This document shows positions 1 through 64,000 of a DNA stretch of 64,000 bases, one piece after another. Source of the DNA: an uncultured Gallionellaceae bacterium (lineage in GTDB: Bacteria; Pseudomonadota; Gammaproteobacteria; Burkholderiales; Gallionellaceae); contig CAINCU010000028.1 in NCBI GenBank assembly GCA_903847155.1, positions 124,001 to 188,000 of the forward strand, given 5' to 3'. Made by a program: the position numbers and the translations under genes. How positions within the stretch are numbered: the first letter of the stretch is position 1; each line of letters opens with the position of its first letter. The notes beneath the pieces were generated by a model that saw nothing but the letters and a program-made list of their open reading frames with translations, had not been told where the DNA came from and ran no database searches.

Positions 1-358
1 AGAACGCCGTGGGAATCTTGTGGCGCGTCATGAAGCGCTTGGCGAAATCCTTGGAAGATTCCAGTTGCGCCGCCGCTTTGGTTGGGCCGAATATTTTCAG
101 CCCTGCCGCGCGGAACGCATCCACCACACCCGCCGCCAGCGGCGCTTCCGGGCCGACTACGGTCATGTAGATGTCTTCACGTTTGGCGAACTCGATCAGT
201 TCTGGAATGGCCGTGATGGCGACATTCTCCACTCCGTCTTCCAGCGCCGTGCCCGCATTGCCGGGCGCAACAAACACCTTCTGCACTTTTGCGCCCTGCG
301 CCAAGCGCCATGCCAATGCATGTTCGCGTCCGCCGTTACCGATAACCAGAATCTTCAT
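1..358 (-). CDS. purD: Phosphoribosylamine-glycine ligase, N-terminal part (runs off the window)
   Basis: GAR synthetase joins glycine to phosphoribosylamine in cytosolic de novo purine synthesis. On the minus strand the ATG at 358 opens MKILVIGNGGREHALAWRL, the typical PurD N-terminal nucleotide-binding motif, followed by the VFVAPGNAGTA segment. Only about 119 residues are inside the window; the ATP-grasp domain lies beyond position 1. It follows purH on the same strand after 153 bases, the usual purH-purD order. The identification is secure; completeness cannot be judged. Confidence 0.93.
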   Translation of the reverse strand, partial: MKILVIGNGGREHALAWRLAQGAKVQKVFVAPGNAGTALEDGVENVAITAIPELIEFAKREDIYMTVVGPEAPLAAGVVDAFRAAGLKIFGPTKAAAQLESSKDFAKRFMTRHKIPTAF

Positions 359-436
359 TTCAATCCCTTTGCCACATAACCAGCGACTTGGCTGGCGTCT
401 TTTGCCAGCTTAGTCGAATGGCTATTTGTTTTACCA

Positions 437-497
437 AGAGAACACCAAGCGCACAGAGAAGGGGTTAATGGTTTGCTCTGTGAACTCCGTGTTCTCT
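437..497. repeat. Nested inverted repeat between purH and purD
   Basis: Two nested inverted repeats share one axis: AGAGAACAC (437-445) with GTGTTCTCT (489-497), and CACAGAG (452-458) with CTCTGTG (476-482). Together they would fold into a long imperfect hairpin in the purH-purD spacer. There is no T tract on either side, so it does not look like an intrinsic terminator. It may be an mRNA-processing stem or a dispersed intergenic palindrome. Confidence 0.5.
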
Positions 498-511
498 GTG
501 GCTAAATGTTT

Positions 512-2074
512 TTAATGCCTGAAGTGACGGAAGCCCGTAAACACCATCGCCAGCCCATGCTCATCCGCTGCCGCGATCACTTCTTCATCGCGCATGGAAC
601 CGCCCGGTTGAATGACGGCCTTCGCGCCTGCTGCTGCCAGCACGTCGATGCCGTCGCGGAACGGGAAGAAGGCATCGGACGACACGACCGATCCGGCCAA
701 ACTCAGTCCGGCGTTCTGCGCCTTGATGCTGGCGATGCGCGTGCTATCCACGCGACTCATCTGGCCTGCGCCCACGCCCAGTGTCTGGCCGCCTTTGCAG
801 AATACGATGGCATTCGACTTCACGTATTTCGCCACGCGCCAGGCGAACAGCAGGTCGGTTAGCTGTTCCTTGCTCGGCTGAACCTTGCTCACCACTTTGA
901 GTTGCGCCAGTTGCACGTTAAGGGTGTCCGGTGTCTGCACCAGCAGGCCGCCGCTCACGCGTTTGAAATCGAACTGATTATGCGCATTGGACAGAGGCAC
1001 GCTGAGCACGCGCACGTTCTGTTTGGCGGCGGTGATCTTCAATGCGGCTTCGCTTGCGCTTGGCGCGATGATGACTTCGACGAACTGGTTGGCGGTGATC
1101 TGCGCGGCGCTCTCGGCATCCAGTTCGCGGTTGAAGGCGATGATGCCGCCGAAGGCGGACGTGGTGTCGGTGGAGTAGGCCAGCTTGTAGGCGTTCAGCG
1201 CGCTGTCGGCAATCGCCACGCCGCACGGGTTGGCGTGTTTGACGATGACGCAGGCAGGCTGGTCGAAGGTCTTCACCAGTTCCCACGCCGCATCGGAGTC
1301 ACCGATGTTGTTGTAGGAAAGTTCCTTGCCTTGCAACTGGGTGTAGCCGGAGATGCTGCCCGCCAACGGAATCAGGTCGCGGTAGAACGCGGCTTGCTGG
1401 TGCGGATTTTCTCCGTAGCGCGTCTCCTGTACTTTGGCGAAGTTGAAATTAATCTGTGCCGGGAACGCGCTCTTGCTGCCGTCGCTGTTGATCGCGGTGA
1501 GGTAGTTGCTGATCATGCTGTCGTAGGCAGCGGTATGCGAGAAAGCTTTCTTCGCCAGATCGAAACGAGTGGCTTCAGAAACCGTGCAGCTATTGGTCTG
1601 CATTTCCGCCAACACGTCGGCGTAGTCTGCCGGGTCGGTGACGATGGCGACGTGCGCGTGGTTCTTGGCAGCGGAGCGCACCATGGTCGGACCGCCGATG
1701 TCGATGTTCTCGATCGCGTCTTCCAGCGTGCAGCCGGGCTTGGCGATAGTTGCCGCGAACGGATACAGATTCACCACCACGAGATCGATGGTCGGGATGT
1801 TGTGCTTCTTCAGCGTGGCCACATGCTCGGCAATATCGCGGCGCGCCAGAATACCCGCATGCACTTTCGGTTGTAGCGTCTTCACGCGGCCATCGAGCAT
1901 CTCGGGGAAGCCGGTGTAGTCGGCCACTTCGGTGACCGGAATGCCGTTGTCGGCAAACAGCTTGGCCGTGCCGCCGGTGGACAAAATCTTTACGCCGAGC
2001 TGGTGCAGACCCTTGGCGAATTCGAGGACGCCGGATTTATCCGACACGCTGATGAGTGCTTGTGTGATGGCCAT
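512..2074 (-). CDS. purH: Bifunctional AICAR transformylase / IMP cyclohydrolase
   Basis: This enzyme catalyses the last two steps of de novo purine synthesis: formylation of AICAR and closure to IMP. It has 520 residues, the normal family length. The N-terminal MGS-like IMP cyclohydrolase part starts [18 protein letters not shown] and carries STGGTAKLF. The C-terminal AICARFT part carries the KHANPCGVA motif and a terminal [21 protein letters not shown] segment. The ATG at 2074 lies 17 bases after the fis stop, so cotranscription in a dusB-fis-purH-purD unit is likely. A 324-residue frame on the opposite strand is a shadow. Confidence 0.97.
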
Positions 2075-2091
2075 TTGTATTCTTTCCTTGG

Positions 2092-2346
2092 TTATTTGAT
2101 TTGGTGATCCTGCATTTTCTTGCGCAGCGTATTTCGGTTGATTCCCAGCAATTCGGCGGTGCGCGTCTGGTTGCCGCCCGCGTGAAACAAAACAGTTTCA
2201 ATCAGCGGCTTTTCCACGCAGCAGATCACCATGTTATAGATCGCCACCGACGGCTCTTCGCCATCGAGGTCTTTGAAATAGTCGTTCACCGCTCGGCGTA
2301 CATACTTGGCGATGTCGTTCTCGTTGATGTTGCAATCTTCGCTCAT
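2092..2346 (-). CDS. fis: Fis-family nucleoid-associated DNA-binding protein
   Basis: Fis bends DNA and acts as a global regulator of growth-linked transcription. The 84-residue product ends in the Fis helix-turn-helix, with [20 protein letters not shown] near residues 55-74. The start chosen is the ATG at 2346, preceded by an AGGTGG ribosome-binding site. A longer reading frame back to 2511 overlaps the end of dusB and has no such support. The dusB-fis pairing is conserved in many proteobacteria, which strengthens the call. The 106-base dusB-fis spacer holds a small GC-rich palindrome (CCCCGCA/TGCGGGG, about 2424-2438). Confidence 0.93.
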
Positions 2347-2452
2347 GCTGCCACCTCTTTTTATTTCTCTATAACTCGGTCTGCATTTAGTCGGTGGCAG
2401 GCAGCATTCGCGAACACGCACATCCCCGCACTGCGGGGCCCCTGCTTGCTGC

Positions 2453-3460
2453 TCATGCTGCCATCTCCCTTTCGTAAAGCAGTCTGTCACTGCTTGCTTT
2501 TTGTTCTTCAAAAAATTCTGTTACAGCCTGCATCTGTTCATCCACACTCTCCAATTGGTTCATGCGATGGCGGAACACTGCCGAACCGGGCAAGCCTTTG
2601 GTGTACCAGGAGATGTGTTTGCGCGCTACGCGCAGGCCGGTGTGTTCGCCGTAAAAATCGTAGAGGTCGGCCAGATGCGCGATCAGTACATTTTGAATTT
2701 CGCCGACTTGCGGCGATAGCAAGTGCGCGCCGGTTTGCAAAAAATATTCGATCTCGCGAAACAGCCACGGACGGCCTTGCGCGGCGCGTCCTATCATCAC
2801 TGCATCCGCGCCGGTATGTTGCATCACCAAGCGCGCTTTTTCCGGTGTGGCGATGTCGCCGTTGGCGATGATGGGGATGCGCACTTCCGCTTTCACCGCG
2901 CGGATGGTGTCGTATTCGGCTTCACCGGTATAGGCGCAAGCGCGCGTGCGACCGTGGATGGCCAGCGCCTGAATGCCGCATGATTCGGCGATGCGCGCGA
3001 TGTTCACCGCGTTGCGATTCTGCTTGTCCCAGCCGGTGCGAATTTTCAACGTGACCGGTACGTTCACCGCGCCGACCACCGTTTGCAGAATCTGCGCCAC
3101 CAGTTTTTCGTTCTGCATCAGCGCCGAACCCGCCATCACGTTGCAAATCTTTTTGGCCGGACAGCCCATGTTGATGTCGATGATCTGCGCGCCATTGTCC
3201 ACGTTATAGCGTGCGGCCTGCGCCAGCATCTTTGGATCGGCGCCGACAATCTGCACCGAGATCGGGTCAACCTCGCCTGCATGGTTGGCGCGGCGTTTGG
3301 TCTTTTCCGAACCGTACAGCAACGAATTGGAGGCCACCATTTCGGACACCGCCATGCCCGCGCCCATGCGCTTGCACAACATGCGGAACGGCCTGTCGGT
3401 CACACCCGCCATGGGGGCAACGATCAGGTTGTTCTTGAGCTTGTAGGAACCGATTTGCAT
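2453..3460 (-). CDS. dusB: tRNA-dihydrouridine synthase B
   Basis: This FMN-dependent enzyme reduces uridines in the D-loop of tRNA to dihydrouridine. It has 335 residues. Visible family motifs are the N-terminal LIVAPMAGVTDRPFR, IDINMGCPAKKI with the catalytic cysteine, and the FMN phosphate-binding ANGDI and GADAVMIGRAAQGRPW. It is first in the minus-strand group leading to fis and purH. The N-terminal match and length support the ATG at 3460. Confidence 0.95.
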   Translation of the reverse strand: MQIGSYKLKNNLIVAPMAGVTDRPFRMLCKRMGAGMAVSEMVASNSLLYGSEKTKRRANHAGEVDPISVQIVGADPKMLAQAARYNVDNGAQIIDINMGCPAKKICNVMAGSALMQNEKLVAQILQTVVGAVNVPVTLKIRTGWDKQNRNAVNIARIAESCGIQALAIHGRTRACAYTGEAEYDTIRAVKAEVRIPIIANGDIATPEKARLVMQHTGADAVMIGRAAQGRPWLFREIEYFLQTGAHLLSPQVGEIQNVLIAHLADLYDFYGEHTGLRVARKHISWYTKGLPGSAVFRHRMNQLESVDEQMQAVTEFFEEQKASSDRLLYEREMAA

Positions 3461-3476
3461 GGGGAAATCTCAATAA

Positions 3477-3600
3477 TCTGTTGCGCGACTTGATTGCGTC
3501 GTTGCATGGTGCTCGCTTCTCGCCTACCTATCTGGTATGTCTTCGTCGCTGCGCTCCGTGCGCCTTGCACTCAAGCCGCTCACGACGATTATTCGAGGTT
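3477..3600. repeat. Dispersed intergenic repeat, copy 1
   Basis: The spacer between dusB and the plus-strand hydroxylase is filled by a GC-rich stretch which, read on the minus strand, has the skeleton GCAAGGCGCACGGAGCG...GACGAAGACATACC...GGCGAGAAGCGAGCACC...CAACGACGCA. A similar skeleton (CAAGGCGGCAACGAGC...GACGAGGAG...GCGAGGAAGCCAACGCAG) is found at about 63160-63255. No coding potential is evident. A -10-like TATGAT lies at about 3656 before the next gene. Confidence 0.4.
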
Positions 3601-3692
3601 CCCCTCCATCATTTCCGAAGGGGGCAGCGATTATAAATTAATCAATACGCCCATGCTATGATGCCCACAGATATTTCTGCACGGAGGCATTT

Positions 3693-4847
3693 TTGGAGTT
3701 CGATGTCGTTATCGTCGGCGGCGGCTTGGTGGGAGCCAGCCTTGCCAGCGCACTCAAATCCAGCGGGCTGAAGCTGGGTTTGGTGGAAAGTAATCCCTTA
3801 CCCAGCCTTGATTCAGCGTGGGACAGTCGCATCTATGCCTTCACCCCTGGCAATGTGGAATTCCTCAAGGAATGCGGGGCTTGGCAGCGTTTGGATATGT
3901 CGCGCGTGCAGCAAGTGGAAGAAATGCGCGTGTTCGGCGATGACGATTCCAGGCTGAATTTCAGCGCCTATCAGATCGGCGCGTCCGAGCTGGCGTTCAT
4001 TCTGGAAAGCCGCTTGCTGCAACACGCCTTGTGGCAAGATTTGCGCGAACAGAGCAATCTGACCATTCTGCAACCGGCGCAATGCGCGCAACTCACCATG
4101 CAGGACGAAGCCGCGCATCTGAAACTGAAAGACGGCCGCGAGATCAAGGCCAAGCTCATCGTCGGCGCAGACGGGCGCGACTCCTGGGTGCGCCATCAAA
4201 CCAATATGCCGGAAGTGCCTACGCCCTATCACCAGCAAGGGCTGGTAGCCAACTTCAACACAAGCAAGGCGCATCGCGGCATCGCCTACCAGTGGTTCAC
4301 ACCCGAAGGCATCCTTGCGCTGCTGCCGCTGCCGGGAAGGCGCATCTCCATCGTGTGGTCGGTCAGCCCGGAGCATTCCGCAGAACTGCTGGCGCTCACT
4401 CACGAGGAACTCAGCGCGCGCGTGGCGGAAGCCGCAAACCACACGCTGGGCGAGTTGCAAGTCATCACCCCGCCCGCCGCCTTCTCCTTGCGCGTGCTGA
4501 ATCTGGCGCACCTGATCCGCCCGCGTCTGGCCTTGATCGGTGATGCTGCGCACAACATCCATCCGCTGTCCGGGCATGGCGTGAACCTTGGCTTGCGCGA
4601 TGCGCGCGAACTGGCGAATGTGATTCTGCAACGCGGCGCGCTGGATTGCGGCGATGCCAGTCTGCTGCGCCGCTACGATCAGGCAAGGCAGATGGACATC
4701 ATGTCCATGCAGCTCACCACCGACACGCTGAAGAGTCTGTTCGTCAACAACAACCCGCTGCTGCGCACCCTGCGCAACCTCGGGCTTAACGCAACCAACC
4801 AATTCGTACCGCTGAAGAACATGCTGGTACGCCACGCGCTTCTCTGA
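3693..4847 (+). CDS. UbiH/UbiF/COQ6-family FAD-dependent hydroxylase (ubiquinone biosynthesis)
   Basis: This is a class A flavin monooxygenase of the family that hydroxylates the ubiquinone ring. It has 384 residues. The N-terminal FAD-binding GGGLVGASLASAL is at about residues 9-21, the NAD(P)H/FAD motif ADGRDSWVR is near 150-160, and the second FAD motif LIGDAAHNIHPLSGHGVNLG is near 280-300. The start is a TTG at 3693 with GGAGG five bases upstream; no ATG fits the N-terminal motif. dsbC follows by 21 bases. Which ring position it hydroxylates cannot be told from sequence alone. Confidence 0.88.
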   Translation: MEFDVVIVGGGLVGASLASALKSSGLKLGLVESNPLPSLDSAWDSRIYAFTPGNVEFLKECGAWQRLDMSRVQQVEEMRVFGDDDSRLNFSAYQIGASELAFILESRLLQHALWQDLREQSNLTILQPAQCAQLTMQDEAAHLKLKDGREIKAKLIVGADGRDSWVRHQTNMPEVPTPYHQQGLVANFNTSKAHRGIAYQWFTPEGILALLPLPGRRISIVWSVSPEHSAELLALTHEELSARVAEAANHTLGELQVITPPAAFSLRVLNLAHLIRPRLALIGDAAHNIHPLSGHGVNLGLRDARELANVILQRGALDCGDASLLRRYDQARQMDIMSMQLTTDTLKSLFVNNNPLLRTLRNLGLNATNQFVPLKNMLVRHALL

Positions 4848-4868
4848 TTTTCTTTTAAGGAATTTGTG

Positions 4869-5579
4869 ATGTTTAAAACTCTCTTGCTGTTGTTGCTCTC
4901 CTTCTCTTTTGTCCATGCTGCCGAAGCCGACCAAACCGCCGCCGCCATCAAAGACAATCTGAACAAGAACTATGAACAATTGATCGGCCCGGTCGATCAG
5001 GTCAACAAATCGCCCATGCCCGATTTGTATGAAGTGGTCACCGGCGACCACATCTTCTACACCGACAAGGGCATGCACTATCTCATCGATGGCAGCCTGT
5101 TTGACTTGAAAGCACGCCGCAACATCACCGAAGCCCGTTCGCGCCAATTGTTCGCTGTCGATTTCAGCAAGCTTCCGCTGGAGTTGGCTGTGAAAAAAGT
5201 GAAGGGCAACGGCAAGCGCAAGATGGCTTACTTCACCGACCCGAACTGCGGTTACTGCAAGAAACTGGAGCACGAGCTACAAAACGTGACCGATGTCACC
5301 TTGTATCTATTCCTCTACCCCATCTTCGACGGCTCGGCGGAAAAAGTGCGGGCGATCTGGTGCAGCGATGACAAGGCCAAGGCTTGGGACAACCTGATGC
5401 TGAACGGTGTGCAGCCTGCTCCCGGCAAGTGCGACACGCCTTCCGACAAAGTATTGGCGCTGGGCAAGAAGCTCAAAGTGAACGGCACGCCCGCTTTGAT
5501 CTTCGCCAACGGGCAAGTCAACCCCGGCTACATGCCCGCCGCCGATCTGGAAAAGGCGCTGGACGATAACGCCAAGTAA
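4869..5579 (+). CDS. dsbC: Periplasmic thiol:disulfide isomerase, DsbC type
   Basis: DsbC reshuffles wrong disulfides in the periplasm. The 236-residue product has a signal peptide (MFKTLLLLLLSFSFVHA), an N-terminal dimerisation region, then a thioredoxin fold with the redox motif CGYC near residue 130 in YFTDPNCGYCKKLE, and the cis-proline loop VNGTPALIF. The ATG at 4869 has AAGG eight bases upstream and is preferred to the GTG just before it. A second Cys pair (WCSDD and GKCDT) matches DsbC's structural disulfide. Confidence 0.92.
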   Translation: MFKTLLLLLLSFSFVHAAEADQTAAAIKDNLNKNYEQLIGPVDQVNKSPMPDLYEVVTGDHIFYTDKGMHYLIDGSLFDLKARRNITEARSRQLFAVDFSKLPLELAVKKVKGNGKRKMAYFTDPNCGYCKKLEHELQNVTDVTLYLFLYPIFDGSAEKVRAIWCSDDKAKAWDNLMLNGVQPAPGKCDTPSDKVLALGKKLKVNGTPALIFANGQVNPGYMPAADLEKALDDNAK

Positions 5580-5588
5580 TTTGTTGAA

Positions 5589-5672
5589 TGCCTATTGGCT
5601 CGCAAGCCGCGTCAATAGGCAATCTACGGCATGCATATGATGTAGATCGCCTATTGACGGGCGTTCCCACGA
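5589..5672. repeat. REP-like palindromic element, copy A
   Basis: The element contains GTCAATAGGC (5611-5620) facing GCCTATTGAC (about 5649-5658), and ATCTAC facing GTAGAT. It shares CTCGCAAGCC and the 22-base core ATGTAGATCGCCTATTNACGGG with an element at 47106-47190 upstream of thiC. It lies between dsbC and rnpB with no gene in it. Confidence 0.55.
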
Positions 5673-5737
5673 GATTTGATTTCAAGAAGTGGGCGCAGGG
5701 GCACAGACGCGTGTCTGTGCATGGGTCGGAAGAAGGT

Positions 5738-6152
5738 GAAGCTGGCCGATAAGCCGGGTTCTGTCGTGGACAGTCATTCCTCTAGGCGTTTCGTTACCTG
5801 ACGCTCAAGCAACCTACCCGCTGGCGACGCGAGCAACGTCATGGCCAGCCTATTTGGTCTTGCTCCAGATGGGGTTTACCCTGCCACTGATGTTGCCACC
5901 AGCGCGGTGAGCTCTTACCTCGCCATTTCAACCTTACCTGATCCGTTTCAAATAGAGTCCGGGCTTTCGCCCCTCCTCTATTTGAAAGACTTTGCCGCCC
6001 TTGCGGGCGGCGAAGTCCGGCCATCGGCGGAATATTTTCTGTGGCACTTTCCATCGCCTCACGGCGTCCGGTCGTTAACCGGCATCTTGCTCTGTGGAGC
6101 CCGGACTTTCCTCTACACAGCATAAGTGTGCAGCGACTGTCTAGCCAGCTTC
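5738..6152 (-). ncRNA. rnpB: RNase P RNA (bacterial type A)
   Basis: This is the catalytic RNA of RNase P, which matures tRNA 5' ends. On the minus strand it starts GAAGCTGGCTAGACAGTCGC near 6152 and ends CCGGCTTATCGGCCAGCTTC near 5738, so the two ends form the P1 helix. The conserved internal GAGGAAAGTCCGGGCTCC block is present close to the 5' end, and its AGAACCCGGCTTAT 3' counterpart is present too. At about 415 nt it is slightly longer than the E. coli RNA. A -10-like TAGTAT sits seven bases before the 5' end. It lies downstream of ppx on the same strand. Confidence 0.95.
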
Positions 6153-6176
6153 GGGGCGGATACTACCACGCGCCGC

Positions 6177-7655
6177 TTAGGCTTCCTCCACTTGCACGCT
6201 GTAGCCTATGTCTTTCCACAATTTACTTTCTTCTGCCAGCGCAGTTTCTGTCAACGGGTTTTGCGCCAGCCAGTCGCGGTTCAAATTCAAATGAAATTTT
6301 GTGCCGCTAAAGTGGACATGCATTTTCGGCAACACAATGTCGCTGCGATTGCGATAGAACAGCGAAGCCAAACGCAGCGCAAAGATTTGCGCCACATTGG
6401 CAGAATCGGTGAGCAGGGTGTTGATCTTTTCCAATTTGCCGCGATGCGCCAGCGTGAGCACGCTCAAACGGTTCTGTTCTTTCCTGGAGAAGCCGGGCAT
6501 GTCGGCGTTGGCAAGGATATAGGCGCTGTGTTTGTGGTAGCCGCTGTGCGCCACGCTGATGCCGATCTCGTGCAGGTTCGCCGCCCATGCCAACAGATGC
6601 GATTCATCTTCACTAAATTGATCTAGGAGAAGTTGCCGTGCCAGCAATCCCGCCAGCGCGGACACTCGTCGGGATTGCTGCATGTCCACATGATAACGGC
6701 TCATGAACTGCTGCACGGTCACTTCGCGCATATCGTGATTGTGCGATCGCCCGAGCAAGTCGTACAACACACCTTCGCGCAACGCACCGATGGCGGGCTG
6801 CATGTGCTCGATGCCAAGTTCGCAGAATGCCCCGTACATGATAGCAAAGCCGCCGGGCAACACCGGCAAGCGATCCGCCTTCAAACCGGGCATTTCCAGC
6901 TTGTTTATATCACCCACCTTGAGCAAATGCGCACGCAACTCTTCCAGACCCAGGCGCGTGATGCCGCCGTCCGAGTAACCGTTCTGTTCGAGAATATCGC
7001 ACAGTACTCGCGCGGAACCGGAGGAACCGAGCGCGATGTGCCAATGCCCCTTGGCGAACCCGGATGCGATGGTTTGAACTTCGTTGCGCGCGGCGAGTTC
7101 AGCCTGCTTGAGATTGGACTTATTGATCTTGCCGTCGGGGAAGTAGCGCACGCTGTAGCTGACACAACCCATGTACAAACTTTCCAGCTTTAACGGCTGC
7201 ATGCCGTTGCCGATGATGAATTCGGTGGAGCCGCCGCCAATATCCATCACCATGCGCAGCTCATCGGTATGCGGCATACCCTGTGCCACGCCGAGGTAGA
7301 TCAGGCGCGCTTCTTCGCGACCGGCGATGACTTCGATAGGGAAGCCGAGTGCAACCTCGGCTTGTTGCAGAAATTCCGGCGCATTTTTGGCGATGCGCAA
7401 TGCATTGGTGCCGACTGCGCGCACCGCTTCGCGCGGCAGCTCGCGCAAACGTTCACCGAAGCGCTGCAAACAGGCAAGGGCGCGTTGTTGTGAGGATAGA
7501 TCGAGTAGCTTGTCTTCGCTCAGTCCAGCGGCGAGGCGAATGGCTTCACGCAGGCCGTCCAGCATGTAAAGCTGGTTATCCACTACACGGGCGATCTGCA
7601 AACGGAAACTGTTTGAACCCAGATCGACCGCGGCAAGGATGGGTTGCTGATGCAC
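6177..7655 (-). CDS. ppx: Exopolyphosphatase / guanosine pentaphosphatase family
   Basis: This enzyme hydrolyses polyphosphate or pppGpp. The product has about 492 residues. The ASKHA-fold N-terminus reads LAAVDLGSNSFRLQIARV, the second phosphate loop is VMDIGGGSTEFIIGNG, and the C-terminal half is the HD-like domain of the Ppx/GppA family. The frame is open back to 7751, but homology starts at the GTG at 7655, 13 bases after the phoU stop; no clear ribosome-binding site is seen. Adjacency to phoU points to phosphate/polyphosphate metabolism. Ppx cannot be separated from GppA by sequence alone. Confidence 0.9.
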   Translation of the reverse strand: MHQQPILAAVDLGSNSFRLQIARVVDNQLYMLDGLREAIRLAAGLSEDKLLDLSSQQRALACLQRFGERLRELPREAVRAVGTNALRIAKNAPEFLQQAEVALGFPIEVIAGREEARLIYLGVAQGMPHTDELRMVMDIGGGSTEFIIGNGMQPLKLESLYMGCVSYSVRYFPDGKINKSNLKQAELAARNEVQTIASGFAKGHWHIALGSSGSARVLCDILEQNGYSDGGITRLGLEELRAHLLKVGDINKLEMPGLKADRLPVLPGGFAIMYGAFCELGIEHMQPAIGALREGVLYDLLGRSHNHDMREVTVQQFMSRYHVDMQQSRRVSALAGLLARQLLLDQFSEDESHLLAWAANLHEIGISVAHSGYHKHSAYILANADMPGFSRKEQNRLSVLTLAHRGKLEKINTLLTDSANVAQIFALRLASLFYRNRSDIVLPKMHVHFSGTKFHLNLNRDWLAQNPLTETALAEESKLWKDIGYSVQVEEA

Positions 7656-7668
7656 GGGGAAAAGCGGA

Positions 7669-8382
7669 CTACGACTTCTGTTGCACTTCGCGCTCGATTT
7701 CTTCCACCGTGACGTGACGCACGTCGCGCCCTTTGACCATGTACACCACATACTCGGACATGTTCTTGGCGTGGTCGCCGATGCGCTCGATGGCTTTGGC
7801 GACGAACAGGATTTCCAGCGAAGTGGAAATGGTGCGCGGGTCTTCCATCATGAACGTGATGAGATAGCGCATGATGGAACGGAACTCTTCGTCCACCTGC
7901 TCGTCCTGACGCACAACCTGCGCGGCAGTAGCCAAATCGAGGCGGGCAAACGCGTCCAGCGATTTGCGCAGCATGTCCATGGCAATGTCAGACGCGTGTT
8001 TGATTTCGTGGTAGCGCGGCAGATGCAGACGATCTTTTTGCGACAGCAATTTGGCCATACGCGCGATTTTTTCCGCCTCGTCGCCGATGCGCTCCAGATC
8101 GGTGATGGTTTTGATGATGGCCATCACCAGGCGCAGATCGCCCGCCGCCGGTTGGCGGCGCACCAGAATGCGGCTGCAACTTTCGTCGATCTCGACCTCC
8201 AGCGCATTTACACGATGGTCGTCGTCGATCACCCGATTCATCAGCGCCACATCGCCGGTAATCAGTGACTCGATGGCCAGACTGATCTGGCTTTCCACCA
8301 GCCCACCCATCTGCAACACGCGAGCGCGCACCGCTTCCAATTCCGCGTCGAATTGTTTCGAGGTATGTTCGTTACTGGCCAT
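7669..8382 (-). CDS. phoU: Phosphate signalling protein PhoU
   Basis: PhoU connects the Pst transporter to the PhoR/PhoB system and restrains phosphate uptake. The 237-residue product shows two three-helix repeats, each with the metal-binding signature: DLERIGDEAEKIA near residue 92 and AIERIGDHAKNMSEY near 193. The ATG at 8382 has AAGGA upstream. It sits 13 bases before ppx and far from any pst genes in this window. A second, diverged PhoU lies at 19200-19868. Confidence 0.94.
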   Translation of the reverse strand: MASNEHTSKQFDAELEAVRARVLQMGGLVESQISLAIESLITGDVALMNRVIDDDHRVNALEVEIDESCSRILVRRQPAAGDLRLVMAIIKTITDLERIGDEAEKIARMAKLLSQKDRLHLPRYHEIKHASDIAMDMLRKSLDAFARLDLATAAQVVRQDEQVDEEFRSIMRYLITFMMEDPRTISTSLEILFVAKAIERIGDHAKNMSEYVVYMVKGRDVRHVTVEEIEREVQQKS

Positions 8383-8442
8383 GATTGTTCCTTAGGAATT
8401 ATTGCAAATGACGGATGCTACCGATATTTCGTTAAAGTTTTG

Positions 8443-9111
8443 TTACGCTGCGGTAAGCGTCTGCACGCCGTCCGGCGTGCCGAGCAGCAACACATCCGCG
8501 CCGCGCCGCGCGAACAAGCCGTTAGTCACCACACCCGTCATTTGGTTCAGCGTCGTTTCCAATTCCACCGGATTCATGATTTGCAGGTTATGCACATCAA
8601 TAATGACATTGCCGTTGTCGGTGGTGAAACCCTCGCGCAACTTCGGTTGTCCGCCCAACTTCACAATTTCGCGCGCGATGTAACTGCGCGCCATTGGAAT
8701 CACCTCAATAGGCAAAGGGAATTTACCCAGCACATCCACCAGCTTGCTGCTGTCGCACACGCAGATGAATCTGTGGCTGGCCGCCGCCACGATCTTCTCG
8801 CGCGTCAGTGCGCCACCGCCGCCCTTGACCATGTGCATGTGGCGCGTGATCTCGTCTGCGCCGTCAATGTACACCGGCAGATCGCCCGCATCGTTCAGCG
8901 AAAACACTTCGATGCCATGCCCCTGCAAACGTTTGGACGACGCCTCGGAACTGGCTACCGCGCCTTGTATCTTGTGTTTGATCTTGGCCAGTTCATCAAT
9001 GAAGAAGTTGGCGGTGGAACCGGTGCCCACACCCACTATGCAGTCGTTTGGTACATAAGCAATAGCCGCCTGGGCAACCGCGCGTTTCATATCGTCTTGT
9101 GTCATAGCCAT
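8443..9111 (-). CDS. rpiA: Ribose-5-phosphate isomerase A
   Basis: It interconverts ribose-5-P and ribulose-5-P, serving the pentose phosphate pathway and the Calvin cycle. The 222-residue product carries [16 protein letters not shown], the catalytic region YIDGADEI, and [14 protein letters not shown], all typical of RpiA. The start at 9111 ([13 protein letters not shown]) is chosen because upstream codons in the same frame have no homology. It heads the minus-strand group rpiA-phoU-ppx. Between it and the tRNA there is only a short promoter-sized spacer. Confidence 0.95.
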
Positions 9112-9254
9112 ACCGTATCTCGATTCAGTAATCAGTAATATTGTTTCGTGCGGGTGATTATTGCAGGAATCCGTAAATTTAGAAACCTCGCTAACTCTAT
9201 ATCCAGACAACTCTTTCCAAACAGTCCATTTGCCTTTAGGATTCGTCTGCCGTG

Positions 9255-9330
9255 GGGGGTGTAGCTCAGTTGGGAGAGCGTCTGGTTCGCAATCAGAAGG
9301 TCGTCAGTTCGATCCTGATCACCTCCACCA
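9255..9330 (+). tRNA. tRNA-Ala (CGC anticodon)
   Basis: The sequence folds fully: acceptor GGGGGTG with CACCTCC, D stem GCTC/GAGC, anticodon loop TTCGCAA giving CGC, T stem GTCAG with loop TTCGATC, and an encoded CCA. The G3-U70 wobble pair, the alanine identity element, is present. A phage-type integrase follows 193 bases downstream, so the 3' end may be an attachment site. Confidence 0.95.
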
Positions 9331-9523
9331 TTTGCAATTATTTGCCTGTTTCAATCAATCTCACAATTCCACCAAATGCCAATTTACATAAGCGGATATG
9401 CGCTTATTGCGGCCTAAACGATCTCATTGCATCTTGCTGATACTGGGGGCATAATTGGGGACATAAGTTCTCCACACTAATCTAGTGCCCCCACTAGTCA
9501 TGCGTCGCCAAAGAGGTGAGATC

Positions 9524-10765
9524 ATGAACAAACTAACAGATGTTGCTGTAAAAAAATCCGCCCCACGGATTAAGGCTTACAAGATGTCGGACGGTGGCGG
9601 CATGTATCTGGAAGTAATGCCGAACGGCTCAAAGTATTGGCGGCTCAAGTATCGTTTTGGTGGCAAGGAAAAGCGGCTGGCATTAGGTGTATATCCTGAT
9701 GTCGGCCTTGCAGATGCACGCACACGTCGAGATTATGCTCGCAAGCTACTTGCGAACGATGCAGACCCAAGCGAGGTAAAAAAACAAACTAAACGGGCTG
9801 CGCAGGTGGCAGCGACTAACAGCTTTGAAAACATCGCAAGAGAATTTCACAAGGCACGCATCTCAACGTGGACAGAAAGACATGCAAAATACTGGCTGCT
9901 CTATATGGAACGCTTTGTATTCCCAGTCATTGGTGATCGACAAGTAGACAAGATCGAACCGATGGAATTGTTAGACATCATGCGAGATATTGAAAAAGGA
10001 AAAACTTACGAGACGCGAGACAGGTTAGCGCAATCCATTGGTGCAGTGTTCAAATACGCAATGGGATCAGGTCGTGCGAAACACAATCCAGCCGCAGCAT
10101 TAAGCACAGTACTAACAAAGCGCCCAACAGTAGCGCACTACCCTTGCGTAAGTGCCGTTGAGTTACCAAATTTTCTTCGTGCTGTATCTGCATACGAAAC
10201 ACGCGGGAAAGTTTCGCCAATTGCAATATCCGCTTTTCGCCTATTGATGCTGACTGCTACCAGAACTAGCGAAGTGCGTTTTGCTAAGTGGAAAGACTTT
10301 GATCTAGATGCAGGTGCGTGGATTGTGCCAGCTGAACAAAAAGGACGGAAAGGCAAATTCGGTAAGCGTAAGGATCATGCTGTGCCGTTATGCACTCAAG
10401 CAGTCGCAATCCTGCGAAGTCTGTATCCAGTAACAGGCCAAGGTGAGTATGTATTCCCCAACCGCAACAGCACGGGGCGGGTTATCAGCGAAAACACCGC
10501 ACTTAAAATAATCGAAACCATCGGCTTCAAAGGCAAGATGACTGGACACGGCTTTAGAAGCCTCGCCCGCTCTATCCTTGGTGATATGGGTTATCGCTGG
10601 GAAGTATTGGAGGCGATGCTGTCCCATGCCATAGCCAATGAAACGGCAGCGGCCTATGTGCGAACTTCCTACTTCGAAGAGCGGCGCGGCATCATGCAGC
10701 AGTGGGCGGACTATCTCGACAAAGTGGAAGCAGGCGCGGAAGTTATTCCGCTCAAGGCAGCATAA
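9524..10765 (+). CDS. P4-type tyrosine recombinase (integrase)
   Basis: This is a site-specific recombinase that inserts and excises genomic islands, often at tRNA 3' ends. It has 413 residues: an N-terminal DUF4102-like arm-binding domain (about 1-90, with MSDGGGMYLEVMPNGSKYWR), a core-binding domain, and a catalytic domain. Visible catalytic residues are Arg in TATRTSEVRFAKW, His/Arg in TGHGFRSLAR, His in LSHAI, and the nucleophilic Tyr in AAAYVRTSY. The ATG at 9524 has AGAGGTGAG upstream. All catalytic positions are intact. Directly downstream of tRNA-Ala, it marks the left edge of an island. Confidence 0.93.
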   Translation: MNKLTDVAVKKSAPRIKAYKMSDGGGMYLEVMPNGSKYWRLKYRFGGKEKRLALGVYPDVGLADARTRRDYARKLLANDADPSEVKKQTKRAAQVAATNSFENIAREFHKARISTWTERHAKYWLLYMERFVFPVIGDRQVDKIEPMELLDIMRDIEKGKTYETRDRLAQSIGAVFKYAMGSGRAKHNPAAALSTVLTKRPTVAHYPCVSAVELPNFLRAVSAYETRGKVSPIAISAFRLLMLTATRTSEVRFAKWKDFDLDAGAWIVPAEQKGRKGKFGKRKDHAVPLCTQAVAILRSLYPVTGQGEYVFPNRNSTGRVISENTALKIIETIGFKGKMTGHGFRSLARSILGDMGYRWEVLEAMLSHAIANETAAAYVRTSYFEERRGIMQQWADYLDKVEAGAEVIPLKAA

Positions 10766-10862
10766 TCAGTTTGCTTCACCTAGCCCGACGGGGCGAACGT
10801 ATGGATACCCGTGCCATGCTGGTGCGGCATCTACTCAAGATGGATCGTGAAAGGGTGCGGCA

Positions 10863-11933
10863 ATGGATTTTCCTGCATATATTCCTTCGGTAGTCCGCGA
10901 GCATCTGGCGCATTATCTGGAAGGCGAAATCGATAGGGACATTCCTGGCTATGCCGAACTGCTAACGAAAGCCGAGCTTGCTCTTGCTGAGATCGAGAGA
11001 GCGATAGAGTGCAGTACCCAGAGAGGCGAAGTCGATAAGCTGAGTAGCCTGCGAAAGCAGAGAACTGATGAAGTCAACCATCGGGACGCGCTGGCAAGCG
11101 ATGTGGATTGTTTGCGACGGCTAGCGCATGACCCACGAATGCGCGATTTATTCGCCTTGATTGCCCATGAGAATCTTAGCGATCAGCAATTACGAAGCTT
11201 TATCCATTCGGCATGGTCGGCAAAAATTGATTATCGAATATTCCGCGAACGATTAAAACGAGCGACGGAACTGAAAGACAAAATATCCGATGCAGCAAAT
11301 ACCTTGGCAAAATTGATCCGTCAATTTGAGGAAACCCATGTAAATGGGCCAGATGAATTTCATAGTATCCCTGCACTTCTTAGAAAAACCGAAAACACCG
11401 AAGAAGGACAGGACAACGCAGCAATGTGGCGTTCGATGCGAAAGTACGTTTTGGGCGAGTCGGACAGGCGAGCTATTCCAGTAGACAAGCCTGCACAATC
11501 GTCCGATGGCGATAATTCAGGGAATGCACCAGAGATTGTTATACGCATTCTGGAGTCGGGAGATAAGCCGGAGATTGACCCAGTAGAACAAGCGAGAGAC
11601 ACCCTGCGCTATGTGTGGGGGCTAGCCCCTCCATTTTCGTCGCTGCTGGAAACTGTAGCGAAAGCGGCGCAGAAATATAATCTCAGTGAATACGGCGCGG
11701 TTGGCGCTGCAATTGATAGTCGACAGCATAGCCTAAAAACCGAGTATCTCAGAGCCTTTGCTTACCATCTATCCAACAATAATTTAGTACTGACAAATGT
11801 TGTCTTGCGGGCTATGGCTATCATTTCGAACGTTGTAATCAACATGCCTGATGTTGATGTGACCTATGACGACGCGCGGAAAGCACTTGCCAAGCAAATT
11901 GGCAATCCTCTGGAAAACTCGATTGAAAAATAG
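10863..11933 (+). CDS. Hypothetical island protein with N-terminal coiled coil
   Basis: I do not recognise a family for this 356-residue product. It opens MDFPAYIPSVVREHLAHYL, and residues about 35-75 are rich in Glu, Lys, Leu and Arg with coiled-coil spacing. The middle (about 175-240) is polar and proline/aspartate-rich, which suggests a linker, and the C-terminal 110 residues are again helical. There is no signal peptide or membrane segment. It lies 97 bases after the integrase in the same direction and may be part of the element's cargo. Confidence 0.6.
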   Translation: MDFPAYIPSVVREHLAHYLEGEIDRDIPGYAELLTKAELALAEIERAIECSTQRGEVDKLSSLRKQRTDEVNHRDALASDVDCLRRLAHDPRMRDLFALIAHENLSDQQLRSFIHSAWSAKIDYRIFRERLKRATELKDKISDAANTLAKLIRQFEETHVNGPDEFHSIPALLRKTENTEEGQDNAAMWRSMRKYVLGESDRRAIPVDKPAQSSDGDNSGNAPEIVIRILESGDKPEIDPVEQARDTLRYVWGLAPPFSSLLETVAKAAQKYNLSEYGAVGAAIDSRQHSLKTEYLRAFAYHLSNNNLVLTNVVLRAMAIISNVVINMPDVDVTYDDARKALAKQIGNPLENSIEK

Positions 11934-12216
11934 CAAGCGAGTATCAAGGTGCTAGGAATGCAACTTCTGGATTGCGCTGCTGCTTCCGCATTTCGGCCTA
12001 AGGAGACCCCGGGGATTTTTATGAAAATGGTGTCGGCGTGACCTGCCGCAATGTCCGCTTCACATGAACAGTCACAATCGAACTACTGGGGACGGAGCCC
12101 TATTCTTTTCACAAAATCAATTGGGCTCCGTCCCTTATGTCCCGAACGACTATCGGGAAATATGAATTTCACCAAAAGCAATCCAAAGAAGGTGAAGCTG
12201 TGCGATGTTTCGCCAT
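11934..12216. other. Non-coding stretch with a perfect 12-bp inverted repeat
   Basis: No gene is evident. GGGACGGAGCCC (12089-12100) and GGGCTCCGTCCC (12123-12134) form a perfect 12-bp inverted repeat with a 22-base AT-rich loop. It has no T tract and is followed by CTTATGTCCC, the exact complement of GGGACATAAG found before the integrase at about 9456-9465. It may be a mobile-element end or a stable RNA hairpin. Confidence 0.5.
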
Positions 12217-12217
12217 G

Positions 12218-12246
12218 AAAAAAAACCCACCGGGCAAAGGTGGGTT
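12218..12246 (-). terminator. Rho-independent terminator of the HPD-motif gene
   Basis: On the minus strand AACCCACC, a 7-base loop and GGTGGGTT form an 8-bp stem followed by eight T residues. It lies 24 bases beyond the stop of the 12270-12806 gene. Confidence 0.85.
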
Positions 12247-12269
12247 ACTCGGTCAGACTACGGTGTGGT

Positions 12270-12806
12270 TCACACACTCACCGCACGCATCCTGTCCATT
12301 TTCTCGATAACAGCCTGATAGAGATCATGATCTGAATCGGGGTTATTGCGGTCTGGATGATGGGCACTACGTATCTTTCTCAGTTTAGTCATACAGTCTG
12401 GCAGGTCATGTACCTTGGTCACCCGGTCACCGTTTTTGACCATCACGCGCTGAAGCTCAGCCTCAGCGCCTTCGCGTGTGTCATATAACTTCTTGCTGCC
12501 AAGACGCCAACCATCCTGGTTTTTGCGCGGGGATAACTTTTCCTTACCATCAAACCAGATCCATTTGCCGGTATCGGGATCCTGTTCAAAATGAATGGTG
12601 GTGATGGTGTAGGTGTAAACGGGCGGCTCGATTTCCTTGGCGAATAGCTTGATGATCTTGCCGACAGTCCCCACCGTCGCAAGGTAATACGCGCCTGCCT
12701 CATGCGGGCAGAACGCGCTGCTGTGCGTTGGTTCAGGCTTACTGTCGTTACTTGATGAATTCATTTCAGCCATGCGGCTGAGTGCTTTGCGTTGTGCATT
12801 GGTCAC
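12270..12806 (-). CDS. Hypothetical protein with C-terminal J-domain-like HPD motif
   Basis: The 178-residue product has a low-complexity Ser/Asn-rich start, a middle region with paired WIWFDGKEKL and GWRLGSKKLYDTREGAE segments, and an end reading LRKIRSAHHPDRNNPDSDHDL. The HPD within a short helical hairpin recalls DnaJ-type co-chaperones, but the rest of a J domain is not clear. The GTG at 12806 has GGAG eight bases upstream and is preferred over the open frame back to 12866. The gene has its own terminator and sits in the tRNA-linked island. Function unknown; chaperone recruitment would be inference. Confidence 0.6.
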   Translation of the reverse strand: MTNAQRKALSRMAEMNSSSNDSKPEPTHSSAFCPHEAGAYYLATVGTVGKIIKLFAKEIEPPVYTYTITTIHFEQDPDTGKWIWFDGKEKLSPRKNQDGWRLGSKKLYDTREGAEAELQRVMVKNGDRVTKVHDLPDCMTKLRKIRSAHHPDRNNPDSDHDLYQAVIEKMDRMRAVSV

Positions 12807-12970
12807 TGGTATTGCTCCATATATTAGTTGAAATCCACTGGGATCACCCCTCGCTGAAGGGATCACCCGCTGGACTCCTGGTCTGCCAAAACAGCTTCGA
12901 AGCGATCATGTCTTGCGCCCGAGTCGTTCTTGAACTCATCGTCGCCGGCGGTCAGGGACTGATCCGCTCG

Positions 12971-13000
12971 AAAAAACAAAAAGCCACCTCAAAGGATGGC
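12971..13000 (-). terminator. Terminator-like hairpin after the tRNA-Asn remnant
   Basis: Read on the minus strand, GCCATCC-TTTGA-GGTGGC with one bulged T is followed by TTTTTGTTTTTT. It lies 18 bases beyond the CCA end of the tRNA-Asn remnant, so it may be the former tRNA transcript's own terminator. Confidence 0.6.
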
Positions 13001-13018
13001 CTGATTGCTTGCTATGTC

Positions 13019-13065
13019 TGGCTCCCCGAGTAGGCTTCGAATCTACGACCTGCGAATTAACGGTC
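13019..13065 (-). pseudogene. tRNA-Asn 3'-half remnant
   Basis: On the minus strand the sequence GACCGTTAATTCGCAGGTCG, then TAGATTCGAAGCCTA and CTCGGGGAGCCA, matches the anticodon-loop-to-CCA half of bacterial tRNA-Asn (anticodon GTT). No TCCCCGA acceptor 5' strand or D arm precedes it, position 33 is C instead of U, and the anticodon stem does not pair, so it is not a working tRNA. Such 3' halves are typical footprints of integration at a tRNA gene. Confidence 0.7.
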
Positions 13066-13188
13066 GTATTCCTAAGCCACCACTGGGGCGTCAATCAATT
13101 AAATCAATTAAATCAGTTGCATAATTATACTTCACCTGATGTAAATATGCTGCATATTGCCGAGTCTAGTGCAGAAAATAACAAAATC

Positions 13189-13257
13189 AAAGGTGCTGGA
13201 GTCGATTTCATTTCAGTTTTGTTACCACCTTCAAAACAATTCGACTCCGGTACCTTT
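13189..13257. repeat. 69-base element with near-perfect 17-bp terminal inverted repeats
   Basis: AAAGGTGCTGGAGTCGA (13189-13205) faces TCGACTCCGGTACCTTT (13241-13257), with 15 of 17 positions complementary. The 35-base interior is AT-rich and non-coding. It could be a tiny MITE-like relic or a structured RNA. Confidence 0.45.
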
Positions 13258-13345
13258 GGTTAGGTATGTAATGCCTGCCCCCAAGATACCCTTGCGGCTA
13301 CCGGCTTTGCATGAGACGCAATCCACACCTCGATTTGCGCGCCAT

Positions 13346-13378
13346 AAAAACAAAAGAGCCGGATCGCTCCGGCTCTTC
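13346..13378 (-). terminator. Rho-independent terminator downstream of pepN
   Basis: On the minus strand AGAGCCGGAG-CGAT-CCGGCTCT is followed by TTTGTTTTT. It lies about 127 bases past the pepN stop, with nothing coding in between. Confidence 0.75.
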
Positions 13379-13504
13379 TGTCACTTCAACCAACTTGCTG
13401 GCCTATAACCGCATTATTACCAATACAGCTCGGCACTGGCAAGATTACCTGCTAAACCTTGTCCGCCGCTGTCTAGCGAGTTGGCTGACGAGGCTGCGAC
13501 CTTT

Positions 13505-16195
13505 TTAGTGCTTATACCCCAAAGTCTTAAACACCACCTCCTGCACATCCTTGGACAAGCCTTTGGCCGCTGCTACTTTCTGCAACGCAGCCTGCATCTG
13601 CTGTTTTAGCGCAGGCTGGTATTTTTTCCAGTGATCCAGCGTGCGTACCAAACGTGCGGCCACCTGCGGATTGAGCTTGTTCAGCGCGATCACCTGTTCT
13701 GTCCAGAAGGCATAGCCGCTGCCATCCGCTGCATGGAACTGTGACGGATTGCCGTTGCAGAAACTGGAAATCAGACTGCGTGCGCGGTTGGGATTTTTCA
13801 GCGTGAACGCGGGATGGGTCATCAGCTTGCATACCGCTTCCACATCGGTATGCATCGCTACCGCCTGCAGGCTGAACCATTTGTCGACCACCAGCGCCTC
13901 GTTTTTGAAATCCCGATAGAAGCGGTTCAATGGCTGTTGTGCCGTCTTGCTGCCGGTGTTGACCAGCGCCATCAGCGCGCCCAAGCGGTCTGTCATGTTG
14001 TCGGCTGCGTCGATCTGCGCGTGAGCCAGTTGCAGCGTGGATTCATCTTCCCAACCCAGCAGGTAGAACAGGCACAGGTTCTTCAGTCCGCGCTTGCCGG
14101 CCGATCTTGCATCGGGGCTGTATTTGCCGGGTGTCAGGTTGGCTGCATAGACGGCGATGAAATCGGCCTTGAGTCTTTCAGACAACGTCTTGCGCATGTA
14201 CTGGCGCGCAGTGTGAATCGCCTGCGGGTCTATCACTTCGCACTGTTCGGCCAGCATCAATTCCGAAGGCAGCGCCAGCACCACTTCGCGGAAAGACGGA
14301 TCAAGCGTCTGGTCGTTGAGCGTGGTGCGCAAGGCGTTGATGAACAGGTCATCCAGCGTCAGCTTTTCACCCGCCTGCACCTGCTTGATCAGATTCAACA
14401 GACGTTGCATAGCCAGGCGTTGTCCGGCCTCCCAACGGTTGAAGGCATCGCTGTCATGCGCCATCAGCTGCGCCAACTCCTGGTCGGTATAGTTGTATTC
14501 CATCACCACCGGCGCAGAGAAGTTGCGCAGTAATGATGGCGTGGGTTTTGTGATGACGCGGTTAAAGATGAAAGTCTGTTTTGCCTTGGTCAGCTCCAGC
14601 ACGCAGGTGGTGGCAGGCTTTGAAGAGGCTGCACTGGTAAGGTTCTTGGCAAGATGCCCATCAAGATACAGCGCCATGTCGCGGCCTCGGGCATCGAGCA
14701 GGCCAACCGCAACGGGGATATGGAAAGGCAGGGTGTTCTTTTGCACGGCGCCGGGCTTGCAGCGCTGGCTGAGCGTCAGTTCATAGGTTTGCTTGGCGGC
14801 GTCGTAGTGGCTTTGCACTTTGAGCTGCGGCGTGCCGGACTGGCTATACCAGCGCTCGAACTGGCTCAGGTCGCGCCCGCTGCTGTGTGCCATAGCCGCG
14901 CGGAAATCGTCGCAGGAAACCGCCTGCCCGTCATGCCGTGCAAAGTACAGGTCCATGCCTTTGCGGAAGCCGTCACGCCCCAGCAGGGTCTGGTACATGC
15001 GCACCACCTCGGCACCTTTTTCATAAATAGTGACCGTATAGAAATTGCTGATCTCCACAAAACTGTCCGGCCGCACCGCATGGGCCATCGGCCCCGCGTC
15101 TTCGGAAAATTGCACCTGGCGCAGCATGCGCACATTTTCGATGCGATTCACCGCGCGACCGCTGGCCGTGCCGATCATGTCGGCGGAAAATTCCTGGTCG
15201 CGGAACACAGTGAGGCCTTCCTTCAACGACAACTGGAACCAGTCGCGGCAGGTCACGCGGTTGCCGGTCCAGTTATGAAAGTATTCATGGCCGACCACCG
15301 CCTCGATATTGGCGTAATCGGTATCGGTGGCGATGCTGGAGTTGGCCAGCACATACTTGGTGTTGAAGATATTCAGGCCCTTGTTTTCCATCGCGCCCAT
15401 GTTGAAGTCGCCCACCGCAACGATCATGAACCGGTCCAGATCCAGCGCCAGCCCGTAACGTTCCTGATCCCAGCGGATGCTGTGCTTGAGCGATTCCATC
15501 GCATGCTGCGTCTTGTCCAGATTGCCCGGCTCCACCCACACTTGCAGCAGCACGCGGCGCCCGCTGTTCAGCTTGAATGTTTCTTCCTGGCACTCCAGCT
15601 TGCCTGCCACCAGCGCAAACAAATAGGAAGGTTTATTGAACGGGTCTTCCCACTTGGCATAGTGGCGGCCTTTGGGCAGATATCCCTGTTCGATCAGGTT
15701 GCCATTGGACAGCAACACCGGATATCTTTTCTTGTCGCCGCGCAGCATCACGGTGTATTTCGCCATCACGTCCGGGCGATCGGGGAACCAGGTGATCTTG
15801 CGGAAACCTTCGGCCTCGCATTGGGTAAAAAAATTGCCGTTGGAAATATACAGCCCCATCATCGAAGTATTCTTCTCGGGCTCAATCAGTGTCTCGATCT
15901 CTAGCGTGATTTCGTCCGGTGCGTTGGCGATGCGCAATTTCCCGTCTGCTATTGAGTAGCCTTTGGCACCTTTGCGGAGCGTCTTGCCGTTCATGCGCAA
16001 GGCCACCAGCCTGGCACCGTCGCCCAGTAGTTCCACATCCTTGTTGGGCGATGCGCTATTGCGCTGCATGGTGATGCGCGTGGCCACAAGGGTTGCCGCA
16101 GGGTCGAGATCGAAACCCATTTCAACGGTGTTCACCAAATAGGCCGGGGCAGTGTAGTCTTTGCGATGGATGGTGACGTGTGGATTCTTGGTCAT
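13505..16195 (-). CDS. pepN: Aminopeptidase N (M1 metallopeptidase)
   Basis: This cytosolic zinc aminopeptidase trims peptides. It has 896 residues, the usual length for the proteobacterial PepN type. The exopeptidase motif GAMEN (MGAMENKGLNIF) is followed by the zinc site VVGHEYFHNWTGNRVTCRDW with the third ligand Glu in LKEGLTVFRDQEF; the C-terminal helical ARM-like domain is complete. The start at 16195 (MTKNPHVTIHRKDY) matches PepN N-termini; the frame is open further upstream without homology. Long plus-strand frames across it are shadows. It appears to be core chromosome between two accessory zones. Confidence 0.96.
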   Translation of the reverse strand: MTKNPHVTIHRKDYTAPAYLVNTVEMGFDLDPAATLVATRITMQRNSASPNKDVELLGDGARLVALRMNGKTLRKGAKGYSIADGKLRIANAPDEITLEIETLIEPEKNTSMMGLYISNGNFFTQCEAEGFRKITWFPDRPDVMAKYTVMLRGDKKRYPVLLSNGNLIEQGYLPKGRHYAKWEDPFNKPSYLFALVAGKLECQEETFKLNSGRRVLLQVWVEPGNLDKTQHAMESLKHSIRWDQERYGLALDLDRFMIVAVGDFNMGAMENKGLNIFNTKYVLANSSIATDTDYANIEAVVGHEYFHNWTGNRVTCRDWFQLSLKEGLTVFRDQEFSADMIGTASGRAVNRIENVRMLRQVQFSEDAGPMAHAVRPDSFVEISNFYTVTIYEKGAEVVRMYQTLLGRDGFRKGMDLYFARHDGQAVSCDDFRAAMAHSSGRDLSQFERWYSQSGTPQLKVQSHYDAAKQTYELTLSQRCKPGAVQKNTLPFHIPVAVGLLDARGRDMALYLDGHLAKNLTSAASSKPATTCVLELTKAKQTFIFNRVITKPTPSLLRNFSAPVVMEYNYTDQELAQLMAHDSDAFNRWEAGQRLAMQRLLNLIKQVQAGEKLTLDDLFINALRTTLNDQTLDPSFREVVLALPSELMLAEQCEVIDPQAIHTARQYMRKTLSERLKADFIAVYAANLTPGKYSPDARSAGKRGLKNLCLFYLLGWEDESTLQLAHAQIDAADNMTDRLGALMALVNTGSKTAQQPLNRFYRDFKNEALVVDKWFSLQAVAMHTDVEAVCKLMTHPAFTLKNPNRARSLISSFCNGNPSQFHAADGSGYAFWTEQVIALNKLNPQVAARLVRTLDHWKKYQPALKQQMQAALQKVAAAKGLSKDVQEVVFKTLGYKH

Positions 16196-16375
16196 GAGCG
16201 GCTGATCAGGAGGGAGGGAGAAGAATCGGATTCTAACAGTGTCGCCTCTGGCAGCCTGTCTGCTTGAATCAATGGAGTCTGCCCCTATTGATTTCGACAT
16301 AGAATCATCTTTGGAACGATAGAACAAAGGTCTCAAATGGGCATGAACAGTCACTTGACGACGTTTTATCTAATG

Positions 16376-16480
16376 CTCACTAATCGGCCTGAACGGACGG
16401 TCATCCCAAGCAGGGCTGAATCGACTGTGGCGTCCGCTTTCTGGCAGGCAATTCGCGAGGCGTTATATCTGCATCGTGCC
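16376..16480. repeat. Degenerate dispersed repeat (GGACGGTC...CGTCCGCTTT family)
   Basis: AATCGGCCTGAACGGACGGTC, TCCCAAGCAGG and GGCGTCCGCTTTCTGGCAGG appear in the same order and spacing as in 26975-27060. No coding potential is seen in the 16196-16528 spacer that carries it. Confidence 0.5.
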
Positions 16481-16528
16481 AATTCTGGACATTCGAAACT
16501 GATGCATCCATGTAGCGGGTGCTGCAAA

Positions 16529-16553
16529 TTAAAAAACCGGACTCACCCGGCTT
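16529..16553 (-). terminator. Rho-independent terminator of the outer-membrane protein gene
   Basis: On the minus strand GCCGGGTGAGTCCGG forms a short stem-loop followed by six T residues, 24 bases after the stop of the 16577-17119 gene. Confidence 0.7.
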
Positions 16554-16576
16554 GATACATGAGCGAAACAACAACC

Positions 16577-17119
16577 TTAGAAATTGTAAACCACACCCAG
16601 AGATAAAGATGTCGCCTTCATAGGAGGGAAGAAATTATCGAACGCTCCATAGTTTTCATAAAGCGCACGCACGCTGACTTGTGAATTAACGTTAAATTGC
16701 GCACCGAAGCCAATCAACAAGTCGTTACGTGAATAGCTAGCAGACCCTCCAGATGCGTCAGAATAGTCTTCGACGTTACTGGCCAAACCCAGCTTGCCGA
16801 TCAAATCGAATTGTGGACTCAGCGGAAAGGTGCCCACAGCAGATAACTGGAATGAAGAGGCCGAGATGATAGCGGGACCATAAACGGGATCTATCGTATT
16901 GGAATCACCAAACATGGAATAACCCATTTCAACGGCAAATACAGGGCTGAAATGGAAACCACCCGCGATGCGAACAATGTTCGGATTAGACCAGCCAGGC
17001 AAACCACTGTAAGTGGCAGAACCAAAATCTCCCGCAACATAATATGTTCCCGTGTTGTCAGCTAGGGCGGGAGTGGAAATAAAAGCCGACAGCAGCGCCG
17101 CGATAACGATTTTCTTCAT
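16577..17119 (-). CDS. Small outer-membrane beta-barrel protein
   Basis: The 180-residue product has a clear Sec signal peptide (MKKIVIAALLSAFISTPALA) and alternating hydrophobic/polar strands typical of an 8-stranded barrel. It ends in the outer-membrane sorting signature VVYNF. Segments such as FDLIGKLGLAS and VSVRALYENYG fit the OmpX/OmpA-like porin-family superfamily (outer membrane protein beta-barrel domain). A terminator follows it and no operon partner is apparent. The exact role, adhesion, stress or transport, cannot be assigned. Confidence 0.75.
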   Translation of the reverse strand: MKKIVIAALLSAFISTPALADNTGTYYVAGDFGSATYSGLPGWSNPNIVRIAGGFHFSPVFAVEMGYSMFGDSNTIDPVYGPAIISASSFQLSAVGTFPLSPQFDLIGKLGLASNVEDYSDASGGSASYSRNDLLIGFGAQFNVNSQVSVRALYENYGAFDNFFPPMKATSLSLGVVYNF

Positions 17120-17901
17120 GATTTATTTTCTCCAATACCAACAACAAGCGTCATTTTTGCGGCGCAAACAATGAGAACAGTTTACTTCCCCATCCTACGG
17201 GGGGTCAATTCGAACACGGATACTGGCTATTGCAATGACCGATGTTACAAGTTGCCAGAGTGATCAAACGGAGCGATCGGATGAGACTGTGGCGCTGACC
17301 GGCCAGCCGATTTTGGGCGTTCAAATAAATCTAGGTATTAAACAAGTGTCCGCTATGTAGAATCTTGTATGGCCGGTTTGGGTTAGGAAGAGCCGGTCGA
17401 ACTGATTATTGCTTGCCAGATTTTATGTCCGCTCCTTGATCTGAAGCGGACTTCCATGTTGCCCGAACCAATATCTATTTCATTAAATCGCTGATGTCCG
17501 CTATGACCCATACCGGCCTCTTGCTTTTCGCATAGTCAATGACCGCTTACCGCCCAAGCCGTTGCGCATGAATATTCTGGGGCGCAATCTGGAATATCTG
17601 ATCGAGCGCTTCCACGCATTATGCAGCGCGCCCATGCTGCAAACCCGCAACGCAGTTGCTCCCATCAACGATCCGCAGGAGAAAGAAAAATCAAACGGTC
17701 TGATGGATTTGCTGAGTCGATTACGATTGCACAGGGAGACCGCTTCCTAGAGCTGTCTGTTGCAAAGGTTTATACCGGGAGGTTTCATTATTGGTCAGGC
17801 ACAATGAAAATTGAACAACGCCACCTTGTTGTCGCAAATTAGGGACACGCTCGAACGGCTGGTTGGCACGCTGCCGTCAGTGGCTGTTAGCTACGTTAAA
17901 G
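17120..17901. other. Gene-free 780-base stretch with decayed repeats
   Basis: No reading frame here shows family resemblance. Fragments of the dispersed repeat family are visible: GCCGGTTTGGGTTAGGAAGAG, TATGTCCGCTCC, AAGCGGACTTCCATG and ATGTCCGCTATGACC between about 17345 and 17515. A 62-codon frame at 17562-17750 lacks a ribosome-binding site and any recognisable family. It reads like sequence accumulated from repeat insertion and decay. Confidence 0.45.
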
Positions 17902-18354
17902 TCAATGCTGTTCACTAATGGGAGAAAAAATACCACTCCAACCGTTTGTCGCAATTCGCAATTGTCCAGCCCCGACCCTCTTCAATATGAATTTGCCACC
18001 GTTTTGAAGTGCAAGGCGCAAAACCCAGTTGGCCGCCGACCCCAAGCGAATCTGCTCCCCGGTAAACTGGGTTTCGAGATCCGTGCCAGTTTTACAAATG
18101 ACGCTGACGCCCTCTGCCCAAAGACCGTCTCTGGTTTTGTCAAATTTCAAAAAGAGATGTCCGTTGATTTCAAGAATTGATAATACCAACGGTTTCCCGT
18201 CATCCATCGTAGTCTCTTCCCATTTCAGAGGATAAGCCTGATCGCCTAGCATAACTCTCAATTCACTGATCGTTGTGGCGCATGTTTGCGACTCATGAGC
18301 TTCGCAATTCAAAGACAGCAGGAGAAGAAAAGGGAAATAATATTTTCGGTACAT
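17902..18354 (-). CDS. Hypothetical secreted protein
   Basis: The 150-residue product begins MYRKYYFPFLLLLSLNCEAH, a likely Sec signal peptide; a lipoprotein reading is possible at LSLNC but the lipobox is poor. The mature part is a predicted beta-rich domain with two further cysteines (SQTCATTIS and SVICKTG) that could form a disulfide. No family is recognised. It stands alone among repeat-rich spacers in the accessory zone. Confidence 0.5.
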   Translation of the reverse strand: MYRKYYFPFLLLLSLNCEAHESQTCATTISELRVMLGDQAYPLKWEETTMDDGKPLVLSILEINGHLFLKFDKTRDGLWAEGVSVICKTGTDLETQFTGEQIRLGSAANWVLRLALQNGGKFILKRVGAGQLRIATNGWSGIFSPISEQH

Positions 18355-18507
18355 AGCGAACCCTATGACGCTAATATTTTCTAAAATAGCCTAAGAAAAG
18401 ATTTTTTCTACAGAATCGGCCGATATCAGATATCAGCGAGTCGATCAATCTGGATGTCCACTTACATCATGGCCGGGTGGGCAGTGTGTTCAATTGAACG
18501 CTTGATA

Positions 18508-18744
18508 TTAATTATCACCTTTGCCTTTGTTTGCCTTTATTTCAGAAAATCTTTCACGCCATTCCTTAAGATCCTCGTCTTCCTTTTCAAGCTGAATTGC
18601 CAAAGCCTCCAAAGGAGCAATTTTCTGATCTTCAAGTCTTCTTCCCAGCTTACCGCCCATTCGTGAATACAAATACTCAGTCTGCTTTTTAGTAAGTTTT
18701 TGAGCCCTTAACAAATACTCCTCGCTAGCAATTCTCTTTTTCAT
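18508..18744 (-). CDS. Hypothetical small charged protein
   Basis: The 78-residue product (start MKKRIASEEYLLRAQKL) is strongly charged and helical. Its C-terminal 35 residues, EALAIQLEKEDEDLKEWRERF, look like a coiled coil. The frame extends to 18801 but the upstream codons look random; a GGAGG lies 14 bases before the chosen ATG. No family is recognised. It could be a regulatory or antitoxin-like small protein, but no toxin partner is visible. Confidence 0.4.
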   Translation of the reverse strand: MKKRIASEEYLLRAQKLTKKQTEYLYSRMGGKLGRRLEDQKIAPLEALAIQLEKEDEDLKEWRERFSEIKANKGKGDN

Positions 18745-18821
18745 AATGCAAATCCCATCCTCCATGACTTTGACGCGGTAATTTAACATTCTAAAACGCA
18801 ATTAGCTAACACAGAATTGTT

Positions 18822-18914
18822 ACATCCATCACCTACCTGTGGACGAATGAAGGCTGGCTATATCTGGCCATCGTGCTCGACCTGTTCAACCGGGAAGTGG
18901 TGGGCTGGCCACCG
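18822..18914 (+). pseudogene. IS3-family transposase (OrfB) fragment
   Basis: [27 protein letters not shown] is the diagnostic DDE-domain block of IS3-group OrfB transposases, including the second catalytic Asp (VLDLF). Homology stops after GW, where the usual SLK continuation is replaced by unrelated sequence, and nothing upstream encodes the rest. Only about 30 codons survive. Confidence 0.75.
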
Positions 18915-19199
18915 ATTAACAGCAGAAAAAACTGGCAGCATGAAACCCACCTCTTGGAAGACGAAAAACCGGGGGAAGGTCAGTCTCAAACTGCACTATC
19001 GTTGCAGGTTTGCCAAACAGATATTTTTGCCCTTTTATTAAGTCTGCTTACGCGCGTATTGTTTGCGAAAGCCCTGAAAGGCATGAATACCAAGCCAAAG
19101 GTTGCCCACCCAAATGCAGAATCCACGTCGGGAAAGACTGCAGAGCAAAAAGTACAAACGTGTGTTATTTGAATCCGGCGCAGTATGACCAACCTCGAT

Positions 19200-19868
19200 T
19201 TAGATTTGGCTATACCTGTCGGAAGCATCTACTATGAGCTTTGCAATGTTTTTGATGTGGCTCCCAACGTGCTCAAGAGCTTTTGCTACAAACAGGATTT
19301 CAAGTGAAGTGGAAATGGTGCGAGGGTCTTCAGTCATGCTCTTTAGCAGGCAATTTGATACGACATTGCTTTCTTTATTGATCAATTCCTCGGTATCCAT
19401 CAATTTGAGCGCTATGGTCTTATCAAGCTTGGAATAGCTTTCGATAACTTCGGTTAGTTTGTGTTGTGCTAATTCTGAAGTAACGCTGACTTCTACATAA
19501 CGCCGTCTTGGCAAACCATTTCCATAAGCAAGTCGCTCTGCGATTAAAGCAATGTTCTTAGCTTCATCACCAATGTGTTCCAGATAAATAACGACTTTCG
19601 AGGCAATTATTATCGACTGCAAATCGCTTGCTGCCGGTTGTTGGCGTGCAATGGCAGTGAAACATAATCTATCAATCATCACTTCTAACTGGTTAACTGA
19701 GAAATCTTGATCGACTACCTGTTTCGCAACAACTGGCTTTGATTCAAAAAGTGCAAACAAAGACTGATTGAATTGTGAGTTGACCAGCACGCCCATTTCC
19801 ATAATGTGCGTATGAATCGAATTTAATTCATCATCGAATTTTGTAAACGTATGTGCTTTTCGAGCCAT
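19200..19868 (-). CDS. Second, diverged PhoU-like protein
   Basis: The 222-residue product aligns end to end with the PhoU at 7669-8382: both have ARQQPAASDL or RRQPAAGDL near residue 75 and EDPRTISTSLEILFVAKA near 180. The first metal motif is intact (YLEHIGDEAKNIA). The second reads EHVGSHIKN, so the conserved Asp of ERIGDHAKN is Ser. AAGGAGG precedes the ATG at 19868. Its neighbours include an M14 peptidase, phospholipase D, a PstS-like fragment and a phosphodiesterase, which suggests a phosphate-related accessory cluster. Whether it still senses phosphate is open. Confidence 0.85.
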   Translation of the reverse strand: MARKAHTFTKFDDELNSIHTHIMEMGVLVNSQFNQSLFALFESKPVVAKQVVDQDFSVNQLEVMIDRLCFTAIARQQPAASDLQSIIIASKVVIYLEHIGDEAKNIALIAERLAYGNGLPRRRYVEVSVTSELAQHKLTEVIESYSKLDKTIALKLMDTEELINKESNVVSNCLLKSMTEDPRTISTSLEILFVAKALEHVGSHIKNIAKLIVDASDRYSQI

Positions 19869-19945
19869 AGGCCCTCCTTACTTTAATTCTAAAGTTCTTA
19901 TATGTCAGTTTTATTAAGCTATGCGCCAACACTAGAATCTGCATA

Positions 19946-20998
19946 ATGCAGATAGCGCATACAATAGGATCTGCAGCCTCCCGATTCATGACTTCCCTGC
20001 CAGAGTTAAGAGAACTGGAACGTATTCTTGAACTTGGCCATCGCCATCTGGACTTTCACGTCGAGTGCGAAGTCAGCGCAGGGAACAAGTGCTTTCCGGT
20101 TTACCGACTTGCCTTGGGCAACCCCGATCCAAAATTGCCATCGATTGGGTTCTTTGGTGGCATTCACGGTTTGGAGCGCATTGGTACGCAAGTCTTGTTG
20201 TACTTTTTGCACAGCTTGCTCACACGACTGGAATGGGACAAAAGCCTGCATCATTTGTTACGGGATGTGCGCTTGGTATTCATGCCCTTGATAAATCCTG
20301 GGGGCATGTGGCAATCAACACGCTGCAACCCACGGGGGGTGGATCTGATGCGCAACGCACCCATAGAGGCAACAGGCAGCGTACCTTTCCTGCTGGGTGG
20401 GCACCGGATCAGCCCGCACCTGCCTTGGTATCGCGGCCCAGAAGGGGCTGTAATGGAGAGCGAAAATATTGCGCTGTGTCATACCGTAACCGAGGAACTG
20501 CTGACAAGACCTTTCAGTATTGCTGTGGATTGCCACTCCGGTTTTGGCTTGCGCGACCGAGTCTGGTTTCCACATGCGCACAGCGTGCACCCGATAGATC
20601 AATTGGCCGACATCGTCAGGCTGGAGGAGTTATTCCAGGAAACCTACCCAAACAACAGATACCTGTTTGAACCGCAAAGCATGCATTACCGCACTCATGG
20701 CGACGTTTGGGATTACCTCTACCTGCAGGCCCAGCAGGACAAGACCAAAACCTTTCTTCCTTTGACGCTGGAAATGGGCTCTTGGTTGTGGGTCAAGAAG
20801 AATCCACTGCAACTGTTTTCTCGTCACGGTATTTTCAATCCATCTGTTGCACATCGCCAACATCGGGTGCTGCGTCGGCATGCAGTGTGGTTAGACTTTC
20901 TAATGCGCGCCGCCTGTGGTTACGACAAATGGATGATCGATGGCCCTAAACGTTTGCGTATGCAGGAACGTGCCGTCGCACGCTGGTATAGAAAATGA
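19946..20998 (+). CDS. M14-family zinc carboxypeptidase-like protein
   Basis: This is a metallopeptidase/amidohydrolase of the M14 superfamily (carboxypeptidase or succinylglutamate-desuccinylase-like). In the 350-residue product, the zinc ligands His and Glu lie in GGIHGLERIGTQ (about residue 75), the substrate-binding block NPGGMWQSTRCNPRGVDLMRN is at about 117-137, the third zinc ligand His is in DCHSGFG, and the catalytic Glu is in LTLEMGSW. There is no signal peptide, so it is cytosolic. An alternative start is the Met at 19988. It overlaps the next hydrolase gene by four bases, so the two are cotranscribed. Confidence 0.8.
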   Translation: MQIAHTIGSAASRFMTSLPELRELERILELGHRHLDFHVECEVSAGNKCFPVYRLALGNPDPKLPSIGFFGGIHGLERIGTQVLLYFLHSLLTRLEWDKSLHHLLRDVRLVFMPLINPGGMWQSTRCNPRGVDLMRNAPIEATGSVPFLLGGHRISPHLPWYRGPEGAVMESENIALCHTVTEELLTRPFSIAVDCHSGFGLRDRVWFPHAHSVHPIDQLADIVRLEELFQETYPNNRYLFEPQSMHYRTHGDVWDYLYLQAQQDKTKTFLPLTLEMGSWLWVKKNPLQLFSRHGIFNPSVAHRQHRVLRRHAVWLDFLMRAACGYDKWMIDGPKRLRMQERAVARWYRK

Positions 20999-21750
20999 CG
21001 GCCTGGGTCTTATTGCGTGGCTTAGTGCGCGAAGCGCGTCACTGGGGGGAGTTCCCGATGCATTTTCAAATAGTCATGGGCGCACAACAAATAGTTACGC
21101 TGGATTTTCCCGGCAATGGCTCGCTCCATGCGTTACCAAGCGAGATGAGTGTTGCCGAAATGGCGAACCACTGCCGCATGCAACTCAAGCTGCTAGGTAA
21201 CACACCACCTTACCGTGTACTTGCTCTTTCTTTGGGGGCGATGGTCGCAGTGGAATGGAGTGCACAACACCCGGAAGAAATCGAAAAGCTGGTCTTGATT
21301 AACACCAGCCTTGCGCCTTACAACCCGTTCTACCACAGGCTGCGACCGAGCAATTATTTTACCCTGCTTGGCGTTCTACTCTTTGGTTCAGCTATGCAGC
21401 GAGAAAGCCTGATACTGCGTCTCACCAGCACACGATGCCGCAAAGCTCTTCAGCAAGAAACACTTCTGAAACAATGGGTCGCCTTTGCGTGCGAATATCC
21501 TGTCACACGCAGTAACGCATTGCGCCAACTACGCGCCGCGATCAATTATCGTGCCGCCCCTACCAAACCACCTGTGCCCACATTATTGCTTGCAGGACAA
21601 CAAGACCGATTAGTTAATGTGCAATGTTCGATCACATTAGCACAATGCTGGGGGTGCCCGATTAGGCTGCATCCGACTGCCGGTCACGACCTGCCGCTGG
21701 ATGATGGCATCTGGGTAGCGCAACAAATCTTGCAGTGGGAAGAATCATGA
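20995..21750 (+). CDS. Alpha/beta-fold hydrolase
   Basis: The 251-residue product shows the nucleophile elbow ALSLGAMVAVEW (Ser near residue 81), the acid in LLAGQQDRLVN and the catalytic His in TAGHDLPLDD. The N-terminal LLRGLVREARHWGEF contains the oxyanion-hole region. Its ATG overlaps the TGA of the M14 peptidase gene (ATGA). The tandem arrangement suggests sequential hydrolysis of an amide/ester substrate, but the substrate is unknown. Confidence 0.82.
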   Translation: MTAWVLLRGLVREARHWGEFPMHFQIVMGAQQIVTLDFPGNGSLHALPSEMSVAEMANHCRMQLKLLGNTPPYRVLALSLGAMVAVEWSAQHPEEIEKLVLINTSLAPYNPFYHRLRPSNYFTLLGVLLFGSAMQRESLILRLTSTRCRKALQQETLLKQWVAFACEYPVTRSNALRQLRAAINYRAAPTKPPVPTLLLAGQQDRLVNVQCSITLAQCWGCPIRLHPTAGHDLPLDDGIWVAQQILQWEES

Positions 21751-21886
21751 AGTTGATCTACGAAATAAAATATCTGTGACGTTAGTTCACCTTGTTTTAT
21801 CACCGATGTGTATACCACTCATTGCAATAATTGGGGCCAAGTGGCTCAATCTGAGACACAACTCAACATAATCTATTCGGTTCAAT

Positions 21887-23308
21887 TCATAGTTGGAAAG
21901 CCAGCCATAACAGCAAGCCTTCCCTGATCTCTCGCCAAAAACTGAGCGGCTGAGGTCGGTACAGCACGGCTGGATATTTCTGACGCTCTATCCATTGGAC
22001 GAAACGTTTCACCTCAGCCGGTTCATAGAAAGAGACCATCAGTTCATAGTTCAAGAACAGGCTGCGCTCATCCAGATTCGCTGTACCCACCAAGGCGAGC
22101 TCATCATCAACCACTACTGCTTTGGCATGAATCATGTAGGGCAAGAACCAGACACGGGCTCCTGCCGCTGTGAGTTCTCTTAGTGCGCGGTGCCGGGCAA
22201 GGTCTGCCAGAAAATGGTTTGATTTTTTTGGCATGAGCAGGTCAACCATAACCCCTCGACGTGCTGCAAGCGTTAGCGACATGAGCATCATTGGGTTGGG
22301 AACAAAATAGGGAGTGACAAGCGAAATGCGTTTGCGGGATATGAAGAAGCATGAGACTAATATTGTGAAGAGCGTATCGTCTATCTGATCCGGGCCGCTA
22401 GCAATCAGTTGGCCAATGGCGGGGCCGGTCGATAATTCCGGGCTGACCGGAGGGTCTGGTTCGACAACAGTGCCCTGTTTCGCAAATACCCAGTCCTGTT
22501 CAAACTGCTGCTGCGCTTGCATTGCCAATGCGCCATGCAGATCGAAACTCAGGTCCACCCAAGGCTGACTTTCAGAAGCGATTGAATCGTCAGCCTTGAA
22601 ATAGTCAGTCGATAGATTTCTTCCTCCGCACCATAACCACTCATTATCCGTGATGACCATTTTGCGATGATTCCGCAGGTTGGTCCGGCCTCGCAAAGAT
22701 GAACGCAAAGGGGGCACGAACAAAATCACCTGAACTCCCTCAGCTGACAGGCTCTTAAAATCGGTACGACCACCAAGATATGCGCCAACACCATCGACCA
22801 TTAACCTTACCTGTATTCCTTCCCGCGCTCGACGCTTAAGGCTTTGAGCGATTTCGTCACCTAGCCCATCGCGCGCGAATATAAAAGTGCAGAGGTCAAT
22901 TGAGCGCTTCGCGCCATCTATCATGTTTCGCAACGATTGCAATGCTTGCGCGCCATCTTCGTGAATGTTCAGTTGGTGGTAATTCGAAGCTGCGGGAAGT
23001 GCCATGATTGCGGCGAGTTCTTGGACCCGATCCTTGAGTGCATCCGAATTTGATGTTTGCGAAGTAGATTCATATTTCTTGGCGGACTTCTGGTAGCCCT
23101 TCACCTTACGAATACCGAACACCAGATATAGCGGAAGGGTTACATAAGGCAACAAAACGAGTGCCACAACCCAAGCGATAGCTGCCGACGGATGGCGGCG
23201 TAGGTGCAAGGTGTGTGAGGTGGTGACATAAATGGACAAGCCCACCATCACGATCAGACTGTGTAGCGTCGCCCAATGGCCAACCAAGGATCCATATGTC
23301 ATTGTCAT
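21887..23308 (-). CDS. Cardiolipin synthase / phospholipase D family protein
   Basis: This membrane enzyme condenses phosphatidylglycerol or transfers phosphatidyl groups. The 473-residue product has two N-terminal membrane segments (about 10-30 and 40-65, a PLDc_N-type anchor). It carries two complete HKD motifs: NHRKMVITDNEWLWCGGRN near 215 and IHAKAVVVDDELALVGTANL near 395. Both catalytic His/Lys/Asp sets are intact. It is convergent with the M14-hydrolase pair. The family is confident; the cls paralogue (A, B or C type) is not resolved. Confidence 0.87.
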   Translation of the reverse strand: MTMTYGSLVGHWATLHSLIVMVGLSIYVTTSHTLHLRRHPSAAIAWVVALVLLPYVTLPLYLVFGIRKVKGYQKSAKKYESTSQTSNSDALKDRVQELAAIMALPAASNYHQLNIHEDGAQALQSLRNMIDGAKRSIDLCTFIFARDGLGDEIAQSLKRRAREGIQVRLMVDGVGAYLGGRTDFKSLSAEGVQVILFVPPLRSSLRGRTNLRNHRKMVITDNEWLWCGGRNLSTDYFKADDSIASESQPWVDLSFDLHGALAMQAQQQFEQDWVFAKQGTVVEPDPPVSPELSTGPAIGQLIASGPDQIDDTLFTILVSCFFISRKRISLVTPYFVPNPMMLMSLTLAARRGVMVDLLMPKKSNHFLADLARHRALRELTAAGARVWFLPYMIHAKAVVVDDELALVGTANLDERSLFLNYELMVSFYEPAEVKRFVQWIERQKYPAVLYRPQPLSFWREIREGLLLWLAFQL

Positions 23309-23733
23309 CACAGCAACCGAAATAAACGATGCCCGTTTGTTTTTGAATCATCCAACGTCTGTTGTTCACTTGCAAGTGGACATCATTATTCCGCGCTGGC
23401 ACATCCTGCAAAAGTTGCGTGAACGCAAGAGAGCCGCTCACAAACAACTGGCCATTCAATTGCAAATGGATTTTTTGCTCTAACACGGCAAATGAGTTTT
23501 GAAAACAAGAATATCCTTACACTATGAGTGCTCCGTGCCATGAGCAGCCCTTCGAGAGCACCCTCCATTTCGGGCGTATAAAAATATCATAGACAAAGTG
23601 GCATAAGCAGTATGTTTATCGATCAATGTGCTAGTCAAACAAAAGCCCATGGGCTCAGCATCGCAATGATTTTACATTAACGACACAGGATGTCAGTTCT
23701 GAAGAATTTGAATACCGAACTGATTTCGCAGTA
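23309..23733. other. Gene-free spacer with a repeat fragment
   Basis: No supported gene is seen between the cardiolipin synthase start and the terminator at 23734. CTATGAGTGCTCCGTGCCATGAG (23521-23543) nearly repeats a stretch at 27067-27090, indicating a shared dispersed element. Confidence 0.4.
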
Positions 23734-23762
23734 GAAAAAAAGGGCCGCAACGCGGCCCTTTT
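23734..23762 (-). terminator. Rho-independent terminator after the PstS-like fragment
   Basis: GGGCCGCAACGCGGCCC forms a strong stem flanked by eight A residues on one side and TTTTC on the other. On the minus strand it carries the longer T run, 33 bases after the stop of the PstS-like fragment. It may work in both directions. Confidence 0.85.
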
Positions 23763-23794
23763 CACTATTGCTGGCAAAATCAATTACTGGCAGA

Positions 23795-23890
23795 TTAAAC
23801 GCCCAGCTTGGTCTTGGTGTAGCTTTCAATCAGCTTAACGGTGGCTTCAGGCAGCGGCACATAGTCAAGCTTTGCAGCTTGGGCTTGACT
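23795..23890 (-). pseudogene. C-terminal remnant of a phosphate-binding protein (PstS-like)
   Basis: On the minus strand the last 27 codons read AKLDYVPLPEATVKLIESYT and then KTKLGV before the stop. LDYVPLP plus an aliphatic helix is the usual end of periplasmic PstS. Reading upstream, the frame meets a stop within about 12 codons, and the next gene (23899-24612) ends there, so the rest of pstS is gone. A strong terminator still follows it. Confidence 0.5.
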
Positions 23891-23898
23891 CTCCGTAT

Positions 23899-24612
23899 TT
23901 AGTCGCTTTCAATATCCTGATTGGCATCGTTATGAATAAAGCCCTCGTCATGGATATCGAAAGTATTCGCGGGAATTGGCTTTATATCTAGGCTTGTTAC
24001 TTGCCAAACCACTTCACCGCCCTGCACTTGGATCATTAGAGGGATGCGGCTTTGCGTACTCCAGCAGATATGGGTGGTGCGTTTATCCTGAGTCAGGTCG
24101 TACCACTGGCATACCTTATAGGGCTGAGGGGCGTCATCCGGTGCTTTGGCTTTGGCTACCCGATATTTACCCATGGGATGTTTCAGGCCGTGCGTCAGAT
24201 CGAACCAGTCGGTGAAGTTGCCGATGCGATATAGATTTGTCCGGTCAATCTGGGTGCTGATCCGTTTCTTCATGTCCAGAACCGTCATTTTGAATTCTGA
24301 ATCCCCGTGGTTGTGGAAGGCATAGGTCTCAATTACATCATCAGTGCGGCGCTTCACGCGCTGGTCTCCATCACGCCAAATTTCCATTTGGTGCTTGGCA
24401 CCTTTGGAGGTGAATGTCGCCTGAAAGTGCAAGGAACCCGGTTCGCCCTTGCCACTGAAAACCTGTTCGAATTTTATTTCTTTAGCCGAGGCATCCAGAG
24501 AAACTGCGGCCACCAAACAAAGTGTGGCGAGCCGCAGCCCTAGTCCCCAATGGCTACATGGGAAGAATTTTTTCAAAGATAAATCTCCAAATTTCTTATC
24601 AAAACGTTGCAT
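23899..24612 (-). CDS. Hypothetical secreted protein paired with the phosphodiesterase lipoprotein
   Basis: The 237-residue product has an N-terminal hydrophobic segment ending ...VAAVSLDASA before KEIKFEQVFSGKG, consistent with a Sec signal. The mature part is beta-rich with repeated short strands (HFQATFTSKGAKHQMEIW, FKMTVLDMKKRISTQID), reminiscent of LolA-like folds, but no family is assigned. Its ATG immediately follows the TAA of the upstream phosphatase-family gene (TAAATG), so the two are translationally coupled. It probably serves the same periplasmic process. Confidence 0.6.
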   Translation of the reverse strand: MQRFDKKFGDLSLKKFFPCSHWGLGLRLATLCLVAAVSLDASAKEIKFEQVFSGKGEPGSLHFQATFTSKGAKHQMEIWRDGDQRVKRRTDDVIETYAFHNHGDSEFKMTVLDMKKRISTQIDRTNLYRIGNFTDWFDLTHGLKHPMGKYRVAKAKAPDDAPQPYKVCQWYDLTQDKRTTHICWSTQSRIPLMIQVQGGEVVWQVTSLDIKPIPANTFDIHDEGFIHNDANQDIESD

Positions 24613-26745
24613 TTATTGGCGCACTGCCTTGGCGTAGTCAAAGTAGCGGTAGGTCTTGCTGTCCACAGTCAGATCCTTCACCTTCAGGCTTATGGTGTAG
24701 GAACCTGTGGTTAGCGCCGTATCCTTCGTGGCGCCAGTCGGGTCGGTTGGCAGTTCGAAATTCAGGCCAGTCGCCGCGCTACTCGGGGTTACTGTGGACG
24801 AGGACACGCTAGGTGTGGACTGGCTGGCAGGTTTCACCAGCGATTCGTTGAGAATACGACCATCTGCCTGAGGCATGGACAGGCCAAGGAGGTAAGCCAC
24901 GGTCGGTGCAACATCGACATTTCCCGATGGGCCGGCGATGGTGGTCGCTGGCTTGAAAGACGGGCCATTTGCGATCAGAGTGTTATGCACATCAGAGGTG
25001 CCGAAACTACCGTGCATACCGCGCTGTCCTCCAGTGCTTTCAAACTCGATACCGGTCATGCCCTGAATTGTTGCAGTATCATCCCAGCTAAAGCTGACCA
25101 CCACATCGGGTTGACCTTTGTCCTGACGGCTTGCGTTTTCCAGGTTGACTTGCGCCATACTCAGAGTGCCAGAGATTGAGCCGTAACGGCTGTCCACGAA
25201 GATCGCACCGTATTCCTCTCGTTGTTGCAAGAACTTGACCAGATTATTTACCGTGGTGGCGTCATGTCCCGGTACGTAAAAATAGTCGGAACCGCCGTTT
25301 GCTGCTACCACAATGCCGTTGGCTGGTAGGCTACCCGGAGCAGGAACCTTGAACGATGCAACCGGACTGATCGCCTGATACTTGGTACCGGCTGTTCCAC
25401 ACAAGGTGCCCGCAGTATCCGTCCTGACGGGGACAGTCGGAACACCTGATGCGCCGCTCAAGCCATACATGGCGGAGGTTGTGCAACCGCTGCCATCGTA
25501 GGCCTTGAAGCCACGATAGGTCAGCAGGTCGGCTGATCTCACATCTCCTGAGAACGAGTAGCCGCTGATGACATTCGCTGCACCTATCGAGGCGGTGGTC
25601 GTGCCGCTGGTCGAACCGTTTATCAACGCACCATTGGGCAGCGTGGTGGACGGGTTGATCGTGAGCAGCGGATACATGCTTAATGGACCGGATACACTGC
25701 TGTGTCCGTGGTCAGACACAACGACGATGTTGGTCGTGCTGTCCATGCCATTGGCACGTAGGGCAGAGATTAGTTCGCCCAAACGTGCATCTTGTGAGTG
25801 CAAGCCAGCCTTCATGTTGGCCGTACCCGGGCCGTAGCCATGCTCGACATTGTCTGGAGTACGGAACCAGATCAGAGACAGCATCGGTTTTTTGACGGGC
25901 AGCAGGTACTGGGTAAATACCGACATCATGTATTTGTTGGAGGCATCCTCTGGCGCGCCCTGAGTAGTATCGGTGGAGTCGCGGGAAGATATTGCAATCA
26001 CGCTGCTGGCCGCATCATAAGCAGTCGTGTTAAAGGTGACATACCCTGCTTTGTTTGTCGGGCTGCCATTGTTGCTGGTCAGCGTAACAGTGTCTGATCC
26101 CGAGTAACCGTGGACGGTGTTGGCTGGAATGGCAAAGCCGTTGCTTTGCAGTTCTGTGACCAAACTGCGAGGCATTACGGTGTTCTCATCTAGGAAGAAA
26201 CCGCCTTGGCCCAGATCCTGAATGTAGGCTGCTCCAGACTTGCCGACTGTCGCGGTCGCCAAGCCTGCACTTTGTGCAGTGGCGAACAAGCTCTTTACCA
26301 GCAGCAGTTGGCCGCTATAGTAGGTGTTGAGTGTGGACAGAACTTGATAGTCTTCGGTAAATACTGGGTCTGTGTAATCCTGATTGGCACCGCTGGCGCC
26401 GGTGCCGACTGGAATGGTGTTCGACGCGCCTTGGGGTGGAGTCCAGAAGGTGTTTCCGTAAAAGCCGCTGGTCTTGGGGAAAGAACCAGTAGCAAAGGAC
26501 GATCCGTTCATCATGGTGAAGGTCGGATAAGTCGAGTGATTATCGCTGAAGTTGACTCCGGTATTGCGTAGTGCGTACAGATTTGGGGTGTCTGTGGCAT
26601 TTACCGAGTCCGGGCGCAGGCCATCCCATACCATGATAACGGTACGTGTCGCGGACGGTGATGCGGCAGTGGATGAACCACCTCCGCAACCAGCGAGTAA
26701 GACGCTGGCGGCAAGGGTGGCAAGCAAGGTTCCAATCAACTTCAT
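24613..26745 (-). CDS. Alkaline-phosphatase-superfamily lipoprotein (type I phosphodiesterase / nucleotide pyrophosphatase-like)
   Basis: The 710-residue product has a lipoprotein signal (MKLIGTLLATLAASVLLAGC). The metal-site residues of the NPP/alkaline phosphatase fold appear in order: Asp in VIMVWDGLRPD, the nucleophile Thr in STYPTFTMMNGSSFATG, DNVEHGYG, Asp/His in VVSDHGHSS, and a late His in GGQRGMHGSFGTSD. The C-terminal 100 residues are Ser/Thr-rich followed by a small beta domain. GGGGAG precedes the ATG. It probably releases phosphate from phosphodiesters at the cell surface; the substrate is unknown. It is coupled to the secreted protein downstream. Confidence 0.83.
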   Translation of the reverse strand: MKLIGTLLATLAASVLLAGCGGGSSTAASPSATRTVIMVWDGLRPDSVNATDTPNLYALRNTGVNFSDNHSTYPTFTMMNGSSFATGSFPKTSGFYGNTFWTPPQGASNTIPVGTGASGANQDYTDPVFTEDYQVLSTLNTYYSGQLLLVKSLFATAQSAGLATATVGKSGAAYIQDLGQGGFFLDENTVMPRSLVTELQSNGFAIPANTVHGYSGSDTVTLTSNNGSPTNKAGYVTFNTTAYDAASSVIAISSRDSTDTTQGAPEDASNKYMMSVFTQYLLPVKKPMLSLIWFRTPDNVEHGYGPGTANMKAGLHSQDARLGELISALRANGMDSTTNIVVVSDHGHSSVSGPLSMYPLLTINPSTTLPNGALINGSTSGTTTASIGAANVISGYSFSGDVRSADLLTYRGFKAYDGSGCTTSAMYGLSGASGVPTVPVRTDTAGTLCGTAGTKYQAISPVASFKVPAPGSLPANGIVVAANGGSDYFYVPGHDATTVNNLVKFLQQREEYGAIFVDSRYGSISGTLSMAQVNLENASRQDKGQPDVVVSFSWDDTATIQGMTGIEFESTGGQRGMHGSFGTSDVHNTLIANGPSFKPATTIAGPSGNVDVAPTVAYLLGLSMPQADGRILNESLVKPASQSTPSVSSSTVTPSSAATGLNFELPTDPTGATKDTALTTGSYTISLKVKDLTVDSKTYRYFDYAKAVRQ

Positions 26746-26884
26746 GATTTTTTCTCCCCGATGTAGTAGTAAGTAGATAAAAGCGCTCTTGTAGCCGGAT
26801 AAACGATTTCATAAAACATGCTCGACTTTATAAATGGCGCTAATTACAAAATAATGAAGAAATTAATTAGAAATGATGAAATCT

Positions 26885-27090
26885 ATTCATAGAATCGGCC
26901 AGATTTATCCGTGACTGCCTGATTGGAGGGTGCTTGTGAATGACCTGTTTTGGCCGATGACCAGCCCGATACCATCGGACCGGAGTTCGGCCTTACCGGA
27001 CGGTCTTCCCAAGCAGGACTTAATTGACCATGGACGTCCGCTTTATGGCATGCTGTTAGCAAGGCGCTATGAGTACTCCGTGCCATGATG
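26885..27090. repeat. Degenerate dispersed repeat, fullest copy
   Basis: The region contains AGAATCGGCC, TTTTGGCCGATGACCAGCCC, GGACGGTCTTCCCAAGCAGG, GACGTCCGCTTTATGGCATG and CTATGAGTACTCCGTGCCATG. Parts recur in order at 16376-16480, 18413-18425, 23521-23543, about 17345-17515 and 31185-31205. No coding potential is seen. The 26746-27369 spacer holds this repeat and the hairpin at 27121-27155. Confidence 0.5.
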
Positions 27091-27120
27091 AGTCATTGAC
27101 AGCGCAAAATATCTCAACGC

Positions 27121-27155
27121 ATGAAGGTCTGCTCCAAGTAGGAGCAGACCTTCAT
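27121..27155. repeat. Perfect 15-bp inverted repeat hairpin
   Basis: ATGAAGGTCTGCTCC and GGAGCAGACCTTCAT are perfectly complementary around a five-base AAGTA loop. No T run follows on either strand, so it is not a standard intrinsic terminator. Confidence 0.7.
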
Positions 27156-27369
27156 TGACGCTTGGTACTCCGGCAGGAACTTGGCCGACCCGACCGCTCA
27201 CCTTAATAGATACGCATCCTGAGATACGCTAAGGGGGCACATGTGAACTGCACTTTACCGTTCCTTAATAACTCTGCTTATTGGTACACTGGCAATTAAT
27301 ATTAAAAGGGCACCGGATATTTCCTTCGAAGGATCCATACTCAGACTCAAGATACTCACGAATTTTCTT

Positions 27370-29499
27370 ATGGACCAGAAATTCACATTTCATTATTTGG
27401 CGATCATATTACTCGGCTGCGGCATCGTGCTCGCTGATTTTATCGGGGAGCGGGTCAACAACGAGCGTTATACCGTTGCAGTTCGTGCAGAGGTGCAGAA
27501 TCGTCTTGCCGAGACATGCGCTCGACTTGAAGGTAATCTGAATGGCAACATTTCGCTAGCGAAAGGCTTGGTTAGCGTCATCCACCTTGATCCCCACCTG
27601 ACCCAAGTCCAATTCGAGCAAGCCGCCCAGCCGCTTTTTCAGGGGCAAGCGGGCCTCCGCAACATTGGTGCAGCGCCGGATATGGTGATCCGTTTGATGT
27701 ACCCCCTCAAAGGGAACGAAAAAGCAATCGGCCTCAATTACCTCAAGATAGCCAGCCAATCCGAAGCGGCCCAGCGGGCTCGCGACACGCGTCAAATCGT
27801 GCTGGCGGGTCCTGTCCAACTCGTGCAGGGCGGCTTGGGGCTCGTGGCACGGCTGCCTGTCTTCATTCAGGGAAGTGGCGGACACGAACATTTCTGGGGG
27901 CTGGTAAGCGCGGTCATCAACGTCGAGGATCTCTTCCGCAAGAGTGGGCTTATGGACGACAAGCTGCCCATAGAGTTCAGCATTCGCGGCACGGATGGCA
28001 GGGGAGCGGAAGGTGGAGTGTTTTTCGGCCGACTTGAACTGTTTTCCGGAAATCCCGTGCTAGCTAACATCCCCTTGCCATATGGTTCCTGGCAAATTGC
28101 AGCGGTGCCTCGCGGCGGCTGGCCGGTTCAGGCTGATAACGTCTGGCAACTGCGGCTGAGTTTCCTGATGCTTATGTTTTTACTATCGGGTGCCTTCCTT
28201 GTGCTTATTCGCGCGCTGCGGGCCGCTTCTCTTGCCCAGGCGCGTGCCGAGGCCGCCAAGGTTCAGCTATCGGCAACGCTGGAAAACACCCCTAACGTCG
28301 CTATCCAATGGTATGACGAAACGGGCAAGGTGCTCTACTGGAACCTGGCCTCGGCAAAGCTGTTCGGGTGGTCGTCTATAGAAGCCATCGGCAAGACACT
28401 CGCCGATCTTATCTGCACCCCCGAGGCAGCAGCCAATTTCCTTAAGACTCTCAACACGATCAGCGAAACCGGCCAACCCATCGGACCCTATGAATCCCAA
28501 TTCCGCAATAGGAATGGACGCACAGGCTGGGTTCTTTCCACCACTTTTGGCATCCCAATAGAAGGCGGCCGTCTTTGCTTCGTCTGCATGGATGTGGACA
28601 TCACCGAGCGTAAAGCGGCCGAGGATAAACTGCGCAAGTTTTCCACTGTCATTGAGCAAAGCCCAGCTTCTATCGTCATTACCGATCTGGACGGCACGAT
28701 AGAGTACGTCAATCCCGGATTCGTGACTGCGACTGGTTATGAACGGGATGAAGCGATTGGATGCAACCCACGTATTCTCAAATCAGAGCTGACCCCAATC
28801 GAAACTTTTAGGGAGATGTGGCAGTCGCTTACCAGCGGGAAAGTCTGGCACGGTGAACTGGTTAACAAGCGCAAGAATGGAGAGCCATTTTGGGAAGATG
28901 CCTATCTGTCACCCGTGAAAAATGCGGCTGGCGTCACGACTCATTATGTTGCGGTGAAAACCGAAATCACCAAACGCAAGCGGGCCGAAGAGGCTCTGCG
29001 CCAAAATGAGTCGAGATTCCGCTATATGCTGAAGACCAGCCCCATCGCGGTGCGTATTGCCAGCTCATTAGGTCGCAAGGTGCTTTTTGCTAACCAGCGT
29101 TATGCCGAACTGATCGACTTGCAACCGGAACAGGTGATAGGGGCTGATCCGAAGGGCTACTATTCAAATCCACAGGATTATGAAGATGTGCTTCTGCATC
29201 TGTCCCAGGGTGAAAACGTTACCAATAAGCTGGTCGAACTGATCATTCCCGGCGGAAAGTTGAAATGGGCGCTTGCATCCTACCTTAACGTGGAATATGA
29301 GAATGAATCCGCCGTTCTGGGGTGGTTTTACGATATTACCGAGCGCAGGCAGGCGGAAATGGCGCTTCAACAAAGCGAGGCCACTTCTCGGGCGTTAATC
29401 AATGCCACTGCGGAAACGGCGATGCTGGTTGATGAAAACGGAACATTGATTGCCATCAACGAAGTTGGGCGCACATCGTTTGCGAAAAGAACAGGTTGA
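27370..29499 (+). CDS. CHASE/PAS sensor half of a frameshifted diguanylate cyclase
   Basis: The 709-residue frame starts with a membrane segment (about 10-28), an extracytoplasmic CHASE-like sensor (about 35-260, with GLRNIGAAPDMVIRLMYPL), a second membrane segment (LSFLMLMFLLSGAFLVL), then PAS domains at roughly 295-420, 425-545 and 550-665 and the start of a fourth. It ends early after INEVGRTSFAKRTG. Removing one G from the GGG at 29467-29469 gives EVGAHRLRKEQVEIIGRNFY and continues into the next frame. The whole gene would be 27370-31105, about 1245 residues. No clear ribosome-binding site is seen. Confidence 0.85.
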   Translation: MDQKFTFHYLAIILLGCGIVLADFIGERVNNERYTVAVRAEVQNRLAETCARLEGNLNGNISLAKGLVSVIHLDPHLTQVQFEQAAQPLFQGQAGLRNIGAAPDMVIRLMYPLKGNEKAIGLNYLKIASQSEAAQRARDTRQIVLAGPVQLVQGGLGLVARLPVFIQGSGGHEHFWGLVSAVINVEDLFRKSGLMDDKLPIEFSIRGTDGRGAEGGVFFGRLELFSGNPVLANIPLPYGSWQIAAVPRGGWPVQADNVWQLRLSFLMLMFLLSGAFLVLIRALRAASLAQARAEAAKVQLSATLENTPNVAIQWYDETGKVLYWNLASAKLFGWSSIEAIGKTLADLICTPEAAANFLKTLNTISETGQPIGPYESQFRNRNGRTGWVLSTTFGIPIEGGRLCFVCMDVDITERKAAEDKLRKFSTVIEQSPASIVITDLDGTIEYVNPGFVTATGYERDEAIGCNPRILKSELTPIETFREMWQSLTSGKVWHGELVNKRKNGEPFWEDAYLSPVKNAAGVTTHYVAVKTEITKRKRAEEALRQNESRFRYMLKTSPIAVRIASSLGRKVLFANQRYAELIDLQPEQVIGADPKGYYSNPQDYEDVLLHLSQGENVTNKLVELIIPGGKLKWALASYLNVEYENESAVLGWFYDITERRQAEMALQQSEATSRALINATAETAMLVDENGTLIAINEVGRTSFAKRTG

Positions 29500-31105
29500 A
29501 ATCATTGGCAGGAATTTCTACGAGCTCTTGCCGCCGGATCTTGCACAGTCGCGCAAAGTATTCGCCCGTCAGGTGTTCCAGTCCGGAAAGGCATCCCATC
29601 TACAGGATGTCCGCAATGGCATTCATTTCGATATCAATCTTTATCCGATTTTTGATGCCGGTGGCAAGGTCGTTAATCTTGCGGTCTATGCTGCGGATGT
29701 CACAGAGCAGCGCCAGTTGCAGGGGATAGACCAGCTCTTTCACGGCATCGATCAGCAAGTATTGCGGGGCCAGCCCATAGACGAGGTTTTCAAGTACGTT
29801 TGCGCGGAAGTGACAAGAATATTCGGCTATCCCTATGCGTGGATTGGCCGCAAGGAAGAAGGTGGAATGGTTGCGGTCTGCGCCGGAGCAGGCCCGGCTT
29901 CGGAATTTCGCGACGAACTGGAGCGGGGCGGAATACGCTGGGATGGTGCGTCGCAACGCAAAGGGCCCACATGCATGTCCATCAGAACCGGGCAAGCGCA
30001 GGTATTCAATGTTTCAGACACCGGTCTTCAGGCCTGGCATGAAGCCGCTAAACGCCACAAATTCAAAACCATCCTGGGACTTCCACTCATCATCCGGGGC
30101 GAAATCTACGGGGCCTTTACGCTCTATTCCCAGCACGAGCACGGCTTTGATCAGCCCGACGTACTGCAACGTCTGTCAGGTATCGTCAGTCGGCTTTGCG
30201 TTGCCATGGAAACGGCCATGGATCAACAGCAACTCATGTTGCTGGGCTCCGCCCTGTCGGCCACGGCCAATGGCGTTTTCATTACGGACAAGACGGGAAG
30301 CATCCAGTGGGTGAACCGGGCGTTTACTGACTTGACCGGCTATGGCGAGAGGGAAGCACTAGGTGCGACGCCCCATATCCTCAATTCCGGCAAACAGGAT
30401 TCCGCCTTCTATGCAAAGCTTTGGCAGACGATTTCGCGCGGTGAAGTATGGCGCAACGAGTTGGTAGACCGGCGCAAGGACGGGTCGAATTTATTTGTCC
30501 GGCAGACGATCACGCCCATCAGTGATGCAGGGGAAATATCGCACTACATTGCCATCCTGGAGGACATTTCTGCCGAGAAAAAGGCTGAGGCCCGTATTGC
30601 ACATATGGCGCATTACGATTCACTCACCAAACTGCCCAACCGCGCCCTGTTCCTTGATCGCCTGCAACAGGCGCTGGCATCGGCGAAGCGTGCGAGTCAC
30701 CCCGCTGCACTGATGTTCCTGGATCTGGATCGCTTCAAGTCAGTGAACGATACGCTCGGTCACCATGCGGGTGATCTGCTGTTGCAACAAGTCGCTGAGA
30801 GGCTCAGAGGATGTGTACGGGAATCGGATACCGTGTCCCGCCTTGCTGGTGATGAATTTACCGTGATTTTGCCTGTGATAACAGTGAGAGAGGATGTGGT
30901 CAGGGTTGCAGAAAAGATCATCGCTGCTTTTGCCACCCCATTTGATCTTGATGGGCATGAGGTTTCCATGTCCACGAGTATTGGTATTGCCTTGTTCCCA
31001 AAGGACGCAACGGATGAACACGACATTCTGAAGCGGGCTGATTTGGCAATGTACGAGGCCAAGGCAGGAGGACGTAACAAAGTTGCTTTCTTTAAACAGA
31101 AATAG
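29450..31105 (+). CDS. PAS-GAF-PAS-GGDEF half of the same frameshifted diguanylate cyclase
   Basis: This frame encodes the rest of the fourth PAS domain, a GAF domain (about residues 90-260), a PAS/PAC pair (about 265-385) and a GGDEF domain. The active-site motif is AGDEF (near 464) preceded exactly five residues earlier by the inhibitory I-site RESD, so c-di-GMP synthesis with product inhibition is expected if it is made. There is no EAL domain. The nominal TTG start is only the frame limit: natural translation would come from 27370 but for the extra G. It is either a real phase-variable or pseudogenised sensor, or a sequencing error. Confidence 0.82.
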   Translation: MPSTKLGAHRLRKEQVEIIGRNFYELLPPDLAQSRKVFARQVFQSGKASHLQDVRNGIHFDINLYPIFDAGGKVVNLAVYAADVTEQRQLQGIDQLFHGIDQQVLRGQPIDEVFKYVCAEVTRIFGYPYAWIGRKEEGGMVAVCAGAGPASEFRDELERGGIRWDGASQRKGPTCMSIRTGQAQVFNVSDTGLQAWHEAAKRHKFKTILGLPLIIRGEIYGAFTLYSQHEHGFDQPDVLQRLSGIVSRLCVAMETAMDQQQLMLLGSALSATANGVFITDKTGSIQWVNRAFTDLTGYGEREALGATPHILNSGKQDSAFYAKLWQTISRGEVWRNELVDRRKDGSNLFVRQTITPISDAGEISHYIAILEDISAEKKAEARIAHMAHYDSLTKLPNRALFLDRLQQALASAKRASHPAALMFLDLDRFKSVNDTLGHHAGDLLLQQVAERLRGCVRESDTVSRLAGDEFTVILPVITVREDVVRVAEKIIAAFATPFDLDGHEVSMSTSIGIALFPKDATDEHDILKRADLAMYEAKAGGRNKVAFFKQK

Positions 31106-31427
31106 CATATCTAATATTTTCTGCTTAGGAGTACTGTCTCCGCAGTAATCCTCCTTGCTCTGACAGTCAATTGTGGCAGGCGAGCAGCCCGATACTTGAC
31201 CTTCACGACCGTCCTACACAGCCGTACTACGGCCAGTGGGCTTCTATAGGTCATATGACACTTGTGGGTCGGTTGTGAGAGTTGACCAACGACTGTTCAG
31301 AGCAATGAAAATTTCCTGATTCGCTAATAAGTGAGCTGCCCGATTGCGGACATTGGCGAACTCACACTATCAACCCTATGCGGCCTGTCCGCAGGTTCGT
31401 CATGAAGGACCGCCCGGCCAGAGCCGG
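31106..31427. other. Gene-free spacer between the GGDEF gene and the response regulator
   Basis: These 320 bases separate two convergent units. AGGAGTACTG/CAGTAATCCT near 31127-31150 could form an imperfect hairpin, and CGAGCAGCCCGATAC at about 31180 resembles the dispersed repeat family. No gene is supported. Confidence 0.4.
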
Positions 31428-32789
31428 TCAGGCATCGTCAATTTCGTAGCTCTTAAGCTTGCGCCACAGGGAAACGCGGCTAATCCCCAGCATCTGCGCG
31501 GCAACAGTTTGGTTTCCATCTGCCTCGTTAAGAACCCAGCGGATATAGGCTTCTTCCTGCACTTCGAGGGAGGGAATGCGCCCCTCTTTCTTCCTGAATA
31601 GGTGCGTACCGGATTCGCGCAATTTCTCTGGCAAGTGCGCGACCTCGATGGAATGGCCGGTATTGATCGCTACCCCGCGCTCGATTATGTTTTCCAGTTC
31701 GCGCACATTACCGGGAAAGTCATGGTTTTCCAGAAGAGAGATTGCTTCCGACGAAATATTGGTGATCTCCTTCTTCATCAGCATGGCGAACTTATTCAGG
31801 AAATAATAGCTGAGCAGGGCCACATCCCCTTTGCGCTCGCATAGGGGCGGAATGTGGAAGTTAACGACGTTGAGCCGGAAGAATAAGTCCTGGCGAAACG
31901 AGCCATCCTTGGTGAAGACCGCAATGTCGCGGTTGGTGGCAGCGATATAGCGCGCGTCTGTCTTGACCGGCGCGGTACCGCCCAAGCGCAGCACTTCATG
32001 TTCCTGAATCACGCGCAGCAATTTGACCTGCATCGCCGGCGACATCTCGGTAATCTCGTCGAGGAATAGTGTGCCGCCCTGGGCCGATTCGATCAGCCCT
32101 TTTTTCAGCGTCAGTGCTCCGGTGAAGGCACCTTTCTCGTGGCCGAACATTTCGTTGGACAGCAGCTCCTCACCGAATGCACCGCAGTTTACCGCCAGGA
32201 AGGGGCTTTCAGCACGGTCGCTGTTGTAGTGCAGGTAGCGCGCGAACAGTTCCTTGCCCGTGCCGGAGTCGCCGGTGATGAGTACTTTGCAGTCGGTCGG
32301 CGCCACCTGCCGAGCCATTTCCAGCAGCTTCAGCATGGCCGTATCCTGAGTGATGATCTTGACCTTGCCTTCATAGCCTTCTATCTGTTCGCGTAACTGA
32401 CTGTTTTCGCGCTTCAAGCGGATTTTTTTCAGTGCTTCATCGACCACCTTGCGCACATCGTCAAGCCGGAAGGGCTTGACGATGTAATAAAAAGCGCCTC
32501 GCTTCATGGCCTCCACCGCCGATTCCGGAGATGCATAGCCAGTGATCATGATTACCTCGGTATCCGGGCTGCGCTCACGACACTTTTTCAGCACCTGCAT
32601 GCCGTCCACTTTTTCCATTCTGAGATCCGTCAGCACCACGTCGAACGACTGGTTCTCAATCCAGCCCAAGGCGGTGGCTCCGCTCTGGGTTCCAGCAACA
32701 TCATAACCTTCCTTGGTCATGACATGGATGAGGCTCTTCAGTGCAATTTTCTCGTCCTCGACGATCAAGAGTTTTCCCTTGCTTTGCAT
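31428..32789 (-). CDS. Sigma-54-dependent response regulator (NtrC family)
   Basis: The 453-residue product has a receiver domain with phosphoacceptor Asp near 55 (VVLTDLRMEK) and switch Lys in YIVKPFR. The AAA+ domain has Walker A GDSGTGKE, the sigma-54 contact loop GAFTGA and Walker B GGTLFLDEI. The Fis-type helix-turn-helix is at the C-terminus (GNQTVAAQMLGISRVSLWRKL). The ATG at 32789 lies eight bases after the kinase stop with AAAGGA upstream, so the two form one operon. The plausible target is the sigma-54 promoter at 34526-34541. Confidence 0.93.
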   Translation of the reverse strand: MQSKGKLLIVEDEKIALKSLIHVMTKEGYDVAGTQSGATALGWIENQSFDVVLTDLRMEKVDGMQVLKKCRERSPDTEVIMITGYASPESAVEAMKRGAFYYIVKPFRLDDVRKVVDEALKKIRLKRENSQLREQIEGYEGKVKIITQDTAMLKLLEMARQVAPTDCKVLITGDSGTGKELFARYLHYNSDRAESPFLAVNCGAFGEELLSNEMFGHEKGAFTGALTLKKGLIESAQGGTLFLDEITEMSPAMQVKLLRVIQEHEVLRLGGTAPVKTDARYIAATNRDIAVFTKDGSFRQDLFFRLNVVNFHIPPLCERKGDVALLSYYFLNKFAMLMKKEITNISSEAISLLENHDFPGNVRELENIIERGVAINTGHSIEVAHLPEKLRESGTHLFRKKEGRIPSLEVQEEAYIRWVLNEADGNQTVAAQMLGISRVSLWRKLKSYEIDDA

Positions 32790-32797
32790 GTTTTCCT

Positions 32798-34303
32798 TTA
32801 CTTGCTTGCTTTGTCGACGCTTTGCAGTGGCAGTCGGATATGGAACACTGTTCCCCGTCCAACTTCACTCTCGACCGAAATGCAGCCGCTATGTTCCTCG
32901 ATGATCTCGTACACGATGAACAGCCCAAGTCCCATACCGCGTCCGACATCCTTGGTGGTGAAAAATGGGTCGAAAATGCGCGGCAAAATCTCATCTGTAA
33001 TACCCGGGCCGTTGTCGCGTATCTCGATGTCCACCGCATCCCCGCCATGAAAACATTTACCGAGCGATTTGTCGCCCTCGTCGAGCCGGGACACGGCACT
33101 ATCGCTGCTCAGATGCCGCTTGGCAGCGCTGATGCTGATTTCACCAGTTTCGCCCATCGCCTCTAGCGCATTTTTGATAAGGTTGATAAAGGCCTGTTCC
33201 AGCCTCTGCCGGTCCGCTGGGAGCGCGATGTCGGCTGAAATCTCGGCCACAATTCGCACATCGGAGGCAGTTTCGCCCCTGAGAAACAGGATGACCTCGT
33301 CGAACAGGGGTGCCAACAGCACGTTTTTACGTTTGGCCGGTTTGTCGCGGGCAAAATCCAGCAGCGCACAAACGATGTTGTGCGCCCTTTCCGTCTGCTC
33401 CTCGATTTGTTGTAGCAGTTCCTTGCGCCGCGCCGCGTCGCTTTCCTCGACCTCCTCCAGCAGGATCTGGGTCGAGAGAAAAGTATTCGAGAGCGGATTA
33501 TTTAGTTCGTGCGCCACGCCTGCCAACATGGTGCCCAGTGAGGCAAGTTTCTCGGAGCGCAGGAGGATTTTCTGGCGCAGTTCGAGCTCGCCCAGCATGT
33601 GATTGAAGGCCTGAGTGATGGAAATGATCTCCCGATCTTCTGAAAGTGTGGAGAGCCTGTCCAGCTTGCCGCTGGAAACCGCCTCCACACAGCTATCCAT
33701 GTGCTTGAGTGGACGAACTACCATACGCGACAGCGCCCAGCCTATCGCGATCATCAGCAGTGAGAGCAATACGATCGAAGATAATAGGATGGAGCGGAAT
33801 CGATCCAGAGAGGCGCGAATCCTGCGTCTTTCCGTCCCTGCCATCTCTTCGGCGATGGTAACGACATCCTTGCCAGCTTTCCTGATCTGCGCATCCAGCA
33901 ACTCGGTTTGCCCTGCGTCTGTTGTGCCCGTACCGGCGTACTCATCCATAAGTGCGAGGTAGGCCCGGATATCGTTCTGCAGCGCCGAAATCCGAGGTGC
34001 TGAGGCAAGCTTGGCGAAATCCGCAGTATTGCTCTCAATCAGGTCGATCACCTTGACGGCATAGCGCTTGCTCTCCTGCAGGTCAGCCTCTTGGCGATAA
34101 AGGAAATAATTTTTCTCGAAACGCCTGATTTCCAATGTGGCGTCAAATAGCTCCGTAATGTGCTCACCAAGTACGACCTTATCGTCGATCAGGCGCAGTT
34201 CGAGAAAGGTGAATAAGGAGAGCGCAACAATCAGCAGCGCCATGACGTAATAGCCCAGATAGCCGAGCGTGATTTTCTGGCGGAGCGAGGACTGGAGCTT
34301 CAT
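32798..34303 (-). CDS. Membrane sensor histidine kinase
   Basis: The 501-residue product has a first membrane segment (about 15-35), a roughly 130-residue all-helical periplasmic sensor, a second segment (about 170-190), a HAMP linker (MVVRPLKHMDS), a dimerisation H box (GVAHELNNPLSN, His near 264) and a catalytic domain with N box NLIKNALEAMG, G1 DNGPGITDEIL, F box DPFFTTK and G2 GMGLGLFIV. It belongs to the NtrB/ZraS-like class that pairs with sigma-54 regulators. It is upstream of and cotranscribed with the regulator. The signal is unknown. Confidence 0.92.
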   Translation of the reverse strand: MKLQSSLRQKITLGYLGYYVMALLIVALSLFTFLELRLIDDKVVLGEHITELFDATLEIRRFEKNYFLYRQEADLQESKRYAVKVIDLIESNTADFAKLASAPRISALQNDIRAYLALMDEYAGTGTTDAGQTELLDAQIRKAGKDVVTIAEEMAGTERRRIRASLDRFRSILLSSIVLLSLLMIAIGWALSRMVVRPLKHMDSCVEAVSSGKLDRLSTLSEDREIISITQAFNHMLGELELRQKILLRSEKLASLGTMLAGVAHELNNPLSNTFLSTQILLEEVEESDAARRKELLQQIEEQTERAHNIVCALLDFARDKPAKRKNVLLAPLFDEVILFLRGETASDVRIVAEISADIALPADRQRLEQAFINLIKNALEAMGETGEISISAAKRHLSSDSAVSRLDEGDKSLGKCFHGGDAVDIEIRDNGPGITDEILPRIFDPFFTTKDVGRGMGLGLFIVYEIIEEHSGCISVESEVGRGTVFHIRLPLQSVDKASK

Positions 34304-34310
34304 GTTTTTA

Positions 34311-34340
34311 TGTTGCTACAAATTGTTACATTAAGCAACA
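34311..34340. promoter_or_regulatory. Inverted repeat upstream of the kinase start, possible operator
   Basis: TGTTGCT (34311-34317) and AGCAACA (34334-34340) face each other across 16 bases, eight bases before the kinase ATG. The position suggests autoregulation of the kinase-regulator operon or an enhancer site for the divergent small gene. Binding is inferred only. Confidence 0.4.
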
Positions 34341-34405
34341 CCCAAAGATTGCACTGAAACAGCAGGGATTTAACTGGTATCCGCTTACAGCACTGCATCC
34401 TGCTG

Positions 34406-34421
34406 CATATTCCGGAATATG
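34406..34421. promoter_or_regulatory. 16-bp perfect palindrome, candidate enhancer for the sigma-54 regulator
   Basis: CATATTCCGGAATATG is a perfect palindrome centred about 115 bases upstream of the -24 GG of the sigma-54 promoter, the usual distance for NtrC-type upstream activating sites. Confidence 0.5.
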
Positions 34422-34525
34422 GTGCGCAAGCGCATTACAAAATGCAACAGTACGGCTGATTTCTTGCGGCTAGGGTTATGAAAGATAATTACACTAAAAC
34501 AACATATTACCAAGAAAGTATGGCA

Positions 34526-34541
34526 TGGCATGGAAGATGCT
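34526..34541 (+). promoter_or_regulatory. Sigma-54 (-24/-12) promoter
   Basis: TGGCATGGAAGATGCT matches the TGGCAYR-N4-TTGCW consensus, with GG (34527-34528) and GC (34539-34540) exactly 10 bases apart. It faces the 58-codon gene 60 bases downstream and lies beside a sigma-54 activator gene. Confidence 0.75.
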
Positions 34542-34600
34542 GAATAATATTTGTGTATTTGTTACGGACAAGATAAACATATCTTAATTAAGGAGCTATC

Positions 34601-34777
34601 GTGTACAACTTTTTTACCAAACTTAATAACATGCTCAATGCCATTGTATTTGCCGAAGCGGGCGACTTTGAGGCGGTAAAGCAAATTCTTCAGGCGCAGA
34701 ATAATCATGCACAAGTGTCTGTGGATAAGGAATCCAAGGGAATCTCTGACGATCATCTGGAGCTTCCGGTATTTTAA
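34601..34777 (+). CDS. 58-residue protein behind a sigma-54 promoter
   Basis: A GTG start with AGGAG five bases upstream opens VYNFFTKLNNMLNAIVFAEA, then GDFEAVKQILQAQNNHAQ and a polar tail ending in ELPVF. The N-terminal 35 residues form a predicted amphipathic helix pair (AIVFAEAGDFEAVKQIL); there is no signal peptide or Cys. I do not recognise a family. The strong ribosome-binding site and promoter argue that it is real. It is probably the main output of the adjacent kinase/regulator pair and could act as a small stress or regulatory protein. Confidence 0.68.
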   Translation: MYNFFTKLNNMLNAIVFAEAGDFEAVKQILQAQNNHAQVSVDKESKGISDDHLELPVF

Positions 34778-34839
34778 TCGGAAACTTGTAAACACCTGTT
34801 ACTCCTGCGCCAAGGAATTCTGCTGACGACTTGTCCGGT

Positions 34840-35175
34840 TTATTCCTTTGGCACAGACTCTTCTTGCTTGTGTTTGCTTCCGCAGCCGCTGCTCATCTCG
34901 GCTTGGGATTTCTCACGTTCTTCCGCGGTCATATTTTTCAGATGGTGGTGATGCATGCGCTTGTGCATGCCGCCATGCCCGCGAAAGCCGCCGAACAGAA
35001 TCTTGCTCAGCACCAGCACGCCCATCGCCTGCACGTAGCTGATCTCTTTGATGCCAACAAACAGGTTCGGCAGCAGCCAGTTCCATAGTGCCATCACTAC
35101 CCAGCTAATTGCTGCAATCCCCCCCACCACCAGCACAGCGATCTTCCAGCATTTCATGTTTCCGTGCATACACAT
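34840..35175 (-). CDS. Small membrane protein with a His-rich cytosolic stretch
   Basis: The 111-residue product has two predicted membrane segments (IAVLVVGGIAAISWVVMALW and a weaker one around QAMGVLVLSKILFGG). A His/Met cluster follows (FRGHGGMHKRMHHHHLKNM), then an acidic polar tail with one Cys (SSGCGSK). AAGGAG precedes the ATG at 35175. It sits 12 bases downstream of the decayed ECF sigma gene, so it was probably that gene's operon partner. A metal-related role is suggested only by the histidines. No family name is certain. Confidence 0.6.
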   Translation of the reverse strand: MCMHGNMKCWKIAVLVVGGIAAISWVVMALWNWLLPNLFVGIKEISYVQAMGVLVLSKILFGGFRGHGGMHKRMHHHHLKNMTAEEREKSQAEMSSGCGSKHKQEESVPKE

Positions 35176-35187
35176 TGCAGTTCTCCT

Positions 35188-35512
35188 TTAAAGAAAGAAT
35201 TCATCATAAATCGTTTGCAAACGCGACCGTAGGTGCAACACCGCGTAGCGTTTGCGCGCAAAAAGTGTGCTCAAAACTACACCGATTACTGCCGCCAACT
35301 CCTTGAAGCTCATCCCGTCCAACTCGTGCGATGAACACCTCGCGTTGCTCTTGTGGCAATTCTTCGAGCACGGCAAGCAGTTCCTGCAGCAACACGCCGC
35401 GCGCATATCCCGCTTCCTGCCCAGCATCCGACACGTGCTGCCGGATGAAATGGCGCAACCGCCTCGTTCGCGCGACACCGCGTCAATGATGTGTTTATCC
35501 TGCTCGACCATC
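35188..35512 (-). pseudogene. Decayed ECF-type RNA polymerase sigma factor
   Basis: Pieces of one ECF sigma factor appear in two frames: EQDKHIIDAVSRERG (frame 1), then RLRHFIRQHVSDAGQEAGYA and LLQELLAVLEELPQEQREVF (frame 2), then HELDGMSFKELAAVIG and ARKRYAVLHLRSRLQTIYDE (frame 1 again). The first junction lacks one base, the second lacks two. Sigma region 2 (about 80 or more residues between RQHV and SDAG) is deleted, so a working sigma factor is impossible. Region 4 with its helix-turn-helix is well preserved. Confidence 0.8.
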
Positions 35513-35723
35513 AGCGCATGCGGGGCGTATCCATGCCCGTAGAGACGATTATTGCCGGGAAATATTGTAGGGATCAAAATGTTTGCGGAATATACCCGAT
35601 GCTTTATACGCGGCAAAGTTAGATTATATGCTCACCAGAAAGCCAATGAATACGCCAATCTCCATCAAGTGCCTATGGCGGGTGTTTCCATAAAGTCTAT
35701 GCAAAAATGGTTGTTGGCGACTG

Positions 35724-36662
35724 TTATTGCACTCTCATCGCTGCGCCCTTTTCCCGATAGATCTCGGTCAGCATTTCAACAAAGCGATTGGCCTGTGGCG
35801 ACATGAATTTGCCTTTGCGCAATACCAAACCGTATCCGCGACGCGGGAAATATTGCGACAGTGGTATGCGCACGAGTTGCTCCTGCCCGGTCAGACAGAT
35901 GTCAGTGACGATGGAGATGCCCATACCCAGTTCGACATATTTCTTGATAACCTCCCAGCCGCCCGCTTCCAAGGTCACTTGGAACGACAAGTTGTGCTGC
36001 TGGAACACATACTTGACCACGCCCCAGGTCGAAAGGTGTCGCGGCGGCAGAATCAACCCGTAATGGCTGATATCTTCCAGCGTAAGATTTTCCTTTTGCG
36101 CCAGCGGATGGCCGATGGGCGTGATGAGCACCGGGTCGAACGTAACAATAGGTTGGTAAGTGATGTCTTCCGGCACATCCAACATGGAGCCAACGGCAAA
36201 ATCGATCTCGTCCGACTTCAACATCTTCAGGCCATCACGCCCGGTCACGTTGTAAAGACGCAAATGGATGCCCGGATAGGCTTTGCTGAATTGACTCACT
36301 GCTTCGGGCAGGATGTAGAGAATGGTCGACTCGCCCGCTCCGATGTTAAGTTCGCCGGATTCCAGCCGACCATGCTGGGCGATAAAATTGGCGTAGAGAT
36401 TATCTACACCTTCCACCAGCGGCTCTGACAGCACATAGAGCGCCTCGCCGTCGGGTGTCAGTTTTAGCACTGGACCGCGCCGCTCGAACAGAGTGGTATT
36501 CAACTCCCGCTCCAACGCCTGAATTTGCAAAGTGATCGACGGCTGGCTGAGAAACAGCTTCTGCGCCGCCTGCGTGATACTGCCGCTGCGCACCACCTGA
36601 CAGAAAGCGCGTATTTGTTTGAGGCGATTATTCTTATAATAGGCCTGTTTATCGGTAGGCAT
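35724..36662 (-). CDS. LysR-family transcriptional regulator (CysB-like effector domain)
   Basis: The 312-residue product has the N-terminal winged helix (RLKQIRAFCQVVRSGSITQAAQKL with LSQPSITLQIQALE) and a periplasmic-binding-protein-like effector domain. The block GWEVIKKYVELGMGISIVTD resembles CysB/Cbl. The gene is divergent from the rnfB-nifJ operon across a 171-base region with a LysR-type inverted repeat, so it is the best candidate for that operon's regulator. The effector is unknown. Confidence 0.88.
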   Translation of the reverse strand: MPTDKQAYYKNNRLKQIRAFCQVVRSGSITQAAQKLFLSQPSITLQIQALERELNTTLFERRGPVLKLTPDGEALYVLSEPLVEGVDNLYANFIAQHGRLESGELNIGAGESTILYILPEAVSQFSKAYPGIHLRLYNVTGRDGLKMLKSDEIDFAVGSMLDVPEDITYQPIVTFDPVLITPIGHPLAQKENLTLEDISHYGLILPPRHLSTWGVVKYVFQQHNLSFQVTLEAGGWEVIKKYVELGMGISIVTDICLTGQEQLVRIPLSQYFPRRGYGLVLRKGKFMSPQANRFVEMLTEIYREKGAAMRVQ

Positions 36663-36698
36663 CTCCCTCTCCTCGCTGGTATTGGCTATACTTAATAG

Positions 36699-36717
36699 TT
36701 CAATAGTCAGAATTGAA
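36699..36717. promoter_or_regulatory. Candidate LysR operator between the regulator and rnfB
   Basis: TTCAAT (36699-36704) and ATTGAA (36712-36717) form an inverted repeat with a seven-base spacer and contain the T-N11-A pattern. It lies in the shared promoter region of the divergent genes. Confidence 0.5.
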
Positions 36718-36833
36718 ATAATTCATTCTCCAATCGATTGTAACTTCAATACCCTTCCGGCTACAAATAGGAACTCTGCCACCCATTTTGGTGCCTTATA
36801 TAAAAAGCGTCGGACAGCAGGTCAGGAGGCAGT

Positions 36834-37715
36834 ATGGAAACACTACATAATATTCTTTTAACATCCGCCTTTATGGGTGGCTTAGGCGTTTTGCTGGCAT
36901 TCTTTCTTGCTATTGCCGACAAGCGCCTCTATGTGTTTGAAGATCCGCGCATCGGTGAAGTTGAAGAATTGCTGCCGCATTCCAATTGCGGAGCATGCGG
37001 GTTGGCGGGATGCCGGAATTTTGCCGAGAACGTGGTAGGGGGCAATATTGAACCCGCAAGCTGCACCGTGAGCACTCCCGATCAAGTCAAAAGTATCGCC
37101 GCACTGCTGGGGGTCGCCGCAGGCGAAGTGGAAAAGCGTGTGGCACGTCTGGCCTGCGCCGGTGGCAAGCATGTCGCCACCATGCGCGCCAAATATTCGG
37201 GAACTTCATCCTGTCGTGCCGCAGCAGTAACAGGTGGCGGTGGCAAAAGCTGCGCTTGGGGATGTCTGGGCTTGGGCGATTGCGGCGATGTGTGCGACTT
37301 TGATGCCATCCAGATGGACAAAAATGGTCTGCCCGTGGTCGATCTCGCCAAATGCACGGCCTGCGGCGACTGCGTTGATGTCTGCCCGAAGAACCTGTTC
37401 TCCATTCATGGCGTAACCCACAAATTATGGATGGCCTGTCGCAACGAAGACGACGGCGATGCGGCGGAAGCTGCCTGCGAAGTGGCCTGCACCGCTTGCG
37501 GGCGCTGCGTGGTCGATGCCGTGCCCGGCCTGATTCATCTCGAACGCAATCTGGCCGTAATTGATTACGAAAAGAATGCGAGTGCATGCTGTCAGGCTAT
37601 AGAACGCTGCCCCACAGGCGCGATAGTGTGGCTGGAAGGCGACCGCATCATCAAAGGAAAAGCTGCAAAGAAAATCATTCGTATCGAACCATTACCCGTT
37701 ACCGCAGAAGCATAA
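36834..37715 (+). CDS. rnfB: Rnf electron-transport complex, iron-sulfur subunit B (long form)
   Basis: RnfB passes electrons between ferredoxin and the membrane Rnf complex. The 293-residue product has an N-terminal membrane anchor (about 8-28), then the RnfB Fe-S motif HSNCGACGLAGCRNF (about 50-64) and multiple ferredoxin motifs: KSCAWGCLGLGDCGDVC, KCTACGDCVDVCPKN, ACTACGRCVVDAV and CCQAIERCPTGAI. It is longer than gammaproteobacterial RnfB (about 190 residues) and closer to the anaerobe type. It opens an operon with nifJ nine bases on. Confidence 0.92.
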   Translation: METLHNILLTSAFMGGLGVLLAFFLAIADKRLYVFEDPRIGEVEELLPHSNCGACGLAGCRNFAENVVGGNIEPASCTVSTPDQVKSIAALLGVAAGEVEKRVARLACAGGKHVATMRAKYSGTSSCRAAAVTGGGGKSCAWGCLGLGDCGDVCDFDAIQMDKNGLPVVDLAKCTACGDCVDVCPKNLFSIHGVTHKLWMACRNEDDGDAAEAACEVACTACGRCVVDAVPGLIHLERNLAVIDYEKNASACCQAIERCPTGAIVWLEGDRIIKGKAAKKIIRIEPLPVTAEA

Positions 37716-37724
37716 GGGAAAACC

Positions 37725-40700
37725 ATGTTAAACAAGCTTAAGCAAAAATTACTTGGCGCAGATTCCAACCTGGAAGGCCAAACCAAATTCAAATATCCCG
37801 GCGTGCGCGATGCGATCGATGGCAACACTGCCGTGATTATGGTGGAGCGCGAAGCCTCGCACGGCGCGGGCGCTTACCCCATCACGCCTTCCACGCAAAT
37901 GGGCGAATACTGGGCGGAAGAAGTCGCCAAGGGTCATTTGAATACCGCAGGCCAGCCGCTGATCTTCGTCGAACCGGAATCCGAGCATGCTGCCGCCGGT
38001 GTCACCGCCGGTATGTCCATGACCGGTATGCGCGCAGTGAATTTCACCTCGTCGCAAGGCTTGGCTTTTATGCACGAGTCGCTGTATGCCGCCGTCGGCA
38101 AGCGTCTGACTTACGTGCTGAACCTCGGCTGCCGCGCCATCACCAAGGCTTCGCTGAACGTGCATTGCGCGCATGACGACTACCACTGCGCCGACGATAC
38201 CGGCTTCATTCAGGTGATGGCCAAGAACGCGCAGGAAGCTGCCGACCTCAACATGATCGCGCGCAAGACCGCCGAGTTGGCGTTGACCCCGGCCATGGTC
38301 GGGCAGGACGGCTTCCTCACCACGCACCTGATTGAACCGATGCTGGTGCCGGAACGAGAATTGATCGCCGAATATCTGGGCATGGCCGACGACATCATCG
38401 ACACGCCCACCCCCGCCCAGCAAATGTTGTACGGCCCCAAACGCCGCCGCATTCCGGCCATATGGGATGTGGACAATCCGATGCAGTCCGGCATTGTCGC
38501 CAATCAGGATGCTTATATGCAGGCCGTGGCGGGACAGCGGCCGTATTTCTTCGAACATATCCCCGCGCTGGCCGACCAATGCATGAACGAGTTCCATGCG
38601 TTAACCGGTCGTCGTTATCAGCGTATCGACAACTACCGCTGCGACGATGCCGATTACATCATCCTCGGCATGGGCAGCATGACGGTGCAAGCCGCCGCCG
38701 TCGCCGACTGGATGCGCGAGAACCGCAAAGTCAAAGTGGGCGTGGTCAACATGACCATGTTCCGTCCGTTCCCCGGCGATCTGCTGGGCAAAGTGCTCAA
38801 AGGCAAAAAAGGCGTGGCGGTGCTGGAACGTACTGACCAGCCGCTGTCGGAAGACTTGCCGCTGATGCGCGAAGTGCGCGCCACCGTGACCAAGTGCGTG
38901 GAGAATGCGCGCGAAAATTCCTACCCCGGCTATGCGACTTACGAAAATGCAAAAGATATGCCGTCGTTGTATTCCGGCTGTTACGGCCTAGGTTCGCGCG
39001 ACCTGCAACCGGAAGGGCTGATCGCTGCGGTAGAGAACATGCTGCCCGGCGCAGTACACCGCAAGTTCTATTACCTGTCGGTGGATTTCGTGCGTGACGA
39101 ATCGGCCAACCCGAAACAGGAGATTCGCCAGCAGGAATTGCAAGCCGCCTATCCCGGCATCAAGGGCATGGCACTACGCGGCACGGAAAACCCCAACCTG
39201 CTGCCCAAGAATGCCGTGGCTGTGCGCATGCACTCCATCGGCGGCTGGGGCATGGTGACCACCGGCAAGAATCTGGCGATGACCTTGTTCGAGTTGCTTG
39301 GCTGGGACATCAAAGCCAATCCGAAATACGGCTCGGAGAAAAAAGGGCAGCCGACAACTTATTACCTTTCCGCCGCGCCGGAGCCGATCCGCATCAATTG
39401 CGAATACACCCACGTCGATGTAGTGATGTCGCCCGATCCGCAAGTGTTCGGGCATACCAATGCGGTGGACGGCTTAAAAAAGGGCGGCGTATTCATCATT
39501 CAGTGCAATCTGGGCAGCGCCGAAGCATTGTGGGAAACCTTCCCTATGCACATCCAGAAATACATCGCCGATAACAAAATCCGCGTGTTCTACCTCGACG
39601 CGTTCAAAATCGCGCGCGAAGAATCCAGCAACATCGACCTGCAACTGCGCATGCAGGGCAACGCTTTCCAGGGCGCGTTCTTCCGCGCCTCCGACGTGAA
39701 AGAGCGCGCCGGCTTAAGTGAAGAGACGCTGTTCACCGCCATCGAGAAGCAGCTCGAAGACAAGTTCGGCAAGAAGGGCAAGCGCATCGTCGATGACAAC
39801 CTGCGCGTGGTGCGTCGCGGTTATGAGGAGATCTTCGAGATCAAGCCGGAGCAAATGATCGTCGGCCAGCGCGCCAAAGTGGTGGGCAAGGCTGCACCGG
39901 CACTGCCCGTTATGCTCAAGCGCATGCCGGAAGGCGACGGCGGCGTTGCCGACGTGCATCGTTTCTGGGAACAGACTGGCAGCTTCTATATGAAGGGACA
40001 AGGCTCGGACAATTTGGTCGATCCGTTCATGGGTCTGTCGATTATTCCCGCCGTCACCGGTGTTTACCGCGACATGACCGGCGTGCGTTTCGATCACCCC
40101 GAATGGAAGGCGGAGAACTGCACCGCCTGCGGCGAATGTTTCACCGCCTGCCCGGACAGCGCCATCCCCGGTCTGGTTACCACCACCGCCGATGTGCTCA
40201 ACACTGCCATCCAGAACATCGAAACAGGAGGCCGTCCGACGCGCTTTCTGCGCAAGTTCAGTCGCGTCATCGACAAGAAATTGCGCAACGCACTAAATAA
40301 AGACGGACTGGATGTGCGCGCCCTGCTGGCGGGTGCCATCACCGAAGCGTTTGCCGAAGACGCAACGCAAGGCGAAGAGCGCACCAAGCTGGAAGCTGAA
40401 CTGGACCTGCTGCGCGAAGCCATCGGCAGCTTCAAGTTCGCCACCACCAAGCCGTACTGGACGCAAAAAGAGAAGAAGGAAAAAGGTGCTGGCGGCTTGT
40501 TCTCCATCACCATCAACCCCTATACCTGTAAGGGCTGTGCGCTGTGCGTGGAAGTGTGCGCCGACAATGCCTTGGCCATGGTCCCGCAAACCCAGGAAAG
40601 TATCGACACGCTGCGCGCCGATTGGAATTTCTGGCTCGACCTGCCGACCACACCGCCGCAATTCAGCCGCATCGACGACATCGACGAAAAAGTCGGTGCG

Positions 40701-42644
40701 CTGGAAACCTTGTTGCTGGACAAGCACAACTATCAATCCATGGTCTGCGGCGACGGCGCTTGTCTGGGCTGCGGCGAGAAGGCTTCCATTCACTTGTTCA
40801 CCAGTACCGTCACCGCCTTGATGCAACCGCGCGTGAAGAAGCACCTGAGCAAGCTGGACGGTCTGATTGCCGGTCTGGAAAACCATATCCGCGTGAAGCT
40901 CAGCAGCTCGGTCGATCTCACCGACACGCAAGCATTGATGCAGGCGATACAAACCAACGTCGGGCATGACCTGACGCTGGCCAACCTGTCGCAAAGTTTG
41001 TTGGCCAAGCATCCCGGCCAGCCTATCGACCCACAATGGCTGCGCCGCGTGAGCCAGATGCTGGAAAAACTCAAGGACCTGCGCTGGCGTTATATGGAAG
41101 GCCCGAGCAAGAAAGGCCGCGCCGAGATGGGCGTGGTAAATTCCACCGGATGCACTTCGGTGTGGGCATCCACTTATCCGTTCAATCCGTATCCGTTCCC
41201 GTGGACATCGCACCTGTTCCAGGATTCGCCGTCGGTGGCGATGGGTATCTTCGAAGGCCACATGTGCGCGATGGTGGAAGGTTTCAAAACCGTGCGCCAG
41301 GTCGAAATGGAACTGGCGGGTGGCTACGATCCGCTCACCAGCGACGACACTTTCGCCCGTATGAACTGGGAACAACTCACCGATGAAGAATGGCATCTGT
41401 GTCCGCCGGTACTGGCGATGGGCGGCGACGGCGCGATGTTCGACATCGGCTTCCAGAATTTGTCGCGCGCGCTGATGTCCGGCAAGCCGGTCAAGATTTT
41501 GATCGTGGATACGCAGGTGTATTCCAACACCGGCGGTCAAGCCTGCACCTCCGGCTTCATCGGCCAGGTGGCGGACATGTCGCCCTACGGTGCAGCCCAG
41601 CACGGCAAGAGCGAGAAACGCAAAGAGATCAGCATCATCGGCATGGCGCACCGCACCGCATTTGTGGCGCAATGTTCGCAGGCCAACACCACACATCTGC
41701 TGGAAAGCTTCATCGACGGTATCAACAGCCGCCGTCCGGCACTGTTCAATATCTATGCGGTATGCCCGCCGGAACATGGTGTGGGCGACGACAGCGCGGT
41801 GGCACAAAGCAAGATGGCGCTGGAATCGCGTGCTTTCCCGCTGTTCCGCTACAACCCGGATCTGGGCGTGACCTTCTCCGAATGCACCACGCTGGAAGGC
41901 AACCCGGCGCTGGATGCCGACTGGCCGATCTACGACCTCTCTTATGTGGACGAGAGCGGCAACAAGAAGAGCATGTCGCTGCCAATGACGTTCGCCGATT
42001 TCGCCCTGAGTGAAGGACGCTTCGCCAAGCAGTTCAAGAAAGCGCCGCCGGAAACATGGAACGACAACATGGTGTTGTTGGGCGATTTCCTGCAACTGTC
42101 CGAGGACGAGCGCGAAGGCAAGTTCCCGTTCATCTGGGCGGTGGACAAGAAGCAACGCCTGATGCGCGTACTGGTGTCGGTGGAGATGGTGCGTTCCTGC
42201 GAAGAGCGCCAGCAGTTCTGGCATCAGCTCAAGGACTTGACCAGCAAAGGCGGTGCGCAAGGTGGTGTCGATGAAGAAGAGATCACCAACCGTGTACGGC
42301 AGGAACTGATCCAGCAATTGTCGTCCGGCCTTGGCATCACGACAGCCGCCGCACCAGCAACTGCCAGCGCCGCTCCCATAGTCAGCGCCGAAGGCTACGA
42401 GCCGGTGTGGGTGGATACGCCTGAATGCACGGCCTGTGACGAATGCATGAATATCAACCCCAAGATATTCGCCTACGACGCGAACAAAAAAGCCGTGGTG
42501 ATTGACCCAAAAGCGGGCAGTTTCCTCGACATCGTCAAGGCGGCGGAAAAATGCACCGCCAGCATCATCCACCCCGGAACGCCATGGAACATGAAAGAGG
42601 CGAATCTGGACAAGCTCAAACTACGTGCGGCAAAGTACAACTGA
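37725..42644 (+). CDS. nifJ: Pyruvate:ferredoxin (flavodoxin) oxidoreductase, extended 1639-residue form
   Basis: It interconverts pyruvate + CoA and acetyl-CoA + CO2 with low-potential electrons. Domains in order: PFOR N-terminal (DGNTAVIMVEREASHGAGAY), gamma domain (near 500, VAVRMHSIGGWGMVTTG), EKR segment (VDDNLRVVRRGYEEIF), two 4Fe-4S motifs (CTACGECFTACP near 798, CKGCALCVEVC near 932, separated by an unusual roughly 100-residue helical insert), and the thiamine-diphosphate domain (MGGDGAMFDIG near 1231, YSNTGGQACTSG). A final tail has CTACDEC near 1568 and a later Cys, looking like a fused one-cluster ferredoxin. Standard NifJ is about 1190 residues. It is embedded between rnfB and rnfC; the rnfC start lies one base after its stop. 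Confidence 0.95.
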   Translation: MLNKLKQKLLGADSNLEGQTKFKYPGVRDAIDGNTAVIMVEREASHGAGAYPITPSTQMGEYWAEEVAKGHLNTAGQPLIFVEPESEHAAAGVTAGMSMTGMRAVNFTSSQGLAFMHESLYAAVGKRLTYVLNLGCRAITKASLNVHCAHDDYHCADDTGFIQVMAKNAQEAADLNMIARKTAELALTPAMVGQDGFLTTHLIEPMLVPERELIAEYLGMADDIIDTPTPAQQMLYGPKRRRIPAIWDVDNPMQSGIVANQDAYMQAVAGQRPYFFEHIPALADQCMNEFHALTGRRYQRIDNYRCDDADYIILGMGSMTVQAAAVADWMRENRKVKVGVVNMTMFRPFPGDLLGKVLKGKKGVAVLERTDQPLSEDLPLMREVRATVTKCVENARENSYPGYATYENAKDMPSLYSGCYGLGSRDLQPEGLIAAVENMLPGAVHRKFYYLSVDFVRDESANPKQEIRQQELQAAYPGIKGMALRGTENPNLLPKNAVAVRMHSIGGWGMVTTGKNLAMTLFELLGWDIKANPKYGSEKKGQPTTYYLSAAPEPIRINCEYTHVDVVMSPDPQVFGHTNAVDGLKKGGVFIIQCNLGSAEALWETFPMHIQKYIADNKIRVFYLDAFKIAREESSNIDLQLRMQGNAFQGAFFRASDVKERAGLSEETLFTAIEKQLEDKFGKKGKRIVDDNLRVVRRGYEEIFEIKPEQMIVGQRAKVVGKAAPALPVMLKRMPEGDGGVADVHRFWEQTGSFYMKGQGSDNLVDPFMGLSIIPAVTGVYRDMTGVRFDHPEWKAENCTACGECFTACPDSAIPGLVTTTADVLNTAIQNIETGGRPTRFLRKFSRVIDKKLRNALNKDGLDVRALLAGAITEAFAEDATQGEERTKLEAELDLLREAIGSFKFATTKPYWTQKEKKEKGAGGLFSITINPYTCKGCALCVEVCADNALAMVPQTQESIDTLRADWNFWLDLPTTPPQFSRIDDIDEKVGALETLLLDKHNYQSMVCGDGACLGCGEKASIHLFTSTVTALMQPRVKKHLSKLDGLIAGLENHIRVKLSSSVDLTDTQALMQAIQTNVGHDLTLANLSQSLLAKHPGQPIDPQWLRRVSQMLEKLKDLRWRYMEGPSKKGRAEMGVVNSTGCTSVWASTYPFNPYPFPWTSHLFQDSPSVAMGIFEGHMCAMVEGFKTVRQVEMELAGGYDPLTSDDTFARMNWEQLTDEEWHLCPPVLAMGGDGAMFDIGFQNLSRALMSGKPVKILIVDTQVYSNTGGQACTSGFIGQVADMSPYGAAQHGKSEKRKEISIIGMAHRTAFVAQCSQANTTHLLESFIDGINSRRPALFNIYAVCPPEHGVGDDSAVAQSKMALESRAFPLFRYNPDLGVTFSECTTLEGNPALDADWPIYDLSYVDESGNKKSMSLPMTFADFALSEGRFAKQFKKAPPETWNDNMVLLGDFLQLSEDEREGKFPFIWAVDKKQRLMRVLVSVEMVRSCEERQQFWHQLKDLTSKGGAQGGVDEEEITNRVRQELIQQLSSGLGITTAAAPATASAAPIVSAEGYEPVWVDTPECTACDECMNINPKIFAYDANKKAVVIDPKAGSFLDIVKAAEKCTASIIHPGTPWNMKEANLDKLKLRAAKYN

Positions 42645-42645
42645 T

Positions 42646-43986
42646 ATGCGATTGCCATTTCTAAAACGCGCGGCGACCTTTGAGCACGGCATCCATCCGG
42701 ACTACCACAAAGAGACCGGAAGTTTGCCGATACGCAGGTTGCCGTTTGCCCCGCGCCTGATCGTGCCGCTGTCGCAACATATCGGCAAACCGGCAGTCTG
42801 TTGCGTGAGCGTCGGACAGGAAGTGTTGCGCGGTCAGGTTATCGCCACCGCAGACGGTTTCGTTTCCTTGCCCGTACATGCGCCCGCCACCGGCGTGGTG
42901 GAGGCCATCGGCGTGATGCCTTCGGCCAGCGGCAAGATGATGGAGTCCATCACCATCCGCGTGTATCAGGCCGACAGCCAAGCGGTGCAAGTCAGCGCAC
43001 CGCAGGATATCGATGCCTTGGACAAGCAAGCCTTGCTGGCCGCGATTCAGGCCACGGGTCTTTCCGGTCTGGGCGGTGCGACATTCCCGGCACACGTCAA
43101 ACTGGCCGTGCCGCCGGAGACGCCGATCGACACGCTGGTGGTGAACGGCGCGGAATGCGAGCCGTTCCTCACTTGCGACCACCGCGTCATGGTCGAGCGC
43201 ACGCAGGATCTGATACGCGGCATCCGCATCGCCATGAAGGTCAGCGGTGCGCCACGCACGGTGATCGGGGTCGAAGACAACAAACCGGATGCCATCGCCG
43301 CGATCCAGGCCGCATTGCCCGCCGACGGCACCATCACAGTCAAAGCGCTGGAAACCAAATACCCGCAAGGCGCGGAAGACACCATCATCTACGCCTTGCT
43401 CGGACGCGAGATTCCCGCCGGACAACGCCCCGCCGCCATCGGCGTATTGGTGAACAACGTGATGACGCTGGCCTATCTGGGCAAGCTGCTGCCCGCCGGG
43501 GAAGGCATCGTGGAACGCGTGCTCACCGTGGCCGGACCGGCGGTGGAAAAGCCCGGCAACTACATCGTGCCAATCGGCACACCGCTGCGTTTCTTGCTGG
43601 AACAAGTCGGCGCGCGCAGCAGTGCCAAAGAGATCATCCTCGGCGGACCGATGATGGGCATGACCATCTCGTCGCTGGATGTGCCGATCACCAAAGGCAC
43701 TTCCGGCGTACTCGCGTTTGGCAAAGCGCAACTGCCGCAGGAAACGCAGCGCGTCTATTCCTGCGTCAAGTGCGGCGAATGCCTCAAGGTATGTCCGAAA
43801 TTCCTCAACCCGTCGCAGATGGGCTTGCTGGCAGCCAAGCGCGAATATGAGGCGATGGCGGAACGCTACAACCTCGACCGCTGTTTCGAGTGCGGCTGTT
43901 GCAGTTACGTCTGCCCCTCGCACATTCCGCTGGTACAACAATTCCGAATCGCCAAAGCGATCAACCGTGAAAAGGCGACATCATGA
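42646..43986 (+). CDS. rnfC: Rnf complex subunit C (NADH-binding, Fe-S)
   Basis: RnfC is the peripheral subunit that binds NAD(H)/FMN. The 446-residue product shows the RnfC N-terminal GIHPDYHKETGSLPIRRLP, the Complex I 51-kDa-like block GLSGLGGATFPAHVK and VVNGAECEPFLTCDHR, and two C-terminal 4Fe-4S motifs (CVKCGECLKVCP and CFECGCCSYVCP). The ATG at 42646 is preferred over a GTG at 42625 inside nifJ. It overlaps rnfD by four bases. Confidence 0.95.
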   Translation: MRLPFLKRAATFEHGIHPDYHKETGSLPIRRLPFAPRLIVPLSQHIGKPAVCCVSVGQEVLRGQVIATADGFVSLPVHAPATGVVEAIGVMPSASGKMMESITIRVYQADSQAVQVSAPQDIDALDKQALLAAIQATGLSGLGGATFPAHVKLAVPPETPIDTLVVNGAECEPFLTCDHRVMVERTQDLIRGIRIAMKVSGAPRTVIGVEDNKPDAIAAIQAALPADGTITVKALETKYPQGAEDTIIYALLGREIPAGQRPAAIGVLVNNVMTLAYLGKLLPAGEGIVERVLTVAGPAVEKPGNYIVPIGTPLRFLLEQVGARSSAKEIILGGPMMGMTISSLDVPITKGTSGVLAFGKAQLPQETQRVYSCVKCGECLKVCPKFLNPSQMGLLAAKREYEAMAERYNLDRCFECGCCSYVCPSHIPLVQQFRIAKAINREKATS

Positions 43987-45017
43987 GCATGGAACTTCGT
44001 ACTTCACCTCACCAACACAGTGGGCGCGATGTGCCAACTATCATGCGCAACGTGGTGTATGCCATGTTGCCGATCTGCGCCTTCTCGGTGTGGCAATTCG
44101 GCCTGTCCGCCGCCGCCTTGATCTTGGTGGTCACCGCCTCCTGTCTGGTGGCGGAGCGCATCAACAACCTGATCAGAGGCACCAGCAGTTCGCTGTCTGA
44201 CTGGAGCGCCACCATCACAGGCGTAATATTGGCGCTCACGCTACCGCCTTCCTTCCCGTTGTGGATGGGCGCAGTATCTGGCTTTGCGGCAATCTGGCTG
44301 GGCAAATCGCTGTTCGGTGGTCTTGGACAAAATCCTTTCAATCCGGCACTGGTCGGCCGCGCCTTCGTGCAAGCCGCTTTCCCCACGGCGATCAGCACTT
44401 GGGTGCCCGCCTTTTCCTCGCAGCGCTTCAACGAATTCATCCCGACATCGCTGACCGCACCGTTCATGACTCCGCCGGACATCGCGTTGTGGGTCAAACA
44501 GCAGGGTATTGACGCCTTCACCGGGGCCACGCCGCTGGCGCGCTGGAAGTTCGAGAACATCACACCGTCCTCCATGGATTTCCTGACTGGGCATATCACC
44601 GCCAGCGCAGGCGAAACTTCGGCCATTCTGATTCTGCTGTGCGGTCTGTATCTGGCTGCCAGAAAATTCCTCGACTGGCGTATCCCCGTTGCGGTATTGG
44701 GTAGCGCGATGCTGCTGGCTTGGGTGTTCCATCTGGCACAACCACTACGCTATCCCACGCCCAGCTTCGTGCTGCTTTCCGGCGGACTGATGTTAGGCGC
44801 GTGGTTCATGGCTACCGACATGGCGACCTCGCCGGTCACGCCGCGCGGCATCTGGCTGTATGGCGCATTGATCGGCATTTTGACCGTGGTAATACGTTAC
44901 TTTGGCGGCCTGACCGAAGGCGTGATGTACGCCATCCTGATCGCCAACGCTACCGCATCGCTACTGGACCAGTTCAACCAGCCCCGCATTCTCGGTGGCA
45001 AACGAGGTAAATCATGA
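43983..45017 (+). CDS. rnfD: Rnf complex subunit D (membrane, covalent FMN)
   Basis: The 344-residue protein has about ten membrane segments and belongs to the NqrB/RnfD family. The covalent FMN site is in DAFTGATPLARW, with Thr the flavin-linked residue. GQNPFNPALVGRAFVQAAFP is a family hallmark. It overlaps rnfC and rnfG by ATGA, which indicates tight translational coupling. Confidence 0.95.
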   Translation: MSMELRTSPHQHSGRDVPTIMRNVVYAMLPICAFSVWQFGLSAAALILVVTASCLVAERINNLIRGTSSSLSDWSATITGVILALTLPPSFPLWMGAVSGFAAIWLGKSLFGGLGQNPFNPALVGRAFVQAAFPTAISTWVPAFSSQRFNEFIPTSLTAPFMTPPDIALWVKQQGIDAFTGATPLARWKFENITPSSMDFLTGHITASAGETSAILILLCGLYLAARKFLDWRIPVAVLGSAMLLAWVFHLAQPLRYPTPSFVLLSGGLMLGAWFMATDMATSPVTPRGIWLYGALIGILTVVIRYFGGLTEGVMYAILIANATASLLDQFNQPRILGGKRGKS

Positions 45018-45694
45018 GTGACACACCAGAAGTAAATACGCCAAGTTTTGCCATGGTGCGCACGCTGGGTTTGGTGTCGGTCATCTGCGGCATCATCATT
45101 GTTGGTGTCTATCAGGTCACATTGCCGGCGGTGAATGCCAACAAGAAACTGGCGCTGGAGCGGCAAGTGTTTAAAGTCCTGCCGAATGCTAAAAAGATAG
45201 TTCCATATTTTGCCAGCGCGGCTGGCATCACCTCCGCCGAGGGTCAGGATCAGGCACCTGCCGGGTCGATAATCTTTTACGCGGTGTATGACGCGGCTAA
45301 CAATTTGTCCGGCATAGCTGCGGAAGCCTCTTCCTCAGGCTACGCCGATCAAGTGCGTATCCTTTACGCATATGACGCACAGAAGCAACTCATCACCGGC
45401 ATCGGCGTGATCTCCATGCGTGAAACCCCAGGCATCGGCGACAAGATACTCACCGATCAGGCTTTCCTGAAAAACTTTGAAGCGCTGGATGTGAGTTTGT
45501 CGGCTGATCTGCAAAGCCTTGCCAATGCAGTGAAGACCGTCAAGCATGGCACCAAGACCAGCCCGTGGCAAATTGATGCCATCGCCGGTGCCACCGTTAC
45601 CTCCAAGGCAGTAGGCCGTGGCATCAACGAATCCGCACAAAACTTGCTGCCAAAACTTCTGCCTCATCTCGAAAAATTAAGGAACCCATCATGA
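45014..45694 (+). CDS. rnfG: Rnf complex subunit G (covalent FMN)
   Basis: The 226-residue product has one N-terminal membrane anchor (VRTLGLVSVICGIIIVGVYQ) and a periplasmic FMN-binding domain with the flavinylation motif DAIAGATVTSKAV; GVISMRETPGIGDKI matches NqrC/RnfG. An ApbE flavin transferase would be needed to attach FMN; none is in this window. Overlaps of four bases with both neighbours continue the operon. Confidence 0.95.
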   Translation: MSDTPEVNTPSFAMVRTLGLVSVICGIIIVGVYQVTLPAVNANKKLALERQVFKVLPNAKKIVPYFASAAGITSAEGQDQAPAGSIIFYAVYDAANNLSGIAAEASSSGYADQVRILYAYDAQKQLITGIGVISMRETPGIGDKILTDQAFLKNFEALDVSLSADLQSLANAVKTVKHGTKTSPWQIDAIAGATVTSKAVGRGINESAQNLLPKLLPHLEKLRNPS

Positions 45695-46326
45695 GCGCTA
45701 TTACCAGCTTCGATGAATTTCTCAACGGCCTGTGGAAACAGAATCCGATCTTCGTCATGGTGTTGGGCATGTGCCCGACCCTCGCCGTTACCGTGTCGGC
45801 GGTGAACGCCATCTCCATGGGATTGGCCACCACCTTTGTGCTCGGCGCATCCTGCCTGCTGGTTTCGCTGCTACGCAACTCCATTCCCAAGCAAGTACGC
45901 ATCGCCAGCTACATCGTCATCATTGCCACCTTCGTCACCGTGGTGGACTATGCGATTCAGGCCATCAGTCTCGACTTGTATGTGGCTCTCGGCGCTTACA
46001 TCAAGCTGATCGTGGCCAACTGCGTGCTGCTGGGTCGTGCTGAAGCGCACGCCGCCAAGAATCCGCCGCTACCAGCCACGACAAACGCCATCGGCATGGG
46101 CTTGGGATTCACTCTTGGCTTGTTCATGATCGGCTGTGTGCGCGAAATCCTGGGGGCGGGCAAATTGTTCGGCGTGTCCCTGTTCGGCGACCACTTCCAA
46201 CCGTGGGTGGTGATGGTGTTGCCACCCGGTGGATTCTTTGTATTGGGATTCTGGCTCATCGTGATTGCCGCCTTCAGCCATTTCAGCAGCAAACGCAACG
46301 CACAGTTAAAAGGAGTACAGCTATGA
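45691..46326 (+). CDS. rnfE: Rnf complex subunit E
   Basis: The 211-residue integral membrane protein has six predicted segments and the NqrD/RnfE-family features GLWKQNPIFVMVLGMCPTLAV (half-membrane Cys) and IVANCVLLGRAEA. In the Nqr/Rnf structures such Cys residues of the E and A subunits hold an intramembrane Fe-S cluster. It is coupled to rnfG and rnfA by four-base overlaps. Confidence 0.94.
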   Translation: MSAITSFDEFLNGLWKQNPIFVMVLGMCPTLAVTVSAVNAISMGLATTFVLGASCLLVSLLRNSIPKQVRIASYIVIIATFVTVVDYAIQAISLDLYVALGAYIKLIVANCVLLGRAEAHAAKNPPLPATTNAIGMGLGFTLGLFMIGCVREILGAGKLFGVSLFGDHFQPWVVMVLPPGGFFVLGFWLIVIAAFSHFSSKRNAQLKGVQL

Positions 46327-46910
46327 ATCACGATTCCGTTGCCAATATCCTGCTGACCACCATCCTGCCTGGCAACTTTGTGCTGGCGATGTTCCTAGGC
46401 ATGTGTCCTTTCCTCGGCGTGTCGCAAAAACTCAGCACCGCCTTCCCGATGGGCATCGCCACCGCGTTCGTGATTCTGGTGGCCTCGGTTTCCGCCTATT
46501 TCCTGAACATGGTGCTGGTACATTTTCATCTGGAATTTCTCAGCGTCATCACCTTCATCACGGTCATCGCCTGCGCCGTACAACTGGTGGAAATGTACGT
46601 CAAGAAGGCCTTCCCGGAACTATTCCGGCAGCTTGGCATCTACCTACCGCTGATTACTACCAATTGCGCGGTGCTCGGCGTGGCCTTGTTCCAGACCGCG
46701 CGCCAATACAATTTCACCCAGGCGCTGGCCTACAGCATAGGCGGTGGCCTCGGCTTCACGCTGGCTTTGGTACTGATGGCCGGCGTGCGCGAACGCATGC
46801 AACTGTCCAACGTGCCGACACTGGTGCAAGGCGCAGCGCTCAGCGTGGTAATCGGCGGTTTATTGTCGCTGTCGTTCATGGGCTTTTCCGGGATCGGAGG
46901 TGGGGAATGA
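46323..46910 (+). CDS. rnfA: Rnf complex subunit A
   Basis: The 195-residue, six-segment membrane protein is homologous to RnfE/NqrE, with VLAMFLGMCPFLGVS and LPLITTNCAVLGVALFQ carrying the conserved intramembrane Cys. The ATG at 46323 overlaps the rnfE stop; the longer frame back to 46203 lies inside rnfE in another frame. With rnfE it forms the inverted pair around the Fe-S site. Confidence 0.94.
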   Translation: MNHDSVANILLTTILPGNFVLAMFLGMCPFLGVSQKLSTAFPMGIATAFVILVASVSAYFLNMVLVHFHLEFLSVITFITVIACAVQLVEMYVKKAFPELFRQLGIYLPLITTNCAVLGVALFQTARQYNFTQALAYSIGGGLGFTLALVLMAGVRERMQLSNVPTLVQGAALSVVIGGLLSLSFMGFSGIGGGE

Positions 46911-47089
46911 TCTATCTTGAAACTATCGGGCTGTTGCTGGGGATGATGCTGATGTTTGTCATCGTCGAAAAGATCGCGCACCGCTTTGCCCACAAACATC
47001 CGGAATTCGGCGCACCGCGCAAACTGGGTTGCGGCGGCTGCGGCGGCGGGCATTGCGAAAAAGGCTCTTGCGATTCTTCCGAGCACTGA
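46907..47089 (+). CDS. 60-residue Cys-rich membrane protein ending the rnf operon (NqrM-like architecture)
   Basis: The ATG overlaps the rnfA TGA (ATGA). The product has one N-terminal membrane helix (about residues 5-20, IGLLLGMMLMFVIV), a short charged stretch with three His, and a C-terminal glycine/cysteine cluster (LGCGGCGGGHCEKGSC, four Cys). This layout, a helix followed by a CGG...C...C tail, is that of NqrM, the small factor that helps build the NQR iron site. Rnf operons usually lack an annotated counterpart. A role in inserting the RnfA/RnfE cluster is inference. Confidence 0.75.
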   Translation: MIYLETIGLLLGMMLMFVIVEKIAHRFAHKHPEFGAPRKLGCGGCGGGHCEKGSCDSSEH

Positions 47090-47105
47090 TTTCATCGGTT
47101 TTATT

Positions 47106-47190
47106 GACCACTCGCCTCGCAAGCCAATAAATACGGGCATCTCCGTGATGTCTGTATGTAGATCGCCTATTCACGGGCATCTACAAGCAA
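47106..47190. repeat. REP-like palindromic element, copy B
   Basis: It carries CTCGCAAGCC and ATGTAGATCGCCTATTCACGGG in the same order as copy A at 5589-5672, with repeated ACGGGCATCT. It lies between the rnf operon and the TPP riboswitch. Confidence 0.55.
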
Positions 47191-47264
47191 CAATCTAATC
47201 AATTTTATTAGCGTGCCTATTTGCCGCTGCCAACTTGTGTTTTCACCCCCTTTCCAGTAACTTT

Positions 47265-49250
<1,986 letters not shown>

Positions 49251-49257
49251 GCGGCAC

Positions 49258-49319
49258 TTGTAGAAGCCAGCTTGCTGGCGAAGTTGACGTGATGTTCGCC
49301 AGCAAGCTGGCTCCTACAA
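49258..49319. repeat. REP-type palindrome after thiC
   Basis: TTGTAG(A)AGCCAGCTTGCTGGCGAA faces TTCGCCAGCAAGCTGGCTCCTACAA with a 12-base loop. The sequence closely resembles REP sequences common in Pseudomonas. It supplies the stop codon of the convergent minus-strand gene and could terminate both genes. Confidence 0.8.
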
Positions 49320-49718
49320 AATGCGTAATTCCTGTGGCTTTTCCAAGTTGAGTTGTTGAGTTGCTTGGATTAAGCGAGAAATTTTATTTACCTGCCTCTT
49401 CAATCCGATAGGCGTTAATGAGCTAAATCCACTTGGCACCCGAAAATCGACATCAATTCCTTGATGAGATTTTTCTGTTACCAAGTAACAGATACGATTT
49501 ACAAAATGGTATCCGGGAGTGATCCACATGTCATTACCGGATCCGCCTTCAACTACAGTCCACAAGTGCGAAGCGTCTATCTTCTTGACTGTATCAAGGT
49601 CTTTGCCGAAAGTTTCCAGACCTAATCCGCCCCAAATGTCGTAGCAAGAATCATGATGGCGATATGGTTTGAAATATTCATAGAAAGCATCCTCGTGCAG
49701 CACGACTGGAATAATCAT
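49314..49718 (-). CDS. Hypothetical partner of the HNH nuclease
   Basis: The 134-residue product starts MIIPVVLHEDAFYEYFKPYR at the ATG 49718, which has GGAGGTG upstream; the frame extends to 49880 but that part overlaps the HNH gene. It is rich in aromatics (HLWTVVEGGSGNDMWITPGY) and lacks membrane or signal segments. No family is recognised. It lies 25 bases after the nuclease stop, so the two are cotranscribed. Its stop codon sits inside the REP palindrome, so its C-terminus may have been reshaped by insertion. Confidence 0.62.
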   Translation of the reverse strand: MIIPVVLHEDAFYEYFKPYRHHDSCYDIWGGLGLETFGKDLDTVKKIDASHLWTVVEGGSGNDMWITPGYHFVNRICYLVTEKSHQGIDVDFRVPSGFSSLTPIGLKRQVNKISRLIQATQQLNLEKPQELRIL

Positions 49719-49743
49719 CGACACCTCCTTAATAAGCTGCGAC

Positions 49744-50535
49744 TTATCGGTCTGTGGCATCAAGAAAAATCTCGTTACGATGACGAGAAAGAAAAGCTGT
49801 GCTTGGAATAAATTTTTCCGGCAACTCAATCTTTCGGCCTTCCAAAGGTAGGAAAATCTGAGCAACAAAGGCATCGTCATTTCGCTTTAGTTGGTCAGAT
49901 AACATCACCTCAAATTCATCGGATAGCGTTATTAACCCACGATCAAAGGCCTTGTCGTGAATGGCTGAAAGACATAGGCCATTGCTGGGATTGAGACGGT
50001 TTGCTTTGTCGTCACTCCACGGCACGATGTGACTTGCCATCAGCAAACGCACATCCGAAAGACCGGATAAACAACAACGCCCCCGATAGCTGCTCAACAC
50101 TGCGCGCCGGAAGAAGTGCTGCTTAATCCGTTGTTCGGTCATCACGCGCTTGGTTTCACCAGTAAAATCCTGAAGACCTTCTTGCTCAGTAACATCCAAT
50201 TCAGCCACTTTCTCGACATCGCTCTGTTTGCGGAGTTGAGCAATTAGCAGGGTGCATTCAAGCGCTAGCTTCTCCCAATCCGCATGAAATTCTGTCCAAA
50301 CCTCTCTGTCGAGTGCGCCCGCATTACCCAAGCCCGCGCGGCCTGTGCTGGTGATTGCCGGATCGAGGCTGGCAAAGTTCACCAGCTTCATCGCAACCGC
50401 GCCGGACGTTCGTCCAATCAGTTTGGCGAGCTGAATGATTTCTGGATTTCGGCTATGCAGCCTGCCAAAAGGAAGTTGGCAGTACAGGTGAAATGCGAGC
50501 TTGAGTTGTTCTTTTGTCCAGCGATTTGTGGTCAT
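49744..50535 (-). CDS. HNH endonuclease (HNH_2-type restriction-like)
   Basis: The 263-residue product has an N-terminal helical DNA-binding-like part (WTKEQLKLAFHLYCQLPFGR, RTSGAVAMKLVNF) and a C-terminal HNH_2-type domain with YRGRCCLSGLSD, LMASHIVPWSDD, NPSNGLCLSAIHDKAFDRGL. These supply the His, Asn and His of the metal site. It resembles putative restriction endonucleases. No methyltransferase is adjacent, so the target may be modified or foreign DNA. The ATG at 50535 is preferred over a GTG at 50550; neither has a clear ribosome-binding site. Confidence 0.83.
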   Translation of the reverse strand: MTTNRWTKEQLKLAFHLYCQLPFGRLHSRNPEIIQLAKLIGRTSGAVAMKLVNFASLDPAITSTGRAGLGNAGALDREVWTEFHADWEKLALECTLLIAQLRKQSDVEKVAELDVTEQEGLQDFTGETKRVMTEQRIKQHFFRRAVLSSYRGRCCLSGLSDVRLLMASHIVPWSDDKANRLNPSNGLCLSAIHDKAFDRGLITLSDEFEVMLSDQLKRNDDAFVAQIFLPLEGRKIELPEKFIPSTAFLSRHRNEIFLDATDR

Positions 50536-50679
50536 GATGTCTAGCGGCACTAAGTCAGCTTTTGCTTTCTTTGCCTTTTCCTCTTAAGTTGAGTACCGAC
50601 GTCATCAGTTTAGCCATATATTCGCTCATAGTCACAACCGCCGTATGAGAAATCAATTTTTCCCTTAAAATCCGCGCCT

Positions 50680-50940
50680 ATGATTTGTCGCCCCAACTGC
50701 GGCGCATGCTGCATCGCGCCTTCCATCACCTCCCCGCTGCCTGGTATGGCGCAGGGCAAACCTGCCGGGGTGCGCTGTGCGCAGCTTGATGCTGCCGAGC
50801 GCTGCGTAGTGTTCGGCAAGCCTGAACGCCCGGCGTTTTGCGCAGGATTGCGGCCTTCTGCGGAAATGTGCGGCAAATCGCGCGAGCAGGCGATGGCGTG
50901 GCTGATTCAGTTGGAACATGCCACCGCGCCATCGGTATAA
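50680..50940 (+). CDS. YkgJ-family cysteine-cluster protein
   Basis: The 86-residue product has the pattern [14 protein letters not shown]...[17 protein letters not shown]...[10 protein letters not shown]...EMCG, the spaced cysteines of the YkgJ (putative zinc/iron-chelating) family. It lies directly ahead of the SEC-C-like gene by 37 bases. Function is not known beyond metal binding by family. Confidence 0.8.
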
Positions 50941-50977
50941 TCGCGGATTCATATTTTTTTGTTTTCTTTGATCTTGC

Positions 50978-51934
50978 ATGACTACCCAAGAAATTGTGTT
51001 TGTTGATCCGGCTGAAAAAGAACTGGGGCTGTTGCTAAGACAATCAGTCGTCGTGATTTTGCAAAAGGAAAATGCGGACGATTTTCTGGGCTGGTTCAGC
51101 AACCACGCGGTCGGCATGGCGCCGCATTTTTTCAAGCCCTACTCGCATGATGCGGAAGATTTGCGCGGTTTTGTTTCGGCGTTCTCGCGTCACATCTGGA
51201 ATCAAACCCCGTTGCCGGGAAATCACTATTTGCCGCGCCCGCTACCTGCGCTGGAACCCGGTGCGCTTTGTCACTGCGATTCCAAGCGCGATTATCAGGA
51301 TTGCTGCGCAAAGGCCGAATATCCTGATGTCGGCATGTTCTTTCTGAGCATGTTGCCTTATGTACTGGATGCGTTAACACCGCAGCAGCGTGCTTCTTTG
51401 CCTTATGCAGAGTTGCCGCCGGAAGGCTTGGGGTTTGTGGCGGAAACGTGGATAGAGCTTGGACGCGAACAGGATGCGGTGAAGCTACTGGAAGGTTTGT
51501 TTGCACAAATCCACAAGTTGGATGAACGTTCCGAACACTGTTTTGACCGCTTGCTGGCCTGTTATGACCGCATGGGCAATGCGCAACAAAAAGCGCGCAT
51601 GATCGAAATCGGCATGACTGCGGCCAACCTGAAGTTGCGCTCCGCCGTCATGCAGCGGCAATGCTGCATTTTGATCGACAGCAAGGAATATGCGAAGGCG
51701 TGGGTATTGTTTGAAACGTTGCGCGATCTCACTCCGGATGATCCCTCGTTGCCGCATCTGGAAGTGTCCATGCTGATCGGTCAGGGCGATCATCAGCGGG
51801 CGCAGAAAAGGGCCAGTTACTGGCTTGAACATTTAACCTTCAATAATTCCGAAGAAAAAATAACGCTGCTGGAATTTTTTAAAGCTGTAGCAGAGGGCGA
51901 AAGCCAGCACGCGGACGATGGCGGAAAGAAGTGA
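50978..51934 (+). CDS. Hypothetical protein with SEC-C-like zinc motif and TPR-like repeats
   Basis: The 318-residue product has a short Cys/His motif (GALCHCDSKRDYQDCCAKAE, near residue 90-110) resembling a SEC-C zinc finger, then helical TPR-like repeats (about 150-300, with EQDAVKLLEGLFAQIHKL and QRQCCILIDSKEYAKAWVLF). There are no signal or membrane segments. It overlaps or abuts the next small gene. A scaffold role is plausible but not shown. Confidence 0.65.
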   Translation: MTTQEIVFVDPAEKELGLLLRQSVVVILQKENADDFLGWFSNHAVGMAPHFFKPYSHDAEDLRGFVSAFSRHIWNQTPLPGNHYLPRPLPALEPGALCHCDSKRDYQDCCAKAEYPDVGMFFLSMLPYVLDALTPQQRASLPYAELPPEGLGFVAETWIELGREQDAVKLLEGLFAQIHKLDERSEHCFDRLLACYDRMGNAQQKARMIEIGMTAANLKLRSAVMQRQCCILIDSKEYAKAWVLFETLRDLTPDDPSLPHLEVSMLIGQGDHQRAQKRASYWLEHLTFNNSEEKITLLEFFKAVAEGESQHADDGGKK

Positions 51935-51936
51935 GC

Positions 51937-52125
51937 ATGCAAAGCGAAGCACCCGAGATTACGTCCGAATGTCCTTGCACCGGTCATTGCTCTATGGTGT
52001 TGGGCGATGAAGTAAACCGCGATAGCCTGCGCACGTTCGATGAAGTCACGCGCTGGGTGAATATGAGTGAAGATGGCCGCCACTGGGCCAATCTTCGTAT
52101 TGCAACCGAACAATCACTGAGTTAA
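51937..52125 (+). CDS. Small DUF1289-like protein
   Basis: The 62-residue product contains SECPCTGHCSMVLGDEVNRD then SLRTFDEVTRWVNMSEDGRH, which recalls DUF1289 proteins (C-x-G-x-C...R-T-x-x-E-x-x-W) although the usual second CxGC pair is missing. The ATG is three bases past the preceding stop and six bases precede uppP, so it is part of an ykgJ-like/SEC-C/uppP run. Family assignment is tentative. Confidence 0.6.
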   Translation: MQSEAPEITSECPCTGHCSMVLGDEVNRDSLRTFDEVTRWVNMSEDGRHWANLRIATEQSLS

Positions 52126-52131
52126 TTACAC

Positions 52132-52956
52132 ATGGAAATTTTACTGCTCATCAAAGCCGCTATTCTTGGCATCGTCGAAGGTCTTACCGAATTCCTGCCG
52201 ATCTCGTCCACCGGACATTTGATTCTGGTCGGCGATCTGCTCAACTTCAACGACGAGCGCGGCAAGGTATTCGAAATCGTAATTCAGTTCGCGGCGATTC
52301 TGGCGGTGTGCTGGGAATACCGCGCCAAATTGCTTTCTGTCACTTCCGGCTTGATGCAAAAACAGGAAGCGGCGCAACGCTTCACGCTGAACCTGTTCGT
52401 TGCTTTCCTGCCCGCCGCCGTATTGGGGCTGCTGTTTGCCAAGGCCATCCAGAAGCACTTGTTCTCCCCCGTGCCGGTAGCGCTGGCGTTCATCATCGGC
52501 GGCTTGTTCATCCTGTGGGCGGAGAAACGCAACCATACCGTGACCGTTGAAAGCGTGGACGACATGCATTGGAAAGACGCGTTGAAGGTAGGGCTGGCGC
52601 AGTCACTGGCGCTGATCCCCGGCACTTCGCGTTCAGGTGCGACCATCATCGGCGGCTTGTTCTTCGGCCTGTCGCGCAAGGCGGCCACAGAATTTTCTTT
52701 TTTCCTCGCCATTCCCACGCTGACAGCTGCGACGTTTTATGAAATCGTGAAATACCGCGACCAGTTTCATGCCGACGATCTCGGCATCTTTCTGGTCGGC
52801 TCTATCATGTCTTTCATCAGCGCTTTCTTCGCAGTGCGCGCACTGTTGCGCTACATCAGCCGCCACGATTTCACGGTATTTGCCTGGTATCGCATAGTGT
52901 TCGGCTTGATCGTGCTGGCGACCGCATATAGCGGAGCGGTGAGTTGGTCGGCATAA
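52132..52956 (+). CDS. uppP: Undecaprenyl-diphosphatase
   Basis: This membrane enzyme recycles undecaprenyl diphosphate to the monophosphate carrier for cell-wall synthesis; it is also called BacA. The 274-residue protein has about eight segments and the motifs [18 protein letters not shown] near the N-terminus and [22 protein letters not shown], which contain the catalytic Glu/Ser/Arg residues. It is the full usual length. It follows the small DUF1289-like gene. Confidence 0.96.
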
Positions 52957-53080
52957 CCTTCATGCGTGGCCGGACGTAGCATGGAAACATGACCTGAGTT
53001 TTTTTATTGACTGCTCCATTGCTGTCTTAAGATTCGGGTTCAGTTTCAAGCTTGGTTAGTTCAGACAGATATTAAGACGT

Positions 53081-54025
53081 TCAAGTCTTACTCTGCTTCC
53101 TGTGCGCTGTGGATGAATTCACCTGCGCCACCATGTTCTGCGACTCTTCCAGCAAGAAACGCTCAAATTCATGAGCAGCTGTAGAAGGTCGTTTATCCTT
53201 GCGCTGCACGATATACCAGTGGCGTACGATAGGAAAGTGCTCGACGTTCAGCACGGTGAGGCGGTTGGTTTCCAGTTCCATTTCGATGGCGTGGCTGGAA
53301 ATGATGCCGATGCCCATGCCCGCCTGCACCGATTGTTTGATGGCTTCATTGGTGTCCATTGCCATGTGCTTGGGCAGGGCAAGTTTGTGGCTGGCGAAGA
53401 AACGCTCCACTACACCGCGTGTGCCGGAACCTTGTTCGCGCAGCAAAAATGTTTCACTCGCCAATTGCTTCGGCTGAATTTTATTTGCACGCGTCAGCGG
53501 ATGCGTGGGAGCGGCGATCACTACCAGCGGGTTTTGCATGAAGGCTTGGGCGCGCATGTCGGTACCGTCCGGCGGCTGTCCCATGATAGCGAGGTCGGCG
53601 CTGTTGTCAGCAAGCTGTTTGATGACCGCATCGCGGTTGGCCACGGACAGACTGACCTGGATCTTGGGGTGCGCCTGAATGAATTTCGCCAACAATTGCG
53701 GCATGAAATAGTTGGCGGTGCTGACCACGGAGATGTTGAGGTGGCCGCGTTCCAGACCTTTCATTTCATCGAAGGCCGATTCCATCTCCTGCATCAGTTG
53801 CAGCATGGCTCGCGCGTAGTGCAGCAGCTCGCTACCGGCGGCGGTCAGGTGCAACTTTTTGCCGACCTGCTCGAACAGCGGCAAACCGACTGCAGCCTCG
53901 GTTTGTTTGATCTGCATCGACACCGCCGGTTGGGACAAATACAGTTCCGCCGCCGCGCGCGAATGGTTAAGATGGCGGGCAACGCTCTCGAAAACTTGCA
54001 GTTGGCGGATTGAAATGGGCAGCAT
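53081..54025 (-). CDS. cbbR: LysR-type RuBisCO operon regulator
   Basis: The 314-residue CbbR-like protein has the N-terminal helix-turn-helix ISIRQLQVFESVARHLNHSR with LSQPAVSMQIKQTEAAVGLP, and an effector domain with GTRGVVERFFASH. It is divergent from cbbM across 120 bases, the standard cbbR position. The start at 54025 (MLPISIRQLQVF) matches LysR N-termini; the frame runs to 54547 through cbbM on the opposite strand as a shadow. The effector is probably a Calvin-cycle intermediate or NADPH, by family knowledge. Confidence 0.93.
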   Translation of the reverse strand: MLPISIRQLQVFESVARHLNHSRAAAELYLSQPAVSMQIKQTEAAVGLPLFEQVGKKLHLTAAGSELLHYARAMLQLMQEMESAFDEMKGLERGHLNISVVSTANYFMPQLLAKFIQAHPKIQVSLSVANRDAVIKQLADNSADLAIMGQPPDGTDMRAQAFMQNPLVVIAAPTHPLTRANKIQPKQLASETFLLREQGSGTRGVVERFFASHKLALPKHMAMDTNEAIKQSVQAGMGIGIISSHAIEMELETNRLTVLNVEHFPIVRHWYIVQRKDKRPSTAAHEFERFLLEESQNMVAQVNSSTAHRKQSKT

Positions 54026-54040
54026 GCAGCGATTTATACC

Positions 54041-54066
54041 ATAAGCATCACTTATTGTTTGCATAA
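54041..54066. promoter_or_regulatory. Candidate CbbR binding sites between cbbR and cbbM
   Basis: ATAAGCATCACTTAT (54041-54055) is a palindrome with five-base arms and contains T-N11-A. TTATTGTTTGCATAA (54052-54066) overlaps it as a second inverted repeat. Both lie just upstream of the divergent starts, where CbbR normally binds. Confidence 0.55.
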
Positions 54067-54145
54067 ACATAATTGACTGTTGTTTATAGTTGGCGGGCGT
54101 ATAGTTCGCTTCGTAGTCAATTCCACACATAAAGGAGAACTGGAA

Positions 54146-55525
54146 ATGGATCAATCGAATCGTTACTCGGATCTGAGCCTTAAAGAAGAGGCTCTGATCA
54201 AAGGTGGTAAGCACATCCTGGTTGCTTACACCATGACACCGGCAGCTGGAGTCGGTTACCTGGAAGCGGCAGCGCACGTCGCTGCGGAGTCTTCCACTGG
54301 TACCAACGTTGAAGTAAGCACTACCGATGATTTCACCAAGGGCGTTGACGCGCTGGTGTACTTCATTGACGAAGCCAAGGGCATCATGAAGGTGGCTTAC
54401 CCGAACGATCTTTTCGATCGTAACGTGACCGACGGTCGTGCAATGATCGTTTCTTTCTTGACCTTGGCCATTGGCAACAACCAGGGTATGGGCGACATTG
54501 AATGTCTGCAGATGCAAGACTTCTACGTTCCTCAACGTATGTTGCAATTATTCGATGGTCCCGCAAAAGACATCTCTGATCTGTGGCGCATCTTGGGCCG
54601 TCCGGTAAAAGACGGCGGTTACATCTCCGGCACCATCATCAAACCGAAGTTGGGCCTGCGTCCTGAACCGTTCGCTAAGGCAGCCTATCAATTCTGGCTG
54701 GGCGGCGACTTCATCAAGAACGACGAGCCACAAGGCAACCAAACTTTCTGTCCAATGAAGAAAGTGATTCCGTTGGTCCATGACGCGATGAAACGTGCTC
54801 AAGACGAAACAGGCCAAGCCAAGCTGTTCTCGGCTAACATAACTGCTGACGACCACTATGAAATGTGTGCTCGTGCTGATTTCATTCTTGAGACTTTTGG
54901 CCCGGACGCTGACAAGGTTGCGTTCCTGGTTGACGGTTATGTGGGTGGTCCGGGTATGATTACGACAGCACGTCGTCAATACCCAAGCCAATATCTGCAC
55001 TACCATCGCGCTGGCCACGGTGCTGTGACCTCTCCTTCCTCCAAGCGCGGTTATACAGCGTTCGTGTTGGCCAAGATGTCGCGTTTGCAAGGCGCTTCGG
55101 GTATCCACGTTGGCACGATGGGCTTCGGCAAAATGGAAGGTGGCAAGGATGACCGCATCATCGCTTATATGATCGAGCGGGATTCTGTAGATGGTCCTTT
55201 CTACCATCAGGAGTGGTATGGCATGAAGCCAACGACCCCGATCATCTCCGGCGGTATGAATGCGCTGCGTCTGCCAGGTTTCTTCGAGAACCTCGGCCAC
55301 GGTAACGTGATCAACACAGCGGGTGGCGGCTCCTACGGCCACATTGATAGTCCTGCAGCCGGCGCGATTTCGCTGCGTCAAGCTTACGAGTGCTGGAAAT
55401 CGGGCGCTGATCCGATCCAGTTCGCAAAAGAGCACAAAGAGTTTGCCCGTGCATTCGAATCTTTCCCCAAAGATGCGGACAAGATATTCCCGGGCTGGCG
55501 CGAAAAGTTGGGCGTACACAAGTAA
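54146..55525 (+). CDS. cbbM: Form II RuBisCO large subunit
   Basis: This carboxylase fixes CO2 onto ribulose-1,5-bisphosphate; form II works best at high CO2 and low O2. It has 459 residues. The activating lysine is Lys191 in [14 protein letters not shown], the same number as in the Rhodospirillum enzyme; [25 protein letters not shown] and [17 protein letters not shown] are also present. AAAGGAG lies eight bases before the ATG. Codon choice is richer in T-ending codons than in neighbours, suggesting high expression or a distinct origin. A terminator follows, then cbbQ. Confidence 0.98.
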
Positions 55526-55550
55526 GCTCAGACAGTACCCAAGTAAAAAA

Positions 55551-55577
55551 TGCGCCCCCACCCGTTGGGGGCGTTTT
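55551..55577 (+). terminator. Terminator/attenuator between cbbM and cbbQ
   Basis: GCGCCCCCACCCGTTGGGGGCG with a T6 tail forms a strong intrinsic terminator 26 bases after cbbM. It probably makes cbbM mRNA much more abundant than the read-through cbbQO message. Confidence 0.9.
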
Positions 55578-55636
55578 TTCTCCGAAGATCAAGACCGTGC
55601 GACACACGCGGGAAAGAATCAAAGAAGGAGTTGGCA

Positions 55637-56440
55637 ATGGATAACAAAGAACAATACAAAGTTCATAAAGAACCGTTCTACCAGGCGCAGGGTGATGAAA
55701 TCACGCTGTACGAAGCAGCTTATAGGGCGCGGTTGCCGGTGATGGTGAAAGGTCCGACCGGCTGCGGCAAATCCCGTTTCATCGAATACATGGCGTGGAA
55801 GCTGAACAAGCCGCTGATTACGGTTGCGTGTAACGAGGACATGACTGCATCCGATTTGGTCGGACGTTATCTACTGGATGCCAATGGTACGCGCTGGCTG
55901 GATGGCCCGCTTACGATAGCTGCACGTATCGGTGCAATCTGCTATCTCGACGAAATTGTGGAAGCGCGCCAAGACACCACGGTGGTGATCCACCCACTGA
56001 CCGACCACCGCCGCACCTTGCCGCTGGACAAGAAGGGCGAGTTGATTGAAGCGCACCCTGATTTTCAAATGGTGATCTCGTACAACCCCGGCTACCAAAG
56101 TCTGATGAAGGATCTGAAGCAATCAACCAAGCAGCGTTTCACAGCATTCGAATTTGATTACCCGGATGCAAAAATTGAAGCGGAGATTCTGAGCAAGGAA
56201 GCGGGCATTGAACTCGGTCTGTCATCGCAACTGGTGAAGATCGGCCAAGCGGCACGAAATCTCAAGGGGCATGGTCTGGACGAAGGTATCTCCACGCGTT
56301 TGTTGGTGTATGCAGCCACCTTGATCAAGGGCGGCGTTACGCCGAAAGCGGCGTGCCGCATGGCGATGGTGCGTCCAATCACCGACGATGCGGATATCCG
56401 CGACACACTGGATCACGCCATCGACGCGACCTTCGCCTAA
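55637..56440 (+). CDS. cbbQ: RuBisCO activase AAA+ subunit
   Basis: The MoxR-type AAA+ ATPase works with CbbO to remodel inhibited RuBisCO. The 267-residue product has Walker A GPTGCGKSRF, Walker B AICYLDEIVEA and SYNPGYQSL. The ATG at 55637 has AAGGAG six bases upstream; the open frame further upstream crosses the terminator and is not coding. cbbO follows after four bases. Confidence 0.96.
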   Translation: MDNKEQYKVHKEPFYQAQGDEITLYEAAYRARLPVMVKGPTGCGKSRFIEYMAWKLNKPLITVACNEDMTASDLVGRYLLDANGTRWLDGPLTIAARIGAICYLDEIVEARQDTTVVIHPLTDHRRTLPLDKKGELIEAHPDFQMVISYNPGYQSLMKDLKQSTKQRFTAFEFDYPDAKIEAEILSKEAGIELGLSSQLVKIGQAARNLKGHGLDEGISTRLLVYAATLIKGGVTPKAACRMAMVRPITDDADIRDTLDHAIDATFA

Positions 56441-56444
56441 AATC

Positions 56445-58709
56445 ATGGCCACACAAACGGCAACCATACCGGAAGACCTGCAAGTCTATTGGTCACAACT
56501 CGACTGCGGTTTTCCGCGTGTGGCCGAGGTGTTTCCTGACTGCATGCGTCGTGCGCTGGCACTGTTGTCCGGCGACGGTGTAGCTGCCTATATCGAGCAC
56601 GCGGGTTTTCTCGGCAAAATGGGACGAGGTGACGAGCCTATCTTGATCTTTCTGGAAGAATGGCCAGAAGTGGTTGAACAGATGGGTGAGGAAGTACTGC
56701 CAGACATCATGGCATTCATACGCAAGATGTCGAAATCGCCGAATAGCAAAGCGATCGCGCCTTTCCTGCAATCGTTACCCGTGACTGCTCGGCGTTTGCA
56801 CACACGTGAATTGCTATGCGACTACTTGGCTATAGCGCTCGAACTCATGGAGCGTACCACTAGCTCGGTTCACGGCATCCACCAGACCTTCCCCAGCCCC
56901 GGCCTGCCCGAGATGTTCATACAAGCCCCTGTGCTGCTGACACAACTGTCATTGGCCGGTCTCAAAAATTGGGTCGACTATGGGGTGCGCTATTACAACG
57001 ACCATCCAGATCGCCAAGTCGACTATTTCAGCCTGCAATCGGCAGATAGTAAGGCCGTACTACAACGCGAGCGGCATGGCACTTTGCTGGTGGATAACAA
57101 CCGCAAATTGACCATGTACATGCGCGGCCTGTGGCAAGACGAGGACATGCTCATCCCGTATTCCAGCGGGTTCGATGAACTGCGCAAACCGATACCTTAT
57201 TACGACAAACTGGGAATACGGCTACCAGATGTTTATGACGATGCACATGGCGTAACGGGTATCGATCGCTATCGCGCTACTTTGGCGCATATCATCGCTC
57301 ACCGGCGCTGGACGCAGGCCGTCATCGCCGACAACATGAGTCCATTCCAGCGCATGGCCGTGGAGTTTCTGGAAGACAGCCGTGTTGAAAATCTGGCGAT
57401 GCGCGAATATCCGGGATTGCGCCGCATATTTTTGGCATTGCATCCGGCCCCGGCGGAAAACGCTTGTGATGTAGAAAATGAATCTACGGTACGCCATCGT
57501 CTGGCGATGTTGTCGCGTGCCATTCTCGATGCGCAACACCCGTACAAAAACAAACTTATCCTCGAATACGCGCAGCGCTTCCATGCACTGATGGCAAACA
57601 GCGAAGGCAGCACACAGGACATGGTGGACATCGCGATTTCTTTCATTGTGAAGACACGCCTACCCAGTGACAACTTCGCAGCTATGCATTTCAAAGATAC
57701 GGTGATCGACTATCGCGATGATAACCGCCAGATGTGGAAGTTCATCGAAGAAGGCGACGAGGAAGAAGCGTTCGACGAACCGCGCAAAATCGAACCGGGC
57801 GATGAGGTGAAAGGCTTGCCACCCCGGCATTATCACGAGTGGGATTACAACAACCAGAGCTACCGCCCGGACTGGGTGAGCGTGTATGAAGGCCTGCATC
57901 CAAGCGGTAATGCGGCAGACATCGACCGACTGTTGGAAAAGCATGCGGGACTGGCCAAGCGTCTAAAGAAGATACTTGACCTGCTCAAGCCGCAGGACAA
58001 GGTGCGCATTCGCTATCAGGAAGAAGGCAGCGAGCTTGATCTGGATGTGGCGATTCGTTCGCTCATCGACTATAAGAGTGGTGCGCAACCTGATCCGCGC
58101 ATCAACATGAGCCACCGCAACGACGGACGCAGCATTGCGGTGATGGTATTGCTCGACCTTTCTGAATCGCTCAATGAAAAAGCCGCAGGCAGTGAGCAAA
58201 CCATTCTGGAGCTGAGCCAGGAAGCGGTGTCGCTGCTGGGTTGGGCGGTGGAAAAGCTGGGCGATCCGTTTGCCATTGCGGGCTTCCATTCCAACACGCG
58301 TCATGACGTGCGTTACCTCCACATCAAGGGCTACAGTGAAAAGTGGGATGACACTGTAAAAGGCCGTCTGGCGGCGATGCAGGCGAGCTATTCCACGCGC
58401 ATGGGTGCAGCGATGCGCCATGCCGCACACTATCTTGAGCAGCAGCCTGCCGATAAAAAGCTGATGCTGATTTTGACCGACGGGCAGCCATCGGACATCG
58501 ACAGCAAAGACGGCGAGCTGCTGATCGCCGATGCGCGGCAGGCGGTAAAAGAGCTTGATAGACAAGGCATCTACAGCTACTGCATCAACCTCGACTCCAA
58601 GGCGGACGAGTATGTGGCGGACATTTTCGGCAGGCAATACACCATCATCGACAAAATAGAGCAGTTGCCGCAGAAACTGCCGGAACTGTTCATTTCATTA
58701 ACCAAATAG
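56445..58709 (+). CDS. cbbO: RuBisCO activase von Willebrand factor A subunit
   Basis: CbbO is the adaptor that attaches the CbbQ ring to RuBisCO. The 754-residue product has a long helical N-terminal region and a C-terminal VWA domain. The MIDAS motif is VLLDLSESLNEKA, with the later MIDAS residues in LILTDGQPSDID. The start at 56445 (MATQTATIPEDLQ) follows the cbbQ stop by four bases. The length suits the CbbO family. Confidence 0.95.
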   Translation: MATQTATIPEDLQVYWSQLDCGFPRVAEVFPDCMRRALALLSGDGVAAYIEHAGFLGKMGRGDEPILIFLEEWPEVVEQMGEEVLPDIMAFIRKMSKSPNSKAIAPFLQSLPVTARRLHTRELLCDYLAIALELMERTTSSVHGIHQTFPSPGLPEMFIQAPVLLTQLSLAGLKNWVDYGVRYYNDHPDRQVDYFSLQSADSKAVLQRERHGTLLVDNNRKLTMYMRGLWQDEDMLIPYSSGFDELRKPIPYYDKLGIRLPDVYDDAHGVTGIDRYRATLAHIIAHRRWTQAVIADNMSPFQRMAVEFLEDSRVENLAMREYPGLRRIFLALHPAPAENACDVENESTVRHRLAMLSRAILDAQHPYKNKLILEYAQRFHALMANSEGSTQDMVDIAISFIVKTRLPSDNFAAMHFKDTVIDYRDDNRQMWKFIEEGDEEEAFDEPRKIEPGDEVKGLPPRHYHEWDYNNQSYRPDWVSVYEGLHPSGNAADIDRLLEKHAGLAKRLKKILDLLKPQDKVRIRYQEEGSELDLDVAIRSLIDYKSGAQPDPRINMSHRNDGRSIAVMVLLDLSESLNEKAAGSEQTILELSQEAVSLLGWAVEKLGDPFAIAGFHSNTRHDVRYLHIKGYSEKWDDTVKGRLAAMQASYSTRMGAAMRHAAHYLEQQPADKKLMLILTDGQPSDIDSKDGELLIADARQAVKELDRQGIYSYCINLDSKADEYVADIFGRQYTIIDKIEQLPQKLPELFISLTK

Positions 58710-58766
58710 CCATAGAGCGTAAATGGCATTACCTGTAAAATTATCGACAATCCTTAGGAGAGCAGC

Positions 58767-59768
58767 ATGAGTAAAAGTTTGATCCAGTTCATCATCGAAG
58801 AGCAGCGCCAGATTCCAGGCGCGACCGGCGACTTTACCGGTCTGCTGAACGACATCATTTCCGCGTGCAAGCAGATCGCGCATGACGTGAACAAGGGCGC
58901 GCTGATCGGCGTGCTGGGCAGCGCGGGCAGCGAGAACGTGCAAGGCGAGACCCAGAAGAAACTGGACATCATCACCAACGAGGTGTTCATCAAGGCCAAC
59001 GAATGGAGCGGCCATCTGGCGGCAATGGCTTCGGAAGAAATGGACGAAATCTATCCGATACCGGCGAAATATCCCAAGGGCAAATACCTGATCACTTTCG
59101 ACCCGCTGGACGGTTCATCCAACATCGACGTGAACATTTCCGTCGGTACCATTTTCTCCATCTTGCGTTGCCCGGATGGCGTGACCAACCCGACCACTGC
59201 CGACTTCATGCAGTCCGGCACCAAGCAAATTTGCGCGGGTTATGCGCTGTACGGCCCGGCGACCATGATGGTGATCACTACCGGCCATGGCGTGAACGGC
59301 TTTACGCTGGATCGTGATGTGGGCGAGTTTTTCCTGACTCATCCGAACATGACCATCCCCGAAGATACGGCAGAGTTCGCCATCAATATGTCCAATCAGC
59401 GCTACTGGGAAAAGCCGGTACAGCGTTACGTGGATGAGTGCATGAAGGGCAAAGACGGCGGACGCGAAAAGAATTTCAACATGCGCTGGGTGGCCTCGAT
59501 GGTGGCCGAAGTACACCGCATCCTGACGCGCGGCGGCATTTTCATGTATCCGTTCGACACCAAGGATGCCTCCAAGGCGGGTAAGCTGCGCCTGATGTAC
59601 GAAGCCAACCCGATGTCGTTCATCGTCGAACAGGCAGGCGGCGCCAGCTCCACCGGACGCGAACGCATCATGGCAATGCAACCCACCGGATTGCACCAGC
59701 GCGTGCCGGTGATCCTCGGCTCGAAGAACGAAGTCGAGCGCGTGGCGGGTTATCACAAAGGAGTTTAA
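58767..59768 (+). CDS. fbp: Fructose-1,6-bisphosphatase class 1
   Basis: It hydrolyses fructose-1,6-bisphosphate in the Calvin cycle and gluconeogenesis. The 333-residue product carries the metal-binding [22 protein letters not shown] and the sugar-binding segment [21 protein letters not shown] precedes the ATG. It follows cbbO by 57 bases and precedes purE by three bases, so it links the cbb cluster with the purine genes. Confidence 0.96.
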
Positions 59769-59771
59769 GAA

Positions 59772-60266
59772 ATGACCAAGTCGCTTGTTTCTATCGTGAT
59801 GGGCAGCAGCAACGATTGGGAGATCATGCAGCAGGCCGCTCGTGCTTTGCAGGATTTCGGTGTGGCATTCGATGCGCGCGTGATCTCGGCGCATCGCTCG
59901 CCCGATCTGCTGTTCGACTACATCAAGGACATGAGCGCACAAGGCGTGCAATGCTTCATCGCCGGTGCTGGCGGTGCGGCACACCTGGCCGGTGTGATCG
60001 CGGGCAAGACCACGCTGCCGGTGCTGGGCGTGCCGATTCCTTCCAAATACCTGAAGGGCATGGACTCGCTTCTATCCATCGTGCAGATGCCCAAAGGCAT
60101 TCCGGTGGCGACGTTTGCCATCGGCGAGGCGGGCGCGGCGAATGCGGGGCTGTTCGCGGTGTCCATGTTGGCGTTGAACGATAAGAAGTTGGCACAGAAA
60201 CTGGCCGACTATCGCAAGAAGCAGGCAGAGCAGATCGCTGCAACAACACTGCCTGCGTTGAACTAA
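59772..60266 (+). CDS. purE: N5-carboxyaminoimidazole ribonucleotide mutase
   Basis: It isomerises N5-CAIR to CAIR in purine synthesis. The 164-residue product has the class I signature: MGSSNDWEIMQQAARAL, ISAHRSPDLLFDY, AGAGGAAHLAGVIA and SLLSIVQMPKGIPVATFAIG. It starts three bases after fbp. The usual purK, which supplies N5-CAIR from bicarbonate, is not adjacent. Confidence 0.95.
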   Translation: MTKSLVSIVMGSSNDWEIMQQAARALQDFGVAFDARVISAHRSPDLLFDYIKDMSAQGVQCFIAGAGGAAHLAGVIAGKTTLPVLGVPIPSKYLKGMDSLLSIVQMPKGIPVATFAIGEAGAANAGLFAVSMLALNDKKLAQKLADYRKKQAEQIAATTLPALN

Positions 60267-60290
60267 ACATGTTTGTAATTTGAGGTTTCT

Positions 60291-61175
60291 ATGTCCGCCC
60301 TGCACGAATCGAATCTGACCAGCCTGAAATTTCTCCATCGCGGCAAAGTGCGCGACTTGTATGAAGTCGATGCCGATCATTTATTGATCGTGCAGACAGA
60401 TCGCCTGTCCGCCTTCGATGTGATTTTGCCCACGCCAATTCCCGGCAAAGGCGAGGTGCTTACTGCGGTATCCAACTTCTGGTTTAAGAAATTGGGGCAT
60501 GTTATTCCCAACCATCTTTCCGGCATCGATCCCGAATCCGTGGTGAAAACCGATGCCGACCGTGCGCAAGTGCGCGGACGTGCATTTGTCACCAAGAAGC
60601 TTAAACCGTTGCCGATTGAAGCCATCGTGCGCGGCTATCTGGTCGGCTCCGGCTGGAAGGATTACAAGAAGACCGGCGCAGTATGCGGCATCCAGTTGCC
60701 CGTCGGAATGCAGGAAGCGCAGAAGTTGCCACAAGCTTTGTTTACTCCCTCTACCAAAGCGGCAGCAGGCGAACATGACGAGAACATTTCGTTTGAACAA
60801 GCCAAGAAATTGCTGGGCGCGGACATGGCCGAGCAAGTGAAGAACGCCACGCTGGCGCTATATACCCAGGCAGCGGAATACGCACTGACACGCGGCATCA
60901 TTATCGCCGACACCAAATTTGAATTCGGCACCGATGCGGCAGGCAAGTTGTACCTGATCGACGAAGCGCTTACGCCGGATTCCTCGCGCTTCTGGCCCGC
61001 CGACCAATACAAAGTCGGCAGCAATCCACCCAGCTTCGACAAGCAGTTCGTGCGCGACTGGCTGGAATCTTCCGGCTGGAACAAGCAGCCGCCCGCACCG
61101 CAAGTGCCCGCCGATGTGCTACAAAAGACCGCAGACAAGTACCGCGAAGCGCAGCGCTTGCTCACCGGTGTATGA
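60291..61175 (+). CDS. purC: SAICAR synthase
   Basis: It condenses CAIR with aspartate. The 294-residue product shows [22 protein letters not shown] near the N-terminus, then [15 protein letters not shown] and the metal-binding IADTKFEFG with [15 protein letters not shown]. It is of the longer, about 295-residue class found in many betaproteobacteria. It overlaps the carbonic anhydrase start by four bases. Confidence 0.96.
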
Positions 61176-61810
61176 CCAGCCCCAGTGATCTGATCTCCGG
61201 CTTCCACCGTTTTCGCGAGCAGCATTTCACGGACGATGACGCGCTGTACCGGCAACTGGTGCAGGACGGACAAACTCCCAAAATATTAGTCGTCGCCTGC
61301 TGCGACTCGCGCGTGGATCCGGCGCTGGTGCTGGACTGCGCACCGGGAGATTTGTTCGTGATCCGCAATGTGGCGAATCTGGTGCCTCCGGCCGAAAGCC
61401 GCGACAACGGGCGCCACGGAACCAGCGCCGCGCTGGAATACGGTGTGCGTTTTTTGGGTGTGGAGCACGTCATCGTGTTGGGTCATGCACACTGCGGCGG
61501 CATTCGTTCACTGTTCAACGGCAGTAGCACGGCAGGCGCGCAAGCGAGCTACATCAACAGCTGGATGCGCCTGGCACAGGATGCACAAAACAAAGTGCTG
61601 GCTGAAATGCCGCGTGCCACGCCAGAAGAACACGAGCGTGCCTGCGAACAGCAAGGCATTCTCTGTTCACTGAAAAACCTGATGACTTTTGATTGGGTGA
61701 ATAACGCGGTAACAGCTGGAACGCTAAAGCTGCACGGCTGGTACTTCGATATCGAACACGGGCAGTTGCTTTGCTACGATGCAACTACCCGGCGATTTGA
61801 GGAGCTGTGA
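61172..61810 (+). CDS. Beta-class carbonic anhydrase
   Basis: This zinc enzyme equilibrates CO2 and bicarbonate. The 212-residue product has the ligands Cys and Asp-Arg in [16 protein letters not shown] and His and Cys in [14 protein letters not shown], plus [20 protein letters not shown]. The ATGA overlap with purC makes cotranscription with the purine and cbb genes likely. It could supply CO2 to RuBisCO or bicarbonate to purine carboxylation. Its stop meets the next convergent gene with no gap. Confidence 0.93.
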
Positions 61811-62449
61811 TTATTTTTTTGCAGGAGCGGTTTGATTTTTTGTAGTATCAGGTGCAAGTCCTTTTAGCTCACGGTAGCGGACCTTGTCAGTCGCGTAGCG
61901 CGCTTTCACATCTTCGAGCTCTTTGGTGCTGGCATCGAGATCGGCTTGAGTTTTGACGATGCGATTTTTGGCATCAAGAAGGTCATCTTTCAGCGACTGG
62001 GGGATTTCGCGACCACGCTTGGTGCGTAAGTCGAATTCCTGCTGTAGCGATTGCATGTTTTCCTGTGCCGCTTTAAGCAGCATACTAAAGCTGTCGGTGC
62101 GCGCCTTAACCTGTTGCGAATTTCGGTCGCAAGCAAGGTCAATTTCTTGCTCTGAACTGTAGGAGTTGAGCAGTGCATTGTCATGGCGCTCTGCCAGCTT
62201 GCGTGCCTTTTCGGCTGCCGGGTCTTTTAATGGCGCATTCTTTTTAAATTCATCACGCTTATCTTCACGCTTCTCAATGTGACCTTTGTCAATCTCATAT
62301 GTATCCCTGTTGGAATATTCCGGCGGGATAGTTTCGCCGTAATGCGTGGTGCCATTGGCGTCCACCCACTTGAACATCTTGGCCTCGGCATTCCATGAAA
62401 ACGCCGCGCACAAAGCAGCGACACCGAACAACAATTTTGCATTAATCAT
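61811..62449 (-). CDS. DUF4124-domain secreted protein with coiled coil
   Basis: The 212-residue product has a signal peptide ([23 protein letters not shown]), then the DUF4124 motif KMFKWVDANGTTHYGETIPP, and a long charged helical tail (residues about 90-190) predicted as coiled coil. Its ATG overlaps the pyrE stop by one base, so the two are cotranscribed. An envelope role is suggested by the family only. Confidence 0.78.
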   Translation of the reverse strand: MINAKLLFGVAALCAAFSWNAEAKMFKWVDANGTTHYGETIPPEYSNRDTYEIDKGHIEKREDKRDEFKKNAPLKDPAAEKARKLAERHDNALLNSYSSEQEIDLACDRNSQQVKARTDSFSMLLKAAQENMQSLQQEFDLRTKRGREIPQSLKDDLLDAKNRIVKTQADLDASTKELEDVKARYATDKVRYRELKGLAPDTTKNQTAPAKK

Positions 62450-63090
62450 TATTTAACTCCGTAACGGTCACGATAGGCTTGCACCGCGTGCAGATTCTGC
62501 ACTAACTCTGCCTGACCCTGCAAATAAGCCAGCAAGTCATCCAACGCCGCAATAGAAATAACCGGCAGCCCGTAGTCGCGCTTAACTTCCTGTACCGCCG
62601 ACAACTCGCCTTGCCCGCGTTCCATACGATCCAGCGCAATCACCACGCCGCACGGTACAGCACCAGCAGCGCGGATAAGTTCAATCGACTCGCGCACTGA
62701 TGTTCCCGCCGAGATCACATCGTCAATGATGAGCACTTTGCCCTGCAGCTTCGCGCCCACCGTATTGCCGCCCTCGCCGTGGTCTTTTTCTTCTTTGCGG
62801 TTGAAGCAATACGGCACGTTACGCCCCTGCTCCGCCAGCGAAATGGAAGTCCCTGCCACCAGTGGAATTCCTTTGTAGGCAGGGCCAAACAGCATGTCGA
62901 ATTTGACATTGGAGGCGAGAATCGCCTGAGCGTAGAACTGGCACAGCTGGCGCAGTGCCGCCCCGTCTTGAAACAATCCAGAGTTGAAAAAATACGGCGA
63001 CAAACGCCCGGCTTTGGTTTGGAACTCGCCGAAGCGCAACACATTTTGCGCAACGGCGAAGCGGATAAAATCTTGACGGTAGGCGTGCAT
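62449..63090 (-). CDS. pyrE: Orotate phosphoribosyltransferase
   Basis: It adds phosphoribose to orotate in pyrimidine synthesis. Starting at the ATG 63090 ([20 protein letters not shown]) gives exactly 213 residues, as in E. coli PyrE. An in-frame ATG at 63126 would add 12 residues and is a weaker choice. Visible motifs are [31 protein letters not shown], and the PRPP loop [16 protein letters not shown]. It is divergent from the exonuclease gene. Confidence 0.94.
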
Positions 63091-63154
63091 GAGAAGCTTG
63101 GTGTACGGTTTGAAAGGTGCCGACATTATAATGCCCGCCACGTCATTCTTTCGA

Positions 63155-63265
63155 GTTTCAATTCGAAGGCGAGACAAGGCGGCAACGAGCAAACGACGAT
63201 GGCAGTGCATGCAGCACGACGAGGAGTTTGCGAGGAAGCCAACGCAGTATCACCGATGAATTGGA
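63155..63265. repeat. Dispersed intergenic repeat, copy 2
   Basis: CAAGGCGGCAACGAGCAAACG, GACGAGGAG, TTTGCGAGGAAGCCAACGCAG occur between pyrE and the exonuclease gene with the same order of GGCG/GACGA/GGCGAGNAG/CAACGC blocks as the minus-strand reading of 3477-3600. Confidence 0.4.
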
Positions 63266-63275
63266 ATCTCGAAAC

Positions 63276-64000
63276 ATGCGCATCATCACCCTCAACCTCA
63301 ACGGCATCCGCTCCGCCTGCACCAAAGGCATGCTGGCATGGTTCGCCCAGCAAAATGCCGACATCCTGTGCGTGCAGGAACTCAAAGCACAAGCCGCCGA
63401 CATGACACCCGACATGCTCGCCCCGCCCGGCTACCACGGCTATTTCCACTACGCCGAAAAGAAAGGCTACAGCGGCGTGGGCATCTACAGCAAACGCAAA
63501 CCGGACAACGTCATTGTCGGTCTCAACATTCCAGAATTCGATGCCGAGGGTCGCTACATCGAAGCACAGTTCGGCAACTTGAGCGTGGTGTCGCTGTACC
63601 TGCCATCCGGTTCCAGCGGCGAGGAACGCCAAGCGGTGAAGTTCAAATTCCTTGAAGCGTTTATGCCGCACATGAGACAACTGTATGCCAGCGGACGCGA
63701 CATCATCGTTTGCGGCGACTGGAACATCGCCCACACCGAAAAGGATTTGAAGAACTGGCGCGGCAACAAAAAGAATTCCGGCTTCTTGCCCGAAGAGCGC
63801 GCGTGGCTCACGCAGTTGTTCAGCGAAGTCGGCTTCGTCGATGTGTTCCGCCAACTGCACCCCGCACTCGAAGCCTACACCTGGTGGTCGAATCGCGGAC
63901 AGGCTTGGGCGAAGGATGTCGGCTGGCGTTTGGATTATCAAGTCGCCACCCCGGGCATGGCCGCGAAGGCAGTAACGACGGGCATCTACAAGGAGCAACG
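63276..64000 (+). CDS. xth: Exodeoxyribonuclease III / AP endonuclease (runs off the window)
   Basis: This enzyme cleaves abasic sites and degrades DNA 3' ends in base-excision repair. From the ATG at 63276 the frame reads MRIITLNLNGIRSACTKGML, then the catalytic Glu in CVQELKAQAADM, YSGVGIYSKRKP, the catalytic GDWNIAHTEKDLKNW, and WWSNRGQAWAKDVGWRLDY. About 241 residues are present without a stop; only the last segment, with the LDYQ...DHAP-type end, is cut off. An antisense frame of 290 codons is a shadow. Confidence 0.94.
   Translation, partial: MRIITLNLNGIRSACTKGMLAWFAQQNADILCVQELKAQAADMTPDMLAPPGYHGYFHYAEKKGYSGVGIYSKRKPDNVIVGLNIPEFDAEGRYIEAQFGNLSVVSLYLPSGSSGEERQAVKFKFLEAFMPHMRQLYASGRDIIVCGDWNIAHTEKDLKNWRGNKKNSGFLPEERAWLTQLFSEVGFVDVFRQLHPALEAYTWWSNRGQAWAKDVGWRLDYQVATPGMAAKAVTTGIYKEQ

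Follow-up and report, generated by a model that had tools for sequence, protein, structure and literature searches.

The window analysed here, a stretch of 64,000 nucleotides from an uncultured Gallionellaceae bacterium, carries an operon in which the gene for a pyruvate:ferredoxin oxidoreductase (PFOR) is encoded between rnfB and rnfCDGEA. As judged from sequence, this PFOR belongs to a subfamily that retains the catalytic and iron-sulfur residues of the superfamily, that ends in a ferredoxin tail, and that occupies this same position in almost all of the loci seen. From these features we infer, with somewhat better than even confidence, a dedicated PFOR-Rnf module in which electrons would be transferred through the tethered ferredoxin and which probably runs mainly toward pyruvate synthesis.

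The operon extends over positions 36834-47089, with all genes on the plus strand and in the order rnfB, PFOR gene, rnfC, rnfD, rnfG, rnfE, rnfA and a small gene. A long form of rnfB (36834..37715), encoding 20 cysteines, is separated by 9 bases from the PFOR gene (37725..42644), the product of which is 1639 residues long and displays the Pfam domains POR_N, POR, PFOR_II, TPP_enzyme_C and Fer4. A single base lies between the PFOR gene and rnfC (42646..43986), and from there five four-base overlaps join rnfD (43983..45017), rnfG (45014..45694), rnfE (45691..46326), rnfA (46323..46910) and the small gene (46907..47089; 60 residues). The first-pass annotation had described this operon and its 9-base, 1-base and four-base junctions, and the coordinates bear out each of them. 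The start codon of rnfC is taken as the ATG at 42646, with an alternative in-frame GTG at 42625, and that of rnfA as the ATG at 46323. All six Rnf subunits, A, B, C, D, E and G, are present, and each scores over its Pfam cut-off (Rnf-Nqr for RnfA and FMN_bind for RnfG). With the NCBIfam cut-offs, RnfC (TIGR01945, 494 bits), RnfD (TIGR01946) and RnfE (TIGR01948) pass, and RnfA (TIGR01943, 223.7 bits, slightly below 229.3), RnfB and RnfG (TIGR01947, 88 bits, cut-off 102) fall below. A gene for a LysR-type regulator (35724..36662, minus strand; Pfam HTH_1 and LysR_substrate) is divergent from the operon.

The name NifJ, given to the PFOR in the first-pass annotation, proved to be wrong. Against the NifJ equivalog TIGR02176 the protein scores 427.1 bits, where the cut-off is 911.35, with the match broken into three stretches; its identity to the canonical NifJ of the same order is ∼29%; and it is placed in its own clade in a tree for which the program warned of long branches and odd letter composition. 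The score, the alignment, the structural model and the tree all point to a PFOR subfamily of its own, equipped with a tethered ferredoxin, rather than to canonical NifJ. Membership in the 2-oxoacid:ferredoxin oxidoreductase superfamily is clear, with the POR_N, PFOR_II, POR, Fe-S and TPP domains over their Pfam cut-offs and in PFOR order. In an alignment of 87 PFORs (85 distinct sequences) with seven canonical NifJ proteins, the 12 cysteines of the three clusters are conserved in all 87, and the catalytic motifs are also kept, including the threonine of YPITPS, an arginine aligned with Arg 114 of the Desulfovibrio africanus enzyme, and the motif YSNTGGQ. The roles of these motifs and cysteines, and the numbering of Arg 114, are presumed here. 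The best-scoring families are those of pyruvate enzymes (TIGR02176, 427 bits; PorA, 224 bits; the rest lower), and on the basis of family and conserved residues the substrate would be pyruvate.

The window PFOR shares its domains, its 12 cluster cysteines, its catalytic motifs and its fold with NifJ and the single-chain PFORs of D. africanus (1b0p) and Moorella thermoacetica (6cin), and differs from them, apart from its clade, by the C-terminal ferredoxin and by two inserts of ∼90-100 residues. Alignment with canonical NifJ places insert 1 (residues 827-915; 40203..40469, plus strand) between the two canonical Fe-S motifs and insert 2 (residues 1035-1132; 40827..41120, plus strand) between the proximal-cluster cysteines. 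In an AF2 model of moderate confidence (mean pLDDT 68.8, pTM 0.53) the first insert is helical and the second forms long helices. The C-terminal half of the model matches 6cio, 6cin and 1b0p by fold.

Beyond the canonical portion of the enzyme there is a variable Ala/Pro-rich linker (residues 1515-1560; 42267..42404, plus strand), which in the 87 sequences measures 43-105 residues, has an Ala plus Pro content of 31% and shows a conservation of 0.47. It is partly disordered in the model, where pLDDT falls below 50 at residues 1535-1556. The linker leads into a [4Fe-4S] ferredoxin domain (residues 1563-1620; 42411..42584, plus strand; Pfam Fer4_13) whose Cys 1568, Cys 1571, Cys 1574 and Cys 1610 are conserved in 87, 87, 87 and 85 of the 87 PFORs, respectively. 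An earlier, stricter pattern had detected the ferredoxin motif in 57 of 92 sequences, either because the pattern was too strict or because the gene was cut, and is superseded by this alignment. D. africanus ferredoxin I (1fxr, 1dax) is a partner of PFOR. The C-terminal domain resembles it in both sequence (E 5e-6) and fold (TMt 0.77 to 1fxr), the difference being that in the window protein the domain is covalently tethered to PFOR.

The clostridial rnf order is C-D-G-E-A-B. The likeness to this layout noted in the first-pass annotation holds for the order C-D-G-E-A and for the long, multi-cluster RnfB, but not for the full order, given that rnfB stands first, ahead of the PFOR gene. Whereas the window operon resembles the rnfCDGEAB type of clostridia and Methanosarcina in gene order and in the form of RnfB, it differs in the PFOR gene placed between rnfB and rnfC, in the small Cys-rich gene after rnfA, and in the hosts of the module, which among those listed are largely proteobacteria. 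The 20 cysteines of the long RnfB are found without exception in all 84 members that were aligned (82 distinct sequences), whereas 17 other rnfB genes, from A-B-C-D-G-E operons, encode mostly 177-192 residues with 12-14 cysteines. Two operons of this latter type (L153 and L154), corresponding to the homologous Rnf1 or Rsx of Proteobacteria, occur in the window genome. They differ from the PFOR-linked operon in gene order, in the absence of a PFOR gene and in clade: in a tree of 39 PFOR-linked operons, taken from 68 eligible ones, and 19 others, the PFOR-linked Rnf forms its own clade with a support of 100. The 3' half of the module has been exchanged in the lineage of the window. At one locus (L046) a frame without family match lies between rnfC and rnfD.

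A search of genomes for a nifJ-type gene within rnf operons, as the first-pass annotation had suggested, revealed that the arrangement recurs. Among 80 relatives in named genomes, rnfB is directly upstream of the PFOR gene in 77 and rnfC directly downstream in 70, the remaining 10 running into a contig end. In a sample of 300 order-level genomes, with the thresholds used, the PFOR and the PFOR-linked Rnf clade occur together in 14 and are both missing from 286, and neither is ever found alone. The 14 genomes, one of which (G265) is 87% complete, are clustered in four families (f1, f21, f43, f51), and thus do not represent 14 independent events. Because the gene order recurs in relatives and the two partners co-occur one-to-one in the 300 genomes, the arrangement is not due to chance. 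The module is spread across several phyla, and the presence of the PFOR gene inside an Rnf operon in such diverse hosts suggests a dedicated ion-coupled machine for either making or burning pyruvate. A single scan for viral copies, based on two patterns, confirmed none.

Additional evidence is provided by the sister PFORs, in a comparison for which the neighborhoods of 13 of the listed relatives were taken. In a sample from another phylum, rnf genes adjoin the PFOR gene in 10 of 10 close relatives, and the tail is present in all nine with an intact C-terminus. The tail is absent from six of six sister PFORs in the same sample, five of which show no rnf within a stretch of 18-19 kb. The exception (L218) is an untailed sister located downstream of rnf genes of the PFOR-linked type. 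A third type, tailed and from a different clade, was listed in eight genomes, and contexts were obtained from four of them. In these four contexts the next gene is Nfn-like, no rnf lies within the stretch fetched, and the PFORs display the tail cysteines as judged by pattern rather than by domain search. The Nfn-like gene fuses GltD-like and DHODB-like domains, which we take to be the make-up of NfnB and NfnA, hence our name for it; it passes a curated model that is named otherwise, PRK12779. The NfnAB transhydrogenase is analogous in its position to the Rnf of the window, but it is soluble, pumps no ions, and accompanies a PFOR of a different clade. Given the untailed protein beside rnf genes and the tailed type without them in the stretch fetched, the tail is not a signature of Rnf as such. 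Taken together, the gene order in relatives, the co-occurrence in 300 genomes, the separate Rnf clade and the contrast in tails and rnf genes among sister PFORs lend strong support to the dedicated PFOR-Rnf module first proposed for this DNA.

The small protein begins with a hydrophobic, membrane-like segment (the helix being judged by eye), followed by HPEFG and a Cys-rich tail, and it has no match in Pfam, NCBIfam or further profile searches. A Cys-rich small frame follows rnfA in 53 of 58 loci or, with another pattern, in 62 of 70, where two of the eight misses are A-B-C-D-G-E operons. NqrM (PF04400) is a maturation factor of Na+-NQR, and its hydrophobic start and Cys-rich end are reminiscent of the small protein. 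The latter does not match PF04400, and the best of four relatives (L105) scores 17.9 bits against a threshold of 22; two of the module hosts, G670 and G672, carry true NqrM genes at other loci. Other sub-threshold hits of ∼15 bits for one small protein were taken as chance. By analogy with the role of NqrM, the small protein probably assists in assembling the iron site of RnfA and RnfE, and it is a candidate iron or maturation factor. A LysR gene is divergent from rnfB in 28 loci, counting that of the window, with proteins more than 55% identical, and is a candidate regulator of the operon. No common LysR operator was found among these 28 loci: the window has a 19-base palindrome, but it is not conserved across the set, and the one at L035, though similar, is different.

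Among 56 loci, given as cluster counts, the neighbors of the module include genes for FNR-like proteins (17), PEP synthase (7), ApbE (6, on either side of the module) and a thiol peroxidase (3, between the PFOR gene and rnfC). These identities were checked on representatives, and the FNR-like proteins fall below the NCBIfam FNR cut-offs. The presence of the FNR-like gene suggests that some electrons may leave toward NADP.

The tethered ferredoxin, rather than a diffusing one, would pass electrons between the body of PFOR and RnfB. PFOR and Rnf would therefore act as one unit, interconverting acetyl-CoA, CO2 and NADH, at the expense of an ion gradient, with pyruvate, CoA and NAD+. Less certainly, the main direction in the Calvin-cycle autotroph of the window, and in most hosts, would be reductive, with ion-driven formation of pyruvate from acetyl-CoA, for example during the use of a storage polymer or acetate. 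The pyruvate could then feed PEP through PEP synthase or PPDK. Run in reverse, the module would allow energy to be conserved when pyruvate is oxidized under anoxic conditions. In favor of synthesis, a PEP synthase gene lies 3' of the operon in seven of the 56 loci (beta and gamma), and the E1 subunit of pyruvate dehydrogenase is encoded in 14 of 14 module genomes; of the two directions that the first-pass annotation had offered without deciding between them, both observations lean toward pyruvate synthesis. PEP synthase was not seen in the other 49 contexts or in the window genome; the sequence downstream of rnfA covers at least 3 kb in 49 of the 56 loci and less than 3 kb in seven. The suggested role in a Calvin-cycle autotroph fits the window genome, which encodes RuBisCO (window positions 54080-55525), but does not extend to all hosts. 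RuBisCO was found in 11 of the 14 module genomes, and since the other three show none, the module is not tied to the Calvin cycle. Nor is it a general substitute for the glyoxylate shunt: isocitrate lyase is clear in eight of the 14 and absent or weak (∼50 bits) in six, including the window genome.

Those three genomes without RuBisCO, together with the thiol peroxidase gene in three of 56 loci, which fits function near oxygen, would also accord with the opposite main direction, in which pyruvate is oxidized and Rnf pumps ions and reduces NAD+ as a low-oxygen, energy-conserving alternative to pyruvate dehydrogenase, for example during glycogen fermentation. Rnf is reversible, and pyruvate oxidation is the downhill direction. 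Several module hosts are phototrophs or symbionts that presumably may ferment glycogen in the dark. The PEP synthase gene after the operon points the other way, however, and autotrophs with pyruvate dehydrogenase would have a smaller need for such a route; we consider a mainly oxidative module rather unlikely. Doubtful to a similar degree is the view that the genes are kept together just by horizontal transfer and a selective advantage of co-regulation. In that case PFOR would reduce ordinary ferredoxin and Rnf would oxidize it, without direct electron contact between the two. The spread across phyla, the exchanged 3' half and the common ferredoxin pool implied by the FNR-like gene at 17 of the 56 loci are consistent with this, but a four-Cys tail has no obvious purpose if free ferredoxin serves, a dedicated partner gene lies beside the tailed types and is mostly absent from the untailed sisters, and the PFOR and its Rnf clade are never apart in the 300-genome sample.

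NifJ supplies electrons to nitrogenase in Klebsiella, and nifH is present in the window genome. A corresponding role for this PFOR, with Rnf as a partner source of electrons, is nevertheless highly improbable because nifH over the cut-off is missing from seven of the 14 module genomes (it occurs in the other seven and in four of 12 further genomes). In addition, PFOR is only ∼29% identical to canonical NifJ, and it is a different class of rnf operon that lies near nif in relatives, the nearest kin of L153 in G071 being 16 kb from nifH. The idea that this gene merely tracks nitrogenase is thus contradicted at the level of genomes. The score below the curated PFOR cut-off and the two large inserts could indicate that another 2-oxoacid is coupled to Rnf. 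The best-scoring families (TIGR02176, 427 bits; PorA, 224 bits), the conserved YPITPS threonine, Arg 114-aligned arginine and YSNTGGQ motif, and the PEP synthase gene beside some of the operons argue for pyruvate, and make a different substrate improbable.

Returning to the tethered-ferredoxin module, a bolder version can be put forward tentatively, and with the balance of our judgment somewhat against it. PFOR and Rnf may assemble into a single supercomplex in the membrane, with the ferredoxin swinging between the distal cluster of PFOR and RnfB, much like the lipoyl arm of pyruvate dehydrogenase. Such an assembly would be an ion-pumping, reversible pyruvate synthase/dehydrogenase independent of any diffusible ferredoxin. 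It would have passed between phyla as a single module and would provide Calvin-cycle autotrophs with a second, ion-driven CO2-fixing carboxylation; the Nfn-linked type would be its parallel soluble version.

Among the matches listed from the open-licence literature, no title or start of an abstract describes an operon linkage of PFOR and Rnf. A passage of the Gallionellaceae pangenome paper describes as unknown what Rnf and ferredoxin specifically do in that family (PMC10734462), and a passage of the 2011 genome paper on A. vinosum calls the role of the three rnf clusters of that organism "entirely unclear" (PMC3368242). With the operon presented here, a definite partner can be assigned to one class of Rnf complexes, together with a likely substrate. 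The question of the role of Rnf in iron oxidizers and purple sulfur bacteria thereby becomes testable through the deletion of a single domain. The module may also bear on the heterotrophic CO2 fixation proposed for Kentron symbionts (PMC6593406). If the tethered ferredoxin feeds RnfB, a 2-oxoacid would be linked directly to an ion gradient, and this link could allow CO2 fixation onto acetyl-CoA in organisms thought to be purely Calvin-cycle autotrophs.

The operon in the window, described in the first-pass annotation as rnfB-nifJ-rnfCDGEA followed by a small gene, was borne out as a unit of eight genes on the forward strand, namely rnfB, the gene for a pyruvate:ferredoxin oxidoreductase (PFOR), rnfC, D, G, E, and A, and a 60-residue frame. 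The computed junctions are as tight as had been claimed, with gaps of 9 bases and 1 base followed by five four-base overlaps. A divergent LysR regulator gene lies upstream of rnfB, and the gap between the two (36663-36833) contains the palindrome TTCAAT-N7-ATTGAA, which is absent from the other 27 loci with a LysR-rnfB gap that were compared. The gap at locus L035 displays a similar 19-base palindrome. Downstream of the operon is thiC, preceded by a TPP riboswitch (47266-47356); TPP is required by PFOR. The large subunit of RuBisCO is also encoded in the window (54080-55525). In the genome itself (3.08 Mb, 76 contigs), rnfC occurs three times above the cut-off; the remaining two copies sit in operons of the A-B-C-D-G-E type (L153 and L154), and no PFOR match was observed in either of these stretches of 8.8 kb and 14 kb, respectively. 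The product of the small gene (46907-47089) is rich in cysteine, is kept after rnfA, and has no Pfam or NCBIfam match at cut-off. We infer a role for it as a candidate maturation factor of Rnf.

The PFOR, 1,639 residues long, contains the full set of PFOR domains and matches solved PFOR structures. The name nifJ originally given to its gene did not hold, the score against the NifJ/PFOR model being 427 bits versus the 911 required. In an alignment with seven canonical NifJ sequences, the protein retains the threonine of YPITPS, the arginine that corresponds to Arg 114 of the D. africanus enzyme, and the YSNTGGQ motif; we assume here the Arg 114 numbering and the roles of these elements in PFOR. 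Relative to those seven proteins, however, the enzyme gains two inserts of ∼90-100 residues and a new C-terminus, which consists of a linker and a ferredoxin domain. Across 87 members of this PFOR type with at least 1,600 residues (85 distinct), the 12 cysteines of the canonical clusters never vary; the same holds for Cys 1568, Cys 1571, and Cys 1574 of the tail, and Cys 1610 is retained in 85 of the 87. The linker ahead of these cysteines varies from 43 to 105 residues with 31% alanine plus proline, and shows the lowest conservation of the regions tabulated (0.47 versus 0.76 for the ferredoxin domain). By sequence the ferredoxin domain resembles D. africanus ferredoxin I (E 5e-6). An AF2 model, which spans residues 775-1639 only and is of moderate confidence (mean pLDDT 68.8, pTM 0.53), reveals a fold for this domain similar to that of 1fxr (TMt 0.77, 1.7 Å, Foldseek E 0.066), with linker residues 1535-1556 falling below a pLDDT of 50. 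The substrate of the enzyme would presumably be pyruvate, and direct contact with RnfB may occur.

The search for a nifJ-like gene within rnf operons elsewhere, as initially proposed, was run. PFORs of this kind were found by sequence in 14 of 300 genomes of the order (54-100% identity), the next matches lying at ∼30% and covering parts of the protein only. Genes for Rnf adjoin the PFOR in all 14, with one locus, cut by a contig end, showing rnfC only. A search with RnfD located the matching Rnf clade (55-100% identity; next best 42%) in exactly the same 14 genomes. From at least 574 PFOR relatives in named genomes, 80 loci were kept, and in 77 of these rnfB lies upstream of the PFOR gene; of the three exceptions, L076 has rnfB downstream, L099 begins close to a contig edge, and the last is L101. 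The rnfC gene follows in 70, and in the other 10 the contig ends within 266 bases. The spacing has a median of 49 bases between rnfB and PFOR and of 29 bases between PFOR and rnfC. The hosts, named after record titles, many of which are those of metagenome bins, include Gallionellaceae, Thiobacillaceae, Rhodocyclales, Rhodoferax, Rubrivivax, Rhodoblastus, Sedimenticola, Thiodiazotropha, Thiocapsa, Allochromatium, Shewanella atlantica, and the Solemya velum symbiont, together with Acidobacteria, Opitutales, and Kiritimatiellae. No published description of a PFOR-Rnf operon was found among the listed titles and abstract openings of open-licence papers.

The subunit phylogenies were also compared, as suggested at first pass. 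When RnfC, D, E, and A are placed in a tree, 39 PFOR-linked operons separate from 19 of the A-B-C-D-G-E type with a support of 100. The closest kin of PFOR and RnfB in the window differ from those of its RnfDGEA. With PFOR and RnfB the window falls among Gallionellaceae, whereas with RnfDGEA it groups with L033, L034, L037, and L077, the last from a bin titled Methylotenera. The small gene likewise scores best against these four loci. Genome G024 and locus L041, close PFOR relatives of the window, carry another DGEA. The operon is accordingly mosaic, with the segment from rnfB through PFOR (36834-42644) and that from rnfD through the small gene (43983-47089) having different closest kin. Among the 26 loci compared, the 3' half of the operon seems to have been exchanged, always for the same Rnf clade.

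A natural control for the tail was provided by 288 genomes of another phylum, centred on an Opitutaceae genome. Close PFOR relatives (60-64% identity) occur there at ten loci, all with rnfB or rnfC adjoining, and the ferredoxin tail is present in all nine whose C-terminus is present. Six sister PFORs (38-39% identity, 1,549-1,656 residues) are all without the tail, and for five of them no rnf lies within the surrounding 18-19 kb. The sixth (L218, in genome G679) is positioned ∼2.8 kb downstream of a PFOR-type rnfA, probably separated from a PFOR-Rnf operon by a break between contigs; if the contigs join in this manner, two PFORs probably share one cluster. A third type, from other Pseudomonadota (∼36% identity, ∼1,680 residues), displays a C-x2-C-x2-C...C tail after a Gly/Ala-rich stretch in all four examples examined (L142, L147, L219, and L220), with no rnf within 8.8-19 kb around them. 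In each, the next gene, within ∼40 bases, encodes a protein of 956-968 residues with GltD-like and DHODB-like domains, a make-up that we take to be that of NfnB plus NfnA. In a PFOR tree calculated without the tail columns, these types and canonical NifJ separate with a support of 100 each, with a program warning of long branches. The tail, as judged from gene context, is accordingly associated with a dedicated pyridine-nucleotide partner, which may be either Rnf or an Nfn-like enzyme, and not specifically with Rnf. The third-type PFOR and its fused NfnB-NfnA-like neighbor are possibly a soluble counterpart of the PFOR-Rnf module. Elsewhere (L017, L018, and L023; L148-L150), PFOR-like frames of ∼700-750 residues match the TPP domain and the ferredoxin tail with ∼25-32% identity, and no rnf match was observed in the surrounding stretches.

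With regard to function, pyruvate dehydrogenase E1 is encoded in all 14 genomes carrying the module versus 9 of 12 module-free genomes, and thus the PFOR is not simply a replacement for pyruvate dehydrogenase. RuBisCO occurs in 11 of 14 versus 11 of 12 and nifH over the cut-off in 7 of 14 versus 4 of 12. Isocitrate lyase is clearly identified in 8 of 14 versus 2 of 12. A paper on Kentron infers that acetyl-CoA undergoes heterotrophic carboxylation by PFOR when storage polymers are consumed; Rnf is listed there separately (PMC6593406).

Neighboring genes were surveyed at 56 loci with rnfA, 49 of which extend at least 3 kb downstream. An FNR-like reductase recurs at 17 of the 56 and the flavin transferase ApbE, which attaches FMN to Rnf subunits, at six. 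At three, a thiol peroxidase gene, the product of which would protect Fe-S enzymes, is wedged between PFOR and rnfC (L067, 15080-15586; L068, 14890-15429; L091, 14978-15475; family tested on L067). A single query revealed no PEP synthase in the genome of the window, and a PPDK-like frame is present there as a partial match only. PEP synthase is found at seven of the 56 loci; two are gammaproteobacterial, and five come from betaproteobacteria that are Gallionellaceae-like, judged by title or by PFOR kinship. Since this enzyme is a gluconeogenic consumer of pyruvate, its recurrence favors, we infer, operation of the module in the direction of pyruvate synthesis.
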